DNA of 32,120 bases from Acidimicrobiales bacterium. GTDB taxonomy: Bacteria > Actinomycetota > Acidimicrobiia > Acidimicrobiales > Iamiaceae. The stretch covers positions 1-32,120 of the forward strand of contig JAOBWM010000181.1 of NCBI GenBank assembly GCA_025463365.1. The letters are read 5' to 3'. Below, piece by piece: positions 1 to 32,120 of this stretch. The position numbers and the translations under genes are program-made. Position 1 is the stretch's first letter. Every line of letters begins with the position of its first letter. The notes under the pieces were generated by a model. The model saw only the letters and a list, made by a program, of their open reading frames with translations, was not told the DNA's origin and ran no database searches.

Positions 1-62
1 AGCTCGCCGCGCTGCGAGAGCTCGGTGGCGAGGTGGACGAGGAGCGCGGTGATGCGGAGCAT
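1..62 (-). CDS. Probable Flp/Tad pilin, 5' end only (runs off the window)
   Basis: Only about 20 codons are visible, beginning MLRITALLVHLATELS. The ATG at 62 follows a strong AGGAGG ribosome site about 4 bases upstream, so a real gene start is likely. It is the next minus-strand gene after tadC, where Flp pilins are commonly encoded, and a short amphipathic lead before the pilin hydrophobic segment would fit. The diagnostic pilin core lies outside the window, so the pilin call rests on position only. The 116 bases between tadC and this gene show no other gene. Confidence 0.5.
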   Translation of the reverse strand, partial: MLRITALLVHLATELSQRGE

Positions 63-178
63 GGGACCTCCTGGGTGCGGGCGCGAGCCCGGCGGACGAA
101 CGGGCGCCGACGGGCACCGAGGAGGCCGGCCGCCATCAGGACGGGACAGGCGAAACATGGAGGCGGATCGCCCCGGGT

Positions 179-946
179 TCAGGGGCCCAGCGAACCAAGC
201 GATGCGACCAAGACGGGCACCAGCGCGAGGAGGACGGCGGCCGGGAGGATGCAGCAGGCCAACGGGAACAGCATGGTCACGGGCAGCCGGCGGATCCTCT
301 CCTCCGCCTGGCGCCGGCGCCGATCCCTGGCGGTCGCGGACACCTCCCGCAACATCGGCAGCAGGGGGCTCCCGGTACGGACCGCGTCTCGCAGAGCGGA
401 CACGAGCTCGTGGCCCGCGGCGCCGAGGTCTCGGTCGAGGCCGAGGAGCGCGTCGTCGACGCTCGCCCCGTGGCGGGTGGCCGCGGCTGATCGGCCCAAT
501 GCGGATGCGAGCGCCGGGGGCGCTCGTGCCGCGATGAGCGACAGCGCGCTCCCGACCGGCAGGCCGGCCGATGCGGCCAGCACGAACAGGTCGATCAGCT
601 CGGGGAGGTCGTCGGCGCGCCGGCGCACCGCTCGGCCCCGCTGCGATCGGACGATGGCGAGCCGTGCGCCCACGACGGCCAGGACCGACAGCAAGGACCC
701 GGGTGGGCCGGCGGCGATCCCGCTCACGACGGCCACGGCGAGGAGCACCACGACGAACTGCTGTCGTACCGACCGGGCGCTCGGCGGCCGCACGGCGAAC
801 CGTCCGACGGGCACACCGACGGGCACACCGACGCCACGTCGCGCTTGGGCCCGACCGACTCCAGTCCGACGAGCCCCGAGCAGGCGCCCCGAGACCAGCA
901 CCGAACCGCCGGCGATGGCACCGATGACGACTTCGACCGCCGTCAT
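179..946 (-). CDS. tadC: Tad pilus inner-membrane platform protein TadC (T2SF domain)
   Basis: The 255-residue protein has an N-terminal membrane segment (TAVEVVIGAIAGGSVLVSG), further hydrophobic segments around residues 65-85, and a type II secretion F domain containing DLPELIDLFVLAASAGLPVGSA-like sequence. It ends in a hydrophobic stretch (LFPLACCILPAAVLLALVPV). This is typical of TadC/GspF proteins, which form the inner-membrane platform for Flp pilus assembly together with TadB. ATG 946 is chosen because it overlaps the tadB stop as ATGA, which indicates translational coupling. A longer open frame upstream of this ATG is only a shadow of tadB. It lies downstream of the insertion in cpaF, so its expression may be affected by polarity. 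Confidence 0.88.
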   Translation of the reverse strand: MTAVEVVIGAIAGGSVLVSGRLLGARRTGVGRAQARRGVGVPVGVPVGRFAVRPPSARSVRQQFVVVLLAVAVVSGIAAGPPGSLLSVLAVVGARLAIVRSQRGRAVRRRADDLPELIDLFVLAASAGLPVGSALSLIAARAPPALASALGRSAAATRHGASVDDALLGLDRDLGAAGHELVSALRDAVRTGSPLLPMLREVSATARDRRRRQAEERIRRLPVTMLFPLACCILPAAVLLALVPVLVASLGSLGP

Positions 947-1815
947 GTCGCCCTCCGGACGAGCGCCGCCATCCACCAGGCGCCGGCGGCATCGAACACC
1001 ACGCCCCCCATCACGCACGCCCACCCGCCCGGCGTGGCGAGCAGGGTGTGAGCCACGCGCGGGTCCGCCACAGCAACGGCGATCGAGAACCCGACAGGTG
1101 CGCACACCAGCACGACCGCGGAGGCGCGGGCCTGCGACGTGAGCGCGCGTTGCTCGCGGGCCTGGGCCTGACGCTCGCGAAGCGTCCGGGCGACCGCGTC
1201 GAGCGCATCGGCTTGGCCCGCTCCGACGAGCCCGGCCATGGCGAGGGCATCGACGACCAGCGCCGCACCCTCGGCCGGCGCGTCTCGGGCCCACGCCGCC
1301 AGCGCCCCGTCGAGCGGCATCCCACCGCGCGATCGCACCGCGGCCAGGCGGAGGCCGGGCCCGATCAGGCCACCGGGGGTACCCGCACGATCGACTGCTT
1401 GGCGTAGCGAGGCACCTGACCGGAGGGCCGCCGCCATCGCATCGACGGCGGCGATCAGCTCGACGTCCCACGAGCGATCCCGCCGCAGGATCCGCTGAGC
1501 GATCGGTCGCAGCGACACCGCCAGCGCGATCGTGGCCATGGCGGCGATCGGCGCGCGGACGACCAGCGCCGCGCCTGCGGCGGCAGCGGCGCTGACACAC
1601 CACGGCCAGGTCCGTGAAGGGTCCACGTCGAGATCCAGGGCGGCCAACGCGTCACCGAACCAGGACGGCGGCGTCGGCGCGACCCATCCCGGTCGGTCCA
1701 CCCTTGCTCGGGCGAGCCCGATCGCCTCGCGTCGCCGGCCCTCGGTCACGACCACGACTCCGAGCCCGACGAGGCCGATGAGCCCGATGAGGTCGAGCCC
1801 CACGGTGGCGTTCAC
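943..1815 (-). CDS. tadB: Tad pilus inner-membrane platform protein TadB (T2SF domain)
   Basis: The 290-residue protein starts with a membrane helix (VGLDLIGLIGLVGLGVVVV) and has a hydrophobic pair around residues 70-105. The following F-type domain contains VELIAAVDAMAAALRSGASL and DALAMAGLVGAGQADAL, and the protein ends with hydrophobic segments. This matches the TadB half of the TadB/TadC platform. GTG 1815 is chosen because it overlaps the cpaF stop as GTGA. The same frame stays open far upstream, antiparallel in meaning to cpaF, and that part is not coding. With tadC it forms a tightly overlapping set that would normally be co-transcribed with cpaE and cpaF from beyond 15250. Confidence 0.88.
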   Translation of the reverse strand: MNATVGLDLIGLIGLVGLGVVVVTEGRRREAIGLARARVDRPGWVAPTPPSWFGDALAALDLDVDPSRTWPWCVSAAAAAGAALVVRAPIAAMATIALAVSLRPIAQRILRRDRSWDVELIAAVDAMAAALRSGASLRQAVDRAGTPGGLIGPGLRLAAVRSRGGMPLDGALAAWARDAPAEGAALVVDALAMAGLVGAGQADALDAVARTLRERQAQAREQRALTSQARASAVVLVCAPVGFSIAVAVADPRVAHTLLATPGGWACVMGGVVFDAAGAWWMAALVRRAT

Positions 1816-2831
1816 GCCGCCTCCCCGTGCGCGCCGCCCTCGGTCGATGCCATCGGTGGGGGCCCGGCGCCTGGATCCCGCGCCCCGCGAGTCGGCGTGG
1901 CGCGGACGCCGTGGCGATCGGCCAGCCGGGCGACGGCTCGTCGGACGGAGCCGGCCTCGACCGCGTTGCGGTCCGGCGGGACGACCTCGGCGACCTCCAC
2001 CACCCAGCGCTCCCCATCGGCACCACGGGCCACGTGGACCACGAGGTCGACGGCCGCCGCGAGGTGATCCCGCACGGCGTCGAGCGAGAGCCCGACGCCG
2101 GCCATGAGCACGAGGGTCTCGAGGCGGCGGAGCGCGTCTTCCGCGCTGTTCGCGTGCACGGTGGACAGCGAGCCGTCGTGGCCCGTGTTCATCGCCTGGA
2201 CCATGTCGAGCGCTTCGGGCCCGCGCACCTCGCCGACGACCAAGCGGTCGGGCCGCATGCGCAAGGCGTTGCGCACGAGCTCCCGACACGACACCGCGCC
2301 CGTGCCCTCGGGCGACGCCGGGCGGGATTCGAGCCGCACGACGTGATCCGACGGCAGTCGGAGCTCGGCCGCGTCCTCGACCGTCACGATCCGCTCCCGG
2401 CGTGGGATCTCCTGGCCCAGCGCGTTGAGCAAGGTGGTCTTGCCCGAACCCGTCGCCCCACTGACGAGCACGTTCGCCCGTGCCCGTACGGCCCACCGCA
2501 GCAGCGCGACGACCGAGGGACCGGCGACGTCGGCGAGCTCGATGGGGCGAGCTGAGAAGCGCCGGATCGTGATGCAGGGACCGTCGACGGCGAGCGGCGG
2601 GACGACCACGTGCACCCGCGACCCGTCTGGGAGCCTGGCGTCGACCACCGGACTCGACGGATCGGCCCGCCGACCCGCCGGCGCCACGATCCGCTCCACG
2701 AGGAGATCCACCTCCGCACGGCCCAGCACGACCGATGTGCACTCGAGCTGCCCTCGCCGCTCGATCCAGACCGGCCCCGGCCCGTTGACCATGACATCGG
2801 TGACCGCGGGATCGGCCAGGAGCGGATCGAG
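1812..2831 (-). pseudogene. cpaF: cpaF/tadA pilus ATPase, 3' part (gene split by the casposon-like insertion)
   Basis: This part encodes the secretion-ATPase core. The sequence DPLLADPAVTDVMVNGPGPVW is typical of the CpaF family and precedes Walker A (SGATGSGKTTLL). After it come the Asp box (TVEDAAELRL), Walker B (RPDRLVVGEVRGPEAL) and the His box (MNTGHDGSLSTVHANSAEDA). All ATPase motifs are intact. The first 63 residues are missing here and lie at 14591-14402. The frame entering from the insertion contains no ATG or GTG before ATG 2792, so at best a 326-residue N-terminally truncated protein is made. Joining the two parts at the shared 16 bp gives a continuous 397-residue CpaF, a normal family length. 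Whether the truncated product works is unknown. Confidence 0.9.
2816..2831. repeat. Left copy of 16-bp target-site duplication (CCAGGAGCGGATCGAG)
   Basis: Identical to 14402-14417 and in the same orientation. Both copies lie in the cpaF codons for LDPLL, in the same reading frame on the minus strand. A direct repeat of about this length flanking an element is expected for staggered integration by Cas1-type casposases. It could also serve as the recombination core if excision occurs. Confidence 0.92.
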
Positions 2832-2835
2832 GGGA

Positions 2836-2864
2836 TAGGAGATAGGGCGAGGTTGACTGTCGTA
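2836..2864 (+). repeat. Left terminal inverted repeat of the casposon-like element
   Basis: Begins TAGGAGATAGGG and ends TGTCGTA. It matches the reverse complement of 14371-14399 over 29 ungapped positions with 18 identities. These concentrate in two blocks: nine bases TAGGAGATA plus two G, and a six-base TGTCGT near the inner end. The bipartite pattern suggests two contact sites for an end-binding protein. Four bases (GGGA) separate it from the left target copy. Confidence 0.75.
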
Positions 2865-2922
2865 GGGGGCCGGTATCTTGTGGGGAGCGCTCTGAGCGGA
2901 ACGCCGAAAGGTCGATGCGGTA

Positions 2923-3657
2923 ATGAATCACGAGGACTTCTCAGCAGTGGCCCGAGCGGCATCCAGGACCGTCACCGACCTGGACCACTCGGGTGCGCTC
3001 GCCGCTGCTCAGGAGATGGCCAAGGCCATGGCGTTCGTCGACACGGTGGACCACTCGGGTGCGCTCGCCGCTGCCCAGGAGATGGCCAAGGCCATGGCGT
3101 TCGTCGACACGGTGGACCACTCGGGTGCGCTCGCCGCTGCTCAGGAGATGGCCAAGGCCATGGCGTTCGTCGACACGGTGGACCACTCGGGTGCGCTCGC
3201 CGCTGCTCAGGAGATGACCAAGTCCGCGGCGTTCCTCGACGGCCTGGCTGATTCGGTGATCTGGTCGAGCGCCCTCGCGGGTCTGGCGCAGGAGATCGTC
3301 GAGTCGAACGACCTGGCAGGCGTGGGGCTCGTCGACGGTGACGCAACGGCTCGGTTCCCGGTCGGCGACGATGCAACGTTGGAGGTCGTCGCCGATCCGG
3401 TGCCATCGGACGCTGCTGCGATGGCGGTGCTTCTGGTCGTGCTTTGCGGCCTCACGGCGTGGGCCGTCCTCGATGCTGCGGGCGTCGCAGTCGCGAGTGG
3501 CGCTGAAGACGCTGCTGCCACGATTGGGATGGGACTGTCGCTCGTTCGTGGAGTGACCAACGATCATCCAGCCGTCGGCGGTGTTCTCGATCTGGCCACC
3601 TTGGCAAGCATCGTCTGGTGCGTATTCGTGTGGGTCCAGAAGCAGACCCAAAAGTAG
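2923..3657 (+). CDS. Repeat-containing membrane protein of unknown function (left-end cargo)
   Basis: The 244-residue protein starts MNHEDFSAVARAASRTVTDL and then has four tandem 22-residue units built on DHSGALAAAQEMAKAM, residues about 21-108. The fourth unit diverges in its second half. A linker follows, then two hydrophobic segments: AMAVLLVVLCGLTAWAVLDA around residue 170 and LATLASIVWCVFVWVQ near the C-terminus. Alanine-rich repeats with heptad-like spacing suggest helical packing or oligomerisation, and the C-terminal half suggests membrane anchoring. A GAAAGG sequence upstream may be the ribosome site. It reads inward from the left inverted repeat and converges with the next gene. I do not recognise the family. 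An effector or immunity role is possible only by its location among cargo genes. Confidence 0.75.
   Translation: MNHEDFSAVARAASRTVTDLDHSGALAAAQEMAKAMAFVDTVDHSGALAAAQEMAKAMAFVDTVDHSGALAAAQEMAKAMAFVDTVDHSGALAAAQEMTKSAAFLDGLADSVIWSSALAGLAQEIVESNDLAGVGLVDGDATARFPVGDDATLEVVADPVPSDAAAMAVLLVVLCGLTAWAVLDAAGVAVASGAEDAAATIGMGLSLVRGVTNDHPAVGGVLDLATLASIVWCVFVWVQKQTQK
2983..3246 (+). repeat. Four tandem 66-bp repeats inside the left-end membrane-protein gene
   Basis: Units begin with GACCACTCGGGTGCGCTCGC at 2983, 3049, 3115 and 3181, an exact 66-bp period. The first three are almost base-identical, for example differing as GCTGCTCAG versus GCTGCCCAG. The fourth departs after about 40 bases. The period is a multiple of three and keeps the frame, so copy number can change without breaking the gene. 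Confidence 0.95.
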
Positions 3658-3683
3658 AGCGCTCCCAGAAGCCCCAGCGCCTT

Positions 3684-4652
3684 TCAGAGCTCGCGGACTG
3701 GCTGCGCAGCGACTTCACCCAGAACCCGCTCAGCGTCTTCGACTAGAGCGCAGAGGCTCCTTGCGTAGCGGGCCCATTCGGCCGGATCGTCCCCGTCCTC
3801 CCACCGGACCGCTGACTCGAACTGGTACTCCATGGTGGCAGGGAGTCCGGCAGCGAGAACCTCGGCGATCTCTCGCGCCGCCTTGGACCGATGTGTTTCC
3901 CTGTGGAGGTACGGAAACTCGCTGAGGTCGTCGGGAAGCGGTGTCAGTTCGGTCGAGACCGACTGAAGCCTTGCTGCGATATCGGCGACCCAAGGATCAT
4001 CGCCAGCTACCGCCAGGGGGATCGGCAAACACTGGGTGGCGGCGATCGCCGAGGGACGGATCGCGGCGGAGAGTCCGCCGGGGTCCTCGTACACGTTCAC
4101 GTAGCGGACGACGTCGATCTCGGGTGAAGCGATCTGGTCGAGCCAGACGTCGCCCCAGTTGCGGCAGGGGTCAATCATCGAGCCAGGCAGGATCGCAACG
4201 TCCGGTCGCAGGCGCACACCAAAGAGGTAGAACTGCTCGCCCTTGCCGCCCTGGTCACGCATACGTCGGAGCATGTTGTGGACGGCCGACTCGTAGTTGC
4301 CGATGTGGAGAGCCTTGCTGCTCTGGCGAAGAGCCCATCCGTCGGCGTCCCCCATCATCCGCCGAATGTCGTCGGAAAGCGTTGCCGCGAAGTCAATGGG
4401 GGTCGGCCAGTCCTGGCGGGTGGTGGTGTGGAACCACATGACCTCGGCGGCGAAACCGTCTGACAGCACCGGGTCAGCCGGGTCCCCGGTGAACCGGAGG
4501 GCGTCCCCGAGATCGGCATTGTCGCCGCAGCCCGGACACCCGTGGGCGCTCTCCGCGTAGCGCTCGTACCACGCGAGGTCGACAATGCAGGTGTGACCAC
4601 ACCGATCGTGGCGCATCTGGCGATCCCGGTAGAAGTCGACCGGTCTGTCCAT
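3684..4652 (-). CDS. Uncharacterised zinc-ribbon protein, possibly with an ADP-ribosyltransferase-like fold
   Basis: The 322-residue protein starts at ATG 4652, behind a GAGGAAGG ribosome site. A longer frame upstream lacks such support. Near the N-terminus there is a four-cysteine pattern (C18xxxC22 and C39xxC42), a likely zinc site. The middle has WFHTTTRQDWP, then ALHIGNYESAVHNML, a strand-rich stretch (FYLFGVRLRPDVAIL), and YVNVYEDPGGLSAAIRPSAI. The order of an HT turn, an HIG-type motif and a later strand with an acidic residue recalls ADP-ribosyltransferase-like toxins, but I cannot confirm the fold by eye. It converges with the repeat protein upstream. Base composition seems less GC-rich than the flanking chromosome. 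Treat the function as unknown. Confidence 0.7.
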   Translation of the reverse strand: MDRPVDFYRDRQMRHDRCGHTCIVDLAWYERYAESAHGCPGCGDNADLGDALRFTGDPADPVLSDGFAAEVMWFHTTTRQDWPTPIDFAATLSDDIRRMMGDADGWALRQSSKALHIGNYESAVHNMLRRMRDQGGKGEQFYLFGVRLRPDVAILPGSMIDPCRNWGDVWLDQIASPEIDVVRYVNVYEDPGGLSAAIRPSAIAATQCLPIPLAVAGDDPWVADIAARLQSVSTELTPLPDDLSEFPYLHRETHRSKAAREIAEVLAAGLPATMEYQFESAVRWEDGDDPAEWARYARSLCALVEDAERVLGEVAAQPVREL

Positions 4653-4889
4653 CCCGCACCTTCCTCGATCGTGCCCGTCGAGGGCCGTCAATCGGTGGTG
4701 AGAGTAGCCAGTCGCCAGCGCAGAAGGCCGATGGGCGGAGACCCCGAAGTGTAAGGATCGGACAGTCCCGCCGGGCGTCAACGGCCATCATCCACACCCT
4801 TTGCGTAGGGGTTTCCCACGTTTCCGAGTTTCGCAGACGGGCATTTTCCCAAATCGCTGACCTGCGGCTTTGCAATGGATTGACGCTTG

Positions 4890-4914
4890 GTGCGAATTGC
4901 CGTTCGGTTCGCAC
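4890..4914 (-). terminator. Inverted repeat just past the polB stop, possible weak terminator
   Basis: GTGCGAA (4890-4896) and TTCGCAC (4908-4914) form a perfect 7-bp stem with an 11-base loop, five bases beyond the polB stop on the minus strand. No T run follows, so intrinsic termination is uncertain. The rest of 4653-4889 is unusually AT-rich for this window and shows no convincing gene. It probably holds the promoter of the zinc-ribbon gene. Confidence 0.4.
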
Positions 4915-4918
4915 GCAC

Positions 4919-7900
4919 TTATGGCATCGGTTTCACGGTTTGCAGGTAGCGGTGCAGGGCGGTGCGGTGCGACGGGATCCGGGGCACTGGTCCGAGCTGG
5001 TTGCGGGCGTGTTCGATGGCGTGGTCGGTGAGGGTCCTGCGGGCGTCGGGGTGGGGGCGGGTCCGGCCGCTGAGAGCTCGTTGAATTGTCCGTTGGCCGA
5101 TCCCGGTGGCTCGGGCCGTGGTACGGGTGGGGATGGTTCGCAGGACGGGCACGACGAGGCTGTCCCAGTCCTCGCTGGTCCGGTTCTCGTAGGTGGTGGT
5201 GTGGTCGTCGGTGCTGGTGCCTGTGGCCCGCTGCTCGAGGTCGTTGGCCTCTTTGCCGATGTAGGTGACGGGTTGGATGGCTTGGACGGGTCGTCGGCGC
5301 AGGAGCCCGGTGGTTTCGGGTCGTACGGGTCCGCCGTCGGGGGCGAGGGCCTTTGCTTCGGGGTGTGCGTGGTAGCGCGCGAGCAGGTGCCGGTAGGTGT
5401 GGACGTGAACGGTGCCGGGGCGCAGGGTGCCGTCGGCTTGTTTGGTGCGGATCCGGACGGGTTGTCCGGTGCGGCGGTCGGTCCAGTCGAGGTCGGTCCA
5501 GTTGGCGGGGTCTGGGTCGTAGGGGGCGATCGGTTGGGCACTACTGGGGTCGAGCGGGTCGGGGTGGGCGATGAGAAGGAAGTTGCCGGGTTTGATCTGG
5601 TCGGCGTACGGCAGGCCGCGGTTCATGTTGGCGAACCATCCGAGGGCTTCAGCGCTCGACACTGTGATCCGACTGACCGCGGGCAGGTCGAGCCAACCGG
5701 GCCCGGCTCCGGTCGGGTTGTGGAGGTGCTCCCAGGCGTGATCGATCCAGGCGCTGCCGGGGGCGGGGTTCATGAGATGCCCGAGCCCGTGCTCGGATCG
5801 CTTGATAATGCCGTTTGGGCCGGTGAGTTGGTAGCGCTTGGCGGAGATGGCGTAGCAGTCGATCCGTTGTTGGCGACGGGTGCCGTCCCGGTAGTTCTCG
5901 TCTTCGATGCGCAGGATCGAGCCGGGCACGGTGGCGGGGTTGTAAGGGTTGAGGGCTGCGAATCGTTCGGTGATCGCGCGGACCTGCTTCCAGGTGAGTG
6001 CTCGGACGGCCGGGGTGCCGTTGCGGGTGGTGGCGTTGCCGCCGGGGCATGCGATGGTGCCGCCTCGGGCGGTGGCGACGATGGCCATCGAGTCGGTGTC
6101 GCACATGGCGTAGGTGCCGCCGGCCTCGGTGACTGCGTGTTCGAGCAGGGCGAGCATGAGGCGGGCTGCGCCGGTGGTGGCGGCGGCGAGCGGTGGGAAG
6201 CAGAAGTCCCCGGGGGTTTCGGGGTTGGCGGTGGTGGTCGTGAATGGGGTGCCGTGGCCTGCGTGGACTTCGACGGTGACGGGGTTGGGCTCTCGGCGTC
6301 GGTCGAATTGGGCGAGGGTGCCGTATCCGGAGGCGTTGGCGAGCACTTTCAGGAATCCGCTGAGTCTCTGCCGCTCGCCATTGGGGAGGGTGGGGTCCGC
6401 GGCGGAGCGGTACCGGTGCTCGACGGCCGCAGTGAAGAAGTCTTCGGTGGTCGGGTCGATGGGGATCTGTCCGCAGAGCTGGGTGGGGGTGAGTCCGGCG
6501 GCGTGTCGTTCGGGGTTGAGTCGCCAGGCGGCGATGATCTCGGGGGTGGGTCCTCCGAGGAGGACGGCGGCGAGCACGTCGGCGAGGCAGTACCAGGAGG
6601 GTCGGGTGGATTGGTAGGGGTTGACGCCGATGCCGTGGGAGTCGGCGGCTTCGTCGTACCGGCCCCGGACCGGGAGGATCGCTCCGTTGGGGTTCACTTG
6701 GACAAGGGTGTGTAGCTGCGACCAGAGGTCTCGGGTGAAGCACTGTTCGGCGAGGTCGGGGGGCTGGGCGAGGGCCCGGACCTGGGCGGTCACGTCTTCA
6801 AGTGCCACGTGGTCGGCGCAGATGATCGGCCAGGAGCCCATGAGGGCGTGGCAGGTCATGTACATGGACCGGAAATCGCAGTAGACGACGGGGACCGCGA
6901 GGCGGCGTATCCGGCATTCGGACCGAGCCCCGTAGAACGCTTCCATGCCCCAGCCCATGACTTCGGCGGGGTAGTCGGGCAGGCGCTCGATGGTCGGGGT
7001 GATGCCCATCTTGCGCCAGTACTGCTTGCCGATGGTGGCGGCGGAGAACGTCCGTTCCGGGGGCAGGTCGATGGGGTGGCGGTGGTGCTCGACGTGGGTT
7101 GATCGCAGCAGGGCGGCGGTGGCGGCGACGTCTTCTCGGCAGTAGGTGAGATTGTCGGCCACGATGGTTCCGTGCTCGACGTCTCGTTTGTCGTAGGGGT
7201 CGCCGAATCGGGTCGATGCGGATTCGAGGGTGAGCCCCGGTTCGTCGGTGTGGGCGAAGGCGAGGGTACGGAGGTCGAGGAACTTGCCCCGGTAGTGCTG
7301 CGGTGCGTCTCGGGGTTGCGTGAAGTGGATCAGGGTTCGGTGCCCGTCGATGTTGTTGAGCACGACCCGGGGCCGGTACTTGTTTTCTGCCCCGTCGTGC
7401 TCCCAGAGGCGCAGCGAGATTCCGCCACGGGCCTTGCGGGCAGCCACGGCACCGGTGGCGATTCGGCTCAGGTCGAACGGCAGGTTGTACCCAACGATCA
7501 CGGCCTCGTGCTTGTACCCCCACTTCCAGAGCAGCAGTTCCACGAACTCCGCCCGTGACAGCAACTTGAGCTTGGTCGGCTTGCCCGGAGCGGTGTCGGC
7601 CTTGGCCTTCGCTGTGTAGGCCTCGATGGTGGCGTACCCCGCGGGGTCGCTGTCGGGAAGGTCGTCGGCGTAGAAGATGCCTTCCTCGACGCACACGGTC
7701 CCGGGCGTGGTCCGTCGATCGACGTAGAGCCGCCAGGCCCCGTACAGGAGACGTTGGGTCGCGTCGGTGGTGGCTTCGCAGTCGAAGACCAACGTCCGTT
7801 GCGGTGTGCGGCGGTGCTTCTGGTCGGGGCGCCACCGCGGGATACCACCTTCGGCGGTCGGGTCGGCGGTTGCTTCGACGGCCCAGGCCCGCACCGCTAC

Positions 7901-7936
7901 GGACAGGGGCTCGAAGACGGGATCGGGGTAGCTCAT
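4919..7936 (-). CDS. polB: Family B DNA polymerase with 3'-5' exonuclease and C-terminal HTH (casposon replicase)
   Basis: The 1005-residue protein has exonuclease motifs FDCEATTD (D52, E54), GYNLPFD (N151-D155) and YCRED (Y265, D269). Polymerase motif A is YCDFRSMY (D354), motif B is KVLANASGYG (K530-G539) and motif C is CDTDS (D613, D615). All catalytic acids are present, so it should synthesise and proofread DNA. A 390-residue C-terminal extension follows, ending in a helix-turn-helix around residues 935-970 (TARATGIGQRTIQRALSGR then RPHP) that resembles the Cas1 C-terminus. ATG 7936 is chosen because GAAAGG precedes it and the HNH gene ends 13 bases upstream. A longer frame into the HNH gene is a shadow. 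In casposons such a polymerase is proposed to copy the element during transposition. Confidence 0.93.
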   Translation of the reverse strand: MSYPDPVFEPLSVAVRAWAVEATADPTAEGGIPRWRPDQKHRRTPQRTLVFDCEATTDATQRLLYGAWRLYVDRRTTPGTVCVEEGIFYADDLPDSDPAGYATIEAYTAKAKADTAPGKPTKLKLLSRAEFVELLLWKWGYKHEAVIVGYNLPFDLSRIATGAVAARKARGGISLRLWEHDGAENKYRPRVVLNNIDGHRTLIHFTQPRDAPQHYRGKFLDLRTLAFAHTDEPGLTLESASTRFGDPYDKRDVEHGTIVADNLTYCREDVAATAALLRSTHVEHHRHPIDLPPERTFSAATIGKQYWRKMGITPTIERLPDYPAEVMGWGMEAFYGARSECRIRRLAVPVVYCDFRSMYMTCHALMGSWPIICADHVALEDVTAQVRALAQPPDLAEQCFTRDLWSQLHTLVQVNPNGAILPVRGRYDEAADSHGIGVNPYQSTRPSWYCLADVLAAVLLGGPTPEIIAAWRLNPERHAAGLTPTQLCGQIPIDPTTEDFFTAAVEHRYRSAADPTLPNGERQRLSGFLKVLANASGYGTLAQFDRRREPNPVTVEVHAGHGTPFTTTTANPETPGDFCFPPLAAATTGAARLMLALLEHAVTEAGGTYAMCDTDSMAIVATARGGTIACPGGNATTRNGTPAVRALTWKQVRAITERFAALNPYNPATVPGSILRIEDENYRDGTRRQQRIDCYAISAKRYQLTGPNGIIKRSEHGLGHLMNPAPGSAWIDHAWEHLHNPTGAGPGWLDLPAVSRITVSSAEALGWFANMNRGLPYADQIKPGNFLLIAHPDPLDPSSAQPIAPYDPDPANWTDLDWTDRRTGQPVRIRTKQADGTLRPGTVHVHTYRHLLARYHAHPEAKALAPDGGPVRPETTGLLRRRPVQAIQPVTYIGKEANDLEQRATGTSTDDHTTTYENRTSEDWDSLVVPVLRTIPTRTTARATGIGQRTIQRALSGRTRPHPDARRTLTDHAIEHARNQLGPVPRIPSHRTALHRYLQTVKPMP

Positions 7937-7949
7937 GGTGGGACGCCTT

Positions 7950-8333
7950 TCAGCGGTGTTGTTGCCAGCCGGGGCAGTGGAGGTCGAGAAGGGTTCGTTG
8001 GTGGCCGAGCAGCTCCGCCCAGCCCTGCACGGTGGATGCGATGGTTTGCCAGAAGGGGTGGGTCCAGAACTCGCAGAGCCGCCCGAGGAACGAGGCGACT
8101 CGGGCGAGGCAGTGCTCGACGGTTCCGAGCGGGGTGGCGGTGGTCGACGGTGGCGTGTCGATCCCGGCCGCTCGGAGGTCGTCGTGGGCGTCTTCGTGGC
8201 AGTTGTGGCAGAGCGGAACACCCAGTTCCTTGTCGAGGCGGGCGTGGTCGAGGTCTCGTCCGGACAGGTGGTGGAAGTCCACGGCAGGGTCACCGCAGCA
8301 GAAGCACGGCCCGAGCGACTTGGCGGTGGTCAT
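7950..8333 (-). CDS. HNH-type endonuclease
   Basis: The 127-residue protein carries an N-terminal zinc-binding pair (PCFCCGDPA), then DFHHLSGRDLD with adjacent histidines, and LCHNCHEDAHDD with the second CxxC and a histidine. This is a compact HNH (His-Me finger) nuclease core within residues 10-52. The remaining C-terminus is helical and tryptophan-rich. Its start ATG overlaps the stop of the upstream gene as ATGA, and its stop is 13 bases before polB, so it belongs to the replication operon. HNH nucleases are a common partner of Cas1 and PolB in casposons. Their exact role there is not established, and end-processing or target nicking would be guesses. Confidence 0.88.
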   Translation of the reverse strand: MTTAKSLGPCFCCGDPAVDFHHLSGRDLDHARLDKELGVPLCHNCHEDAHDDLRAAGIDTPPSTTATPLGTVEHCLARVASFLGRLCEFWTHPFWQTIASTVQGWAELLGHQRTLLDLHCPGWQQHR

Positions 8334-8896
8334 TGCACCATCCGGTAGATCGACTCGAAGTCGAAGCTGCCCTGTCGTGCCAGTTCATCGATCACGTCCA
8401 CGTCGGCTTCGAGTTCGATTCCGCCGACCTTCACGCCACGGAACTTTTCGAGGCGAGAGGCGTCCCCGGTGCTCAGGTAGTGGTGGACCGCCGAGTGATA
8501 GCGGCCAATCGAGGACGCGACCCGCGACCCACGCACGTCCACGGGTATGACCTGACCCGCCGAGTACACGTACATGGGCCGGAGCAATCGGTCGCCCGTT
8601 GACGCCCACGTCTTGGTGCCTCGGCGTTCGGTGGCACCCTCGGACCACCAGGCGATCGCGTCGACGCCGATGCCTTCACGGCGCGCCGCATCGGCCAATG
8701 GGATCTGTTCACGTCGAGCCACAGCGAGGGCGTCCAATGCGCGCTCGCGTGCCGCCGCCGCATCCGGTGGAAGCGCGGCGAGGGCGTCGCGGTTGGCGAC
8801 AGTGGACCCGTACTTGCGCTGCTGGGCGTAGGAGGAGAACCCGCGTGCCCGAGCGAGCTCGTTACGTCGGGCCATCGAGTAGCCGCCGCCTCTCAT
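8330..8896 (-). CDS. Uncharacterised mobile-element protein with central HTH-like segment
   Basis: The 188-residue protein has a basic N-terminus (RRNELARARGFSSYAQQRK), which I have often seen in actinobacterial phage and plasmid genes. The middle has a helix-turn-helix-like stretch (IPLADAARREGIGVDAIAWW). A strand-rich part (PMYVYSAGQVIPVDVRGSRV) follows, then SSIGRYHSAVHHYLSTGD and a KFRGVKVGG loop. The start at 8896 is supported by an ATGA overlap with the upstream HTH gene, and its own stop overlaps the HNH start the same way. Its place in a tight four-gene operon with HNH and PolB suggests a part in element replication or DNA binding. No family name can be given safely. Confidence 0.8.
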   Translation of the reverse strand: MRGGGYSMARRNELARARGFSSYAQQRKYGSTVANRDALAALPPDAAAARERALDALAVARREQIPLADAARREGIGVDAIAWWSEGATERRGTKTWASTGDRLLRPMYVYSAGQVIPVDVRGSRVASSIGRYHSAVHHYLSTGDASRLEKFRGVKVGGIELEADVDVIDELARQGSFDFESIYRMVQ

Positions 8897-9111
8897 GGCC
8901 GATCCTCGATATCGGGTTCGCCGAGGGTGGGGCCGGAGTCACCCTTGGGTTGACGCCTTGCGTGAAGCCGGTCGACTTCGTCGGCGTCGAACAGGCGGCC
9001 GAGTGGGGTCTCGACGCATGGCAGGGTTCCGGCGGTGGCGAGTTGTCGGACTCGCTCGGCCGACAATCCGAGGATGCGGGCGGCTTGGGAGGCGGTGAGG
9101 TAGGTCGTCAT
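8893..9111 (-). CDS. Small excisionase-like HTH protein (MerR/HTH_17 type)
   Basis: About 72 residues from ATG 9111 (MTTYLTASQAARILGLS). The sequence AARILGLSAERVRQLATAGTLPCV followed by LGRLFDADEVDRL is the winged HTH of excisionase/AlpA-like proteins. A start seven codons earlier is possible but would lie inside the palindrome 9112-9128. It is the first gene of the leftward replication operon and overlaps the next gene by ATGA. The palindrome against its start codon suggests that it, or the divergent regulator, controls the operon by binding there. In an element of this type it could also help architecture at the ends. Confidence 0.82.
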   Translation of the reverse strand: MTTYLTASQAARILGLSAERVRQLATAGTLPCVETPLGRLFDADEVDRLHARRQPKGDSGPTLGEPDIEDRP

Positions 9112-9128
9112 GGCTGCACTGTGCAGCC
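9112..9128. promoter_or_regulatory. Perfect 17-bp palindrome abutting the HTH-gene start, candidate operator
   Basis: GGCTGCAC and GTGCAGCC are perfect 8-bp arms around a single central base, directly adjoining ATG 9111. The position would block translation initiation or transcript passage when bound, or form a hairpin over the start region. The binding protein is unknown; the small HTH protein or the MerR-like protein are natural candidates. Confidence 0.65.
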
Positions 9129-9153
9129 TCAAGCCCCAACACGAAAGACCCAG

Positions 9154-9179
9154 GTCGATGTAAGATCGGAAACATCGAC
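9154..9179. promoter_or_regulatory. Interrupted palindrome with embedded -10 element, candidate operator/promoter of the cas1 operon
   Basis: GTCGATGT (9154-9161) and ACATCGAC (9172-9179) are perfect 8-bp arms separated by 10 bases, which places them one to two helical turns apart. A TANNNT-type -10 box, TAAGAT (9161-9166), overlaps the left arm and spacer. The GTG start of the next gene begins at 9180, immediately after the right arm, with no ribosome site. This suggests a leaderless transcript whose promoter is covered by a dimeric repressor. Confidence 0.65.
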
Positions 9180-9983
9180 GTGACCAGGGAATGGACCCGA
9201 ACTCAACTCATCGACGAAGCCGAGAAGCGCGACTTTGCCTTGTCAAATAGGCAGATCACCGACTGGGTCGAGAAGGGTCTCCTCGACAAGCCCCGCCGCC
9301 GGGGCACCGGTCGAGGCTCCAAGCTCGCTGTATGGTCGGACAACCAAGTCGAGATGCTGTTCTCGATCCTCGACAAGCACCGGACCGTCAAGAAGGCACC
9401 CAGGCTCGCCGACCTGCCCGTAGGGGCGTGGTTGGGCTGGGGCGAGGACTACGTCTCGCTCGTGCAGGTGAGACGGGCCATGCGTACCTGGGCGGGAGCG
9501 AACTCCGACTCTCTCGTCGGCCGGATCCGCCAGAGCGTCGACCTGCTCCTAAAGGACTTCGACGCCAAGCCCGCGGTTCGCCGAGAACTCCGCGAGACCC
9601 TCACCGATCTGCTCGTCGGGATCTCCGATGAGGGTCAACTCCTCGCCCGGCGAGACGCCATTGCCGCCGCCCTGCGCAAGGCCCAAGGGGCAACCCGATC
9701 CGACCTCGTTCTCCCAAAGGTTGACGCCTACCTGACAGTCGTCGAGGCTCGCATCGCCGGGACGACGCCATTCCGCAACGGCACCGATGCGAGCGTCTTC
9801 CCCGACGCCACCTTCCGCCGTGCCTGGACCCTGCACAACATCAGCAACGCCGAATACGCGCGCAAGTCAGGTCTCCCGTCCGCCGCCGTGATCCAAGAGT
9901 TGTTCGACGCGGCATGCCAGCGCTTCGCCGCCCTGCTCGGGTACAGCCTGATCTCCAACCACCCCGACTGGACCAACCCGTGA
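9180..9983 (+). CDS. MerR-like HTH protein upstream of cas1
   Basis: The 267-residue protein has an N-terminal MerR-like winged HTH. Evidence is TRTQLIDEAEKRDFALSNRQ, then DWVEKGLLDKP and a basic RRRGTGRGSK wing. The rest is helical without a family I can name (LLKDFDAKPAVRRELRETL; NAEYARKSGLPSAAVIQEL). GTG 9180 is taken as start because the only nearby ATG is out of frame and the -10 box sits about 15 bases upstream, consistent with leaderless initiation. Its stop overlaps the cas1 start as GTGA, so the two proteins are coupled. A role as regulator of the element, or as an accessory DNA-binding partner of the integrase, fits the context. Confidence 0.8.
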   Translation: MTREWTRTQLIDEAEKRDFALSNRQITDWVEKGLLDKPRRRGTGRGSKLAVWSDNQVEMLFSILDKHRTVKKAPRLADLPVGAWLGWGEDYVSLVQVRRAMRTWAGANSDSLVGRIRQSVDLLLKDFDAKPAVRRELRETLTDLLVGISDEGQLLARRDAIAAALRKAQGATRSDLVLPKVDAYLTVVEARIAGTTPFRNGTDASVFPDATFRRAWTLHNISNAEYARKSGLPSAAVIQELFDAACQRFAALLGYSLISNHPDWTNP

Positions 9984-11521
9984 CCACGCTCCTCGCCGAA
10001 ACGTTCACCGACGGCCCAGTCCGCAACGGAGTCCGAGTGGTCGACGGATACGGCATCCGCCTCGCTGTCGAACGTGGGCACCTCGTCATCGCCGACGGCA
10101 CCGGGCGAGACCGCCGGTCGACCCGTTACCCAAAGGTCGGCCACGGACTACGACGCCTCGTCATCATCGGCCACACCGGAACCATCAGCCTTGAAGCCCT
10201 CCGCTGGCTCGACCGAGTCGGGGTACCCGTCGTCAACATCGACAACGACGGTCGAGAACTCGCCCGCACCAGCCGAGCCGGACTCGACGACGCCCGCCTC
10301 CGCCGCATCCAAGCCCTCGCAGCCGGGACCCCCACCGGCCTCGGAATCGTGGTCGATCTGCTCGACGCCAAGCTGACCGGGCAAGCCACACTCGCCGCCG
10401 ACCGCCTCGACGCCCCAGACATCGCTGAGCGCATCCACGCCCTGCGAGACCGGCTCGCCAACGTCGACACCCTCGAAGAAGCCCGAGACTGCGAAGCCCA
10501 AGGCGCCTACGCCTACTTCTCCGCCTGGCCCGACGCCGTCGCCATCCGATGGGCCAACCGAGACCGCGAGCGCGTACCCGAGCGCTGGCACCGCTTCGAC
10601 GCCCGACGATCCCCGCTCACGGCCGGATCACCCGTGAAGGCCGCGGATCCAGTCAACGCATTACTCAACTACCTGTACGCCCTGGCCGAGACCGAATGCC
10701 GACTCGCCTGCCAAATCCTCGGCCTCGACGCCGGTCTCGGATTCCTGCACTCCGACACCAAGGGCCGAGACTCGCTCGCCCTCGATCTCATCGAACCCGT
10801 CCGACCCCACGTCGATACCTACCTGCTCGACCTCCTCGACGGACACGTCTTCCGCAAAGCCGACTTCCACGAATCCGACGATGGCCACTGCCGCCTACTC
10901 CCGCCTCTCACGCACCGCCTAGCCGACACCCTTTCGCAGTGGCAAGGAGTCGTCGCTCCGTGGGCCGAATCCGTCGCTCACGTCCTCGCCGATGCCAGTA
11001 CCCGGCCCATCCGCAAACCCACCCCCCTCACCTCGGCCACTCGTCGAGCCGCCGCCATCGGGACATCGAGCGGACGTCGAAAGATCGCTCAGACGCGCCG
11101 CCCCGCCACCACGCCGAACGTCCCCGTGCTGTCGGGCTGTGAGGAGTGCGGGCGACCATTGACGAATCCGGACCGCCGGTATTGCCCCGACTGCTGGCCT
11201 ACACGGCGAGCGCAAGGGCAACGCGCCGCCGTCATTGCGGCTGCCGCCGCTTCGACCGACGCAGCCAAGCAAGCCAGCAAGGGATCGGCGATTTCCAAAG
11301 CGAAGCTGCAAGCTGTTGACCGCGCTGCCGTCGAGCTTGGCTGGCAGCCGGACGAATGGCAACACCTCATCCGGCCCTGCGTCGGCGCCCTCACCCTTGC
11401 CCAGATCCAATCCGCCACCGGCTACGGGATCTCCCACGCCTCCCGCATCAAGCGAGGCGTGCAAAGACCGCACCCCCGCCACTGGGCCGCCCTGGCCGCT
11501 GCGCTCACAGCACCAGGCTGA
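9980..11521 (+). CDS. cas1: Cas1 family integrase (casposase) with C-terminal zinc finger and HTH
   Basis: The 513-residue protein is much longer than CRISPR Cas1 proteins of about 300-340 residues. The N-terminal beta domain runs over about residues 1-95 (TGTISLEALRWLDRVGVPVV). The helical catalytic domain has CEAQGAYAYFSAW (E172), NALLNYLYALAETE, GFLHSDT (H257) and SLALDLIEPVRP (E272), so the three metal ligands are present. Added at the C-terminus are a zinc finger (C387, C390, C402, C405) and an HTH (about 470-500, ATGYGISHASRIKRGVQRPHP). C-terminal HTH extensions are known in casposases. GTG 9980 is chosen for its GTGA overlap with the gene upstream. Longer frame upstream is out-of-frame shadow. 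No cas2 neighbours it. It should integrate the element ends into DNA. Confidence 0.93.
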   Translation: MTTLLAETFTDGPVRNGVRVVDGYGIRLAVERGHLVIADGTGRDRRSTRYPKVGHGLRRLVIIGHTGTISLEALRWLDRVGVPVVNIDNDGRELARTSRAGLDDARLRRIQALAAGTPTGLGIVVDLLDAKLTGQATLAADRLDAPDIAERIHALRDRLANVDTLEEARDCEAQGAYAYFSAWPDAVAIRWANRDRERVPERWHRFDARRSPLTAGSPVKAADPVNALLNYLYALAETECRLACQILGLDAGLGFLHSDTKGRDSLALDLIEPVRPHVDTYLLDLLDGHVFRKADFHESDDGHCRLLPPLTHRLADTLSQWQGVVAPWAESVAHVLADASTRPIRKPTPLTSATRRAAAIGTSSGRRKIAQTRRPATTPNVPVLSGCEECGRPLTNPDRRYCPDCWPTRRAQGQRAAVIAAAAASTDAAKQASKGSAISKAKLQAVDRAAVELGWQPDEWQHLIRPCVGALTLAQIQSATGYGISHASRIKRGVQRPHPRHWAALAAALTAPG

Positions 11522-11593
11522 AGGGGCGGTGACCTGCTAGCGAAGGTCCAGAAGAGGAGCCATACTGCGATCGGGCGACTGAGGAGGGTTGTT

Positions 11594-12013
11594 GTGGTTG
11601 ATCCGGTGAGTGTTGGATTTGTGGTGTCAGCGTTGATCGCGGAGGCGGAGACGAAGGCGATCACGGGCACGGTGGATGCTGGTGTTGAGGTAGTGAGGCG
11701 CGGGGTGGAGCGCATCAAGTCGTGGTTCGTTAGGAACAACGACGGGGAGGGCACGGCAGCGTTGACCGGCCTGGTGATGGGCCCTGATAGTGGCCTGTTG
11801 CGTTCAGCGCTTGGTGCCCGGTTGGACGGGCTGGCCCAGGACCCCGAGGTGCGAGCTTTCCTGGATGAGCTGGTGCGTGATGCTGGGGCCGCGGGAGTTG
11901 ATGTGGCGGTGGCCACTCAGGTCGCGGTTGGCGATTACAACAACCAGATCCAAGACAGCCCGGGGGCGTCGATCACGGTCAACGACCGGGCTCCTCGCCC
12001 GCCAACGGGTTGA
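11594..12013 (+). CDS. Bell/HeLo-like small helical protein with C-terminal amyloid-type motif (predicted effector)
   Basis: The 139-residue protein begins MVDPVSVGFVVSALIAEAET, a hydrophobic N-terminal helix. Amphipathic helices follow (VEVVRRGVERIKSWF; EVRAFLDELVRDAG). The C-terminus carries GDYNNQIQDSPGASITV at residues 113-129. A short helical domain followed by such a motif matches bacterial Bell-domain proteins, predicted membrane-active cell-death effectors that are switched on when an NLR carrying the same motif templates amyloid assembly. The matching motif is in the next gene. GTG 11594 follows GGAGGG by about six bases. Its stop overlaps the next gene's TTG start, so expression is coupled. 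The effector role is an inference from family resemblance. Confidence 0.78.
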   Translation: MVDPVSVGFVVSALIAEAETKAITGTVDAGVEVVRRGVERIKSWFVRNNDGEGTAALTGLVMGPDSGLLRSALGARLDGLAQDPEVRAFLDELVRDAGAAGVDVAVATQVAVGDYNNQIQDSPGASITVNDRAPRPPTG

Positions 12014-14400
12014 CGTACGGATCAGACGGCGGCCTGACAGTGGATCCAACGATGCCCTCCTCGGGTGTGCAGTGGGCCGAGGGCGACGGAAACGTCCAGA
12101 TCGCATATTCGCCTGGGGCACAGGTGGAGATCACCTACGGCGGTGGCACGCCACGGTTGGTGCCGTTGCGGCCAGCGGCGGTGCCTGTGGGGGCGGGGGT
12201 GTCACCGGCACGGTTGTTGGGGGCTCGTTCTCAGGTGGTGCCCTACACAGCTCGGCTGGGGTTGCTCGATGACTTGAAGGGCTGGCTCACCGGCCCGGGT
12301 GCGTTTCTGGTTCGGTTGATCGGGGGCCGTGGCGGATCGGGAAAGACCCGTGTCGCCGTTGAGTTGGCGACGTGGTCTCAGGTGCTCGAACCCAAGTGGC
12401 TCGCCGGGTTGCTGGTCGCGGACACCGATGGGGGAGCGACCGATGAGTTGATCCAGGCGCCAGGACCGCGGTTGGTGGTGATCGACTACGCCGAGACCCG
12501 CCTTTCTCAGCTCAGCGCGTTGTTGCCCCGCCTGAGCAGCCATGCGACCGACCAGCATCCGGTGCGCGTGTTGTTGTTGGTGCGGGACCGGCCCCACGCC
12601 GGAAGGGATCTGCGGGCCCTGCTCGGTGGTGACACCGAGGAACTCGACTCGATCGTCGACGACGTCGACCCGACGGACCTCTCCGACCCGACCCTTGATG
12701 AGCGACGGGGCCTGTTCACCGCGGCGGCGCGAGCATTCGTGACCCGTGACGGCACCGGCCTGGCAGTCCCTGACCCGCCCGACGACCTCCACCAGACCGT
12801 CTACGACCGGCCGCTCATGGTCGCCATCGCCGCCTACCTGGCAGTCCACAACCCCACCGGTGACCTGCCCACCACTCGTGACGGGCTCCTCGAAGAACTG
12901 CTCGGCCACGAAGACCGACACTGGAAAGCCACCGCCGGCCACCTCAACATGGGCCCGACCGTGCGCCGCCGCGTTGTCGCAATCGCCACCCTCGCTGGGG
13001 CCAATTCTGAGGTCGAAGCCATCGCCGTGCTCCGCCTCATCCCCGACCTCGCCACGGTGGACTCGCAACAGGTAGGCGAAATCGCTCGATGGGCTCACAC
13101 CCTCTACCCGGGGCCTGCGTATTGGAACCCGCTCGAACCCGACCTCCTCGGGGAGCATCTCGTGGCCTCCTGCTGGAGCGACCACTCCGACGTGATCGCC
13201 GCGACCCTCACCGACCGGCCCACCGCCTCGCTGCGCCAACCCCTCGAAGTTCTAGCCCGGGCCGCCACCGGTCGCCCTCGGTTCGCGACTGTCTTGAGTG
13301 ACGTCATCACCGCTCGTCTACTGGGCCTCTGTCGCGCTGCGATCGCACAAGCGGCCACCCGAACCGGCTACACCGACTATTTCACGGACACCACCATCGC
13401 CGCCGCTCTCGAGCGAACCATCCGGGCCATTCCGCCTCACGCCGACGTCATGCCCGAAGTGCTCGACCAGTTCCCCCCACGAACTGACCTCGTCCTCACT
13501 CCACTACGACTCACCCTCGCCGCCCAACTTGCTCACACGCTACGAGCCACCAACCCAGACCACCCACACCTCCCAATCACCCTCAACAACCTGTCGGTCT
13601 TCTTGGATGCGGTTGGGCGCCGGGAGGAGGCGCTCGCCGCCGCCGAGGAGGCCGTGGCCATCTACCGGGTCTTGGTCGAGGTCAACCCGGCCGCCTACAC
13701 CCCCGCCCTCGCCCCGTCGCTCAACAACCTGTCCAATCGACTGAATACGGCTGGGCGTCGGGAAGAGGCGCTCGTCGCCAGCGAGGAGGCGGTGGGCGTC
13801 TACCGGGTGCTGGCCGAGGCCAACCCGGCCGCCTACACCCCCGCCCTGGCCATGTCGCTCAACAACCTGTCCAATCATCTGGATACGGGTGGGCGTCGGG
13901 AAGAGGCGCTCGCCGCCATCGAGGAGGCGGTGGCCGTCTACCGGGTGCTGGTCGAGGCCAACCCGGCCGCCTACACCCCCGACCTGGCAGTGTCGCTCAA
14001 CAACCGGTCCAATCACCTGGATACGGCTGGGCGTCGTGCAGAGGCGCTCGCCGCCAGCGAGGAGGCCGTGACCATCCGTCGGGTGCTGGTCGAGGCCAAC
14101 CCGGCCGCCTACACCCCCGACCTGGCCTCATCGCTCAACAACCTGTCCAACCGACTGGATACGGCTGGGCGTCGGGAAGAGGCGCTCGCCGCCAGCGAGG
14201 AGGCCGTGGCCATCTACCGGGTCCTGGTCGAGGCCAACCCGGCCGCCTACACCCCCGCCCTGGCCTCATCGCTCAACAACCTGGCCAAGCATCTCGACGG
14301 TCTCGGTCGTAACGACGAAGCAGGGATTCTTCGCAACGAGTCCGACGGCATCTTCAAGTCTCCAATCACTCACGACACACCGGGAACCCATATCTCCTAA
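12010..14400 (+). CDS. STAND/NLR-type NTPase with N-terminal amyloid-type motif and TPR sensor
   Basis: 796 residues from TTG 12010, which overlaps the previous stop as TTGA; ATG 12052 is an alternative start. The N-terminal motif GDGNVQIAYSPGAQVEI (about 26-42) matches the Bell protein's C-terminus. A linker typical of actinobacterial STAND proteins leads to Walker A (GGRGGSGKTRVA, about 105-116) and Walker B (PRLVVIDYAET). Winged-helix and helical parts follow, then six 46-residue TPR-like repeats from about residue 525 to the end. This is the NLR plan of signalling motif, NTPase switch and repeat sensor. It likely senses an invader or host target through the TPRs and triggers the Bell protein. 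The TAA stop lies inside the right inverted repeat. Confidence 0.85.
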   Translation: MTYGSDGGLTVDPTMPSSGVQWAEGDGNVQIAYSPGAQVEITYGGGTPRLVPLRPAAVPVGAGVSPARLLGARSQVVPYTARLGLLDDLKGWLTGPGAFLVRLIGGRGGSGKTRVAVELATWSQVLEPKWLAGLLVADTDGGATDELIQAPGPRLVVIDYAETRLSQLSALLPRLSSHATDQHPVRVLLLVRDRPHAGRDLRALLGGDTEELDSIVDDVDPTDLSDPTLDERRGLFTAAARAFVTRDGTGLAVPDPPDDLHQTVYDRPLMVAIAAYLAVHNPTGDLPTTRDGLLEELLGHEDRHWKATAGHLNMGPTVRRRVVAIATLAGANSEVEAIAVLRLIPDLATVDSQQVGEIARWAHTLYPGPAYWNPLEPDLLGEHLVASCWSDHSDVIAATLTDRPTASLRQPLEVLARAATGRPRFATVLSDVITARLLGLCRAAIAQAATRTGYTDYFTDTTIAAALERTIRAIPPHADVMPEVLDQFPPRTDLVLTPLRLTLAAQLAHTLRATNPDHPHLPITLNNLSVFLDAVGRREEALAAAEEAVAIYRVLVEVNPAAYTPALAPSLNNLSNRLNTAGRREEALVASEEAVGVYRVLAEANPAAYTPALAMSLNNLSNHLDTGGRREEALAAIEEAVAVYRVLVEANPAAYTPDLAVSLNNRSNHLDTAGRRAEALAASEEAVTIRRVLVEANPAAYTPDLASSLNNLSNRLDTAGRREEALAASEEAVAIYRVLVEANPAAYTPALASSLNNLAKHLDGLGRNDEAGILRNESDGIFKSPITHDTPGTHIS
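13583..14320 (+). repeat. Six 138-bp tandem TPR-coding repeats
   Basis: CTCAACAACC recurs at about 13583, 13721, 13859, 13997, 14135 and 14273, an exact 138-bp (46-codon) period. Units share SLNNLSN, GRREEALAA, EEAV and EANPAAYTP. Several units are nearly base-identical, which indicates recent duplication or conversion. The last unit degenerates. The 46-residue spacing is longer than the 34 of canonical TPRs and is like that of kinesin-light-chain-type TPRs in STAND proteins. Confidence 0.93.
14371..14399 (-). repeat. Right terminal inverted repeat of the casposon-like element
   Basis: The reverse complement begins TAGGAGATATGGG and ends TGTCGTG, matching the left end at 18 of 29 ungapped positions in two blocks. 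Two bases (AC) separate it from the right target copy. The outer block provides the TAA stop of the NLR gene on the plus strand and a TAG stop for the truncated cpaF 5' fragment on the minus strand. Confidence 0.75.
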
Positions 14401-14401
14401 C

Positions 14402-14417
14402 CCAGGAGCGGATCGAG
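14402..14417. repeat. Right copy of 16-bp target-site duplication
   Basis: CCAGGAGCGGATCGAG, identical to 2816-2831. Outside it the chromosome continues as CGCCCCGAGC, the cpaF 5' fragment. Outside the left copy the flank is ATCGG, so the ancestral site can be written as one uninterrupted cpaF sequence with a single copy. Confidence 0.92.
14402..14417 (-). other. Integration target site within cpaF codons LDPLL
   Basis: The target is a protein-coding sequence rather than a tRNA gene, which is where several known casposons insert. The codons CTC GAT CCG CTC CTG fall at a conserved turn before the first CpaF strand. Conservation of this stretch could give the element a recurrent target, but that is speculation. 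Confidence 0.5.
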
Positions 14418-14587
14418 CGCCCCGAGCCCCACGACGCGCGAGGCCACGCCGACGACGGCGCGAGCCACCCCGTCCGCGCCCAGCAACGGATCGGCCCGCC
14501 GCACGAGCGCGGCGATCTGCCCCTGGCCGGGCACCGTGTTCGACGGGTCCGAGAGGAGCCGGGCGTGGACCTCGTCCTCGAGCGCGC

Positions 14588-15250
14588 TCACCGGATCTGC
14601 TCCACCGCGGCGGCGAACGATCGAGGGAGCCGGGAGGCCAGGAGACCGGCATCGACTGCCCGAGCCACCGCCGGATCCACGGCGAGCTCGGCGATGGCCC
14701 GCACGCCGACCACCTGCTCCACATCGCCGCGGCCGAGCACCCGAGCCGGCTCGCGGACCACCACCACCGCATCGGGCTGGACCGGGAGGTGGCGGGCCCG
14801 GAACAAGCCCAGCTGGCACGGCCGGATGACGAGCAGGGATCGATCGGCCGCCCCGGCCAGCGCCGCGCCGACGGTCACCCCGGCCGGGGCCACGTCGAGA
14901 CGACCGGCGTCGACGATCACCTCGACCGGCTCCCGGGCCAGGACTGAGGCGAGCACCTCCGCGCGTGTCGGGTCGATCGGCCCGCGGCCCCGGTGGAGCA
15001 CGGCCAGACCCGGGGATACCTCGGTCCTCAGCCGGGCCAGCGCGTCCGGGGGGACCGCCGACCCCGCCGAGGACCACTCGGCGACGCCAGGCCCGACCGG
15101 CTCGGCCATCCCCAGCGCGTGGGGCTGGTCTCCTGCGAGATCGACGAGCAGCACCCCCGACGCCGCGGTCCGCGCCCGACCGACCGCCAGCGCCGCCGCC
15201 ACGACCGTGGTCCCGACGCCGCCCTTGACGGACCAACAGGTGATGAACAC
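14588..15250 (-). CDS. cpaE: CpaE-like / Ssd-like MinD-family ATPase of the Tad locus
   Basis: The 220-residue protein begins FITCWSVKGGVGTTVVAAALA, a deviant Walker A of the ParA/MinD family. GVLLVDLAGDQPHALG follows, and VEVIVDAGRLDVAP is the Walker B-like strand. It lacks a separate receiver domain, as in short actinobacterial CpaE/septum-site proteins. In Tad systems such ATPases help localise or organise the pilus machine. GTG 15250 follows GGGGAGG at good spacing. Its stop overlaps the cpaF start. It is the first visible gene of the Tad operon, upstream of the insertion, so its own expression should be unaffected. Confidence 0.85.
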   Translation of the reverse strand: MFITCWSVKGGVGTTVVAAALAVGRARTAASGVLLVDLAGDQPHALGMAEPVGPGVAEWSSAGSAVPPDALARLRTEVSPGLAVLHRGRGPIDPTRAEVLASVLAREPVEVIVDAGRLDVAPAGVTVGAALAGAADRSLLVIRPCQLGLFRARHLPVQPDAVVVVREPARVLGRGDVEQVVGVRAIAELAVDPAVARAVDAGLLASRLPRSFAAAVEQIR

Positions 15251-15431
15251 AGATGCCTCCCCACGCGACAGACGACGGATGCCGGGGAAGGCCGAGGCAA
15301 GCTACCGCCGAAGAGGGAAGAACGTCAAGAGATCATCGAACGCCGAGAAACAGCACGAAGCACCAGGCGGCCACACGAGATGCGGGGCGCGTTCGTGGTG
15401 GCCGGCCCGGGGGCCGGCCACCGGAACGGGT

Positions 15432-15506
15432 TCAGACGGTCCGCACCTTCTTGGCCGCAACGGCGGCGAGAGCGACGAGGACCACGAGGATCAGCAGCTT
15501 CTTCAT
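15432..15506 (-). CDS. Putative 24-residue single-helix membrane microprotein
   Basis: ATG 15506 opens MKKLLILVVLVALAAVAAKK and ends after VRTV. A lysine start, one hydrophobic helix of about 16 residues and a basic tail form a good membrane microprotein. GGCGGG just upstream is a poor ribosome site. Very short proteins of this style occur in actinobacteria, for example the DLW-39 family, but the DLW ending is absent. It lies between cpaE and the divergent glycosyltransferase. The 181 bases between it and cpaE show nothing else. A chance open frame cannot be excluded. Confidence 0.5.
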   Translation of the reverse strand: MKKLLILVVLVALAAVAAKKVRTV

Positions 15507-15602
15507 CCCGCCGAGGGTACCCGCATCGGTCGACCGCCGCCGACGGGATGGGATGACCAGGGCGTGGCCCAGCAGCCAGGGGTGATTTCCCACACCATGG
15601 GC

Positions 15603-15627
15603 CCCGCCGTAACCTCTCGACGGCGGG
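15603..15627. promoter_or_regulatory. Inverted repeat between the microprotein and the divergent glycosyltransferase
   Basis: CCCGCCGT (15603-15610) and ACGGCGGG (15620-15627) are perfect 8-bp arms separated by nine bases, about 45 bases before GTG 15673. It could be an operator or an mRNA leader hairpin for the glycosyltransferase. GC-rich inverted repeats arise easily in this genome, so support is modest. Confidence 0.35.
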
Positions 15628-15672
15628 CGCCGAGCCGGATGACCGGCCCACCCGACCCCGTCGAGCCGGATC

Positions 15673-17421
15673 GTGAACGCCACGCAGACCCCCGCCATCG
15701 AGCGCCCGTCGGACGGCGACGCCCTCGACCCCGACCAACCCGTTGCCAGCGTGGCGCGCCGACGCTCGCTGGCGTCACGGCTGCGGTGGCCGATCGGCAC
15801 CACGCTGTTCCTCCACGTGTTCATGGCGGTGAACGACCGGCTCCCGTCGGTCGACGGCCTCGCCTACTTCGAGGCCGGGCGCAACTTCATCGGCGGGCAC
15901 GGCTACGTGCGCCTCGACCGCGCCGAGCTGCACTTCCCGCCCGTCACCCCCGTCGGTCTCGCCGTCCTGGAGAAGCTCACCGGCACGGAGATGCGGGCGC
16001 TCGGCATCTGGAACGTCTCGTGGGGCATGGCCGTCGTCATCGGCGTCGTCCTGCTCGCGCGCCGGCTGTACGACGACGACTCCGTCACGGTCGCAGCGGC
16101 CTGGTTCGCCGGGACGATGGCCGGCCTCGGCCCGCTCTTCTTCCGCAGCGGCGGTGGCAGCGAAGCCCCGTCTGCCGCGCTCCTCCTCTTCGCCGGGCTC
16201 CTCACGATCGACGGGCTCCGCACGTCGATCAGCCAGACGAGGCACCGCGTCAGCTTCCTCATGGCCGCCGGCGCGCTGGTGGGGCTCGCCTACCTCACCC
16301 GGCCCGAGTCGCTCCTACCCGGTGCCGCCATCGGGTTCGCCATCCTCGGCTGGTCCTGGCGCGATGGCCGGGCCAACGGCTTCCGCCTCGAGCGACCGGT
16401 GATCGATGCCGGCGCCTATGGCCTCACGATCTTGCTGTTCGTCTTCCCGTACGTCGCGTTCCTGCACGGCCACAACGGGTCCTGGTCTCCGACGGCCAAG
16501 ACCCAGGACGTATCGATCGGCGCGTGGAAGGACGTCGCCGAGAACGATCGACTGGACCGAGATCGGATCTTGTACGCCGTCGACAAGACCGGAATCCGCC
16601 TCCAGGAGGGCACCACCTCGCTCACCGCCCTGGCCAGAGCCCACCCGGGCGAGTGGGTGCAGATCCTCGGCATCAACGCTCGGACGTCGATGGACGACCT
16701 CATCTTCCCGTCGCTGGGGTTCGGCCCGGCGTGGGCGATGATCCCGATCATCCCGCTGCTCGCCGCGGCCGCCGAGCTGTGGCGCACGCGACGGCGCGGC
16801 AGCACGAAGCTGCTCGGTGCCATGGCCGCCATGCCGGTGGTGACGTGCCTGCTGTTCTTCACCTTGCCCCGCTACCTCGTGATCACCACCGCGGTGCTCA
16901 GCGTGTTCGCGGCCGCGGGCTTCGTGCGGTGGCGCCGCGCCCTCCCGCCCACCGCGGGGCGTGCCCTGCTGGCGGTGACGGTCGTCGTGATGGCTACCAG
17001 CTTCCTCACGGGCGCCCAGTCCTACGTGCCCGGCATCCCGACCGCCGACCCGATCGACCAGGCCGCGACCGGTCGTTGGCTCGAGGCCAACACCCCACCC
17101 GGCTCGCGGGTCATGACCCGCTCGTACCACGTGCAGGGCTACGCCGACCGACCCATCGTGGCCATGCCCTCCACCGACTACGTGACGATGCTCAAGTTCG
17201 CCCGCCGCATGGGCGTGAGCTACATCGTCGCCGACGCCGGCACCCTCAGGTACCGGCGGCCCGAGCTGTACGGCGCGCTCATGACCAATTGGCAGCCACC
17301 CGGACTGAAGCTGGTGCACATCCTGGGCGGCAAGAAGCGACCGGTGCGGATCTACGTGCTCGATCCGCTGCCGCCGCCCTCCGACCGCCCCCCGATCTAC
17401 CTGGGGTACGTGAGCGACTGA
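15673..17421 (+). CDS. GT-C type (family 39-like) membrane glycosyltransferase
   Basis: The 582-residue protein has an N-terminal cytoplasmic tail, then many hydrophobic segments (for example ALGIWNVSWGMAVVIGVVLL, GAYGLTILLFVFPYVAFL, VVTCLLFFTLPRYLVI). The first lumenal loop after the first helix carries DGLAYFEAGRNFIGGHGY, the acidic position expected for GT-C enzymes. The C-terminal soluble part (ANTPPGSRVMTRSYHVQGY; YIVADAGTLRYRRPELYG) is the extracytoplasmic domain often seen in such proteins. They transfer sugars from polyprenyl-phosphate donors outside the membrane. The substrate is unknown. The start is GTG, chosen as the first start before the tail. Its 3' end overlaps the convergent gene by 25 bases. 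Confidence 0.75.
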   Translation: MNATQTPAIERPSDGDALDPDQPVASVARRRSLASRLRWPIGTTLFLHVFMAVNDRLPSVDGLAYFEAGRNFIGGHGYVRLDRAELHFPPVTPVGLAVLEKLTGTEMRALGIWNVSWGMAVVIGVVLLARRLYDDDSVTVAAAWFAGTMAGLGPLFFRSGGGSEAPSAALLLFAGLLTIDGLRTSISQTRHRVSFLMAAGALVGLAYLTRPESLLPGAAIGFAILGWSWRDGRANGFRLERPVIDAGAYGLTILLFVFPYVAFLHGHNGSWSPTAKTQDVSIGAWKDVAENDRLDRDRILYAVDKTGIRLQEGTTSLTALARAHPGEWVQILGINARTSMDDLIFPSLGFGPAWAMIPIIPLLAAAAELWRTRRRGSTKLLGAMAAMPVVTCLLFFTLPRYLVITTAVLSVFAAAGFVRWRRALPPTAGRALLAVTVVVMATSFLTGAQSYVPGIPTADPIDQAATGRWLEANTPPGSRVMTRSYHVQGYADRPIVAMPSTDYVTMLKFARRMGVSYIVADAGTLRYRRPELYGALMTNWQPPGLKLVHILGGKKRPVRIYVLDPLPPPSDRPPIYLGYVSD

Positions 17422-19202
17422 TCTCTCGCGTCCGCTGGATCGCCGCCGAGGAGTGCACCAAGGCCGCCCGCCTCGGGCTGGTCGGGCCCACGGAGGTCGG
17501 TCCGCTCGACCGAGGCTCGCCAGATGGCGCGCACCAGCAGGCCCATCGGGACGACCGGCACCAACAACAGCGTCAGCGCGATGGGGTCGGGCCAACCGCT
17601 CCACGCCACGACGGCCCGGATCGGTTGGATCGGGCCGCTCGACCACCCGAGTGCCCACCATCCGTGGAACGCAGCGAGCACGCCCACGATCTGCAGTGCG
17701 ATCACCGCCCCGACGACGACTTCGAGCACGCGCTTGCGCCCGAACGCGAGCACCGCGCCGAGCGCGGTGAGCACCGACATGCCGGCGAGGCCGGCGAAGA
17801 GGTAACGACCTTGCTGGAAGGCCAGGCGGCTGGTGCCGGTGTAGATGACCCACGACCGAACGGTCACGAACACGGCGAACAAGACGAAGGGGAGCGAGCA
17901 GATCGCCAGCACCCCCGCGGTCGGGCCGAGCGGGGCCGGCACCTCGTCCGACCGGTCCTGGTGGTCGTTCGCCGACTCCGCCGCCGCGACCAGCACCTGC
18001 GCCCGGCGGCTCGACGACCGGGCGCGCTGGACGGCCAGCCACACGAGCACGAGCGAGCCCAAGGTGGCGGCGAAGCTGAGCGGGACGGGGATCCGCACCG
18101 ACCTCCAGCCGTACGCACCCCAGAAGCCCTCGACGAGCTTCGAGACCAGGCTCGTGCCGTACTTCCAGGGCGAGACGTGGAAGCCGCGGTGCTTCAGCGC
18201 GGAGGTGAGGCGTGCGTTCTCGATGCTCGGCATCAGTTGGCCCGTGGCCGCGACCTTGGCGACGTACCACCAGCCCGCGCCGAGGAACGTCACGCCACCC
18301 GCGATCACGACCGGCACCACGGCCGCACGTGCCGCATCCAGCCACGCCCGGACCCGCCCGGCGGCCGCCACCACCTGGCCGCGGGCACCGACGACGTAGG
18401 CCAGCACGACGACGGGTGGCAGCACCGCAGCGAAGCCCTTGGTGAGCAGCGCACCCGCGGTCGCCAGGCCGACCAGGATCCCCGTCCGGGCGGACCGGTC
18501 CCCTCGCGCCACGCCGGCCAACAGGACGGCCAGGACGCCGACCAGGGTGGAGAACAGGTTGTCGTTGTTGAGGGCACCGCCGATGTGGGCGAGCTGCGGG
18601 ATCCCGAGGAGCGACACGGCGGCCACCGAGCCGACGAGGTCGTCGGCCCCGGCGCGCCGGGCCGTGGCCCAGGCCAGGAACGGGAGCGGCACCACCATGA
18701 GCACGTTGATGAGCCGGAGGTAGGCCAACTCGTGATCCACGGACCATGTGCCCGGCGTGAGCGCCCGCTCCAGCTTCAGCGCGCCGGCCATCGCTTCGTA
18801 GTACAGCGGCGGGTGCTGGGGCATCTGGTTGTGGCGGCCGGGCACCGCCCGCGTGAACGTACCGGCGTTCCAGACCGGCCGGCTCGACTTGGGCGGCGCT
18901 TCGTCAGCCGGCCTGGGACGCACCGTGGTGTGGGCCGCGGCCTCGGCCTTGGTGGGGCACCACTTCACCGAGACGGCATAGGTCTGGCAGATCCAGAACG
19001 CCCCCTTCTTCTGCTCCAGCGCGTCGTACTGCGGATAGGCACCGTCGTGTCGAGCGACCTCGAGGATCAGGCCGAGGTGGGCGGGCTCGTCGGGTGCCTC
19101 GGCGAGCGGCGTGAGGACCGACCACCCGATGAGCAGCGCGGCGAACGCGATCGTTGCCAGGACCACGACCTTCGGTGGATGACGGAGCCAGTGACCGCTC
19201 AC
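17397..19202 (-). CDS. DUF2142-like multi-spanning membrane protein (GT-C superfamily)
   Basis: The 601-residue protein begins SGHWLRHPPKVVVLATIAFAA. Its first loop carries EAPDEPAHLGLILEVARH, the acidic pair typical of DUF2142/GT-C proteins. About ten further hydrophobic segments follow, and LAHIGGALNNDNLFSTL is a known DUF2142-type loop. LSVLTALGAVLA-like helices occur near the end. GTG 19202 is chosen because it overlaps the upstream gene's stop as GTGA. With the upstream gene it forms a two-gene unit, probably for envelope polysaccharide or lipoglycan assembly, but no sequence feature names the substrate. Confidence 0.78.
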   Translation of the reverse strand: MSGHWLRHPPKVVVLATIAFAALLIGWSVLTPLAEAPDEPAHLGLILEVARHDGAYPQYDALEQKKGAFWICQTYAVSVKWCPTKAEAAAHTTVRPRPADEAPPKSSRPVWNAGTFTRAVPGRHNQMPQHPPLYYEAMAGALKLERALTPGTWSVDHELAYLRLINVLMVVPLPFLAWATARRAGADDLVGSVAAVSLLGIPQLAHIGGALNNDNLFSTLVGVLAVLLAGVARGDRSARTGILVGLATAGALLTKGFAAVLPPVVVLAYVVGARGQVVAAAGRVRAWLDAARAAVVPVVIAGGVTFLGAGWWYVAKVAATGQLMPSIENARLTSALKHRGFHVSPWKYGTSLVSKLVEGFWGAYGWRSVRIPVPLSFAATLGSLVLVWLAVQRARSSSRRAQVLVAAAESANDHQDRSDEVPAPLGPTAGVLAICSLPFVLFAVFVTVRSWVIYTGTSRLAFQQGRYLFAGLAGMSVLTALGAVLAFGRKRVLEVVVGAVIALQIVGVLAAFHGWWALGWSSGPIQPIRAVVAWSGWPDPIALTLLLVPVVPMGLLVRAIWRASVERTDLRGPDQPEAGGLGALLGGDPADARDQSLTYPR

Positions 19203-20656
19203 GACGGCACATCCACTCGCGGCTCGAGGCGGATCAGGTACAGCTGCCCGGCATAGACCCACGATCCGGTGCGCCGGTACTTGTGGCGGACGGCCGGATC
19301 AGCGAGCAGCCGCTCCAGCGCCGGGAGGTCGAGCCGGGACCGGTCGACGATCCAGACCCTCGCGGTCGGCGCGCCCAGCAGCCGCTCCCGCATCGAACCG
19401 GGGGCCGACGTGTAGAGCCGGAGCGGCGACCCGATGGGGTTCACCGGCGAGAGCGGCCGGAGCCCAGGATCGGTGTTGCCGTGCTCGAGGGCGTAGTCGA
19501 ACGGCGCCCGCAGGCGCATCGGCGTGAGGAGCAGGTCACCCGGCTGCGCATCGGAGGCGACGCGGTGGACCAGGCGCGGCCAATCCTCGATGCCGTTCCC
19601 GGTGACCGCCGGCTGGTCCAGCAGCACGAACACGAGGAGCAGCGCCCAGAGCGCGTGCGCCACCGGCCGCTTGATCTGGACGACCAGCGCGGCAGTCACC
19701 AGCGAGATGCCGGGGAGCGAGGAGAGCACGTAGCGAGCCGACGCGTACGGCCGCACGATCGACAACACGATGATGGCGAGCGGCAGCCCGAGGGCCCACA
19801 GCACCGGGACGATGGCGAGCCACGAGCTGAGCGAACGCTCCCGCTTCAGGCCACGCACCGCCAGCACCACACCCCCGACGAATGCCGCTCCGACGATCCA
19901 CCGGGTCAGGCCCCGGCCGAGCAGCAACCGCAAGAACCCGTTCACCTGGCCCACCGACAACGGAAGGATCCAGCTGGCGACGTCTCCGGCGCCGATGGCG
20001 AACAGGAGGAGGACCTCCACCACGACGAGGGCGAGGACCGGCGCCAGCCGGCGCACGAACGCCCGACCGCCCGGCGCCAGCAACAGTGCGATCACCTCGA
20101 AGGGCACCTGCAGGACCGATAGCCCGTGGGCCAGCGGGGCCAGGACGGTCGCGATCGCGAAGACCCACCACCAGCGGCGGCTCGCCTGCTCATCGCCAGC
20201 CTCGGCCTCGGTGACCGCGCCGACCAGCCCGAGCCAGGACACCGAGACGAGCAGGAGCGCCAACGCGTACCCGCGAGCCTCCATCGCGTACCGGGCGAGG
20301 AACCACGACGCCGAGAACAGGGAGCCGGCCACCGTCGCGAGGCGTCGACCCCCGATCCGGTGGCCCACCGCGTAGACCACGGCCACCGACGCCGCCGCGA
20401 TGAGCGCAGAGGGCAAGCGCAGCCAGAAACGTCCGTCGGAGAGCCGGGCCAGGGGCGTGATCAGCACGTAGTACAGGCCCATGGTGCCGCCGGTGTGGCG
20501 GAGGGTCGGGATGAGCTCGTGGGTGGCACCGACGGTGAACGCCTCGTCGAGCCAGAGGGGCCGGCGGCCGAGGCGCGGCACCGACAACGCCAAGGAGACG
20601 CCGGCCAGAGCCGCCATCAACAGGCGGTCGGTGCGCTCGAGCCGGGTGACGGTCAC
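19199..20656 (-). CDS. GT-C (PMT/ArnT-like, family 39) membrane glycosyltransferase
   Basis: The 485-residue protein has RRPLWLDEAFTVGATH after the first membrane helix. This is the DE motif in the first extracytoplasmic loop of PMT_2-type glycosyltransferases. Repeated hydrophobic helices follow (LPSALIAAASVAVVYAVGH, RYVLSSLPGISLVTAALVVQI). ARYAMEARGYALALLLVS is another common family stretch. The C-terminus is a soluble domain with VWIVDRSRLDLPALERLL. The start GTG 20656 leads to a short basic tail. It is co-oriented with the sigma gene upstream, which ends 50 bases before it. Confidence 0.82.
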   Translation of the reverse strand: MTVTRLERTDRLLMAALAGVSLALSVPRLGRRPLWLDEAFTVGATHELIPTLRHTGGTMGLYYVLITPLARLSDGRFWLRLPSALIAAASVAVVYAVGHRIGGRRLATVAGSLFSASWFLARYAMEARGYALALLLVSVSWLGLVGAVTEAEAGDEQASRRWWWVFAIATVLAPLAHGLSVLQVPFEVIALLLAPGGRAFVRRLAPVLALVVVEVLLLFAIGAGDVASWILPLSVGQVNGFLRLLLGRGLTRWIVGAAFVGGVVLAVRGLKRERSLSSWLAIVPVLWALGLPLAIIVLSIVRPYASARYVLSSLPGISLVTAALVVQIKRPVAHALWALLLVFVLLDQPAVTGNGIEDWPRLVHRVASDAQPGDLLLTPMRLRAPFDYALEHGNTDPGLRPLSPVNPIGSPLRLYTSAPGSMRERLLGAPTARVWIVDRSRLDLPALERLLADPAVRHKYRRTGSWVYAGQLYLIRLEPRVDVPS

Positions 20657-20706
20657 GCGGAAAGGATGGCAGGGAGCGCTGGTGGCCCAGCGGCGCCCCG
20701 GCGCGA

Positions 20707-21645
<939 letters not shown>

Positions 21646-21880
21646 CTGTCACCTTTTTCTGGGGTACTTGGGGCCAGAGGCCACCCGAATGGGCGGGTCC
21701 GCCATCGAACTGCTCGACGCGCGTACGGTGGGCGCGACTCTGGGTCGTCTCCACGATACCGACCGGGTCAAGACCGCCAAACATCGAACGGGCATTGATG
21801 TACCCACAACTGGCACGCGCGCCTCGGCGCGTGGTGGGGTTCCGGTACGGCGCCACCCCCGCGAGCAGGACTCCTGACCA

Positions 21881-22534
21881 GTGACCGACACCCCGAACCC
21901 TTCCGATCGAACGATCGTCCCGGCCGAATGGGGGCTCCTCGACGCCGAGGCACAACACGCCGCGTTCCCCGACACGTTCCCGATCCCGACGGCGCCCGAA
22001 CGCTCCGAGTTGCGCACCGGGGACATGGTGAAGCTGGTCTTCGTCCTCGATCCGCCCCCGACGTCGGGGCCCAACGCGGAGCGCATGTGGGTCGAGGTCC
22101 GCAGTGCCCACCGCGACGGGACCTACGACGGCTGGCTGACCAACAAGCCCGTGGTGATCAGCAGCCTCGAACCGTCGGCGTTGGTGGCCTTCGAGGCCCG
22201 CCACGTCGCCGGCATCGCGCTCCGCAAGGAGGAGGTCACCTTCGACGTCCACCTCCGGGCCGTCGTCAGCGACCGGGTGCTGGCGCTCCACGGTCCTCCC
22301 GGTTGGGCCGGGTTCGACGAACCGCTCGACGAATCCGACAGCGGCTGGAGCATCACCGCCGGCGACGAGCCGGACGACTACTTCGGTGCCGACGGCTCCG
22401 CCGGCACCCAGGCGATGGAGCTGGGCGAGCTCGTGCAGCGCTATCCCGCCCTCGTCGAGGTCTTCCAGGCCGGTGAGGGGGAATGGGTCTACCGCCCCGA
22501 CCATCGCCGCTACGTCCGCCTCAAGGACACCTGA
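21881..22534 (+). CDS. DUF2314/DUF2185-like protein
   Basis: The 217-residue soluble protein is acidic. Its core has TGDMVKLVFVLDP, then AERMWVEVRSAHRDGTYDG, WLTNKPVVISSLEP and FEARHVAGIAL. The sequence around MVKL, RMWVEV and LTNKP resembles the DUF2314 family of small globular domains. A C-terminal tail (AMELGELVQRYPALVEVFQ; GEWVYRPDHRRYVRL) follows. Function is unknown in this family. The start is GTG 21881. It converges with the next gene, eight bases apart. Confidence 0.7.
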   Translation: MTDTPNPSDRTIVPAEWGLLDAEAQHAAFPDTFPIPTAPERSELRTGDMVKLVFVLDPPPTSGPNAERMWVEVRSAHRDGTYDGWLTNKPVVISSLEPSALVAFEARHVAGIALRKEEVTFDVHLRAVVSDRVLALHGPPGWAGFDEPLDESDSGWSITAGDEPDDYFGADGSAGTQAMELGELVQRYPALVEVFQAGEGEWVYRPDHRRYVRLKDT

Positions 22535-22542
22535 CCGAGCCG

Positions 22543-23073
22543 TCAGGGGAGCGGCGGGACGAGGCCGGTCGGCAGCGCGTGGGGGTGAGCCGGCTCACCG
22601 ATCGGTGGGCGGTCGAGCGAGGCGATGGCGTCGACGAGGGCGCGGGCGACGGGCGCATCAGCCGGGCCGACGGCCACCAACCTGTGCGCCTCGTAGCCGC
22701 GGTGCAGCGCGTCGAGGACGACCTCGGCCGCGAGCGAGCGGTCGACGTCGCCCTCCTCCGCTGAGCGGGCCAGGGCATCGAACCAGGCCTCGACGTCGTG
22801 CGTGGACGGGCGGACGAACCCCCGCCGGGGCATCTCCCGAAGCTCGGGCAGCCGCTGGTGCCAGACCGCCGCCCGTTCGACGGCACCCGCACGCAACGAC
22901 CACAGCCGTGCCACGGCTTCGTCGCCCGGCTCGTGGGCCAGCCACCGGGTGAGCAGCTCGTGCAACCGCAGCTCGGCCCAGCAGGCGTGGCCCACCCACA
23001 CAGCCGCCGCCTCGAGGGGCAGACCCGGCGGGATCAAGGCGTCGTCGCCGAGGGGCGGGGCTGAGGAGCTCAC
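22543..23073 (-). CDS. Hypothetical helical protein, unrecognised
   Basis: The 176-residue protein is rich in helices and tryptophan (AAAVWVGHACWAELRLHELL; AVERAAVWHQRLPELREM; DVEAWFDALARSAEEGDV). It has no membrane segment, signal peptide or known motif. Histidine and glutamate spacing hints at a four-helix bundle, but ferritin-type iron ligands are not evident. It is probably a real gene because its codon pattern is consistent, it occupies the gap between a convergent gene and nadE, and no better frame exists. Start GTG 23073 is uncertain, as no ribosome site precedes it. Confidence 0.6.
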   Translation of the reverse strand: MSSSAPPLGDDALIPPGLPLEAAAVWVGHACWAELRLHELLTRWLAHEPGDEAVARLWSLRAGAVERAAVWHQRLPELREMPRRGFVRPSTHDVEAWFDALARSAEEGDVDRSLAAEVVLDALHRGYEAHRLVAVGPADAPVARALVDAIASLDRPPIGEPAHPHALPTGLVPPLP

Positions 23074-23115
23074 GACCCGGAGGCTACGGGAGCCCCTCCC
23101 ACTGCCCTGGTACTG

Positions 23116-24852
23116 CTATCGGTAGCCGTTGGTGATCGGCAGACGGCGGTCCTTGCCGAAGGCCTTGGCGGACACCTTCACGCCGACCGGACTCTGCCGG
23201 CGCTTGTACTCGGCGTTGTCGACGAGGCGGGCCACCCGGCGCACGACCGCTTCGTCGTGGCCGACGGCGATGAGCTCGGCGACCGTCCTGTCGTGCTCGA
23301 TGTAGCCCTCGAGGATCGGGTCGAGGAGGTCGTAGGGGGGCAGGGACTGCTCATCGGTCTGGTCCGGTCGCAGCTCGGCCGATGGGGGCTTGGTGATGAC
23401 GCCCTCGGGGATCACCGGCGACGGGCCTTGCGCGTTCCGCCAACGGCAGAGCTGGAACACGCGGGTCTTGTACACGTCCTTGAGCACGGAATAGCCGCCG
23501 ACGGTGTCGCCGTAGAGCGTGGCGTAGCCCACCGCCACCTCGGACTTGTTGCCGGTCGAGAGCACGATCCACCCGAACTTGTTCGAGAGCGCCATCAAGG
23601 TCATGCCCCGGATGCGGCTCTGCAGGTTCTCCTCGGTGAGGTCGGCGGCGCGGCCCTCGAAGGACGCGTCGAGCATGTCGAGGAGGGCGGAGTGGGCCGG
23701 CTCGATGGCGATCGTGCGGTACTCGATGCCGAGGTTGGTGGCGAGCAGCTCGGCATCGGACCGGGAGTGGTCGCTCGAGAAGCGCGACGGCATCGAGACG
23801 CCGTGCACGTGGTCGGCACCGATGGCATCGACGGCGATGGCGGCGACCAACGTCGAGTCGATGCCGCCCGACAGGCCGATCACGACATCGGTGAACCCGT
23901 TCTTCACCAGGTAGTCACGCGTGCCGAGCACGATGGCCCGGTACACCTCCTCGTCGGGATCGAGCGCCGACGCGATGGGTGCGACGGGCAGCGGGGCCTC
24001 GTCGACCGATCGCCGTCGATCGATCGCCTCGACGGTGTCGGCTCGCAGCGCGGAGACGGGGAGGAGGCGGTCGGTCGGCCGGCCGCGCGGGTCGAGCAGG
24101 CGCTTGCGATACACGGGGTCGACCTGGAGGTCGACGAGCAACACATCCTCGACGAACTGCGGCGAGCGGGCCACGAGCGTGCCCTCGGCATCGAACACCA
24201 TCGAGCCGCCATCGAAGACGAGCTCGTCCTGCCCGCCGACCTGGTTCACGTACACGAGCGCGCACGACGCATCGGCCGCCCGCGTCGCCATCATCCGTTC
24301 CCGGCGGCCCAGCTTCCCTTCCGCGTAGGGCGAGGCGTTGAGGTTGACGATCAGATCGGCGCCGCTGTCGGCCTGGTCGAGGATCGGACCGGCCGGGTTC
24401 CAGGCGTCCTCGCAGATCGACACGCCGACGTTGATCCCACCGATCGACCAGAGCTGAGCGGCGGCGTCGCCGCGGGCGAAGTAGCGGGCCTCGTCGAACA
24501 CCGCGTAGTTCGGCAGCTCACGCTTGCGGTAGACGCCCACGACCTCGCCGTGCGCGCACAGCGCCGCTGCGTTCCACAGGTCGCGCCCCGCGTCGACGAA
24601 CCCCACCACCGCCACGCACGACCGCGTCTCGGCGGCGACCTTCTCCAGGGCGGCCCGGTTGTCGGTGATGAAGCCGGGCTTCAGGAGCAGGTCCTCGGGT
24701 GGGTAGCCCGTGATGGCGAGCTCCGGGAAGACCGCCAGGTCGCAGCCGGCGTCCTCGGCGGTGCGCAACGCCTCGAGGATCCGCTCGACGTTGTGGTCGA
24801 GGGCGCCGACGCGGGTGTTGACCTGGCAGCTCGCGATCCGGAGGCGGGGCAT
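23116..24852 (-). CDS. nadE: Glutamine-dependent NAD+ synthetase
   Basis: The 578-residue enzyme has two parts. The N-terminal nitrilase-like glutaminase has its triad E44 (VFPELAITGYPP), K110 (YRKRELPNY) and C147 (GVSICEDAWNP). The C-terminal synthetase has the PP-loop VIGLSGGIDSTLVAA, GMTLMALSNKFGWIVLSTGN and SEVAVGYATLYGD. Glutamine-derived ammonia amidates nicotinic acid adenine dinucleotide with ATP, the last step of NAD synthesis. ATG 24852 is preferred to the TTG two codons earlier. Length is typical of two-domain NadE. It stands alone, with 42 bases before the hypothetical gene downstream. Confidence 0.95.
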   Translation of the reverse strand: MPRLRIASCQVNTRVGALDHNVERILEALRTAEDAGCDLAVFPELAITGYPPEDLLLKPGFITDNRAALEKVAAETRSCVAVVGFVDAGRDLWNAAALCAHGEVVGVYRKRELPNYAVFDEARYFARGDAAAQLWSIGGINVGVSICEDAWNPAGPILDQADSGADLIVNLNASPYAEGKLGRRERMMATRAADASCALVYVNQVGGQDELVFDGGSMVFDAEGTLVARSPQFVEDVLLVDLQVDPVYRKRLLDPRGRPTDRLLPVSALRADTVEAIDRRRSVDEAPLPVAPIASALDPDEEVYRAIVLGTRDYLVKNGFTDVVIGLSGGIDSTLVAAIAVDAIGADHVHGVSMPSRFSSDHSRSDAELLATNLGIEYRTIAIEPAHSALLDMLDASFEGRAADLTEENLQSRIRGMTLMALSNKFGWIVLSTGNKSEVAVGYATLYGDTVGGYSVLKDVYKTRVFQLCRWRNAQGPSPVIPEGVITKPPSAELRPDQTDEQSLPPYDLLDPILEGYIEHDRTVAELIAVGHDEAVVRRVARLVDNAEYKRRQSPVGVKVSAKAFGKDRRLPITNGYR

Positions 24853-24928
24853 GCCCAAAGTGTGTCACGGACCTCTCACCGGTCCACCGGCCGGTTCGCC
24901 GGAGCACACCGCCCGCGACGGGCCAGCC

Positions 24929-25516
24929 TCAGTTCCCTTGGCCCTTGCCGCGGCGGCCGAGCCGGTGGCCGTCGGCATCGAGGATCCGGTCGACTGCCCG
25001 GTCGAGACGGGCCTTGACCTTGGTGGCCTGCTCGGGGGTCAGCTTCCCGGCCTTCACGGCCGCGTCGATCCGGACGGTGAGCGCCTTGGTGACGGCGTCG
25101 TCCACGACCTGGCGGTCGATGCCCTTGGCCTCGGCCTGGGCGGCGATGGACGTCCCGTCCTTCAGGCCGGCGACGACCTGCTCGGGCGTTGCGTCGAGGG
25201 CCTTGGCCACCACGCCCAGCAACTCCTGGCGGTTGCTCTTGCGGGTGGCCTTGCCTGCCTTGACCTCGGCCTTGGCGCCTGCCAGCACCTTGTCCGCCTG
25301 GGCCCGGGTGAGGGTGTGGTTCGCCACGAGCTTGTCGAGGGCCCGCTGGAGCGGTCCCTTCCGGTGCGCCGCTGCCGTGGTTCCCGGCGGCGTCGGCGCT
25401 GCCGGGACGGCGGTCGGGGCGGCCCCGGCCGCGGTCAGCGGGTTGATGGCTGCCACGGTCAGGCCGCCTCCTGCGATGGCGGCAGCCATGCCGATGGCGG
25501 CGAGTCGCTTGCCCAT
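24929..25516 (-). CDS. Secreted helical protein of unknown function
   Basis: 195 residues from ATG 25516 behind GAGGAG. An earlier in-frame start adds eight residues without ribosome support. The N-terminus MGKRLAAIGMAAAIAGGG is a signal peptide, followed by a Pro/Ala/Thr-rich linker. Helical repeats rich in Lys/Ala/Asp follow. HTLTRAQADKVLAGAKA and GKLTPEQATKVKARLDRAVD look like two related turns, common in actinobacterial secreted proteins. The C-terminus is basic and Gly-rich (RRGKGQGN). It is probably exported. A cell-surface or spacer role is a guess. Confidence 0.75.
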   Translation of the reverse strand: MGKRLAAIGMAAAIAGGGLTVAAINPLTAAGAAPTAVPAAPTPPGTTAAAHRKGPLQRALDKLVANHTLTRAQADKVLAGAKAEVKAGKATRKSNRQELLGVVAKALDATPEQVVAGLKDGTSIAAQAEAKGIDRQVVDDAVTKALTVRIDAAVKAGKLTPEQATKVKARLDRAVDRILDADGHRLGRRGKGQGN

Positions 25517-25627
25517 GGTGTGCTCCTCGGGTCTCGGCACCGGCGATCCGCTGCCTCGTGAACCCCACTGTGCGCCACGAGTGTGAGGGATCCGTGATGC
25601 CGAAAACCGGCCGGGGTGAGCTCCCGA

Positions 25628-26371
25628 TCAGCCGAGCGCGGCCACCAGCTCGTGCGGATGGGTGACGGCGGGCAGGTGGCCGCAGTCGAGGCGCACGATC
25701 CCGACCAGGTCCGGGAGGCGGGCGGCCATCAGCTCCTGGTCTGCGGGTGCGACGGGGCGGTCCCGCTCGTTCAGGAGGTAGCTGACCGGCACCCCAGCAG
25801 CTGACGACCAGCGCACCGGCTGGAAGTAGTGATGGACGGTGTCGGCGACGCAACGGACCGGATCGGTCACGAACGCCAGCTGGTCGTCATCCAACGGGTC
25901 CCCGCCGTACGCGGTGCGGAACGGCTCGGGGTCGGCCGGGGCGCCCGGCAACGTGATCACCGTGCCGTCGGCGGTCGCCTGCTCCACCGCCCACACCAGC
26001 CCCTCACGATGGCGGGGCTTCATGCAATCGAGCCCGCGACCTTCCTCCTCGGGCACCAGCGCCGCGTTCAGGGCGATGCGCTCGACCGCGCGACCGGCGG
26101 CAGCCAGCCCGGCGACCACCGCCGGGACGACCAACCCGCCCGACGAATGGGCGACGAGCACGATCGGGTCGGTGATGCCCGCCCGGACGACGTCGGCCAC
26201 GATCGAGGCCGCCTCGTCGTCGACGGTGAGCGAGGCCAGGTCGGCCGGCCGATCGGCGCGACCGGGAAGGTCGACGGCGAGCACCGGCCCGGGCAGCAAC
26301 GGTGCGAGGCGGTCCCAGAACCGGCCGGTGGACCCGCCGCCGTGGATCAGCACGAACGTCACGGCGGGCAC
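25628..26371 (-). CDS. Alpha/beta hydrolase
   Basis: The 247-residue protein has VTFVLIHGGGSTGRFWDRL (oxyanion loop), VLAVDLPGRADRP, and the nucleophile elbow VLVAHSSGGLVVP with the catalytic serine in a variant G-x-S-x-G context (HSSGG). A late acid comes around NERDRPVAP, and a histidine in LDCGHLPAVTHP. This is the salicylate-esterase-like branch of the fold, where the substrate cannot be read from sequence. The start is GTG 26371. It is isolated from glnII by 231 bases that include a strong terminator hairpin. The rest of that gap holds no evident gene. Confidence 0.85.
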   Translation of the reverse strand: MPAVTFVLIHGGGSTGRFWDRLAPLLPGPVLAVDLPGRADRPADLASLTVDDEAASIVADVVRAGITDPIVLVAHSSGGLVVPAVVAGLAAAGRAVERIALNAALVPEEEGRGLDCMKPRHREGLVWAVEQATADGTVITLPGAPADPEPFRTAYGGDPLDDDQLAFVTDPVRCVADTVHHYFQPVRWSSAAGVPVSYLLNERDRPVAPADQELMAARLPDLVGIVRLDCGHLPAVTHPHELVAALG

Positions 26372-26541
26372 CGTACGGCAGGCGCGGCTTCCCCCCGGCT
26401 TCGAACGACGCCTCCGTCCCCCGTCCCCCGCCGCCCCGTCACGTCACGCGCCGGTGTCGGCGCGTCGCGACCTGGGCAGCGCCTGGCGCGAGCCATCGCC
26501 TCCGTGGCGTCCAACTGACCACCGGCGGGCCAGGCCGGACG

Positions 26542-26575
26542 CGACGGTGCCGGCCCCGCAGGGCCGGCACCGTCG
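26542..26575 (-). terminator. Strong 15-bp perfect hairpin after glnII
   Basis: CGACGGTGCCGGCCC and GGGCCGGCACCGTCG pair perfectly around a CGCA loop, 27 bases past the glnII stop on the minus strand. No T run follows, as is common for actinobacterial terminators. It may act on either strand. Confidence 0.75.
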
Positions 26576-26602
26576 AACAACAGGAGGGCCGGAGCCCAAG
26601 GG

Positions 26603-27610
26603 TCAGCTCGCCGCGGAGCAGACCGTCTCGGTGATCATGCCGGTCACGAGGTAGGGGTCCATGTTGGCGTTGGGACGGCGGTCCTCGATGTAGCCCTTCT
26701 TGTCGACGGCCACCTGCCACGGGATGCGGATCGAGGCGCCACGGTTCGACACGCCGTAGGAGAACTCGGTCCACGGGGCGGTCTCGTGGGCGCCCGTGAG
26801 GCGGTCCTCGATGCCGTGGCCGTAGGCCTTGACGTGCTCCTCGGCCTTGGCGCCGAGCGCCTCGCAGGCCGCGATGATCGGGTCGTAGCCCTCACGCATG
26901 GCCTTGGTCGAGAAGTTGGTGTGGCAGCCGGCGCCGTTCCAGTCGCCCTTGACGGGCTTGGGCTCGACGGTGGCCGAGACGCCGAACTCCTCGGCGATGC
27001 GGTACAGCAGCCAGCGGGACACCCACAGCTGGTCGGAGACGTCGAGCGGCGACGCCGGCCCGACCTGGAACTCCCACTGGCCGGGCATGACCTCGGCGTT
27101 GATGCCCGAGATGGCGATCCCGGCCTCGATGCACGCCTCGAGGTGCGCCTCGACGACGTCACGTCCGAACACCTCGTCGGCACCGACGCCGCAGTAGTAG
27201 AAGCCCTGCGGGGCGGGGAAGCCACCGACGGGGAAGCCGAGCGGCCGACCGTCCTTGAAGAACGTGTACTCCTGCTCGATGCCGAACCAGGACTCCATGT
27301 CCGCGTACTTGTCGGAGATCGCCTGGCAGGCCGCCCGGCGGTTCGTCGGGTGCGGCGTCATGTCGATGAGGAGCACCTCGCACATGACCAGCACGTCGTC
27401 GCCACCGCGGATCGGATCCGGGTAGACGGCGACGGGCTTGAGGACGCAATCGGAGTTGTCGCCGGGAGCCTGGTTGGTGCTGGAACCGTCGAAGCCCCAG
27501 ATGGGCAGCTTCTCGAGCGTGCCCGGACCTTCCATGACCTTGGTCTTCGAACGGAGGCGAGCGGTGGGCTCCGTGCCGTCGATCCAGATGTACTCGGCCT
27601 TGATAACCAC
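26603..27610 (-). CDS. glnII: Type II glutamine synthetase (GSII, eukaryote-like)
   Basis: The 335-residue protein matches the length of GSII enzymes. Motifs are WGFDGSSTNQAPGDNSDC, WFGIEQEYTFFKDG, INAEVMPGQWEFQVGP and VKGDWNGAGCHTNFSTKAM, ending with SNRGASIRIPWQVA. It makes glutamine from glutamate, ammonia and ATP in the cytoplasm. GSII lacks adenylylation control and is usually nitrogen-regulated. GTG 27610 follows GGAGAAG. It is divergent from a GlnA2-type gene across 341 bases that carry 11-bp-period direct repeats, so common control by an OmpR-family factor is likely. Confidence 0.96.
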   Translation of the reverse strand: MVIKAEYIWIDGTEPTARLRSKTKVMEGPGTLEKLPIWGFDGSSTNQAPGDNSDCVLKPVAVYPDPIRGGDDVLVMCEVLLIDMTPHPTNRRAACQAISDKYADMESWFGIEQEYTFFKDGRPLGFPVGGFPAPQGFYYCGVGADEVFGRDVVEAHLEACIEAGIAISGINAEVMPGQWEFQVGPASPLDVSDQLWVSRWLLYRIAEEFGVSATVEPKPVKGDWNGAGCHTNFSTKAMREGYDPIIAACEALGAKAEEHVKAYGHGIEDRLTGAHETAPWTEFSYGVSNRGASIRIPWQVAVDKKGYIEDRRPNANMDPYLVTGMITETVCSAAS

Positions 27611-27710
27611 GAATTCTTCTCCAGTCGTCGCTCCGCCCGGTCGTCGGGCAGGCAGATCCGTTGTGCGGGGCGAACCCTAGGAGGGAAGGCCGACTGCGTC
27701 GTTTCTCGTA

Positions 27711-27732
27711 TGTGAACGGTCTGTGAACGACC
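27711..27732. promoter_or_regulatory. Direct repeat TGTGAACG with 11-bp period (PHO-box-like)
   Basis: TGTGAACG occurs at 27711-27718 and 27722-27729, exactly 11 bases apart. Read on the minus strand this is CGTTCACA repeated, which resembles the 11-bp direct-repeat units bound by PhoP-type OmpR-family regulators (GTTCAC core). It lies about 100 bases upstream of glnII, in the right place for glnII control. Confidence 0.6.
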
Positions 27733-27882
27733 CTGACGCGAGTGTTCGCGCCATCGCACCCGCCACATCCCCGAACGCGCACCTCCGACATCTCGGCCAG
27801 CCGCTGAACCGACGAGCCTCCTTCGGACCGACGGCGCGGGGTCCTGAGCGGGCGTCTCGGGCCCGCCGAACCGCGTTCGCCC

Positions 27883-27905
27883 GTGTGAACGCAACATGAA
27901 CCCGC
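27883..27905. promoter_or_regulatory. Second 11-bp-period TGAAC repeat, near glnA
   Basis: TGAAC occurs at 27886-27890 and 27897-27901, again exactly 11 bases apart, about 50 bases before the glnA start. Two such pairs in one intergenic region argue against chance. An imperfect palindrome CCCGAT/ATCGGG (27919-27936) just downstream may form a leader hairpin. The rest of 27611-27951 shows no gene. Confidence 0.5.
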
Positions 27906-27951
27906 CCGTCTCAGGTTGCCCGATCCCGACATCGGGCGGGAGGATGGACCG

Positions 27952-29283
27952 GTGGATCGCCAGATGGAGTACGTGCTGCGCACGGTCGAGGAGCGAGGGG
28001 TGCGCTTCGTGCGCCTCTGGTTCACCGACGTGCTGGGCCAGCTGAAGTCGTTCGCCATCTCCCCGGCGGAGCTCGAGGGCGCCTTCGAGGACGGCATGCA
28101 GTTCGACGGTTCGGCCATCGACGGCTTCAGCCGCATCCAGGAGAGCGACGTGTTGGCCCGGCCCGACGCCGGGACGTTCGAGATCCTCCCGTGGGACGCC
28201 AAGGGCGAGACGTCGGCGCGGATGTTCTGCGACCTGACCACGCTGGGCGGGCAGCCGTTCGCCGGCGACCCGCGCCAGGTCCTGCGGCGCAACCTCGACC
28301 AGGCACGCGAGCGGGGTTACTCGTTCTTCGTGGCTCCCGAGGTCGAGTTCTTCTACTTCGAGGGCAACGATCCGACGAAGCCACTGGTCCCCCTCGACCA
28401 GGGCTCGTACTTCGACCTCACCACCGCCGACGTCTCCTCGGACCTCCGCCGCCGCACGATCCACCACCTCGAAGCCCTCGGCATCCCGGTCGAGTACTCG
28501 TTTCACGAAGACAGCCCCAGCCAGCACGAGATCGACCTCCGCCACACCGATGCCCTGACGATGGCGGACAACGTCATGACCCTGCGGCTCGTGGTCCGCG
28601 AGACCGCGCTCAACCAGGGCGTGCACGCCACGTTCATGCCCAAGCCGATGACGGGGGTGCAGGGCTCAGGCATGCACACCCACCTCTCGCTCTTCGAGGG
28701 CGACGGCAACGCGTTCCACGATCCGAACGAGCCGTACCTGCTGTCGAAGATCGGCCAGGCGTTCGTGGCCGGCCTCCTGCGCCACGCCGGCGAGATCACC
28801 GCCGTGACCAACCAGCTCGTCAACAGCTACAAGCGCTTGATCGTCGGGACCGAGGCGCCGTCCTACGTCACGTGGGCCCGCAACCACCGAGCCGCGCTGG
28901 TGCGGGTACCCGAGACCCGGGTCGGCAAGGAGGATGCGGTGCGCATCGAGTACCGGGCTCCGGATCCCGCCTGCAACCCGTACCTCGCCTACTCGCTGCT
29001 CCTCGCCGCCGGCCTCAAGGGGATCGACGAGGGCTACCAGCTGCCCGACGAAGCCAGCACCTACTTCGAGCTGTCCGCGAAGGAACGAGCAGCCGCCGGC
29101 ATGGAGGAGCTCCCGCAATCGCTGTCGGAGGCGCTCGACGCCATGGAAGGCTCGGAGTTCGTGCGCAGCACGCTGGGCGACCACATCTTCGAGTGGTTCC
29201 TCCGCAACAAGCGGGCCGAGTGGTCCGACTACAAGTCCCAGGTCACCCCATTCGAGCTCAGCCGCTACCTTCCGGTCTGGTAG
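27952..29283 (+). CDS. glnA: Type I glutamine synthetase, GlnA2-like (short GSI-alpha type)
   Basis: 443 residues from GTG 27952, behind GGGAGG. The start DRQMEYVLRTVEERGVRFV matches actinobacterial GlnA2. Motifs are MQFDGSAIDGF, FVAPEVEFFYFEG, HEDSPSQHEIDLR, GSGMHTHLSLFEG and NSYKRLIVGTEAP. Where adenylylated enzymes have a tyrosine (NLYDLPPEE region), this protein reads TYFELSAKE, so adenylylation control is unlikely. It is translated with the GlnR-like gene seven bases downstream. In related bacteria GlnA2 has been linked to glutamine or polyamine-type amide metabolism, so its exact substrate here is not certain. Confidence 0.94.
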   Translation: MDRQMEYVLRTVEERGVRFVRLWFTDVLGQLKSFAISPAELEGAFEDGMQFDGSAIDGFSRIQESDVLARPDAGTFEILPWDAKGETSARMFCDLTTLGGQPFAGDPRQVLRRNLDQARERGYSFFVAPEVEFFYFEGNDPTKPLVPLDQGSYFDLTTADVSSDLRRRTIHHLEALGIPVEYSFHEDSPSQHEIDLRHTDALTMADNVMTLRLVVRETALNQGVHATFMPKPMTGVQGSGMHTHLSLFEGDGNAFHDPNEPYLLSKIGQAFVAGLLRHAGEITAVTNQLVNSYKRLIVGTEAPSYVTWARNHRAALVRVPETRVGKEDAVRIEYRAPDPACNPYLAYSLLLAAGLKGIDEGYQLPDEASTYFELSAKERAAAGMEELPQSLSEALDAMEGSEFVRSTLGDHIFEWFLRNKRAEWSDYKSQVTPFELSRYLPVW

Positions 29284-29290
29284 TCGCCCC

Positions 29291-29971
29291 ATGGAACCGC
29301 TGCTCGTCCACCCTGATCCCCCGCCGCCCGAGCTGGCGCGCCTCCTCGACCTCGGCGGCCACACCTGGAAGCCCGTGGCCGACGAGCGGGCCGCGCTCAG
29401 CCAGGCGCCCGACGACGGCTGGGGCGGAGCGATCGTCGTCGTCGGCGAGCAGAGCGACACGGCGTGGGCCCTGTGTCGGGCGATCCGCAAGAACGACCTG
29501 CCCGTCGAACCCCTCCTCCTGCTGATCGGCGGCAACCGGCTCGACGAGCTCGACCTGCGCGACGAGCTCTACGACGACTTCTGCCTCGACCCGTTCCACC
29601 CTCGCGAGCTCGAGGCTCGGCTTCGCCACCTCTTCTGGCGGGCAGGATCGGGCACGGCACCGGACCTCGTGGAGTACGGCGGCCTCGTGTTGAACCTCGA
29701 GACCTACCAGGCCGTCATCGAGAGCCGACCGCTCGACCTCACGTACATGGAGTACGAGCTCCTGAAGTTCCTGGCCCAGCACCCCGGCAAGGTCTTCACC
29801 CGAGAGACCCTCCTCAGCCGGGTCTGGGGCTACGAGTACTACGGCGGCGCCCGCACGGTCGACGTCCACATCCGGCGCCTGCGCGCCAAGCTCGGCGAGG
29901 AGCACGCGAGCCTCATCGCGACCGTCCGCTCCGTCGGCTACCGCTTCGGCCAGTCCCGTTGGGGCAGCTGA
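29291..29971 (+). CDS. glnR: GlnR-like orphan OmpR-family transcription regulator
   Basis: The 226-residue protein has an N-terminal receiver-like domain without the usual phospho-acceptor aspartate (GAIVVVGEQSDTAW where the acidic strand should be). It also lacks the usual acidic pair and lysine. A clear winged HTH follows (LDLTYMEYELLKFLAQHPGK, FTRETLLSRVWGYEYYGG, RTVDVHIRRLRAKLG, IATVRSVGYRF). This is the plan of GlnR, which acts without phosphorylation in nitrogen control. Its place directly after a glutamine synthetase supports the call. It is a candidate to bind the 11-bp-period repeats between glnII and glnA. No sensor kinase lies nearby. Confidence 0.8.
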   Translation: MEPLLVHPDPPPPELARLLDLGGHTWKPVADERAALSQAPDDGWGGAIVVVGEQSDTAWALCRAIRKNDLPVEPLLLLIGGNRLDELDLRDELYDDFCLDPFHPRELEARLRHLFWRAGSGTAPDLVEYGGLVLNLETYQAVIESRPLDLTYMEYELLKFLAQHPGKVFTRETLLSRVWGYEYYGGARTVDVHIRRLRAKLGEEHASLIATVRSVGYRFGQSRWGS

Positions 29972-30008
29972 GCCAGACCGGAGCGGCTCACGGTGCGGCC
30001 GGCGGCGG

Positions 30009-32120
30009 TCAGGCCTTGGGGCCGTCGACGAACGCGGCGCCGAGCTGACCCGAGAGCCAGGACTGCCACAACCAGGTCGCGGCGTCGTGGTCGTAGTGGG
30101 CGCCGTCCTCGCGGAGCGGGGCTCCGTCCGGGGTCGTGGACTTGGCAGCATCGGGCCCATTGCACAGCTGGGCGGTGGGATCGACGATCCGCACCCACCC
30201 GGGGTTGCGGGCGGCGACATCCCGGATGAGGACGTTGACCCAATCGAGCCGGCCCTGCTCGTGGCGCTCGTTGCCGAGCCGGGCGGCGTTGGGGGCGAAG
30301 CAGGGAACGGCCGGGATGATCGTCGCCGCACCGGCCGCGCGGTAGGTGTCGATGCGCTGCTGGAGGCGCAGCTCCAGCAAGTGCCGATAGTCAGGCCGGC
30401 CGACCTCGTAGCGCGTGCCCTGGAACAGGTGGTCGTAGACCTCCCAGGCGCCGACCACGAGCAGGACCGCATCGGGCGCCGACGCCAGGCCGCGGCTCTC
30501 CGCCAACCCGGCCTTCTGGCATTGCTTGCCGTACTGCTCGGGCGGCAACGTGCCGATGATGAACGACGACTCGGGCGGCATGAGGCCGCACGCGATGATC
30601 GCCCGGTCCTCGAGGTCGATCCCCGGGGTGTCGCTCGGGCGGAGTCGCCAGCCGAGCGACCAGCCGACCGAGTCGCCCGCGATCATCACCCGCAGGGGCC
30701 GACCGTGGATGGACGCGGGGGGCACGGATGCGTTCGGATCAACCAACACGGGAGCCTTGGCGTCGAGCGGCCCCGGTGAGGGCACGGGCACCGCGTTGAT
30801 CACACCCGGTGGAGCCGTGGTCGGGATCGTGGTGACCGCGCGGGGAGCGCCGATCGCCGGGGCGAGGGCGTTGGCGACGGCTTCCTTGTCGGAGACCCGC
30901 TCGTAGGCGGGCGGCTTGGGCGCGCCTGCTGACGAGCCGACGATCACTGCGAGGACGGCGATGACCGCGACACCGGACAGCGCGAAGCTGGGCACCCGGC
31001 GAGGGGGCCGGTCCACGCGCTGGCTGCGGCGGCGCCGAGCGAGGCCGGCGGGCCGGCGGCGCAGCCGCACGGGTTCCTCGACGAGCCAGAACGAGAGCGA
31101 CGCCAGCGCGAGCGACCCCGCTACGACCACGAGGTCGAGCGAGGCCCCCTCGATGCGGAACCGCTCCGATGCGAACACCTGGGTCGGCCACGACCACAGG
31201 TAGATGCTGTACGAGCGCCGACCGATCCAGATCAGCACCCGGTTCGAGAACACCCGGCCGACCACGCCGACCCCGGTGGCGACCCCGGCCACCACGAGCA
31301 CCGAGATCATGGCCGAGAGCTGGAAGCCGAACCGGTAGAAGGCGGGGGAGTCCTCGGCGCCCTTGGCGAACAGGATCCCGAGCGGGACCAGGGCCACCAG
31401 CGCGCCCAGCGCGAGCCAGCGCGAGCGGATCCGGCGCGCGCGGCGATCCGGGGCGCGGTGGACCGCGGGATCCCACCAGGTGGAGAGCCACGCGCCGGCG
31501 AGGAGCGCGAACACCCGGGTATCGGTGCCGTAGTACACGCGGGACAAGTCGGGTCCCGTCGACGCCACGGCCATCCACACCGCGGACGCGAGGGCGCCGA
31601 CGCCGGCGAGGATCGCGACGGAGCGCCGCGCGTGGCGACGACCGATCGCTGCAGCACCGACCACCAGCAGCGGCCACAGCACGTAGAACTGCTCCTCGAT
31701 CGCCAGCGACCACGTGTGCCGCAACGGGCTCAGGGCCGAGCTCTGTGTGAAGTACGACTGGTTGCTGAAGACGAACCGCCAGTTGGCCACGTAGGCCAGC
31801 GCGCCGAGGGCATCGCTGCGGATGTCGGTGAGCCGCCAGCCCGGCAGCCACAGCTTCGAGCCGATCGCCACCGCGACCAGGACGGCCAGCAGGGCGGGAA
31901 CGAGACGTCGGAAGCGCCGAATCCAGAACGCGCCGAGAGCCACCGTGCCGGTGCGCTCGAGCTCGGCCAGGAGCAGGCGGGTGATGAGGAACCCGCTCAC
32001 CACGAAGAACACGTCGACGCCGAGGAAGCCGCCCGCCAGGTCGTGCAGGTGGAACCCGACGACGGCGAGCACGGCAACGGCCCGCAGCCCATCGAGTCCC
32101 GGGAGGTACCCGGTCGGGGC
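30009..32120 (-). CDS. Acyltransferase-3 (OafA-like) fused to an SGNH domain, N-terminus beyond the window
   Basis: The frame is open to the window end (about 703 residues visible), beginning GLDGLRAVAVLAVVGFHLHD. It continues GGFLGVDVFFVVSGFLITRLL and HTWSLAIEEQFYVLWPLL, the membrane acyltransferase-3 core with about ten helices. After a Pro/Thr-rich linker comes a soluble SGNH-like domain with VMIAGDSVGWSLG (GDS nucleophile), VGAWEVYDHL and DGAHYDHDAA (Asp/His dyad). Such fusions O-acetylate cell-envelope sugars, with transfer outside the membrane. The start lies outside the window. It converges with the GlnR-like gene, 37 bases apart. Confidence 0.9.
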   Translation of the reverse strand, partial: APTGYLPGLDGLRAVAVLAVVGFHLHDLAGGFLGVDVFFVVSGFLITRLLLAELERTGTVALGAFWIRRFRRLVPALLAVLVAVAIGSKLWLPGWRLTDIRSDALGALAYVANWRFVFSNQSYFTQSSALSPLRHTWSLAIEEQFYVLWPLLVVGAAAIGRRHARRSVAILAGVGALASAVWMAVASTGPDLSRVYYGTDTRVFALLAGAWLSTWWDPAVHRAPDRRARRIRSRWLALGALVALVPLGILFAKGAEDSPAFYRFGFQLSAMISVLVVAGVATGVGVVGRVFSNRVLIWIGRRSYSIYLWSWPTQVFASERFRIEGASLDLVVVAGSLALASLSFWLVEEPVRLRRRPAGLARRRRSQRVDRPPRRVPSFALSGVAVIAVLAVIVGSSAGAPKPPAYERVSDKEAVANALAPAIGAPRAVTTIPTTAPPGVINAVPVPSPGPLDAKAPVLVDPNASVPPASIHGRPLRVMIAGDSVGWSLGWRLRPSDTPGIDLEDRAIIACGLMPPESSFIIGTLPPEQYGKQCQKAGLAESRGLASAPDAVLLVVGAWEVYDHLFQGTRYEVGRPDYRHLLELRLQQRIDTYRAAGAATIIPAVPCFAPNAARLGNERHEQGRLDWVNVLIRDVAARNPGWVRIVDPTAQLCNGPDAAKSTTPDGAPLREDGAHYDHDAATWLWQSWLSGQLGAAFVDGPKA

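Follow-up and report, generated by a model that had tools for sequence, protein, structure and literature searches.

The window analyzed here (32,120 nucleotides, contig JAOBWM010000181.1 of an Acidimicrobiales bacterium) carries a bacterial casposon whose family B DNA polymerase (PolB) and Cas1 both end in a predicted four-helix HTH of the XRE/lambda-repressor-like type. Comparison with related elements suggests that the two modules are of a common type and of long-separate descent, and that their position, length and upstream helix are conserved across several phyla. We tentatively propose that they have split roles, the PolB HTH reading the ends of the element and the Cas1 HTH reading what stays constant in the reaction, in the simplest case the target.

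The element, its ends and its genes

The casposon spans 11.57 kb (2832..14403) within a cpaF/tadA gene, with a TIR and a TSD at both ends, and the removal of the insert plus one TSD copy restores a single open CpaF-like frame in the reconstructed empty site. The left TIR, GGGATAGGAGATAGGG (2832..2847, + strand), is 16 bp long, and the right TIR, GGGTTAGGAGATATGG (14388..14403, - strand), agrees with it at 14 of 16 positions. At no more than two mismatches these are the only two matches in the whole 4.3-Mb genome, i.e., a unique pair, and the 14-16-bp sequence of the left TIR also terminates casposons of other genomes (e.g., L041, L196, and L197). The TSD, AGGAGCGGATCGAG, is found in the same form at 2818..2831 and 14404..14417 (both + strand). 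It measures 14 bp, or 16 bp counting the ambiguous CC at 2816-2817; the outermost two bases of the right TIR (CC on the + strand) are also the two bases preceding the left TSD copy. The first-pass annotation had assumed 29-bp ends, a length at which ungapped inverted-repeat scans of the flanks were unconvincing; the real ends are the 16-bp repeat, which is short compared with the published range of casposon TIRs (25-602 nt).

With Cas1, PolB, TIRs, and TSDs all present, the element is a bacterial casposon. The Cas1 homologue is the sole recombinase found by a Pfam scan of its ORFs, the genome has no second Cas1 match, and family scans of the same ORFs named no Cas2. The casposase (9914..11521, + strand; PF01867, E 3.6e-42, aa 42-330), whose likely start is a GTG at 9977, contains a zinc ribbon, CEECGRPLTNPDRRYCPDC (11138..11194, + strand; pLDDT about 92), with four Cys kept in the relatives. 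The polymerase gene (4919..7936, - strand) encodes 1005 aa counted from MSYP and was assigned by sequence motifs and PDB profile matches: it has the exonuclease and polymerase motifs FDCEAT, NLPFD, DFRSMY, YAMCDTDS, and KRY, and a profile made of seven relatives matches only B-family polymerases in the PDB. A Pfam search with PolB gave no polymerase family match.

Between polB and cas1 there are genes that encode an HNH-like protein (7950..8333, - strand; DUF968, E 4e-4, below the cut-off), a 188-aa protein (8330..8896, - strand) kept beside PolB in related casposons, a small HTH_17/MerR-type protein identified by Pfam scan (8893..9132, - strand), and a 267-aa protein with a MerR-like N-terminus (9180..9983, + strand) kept beside Cas1 in related casposons. 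The cargo comprises a 244-aa protein in which a 22-residue repeat of the DHSGALAAAQEMAKAMAFVDTV type occurs four times in near-identical form (2923..3657, + strand), a 365-aa protein without family match (3684..4781, - strand), and a 796-aa NTPase that the family scan describes as nSTAND-like with TPR repeats (12010..14400, + strand). The stop codon of the latter falls within the right TIR, its start is overlapped by a 139-aa ORF (11594..12013, + strand), and PADLOC gave no match for it.

Likeness of the two C-terminal modules

The PolB module (5009..5173, - strand) and the Cas1 module (11348..11509, + strand) were each delimited by profiles, AlphaFold models, and PDB matches. The segments that had first drawn attention lie where they had been placed, ARATGIGQRTIQRALSGRTRPHPDARRTL beginning at PolB residue 941 (counting from MSYP) and SATGYGISHASRIKRGVQRPHPRHW at residue 500 of the 535-aa Cas1 ORF (479 counting from the likely GTG start at 9977), and ATG-x-G, R-x-x-x-G, and RPHP are present in both. 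Structure prediction of both C-termini, a check proposed in the first-pass annotation, gave the same four-helix lambda-repressor-like layout, with helices at model residues 45-59, 63-70, 74-82, and 89-107 in PolB (pLDDT mostly 88-97) and, with equal spacing, at 77-88, 93-100, 104-111, and 119-130 in Cas1. Against the PDB, the PolB model matched Aca11 (Z 7.3, 56 residues, rmsd 2.3) and the XRE protein 5woq_C (Z 6.7, 74 residues, rmsd 5.7), and the Cas1 model matched XRE domains with a best Z of 5.3 (2ef8_A, 60 residues, rmsd 3.5). The structure matches of both modules are mainly XRE-type and other lambda-repressor-like domains, with middling Z and Foldseek E >0.1.

The profile comparison, named beforehand as a way to refute the likeness, found the same kind of HTH in both proteins. 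The Cas1 and PolB modules align gap-free over about 50 residues with a profile-profile probability of 98.3%, and the similarity extends upstream of the segment noticed first, into a helix of the form F/W-xxx-I/V-xP-x-L-xx-I/V. Unrelated folds for the two C-termini are disfavored by this match together with the AlphaFold layouts. Both modules resemble XRE/lambda-repressor-like HTHs (Pfam HTH_31, HTH_3) in their four helices, their G, G, P spacing, and their PDB matches; they differ from XRE regulators in scoring under the Pfam cut-offs, in an N-terminal helix with a conserved L/I-x-P-x-L, and in being fused to catalytic proteins. Their matches to HTH_31 (Cro/XRE type) have E-values of 0.0017 and 0.0016, at 19.1 bits each, under the curated cut-off of 27.

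Module profiles were also searched against whole genomes, from which the background scores were taken. A profile built from 19 Cas1 modules was run against 41 genomes. Outside Cas1, its highest score fell on the C-terminus of the window PolB (26.5 bits, E 2.9e-5, columns 2-44), level with that of one ordinary XRE regulator in G020; the remaining XRE proteins scored about 22 bits, with matches confined to the HTH core. Reciprocally, a profile of nine PolB modules scored the window Cas1 C-terminus highest outside PolB (20.5 bits, columns 2-53), with generic matches barely under it at 20.2 and 20.0. Given the tie, a kinship of Cas1 and PolB modules exclusive of all XRE domains cannot be claimed. 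One further C-terminal-only match, in G049 (L012), is a region of a conjugation-type protein and not a relative of the HTHs.

The idea that the two proteins end in a similar module thus stands as regards the HTH type, although the letters that had suggested it (spacing, G, P) are common to XRE domains in general, G-x11-G-x3-P being their usual spacing. RPHP, shared by both window proteins, is conserved among Cas1s and rare among PolBs: PHP is kept in 27 of 38 Cas1 modules, while RPHP occurs in just 2 of 21 PolB modules (RPH or RPY in 4). A recent origin of one module as a copy of the other within the window lineage could also explain the shared letters, as both window modules have RPHP and, at a position where Ser prevails in the relatives, an unusual Gly (ATGIG and ATGYG). 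Such an origin is very improbable: in the tree each window module groups with those of its own protein (low support), the two share only 31% identity over 42 residues, and each module is closer to the partner module of another element.

Histories of the modules and covariation with the ends

About two dozen related elements were compared, after removal of duplicate loci (L060=L022, L075=L047, L076=L045, L200=L057, and L205=L062). One of the relatives, L084, comes from a Nitrosomonas MAG. No Cas1 relative was found in viral contigs, and in plasmids there was no PolB relative and the Cas1 matches were CRISPR-type only. In the HTH tree, the modules group by protein, not by element, and XRE outgroups fall inside. 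HTH pairs of the same element are no more alike than cross-element pairs (permutation P 0.26), the Cas1-HTH and PolB-HTH distances show no covariation among the relatives, and some elements carry only one of the two HTHs, either being absent without the other.

The ends vary differently with respect to the two modules. TIR similarity correlates with that of the PolB HTH in the discovery set (r 0.53, P 0.0001, n=9), in the hold-out set (r 0.81, P 0.0003, n=10), and in the pooled set (r 0.63, P 0.0001, n=19), where the correlation persists after conditioning on the PolB core (partial r 0.53, P 0.0001, n=19); it does not correlate with the Cas1 HTH (pooled r -0.12, P 0.84, n=19). In these Mantel tests some phylogenetic non-independence remains, manual placement was used for some divergent PolB modules, and the hypothesis of a split between the two HTHs arose from the data themselves. 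In the hold-out set, the PolB HTH and the PolB core are nearly collinear (r 0.98), the core correlates with the TIR as strongly as the HTH does, and the partial test gives P 0.24. Individual pairs are mixed: L056 and L207 have TIRs alike at 17/17 positions, with PolB HTHs 78% and Cas1 HTHs 43% identical, and the eight pairs with Cas1 HTHs at least 70% identical have TIRs alike at 7-12 of 17 (all-pair mean 10.8). However, the window and L041 share 16/17 TIR positions with PolB HTHs only 22% identical, and L064 and L068 share 15/17 with PolB HTHs only 18% identical.

The first-pass annotation had suggested that both proteins carry the same end-recognition module, which would bring replicase and integrase together at the TIRs. 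The same fold and the reciprocal best or tied-best profile matches agree with it, both proteins must act at the ends, and the conserved GGG that begins the TIR would be contactable by both. Nevertheless, a shared end module is unlikely, since the modules cluster by protein without covarying, show no same-element similarity and can be lost singly, and since TIR sequence does not follow the Cas1 HTH, which is near-identical on elements with unlike TIRs. Of end recognition, what survives is the part concerning PolB, whose covariation with the TIRs fits it.

Another explanation, which we regard as somewhat improbable, is that both are generic DNA-holding HTHs, drawn independently from the common XRE pool and kept for non-specific affinity, dimerization, or autoregulation, the PolB HTH/TIR covariation being co-inheritance of adjacent DNA. 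The weak, generic Pfam matches, the XRE regulator that ties with PolB, the XRE outgroups within the tree, and the equal correlation of the PolB core in the hold-out are in agreement with this explanation, as is the report that the HTH of the M. mazei casposase alone gave no DNA binding (PMC6977970). It is opposed by the fact that the modules keep their position, length, and upstream helix in several phyla, by the recognition-helix signature that each class keeps (R-x-T/A-I/L in PolB modules, Y-A/C-xx-I-R-x-G in Cas1 modules), by the significant pooled partial test given the PolB core, and by the loss of integration when the casposase HTH is deleted (PMC6977970).

Proposed split roles and the promoter target

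According to the split that we tentatively favor, the PolB HTH would bind the TIRs of its own element and thereby recruit the polymerase to them. The Cas1 HTH, with a recognition helix that is kept even where the ends differ from element to element, would act on what stays constant in the reaction, in the simplest case by recognizing the target. In most relatives the insertion target is a promoter. TTGAC forms the TIR-adjoining end of the TSD in 15 of about 22 two-ended relatives, and 11 of the 13 distinct targets have TAnnnT (-10 box) 16-18 bp further on (0.43 expected, P 0.0002), with none at five control spacings. Judged from sequence, the target in most relatives is the -35 box of a sigma-70-type promoter, and this box may be what the Cas1 HTH reads. 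The M. mazei casposase without its HTH loses integration, and a target-side role was suggested by the authors (PMC6977970), which speaks for the split. Against it, the effect may belong to PolB as a whole, or reflect simple linkage, because the polB 3' end is near one TIR; the window element lies in a coding gene (cpaF) and not at a promoter; and a family 1 casposase without HTH still chooses its target (PMC6614799).

It is conceivable, if rather doubtful, that in this clade of bacterial casposons the two HTHs of one type divide the addressing, PolB HTH for the ends and Cas1 HTH for the -35 box, the insertion recreating the -35 box and sparing the promoter. If so, ends and target would evolve separately, one module changed at a time. 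We found no description in the literature of a target choice of this kind, and casposases aiming at -35 boxes would parallel leader-side recognition in CRISPR spacer acquisition.

Relation to known casposons

The sharing of HTHs by Cas1 and PolB is not new in kind, as similar C-terminal HTHs on both proteins are already known in the family 2 casposons of Euryarchaeota (Krupovic et al. 2014, PMC4046053); for the presence of the HTH on PolB we found no published explanation. Like family 2, the window element has both C-terminal HTHs, an HNH gene, further HTH genes, TIR, and TSD, a likeness judged from the published description. It differs in its bacterial host, in the additional zinc ribbon of Cas1, and in its location in cpaF, most family 2 members being found at the 3' end of tRNA genes. 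With the bacterial family 3 casposons (NitAL212-C1, AceAut-C1, StrAlb-C1, and HenMar-C1) it shares a bacterial host and a PolB without protein-primed sign, and with AceAut-C1 a Cas1 that has a zinc-binding domain and an HTH (PMC4046053). A PolB HTH, unmentioned for family 3 in that paper, is present in most of the relatives compared here, and the target, described for family 3 as 'intergenic' (PMC6614799), is a promoter -35 box in most of them.

The window casposase also resembles that of M. mazei, whose C-terminal HTH is needed for in vitro integration and is disordered in the crystal (Hickman et al. 2020, PMC6977970). That enzyme is archaeal, and no claim on PolB is made in the paper. In this set of bacterial elements the TIR, the target, and each of the two HTHs vary separately, which makes the roles of both HTHs directly testable.

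A bacterial casposon and its ends

The casposon encodes PolB (4919-7936) on the minus strand, alongside HNH-like, 188-aa and HTH_17 genes of the same orientation, and a MerR-like gene and Cas1 (9914-11521) on the plus strand, which together make up the usual casposon set. A direct repeat (2816-2831 and 14402-14417) lies on either side of the element, and joining the flanks with one repeat copy in an empty-site reconstruction restored the CpaF/TadA reading frame. The terminal inverted repeats (TIRs), GGGATAGGAGATAGGG (2832-2847) and, inverted, GGGTTAGGAGATATGG (14388-14403), are placed just inside this target-site duplication (TSD), whose length is 14 to 16 bp because two C residues are common to TSD and TIR. 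A search of the entire 4.3-Mb genome allowing up to two mismatches gave no match besides these two, and the same terminal sequence is found at the casposon ends of L041, L196, L197 and L198, loci from further genomes that include other phyla. The 29-bp ends described in the first-pass annotation are absent.

The interrupted gene encodes a type IV/Tad pilus ATPase (cpaF/tadA; 1812-2831 and 14404-14600, minus strand), and its neighbours look like the remainder of a tad cluster. The cargo comprises an nSTAND-like NTPase with TPR repeats (12010-14400), whose stop codon lies within the right TIR, and a 244-aa protein with four near-identical 22-residue repeats (2923-3657). The NTPase could possibly be a defence or signalling gene; it had no match in PADLOC.

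Two related C-terminal modules with separate histories

The C-terminal segments of PolB and Cas1 previously taken for one end-recognition HTH are both present, each matching only HTH_31 or HTH_3 of Pfam, below cut-off. In both, the recognition helix starts with Gly (ATGIG in PolB, ATGYG in Cas1) at a position that is mostly Ser in relatives, a rare substitution that the two proteins of this element share. Searching actinobacterial genomes for PolB and scanning 84,980 species for Cas1 yielded about 40 related elements in Acidimicrobiia, other Actinomycetota, Acidobacteriota and Chloroflexota, among other groups. The C-terminus of their Cas1 combines a zinc ribbon with F/Y-xxx-I/V-xPxL-xx-V-x(6)-ATGLS-xx-Y-A/C-xx-IRxG-xx-PHPRHW-xxL, and that of PolB reads W/F-xxx-I/V-xPVL-xx-IP-x(6)-SGLSRR-T/A-L-x(3)-RxG, some PolBs having a zinc ribbon in place of, or besides, this pattern. 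The PolB ribbon, similar to that of Cas1, stands alone in L023 and L047 and follows the HTH in L045, L053 and L073. Tandem duplicated modules occur on Cas1 in L051 (568-2451) and on PolB in L084 (682-1209), two in each case, and L022 (180-671) holds a relic second Cas1 C-terminus continuing into another open frame.

Aligning these C-termini bore out the kinship of the two modules: their profiles matched over 52 gap-free columns (probability 98.3%, E 1.5e-14 as a single comparison). When each profile was searched in 41 whole genomes, the window PolB was the top non-Cas1 match of the Cas1 profile (26.5 bits), tied by one XRE regulator, and the window Cas1 was the top non-PolB match of the PolB profile (20.5 bits; next 20.2 and 20.0). 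The two modules are thus kin to each other without standing clearly apart from XRE domains in general. AlphaFold2 models, built with 13 and 15 sequences, predict four helices, spaced alike in the two proteins, in PolB (45-59, 63-70, 74-82 and 89-107; pLDDT 88-97 for most) and Cas1 (77-88, 93-100, 104-111 and 119-130; pLDDT 85-96 for most). PDB matches of both were mostly XRE-type and other lambda-repressor-like domains, supporting a fold class and no specific family, because Z was middling and Foldseek E exceeded 0.1.

A tree of 64 modules separated a Cas1 half from a PolB half almost cleanly (support 87/100, on 52 columns only), the window modules each grouping with their own protein class; one PolB module (L070) and the XRE outgroups were placed elsewhere. 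Cas1 and PolB modules of the same element did not resemble each other more closely than randomly paired ones (P 0.26), and their distances did not covary. L043, L044 and L084 have a PolB HTH without a Cas1 HTH, none being seen in the frames immediately downstream, and L023 and L047 have the reverse.

Similar C-terminal HTHs on Cas1 and PolB are already known from archaeal family 2 casposons (Krupovic et al., PMC4046053), as restated in a 2023 review (PMC9939771). For bacterial family 3, Krupovic et al. mention a ZBD and HTH for some Cas1s and none for PolB. The present element and those related to it add bacteria to the range of the PolB HTH; the additions are this bacterial clade, the covariation of the PolB HTH with the TIR, and the -35 target.

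Covariation of the PolB module with the TIR

TIRs and TSDs were mapped in further elements for distance tests. In the first set, TIR distance was tracked by PolB-HTH distance (r 0.53, P 0.0001, n 9) and not by Cas1-HTH distance (r -0.17). The test was repeated on 10 hold-out elements, fetched after the first result from the classes to which L063 and L077 belong, and again PolB covaried (r 0.81, P 0.0003) and Cas1 did not (r 0.18, P 0.23). The pooled values (n 19) were r 0.63 (P 0.0001) for PolB, or r 0.53 (P 0.0001) as a partial correlation on the PolB core, and r -0.12 (P 0.84) for Cas1. In the hold-out set, collinearity of PolB HTH and core (r 0.98) made the partial test fail (P 0.24). As examples, L056 and L207 have TIRs alike at 17/17 positions with PolB HTHs 78% and Cas1 HTHs 43% alike, and L061, L072, L204 and L064 have Cas1 HTHs 73-75% alike in the pairs compared, with TIRs alike at 7-12/17. 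Counter-examples are the window element with L041, and L064 with L068, which have TIRs in common and PolB HTHs only about 20% identical. Since the HTH-coding end of polB lies near one TIR, linkage is a real alternative, which the requirement that both TIRs match weakens but does not remove. The left flank of L063 (before 368), GTCGACAATTTTTCCCGAA, matches the inner part of the L056-type TIR in reverse complement, placing this element next to what is left of another casposon.

We tentatively favour a division of labour in which, leaving aside replication proteins of the host or the element, the PolB HTH would bring PolB to the element ends, and Cas1, together with its HTH, would pick the site on the target side. 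That both proteins simply carry generic HTHs is a less probable reading, and the earlier proposal that both HTHs read the ends seems improbable. In agreement with a division of labour, the casposase HTH is essential for integration and was suggested to read sequence beside the target (Hickman et al., PMC6977970). Against it count the observations that the isolated casposase HTH bound no DNA (Hickman et al., PMC6977970) and that target specificity is seen in a family 1 casposase that lacks an HTH (PMC6614799).

The insertion target

Of about 22 two-ended elements, 15 have a TSD that ends in TTGAC, adjoining the TIR, and two more have TTGAG and TTGTC there. When the TTGAC targets were reduced to 13 non-redundant ones (both ends mapped in 11, one end in 2), TAnnnT stood downstream at a spacing of 16-18 bp in 11 of them (mean of shuffles 0.43, P 0.0002), and at five other spacing ranges in none. 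Judged from these motifs, most of the related casposons target the -35 hexamer of sigma-70-type promoters, as in L041, L047, L056, L061, L062, L063, L067, L072, L083, L196, L198, L201, L204, L206, L207, L208 and L209. We found no description of such a target for casposons in open-licence papers.

One promoter, 5' of a valyl-tRNA synthetase-like gene in L061, hosts several elements of different genomes, the same flank being found in L072, L204 and L207, and insertion there regenerates the -35 box. The window element, sitting within cpaF, is an exception to promoter targets, and its Cas1 has an atypical recognition helix (GYGISHASRIKRG), an association that, as one case, is only suggestive. In L066 (6572-6614), two casposon ends stand back to back with one TTTGAC target between them, a tandem insertion at one site. 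In L025 (1669-1758), unlike in the promoter-targeting casposons, the element is located 16 bp downstream from a gene for tRNA-Met.
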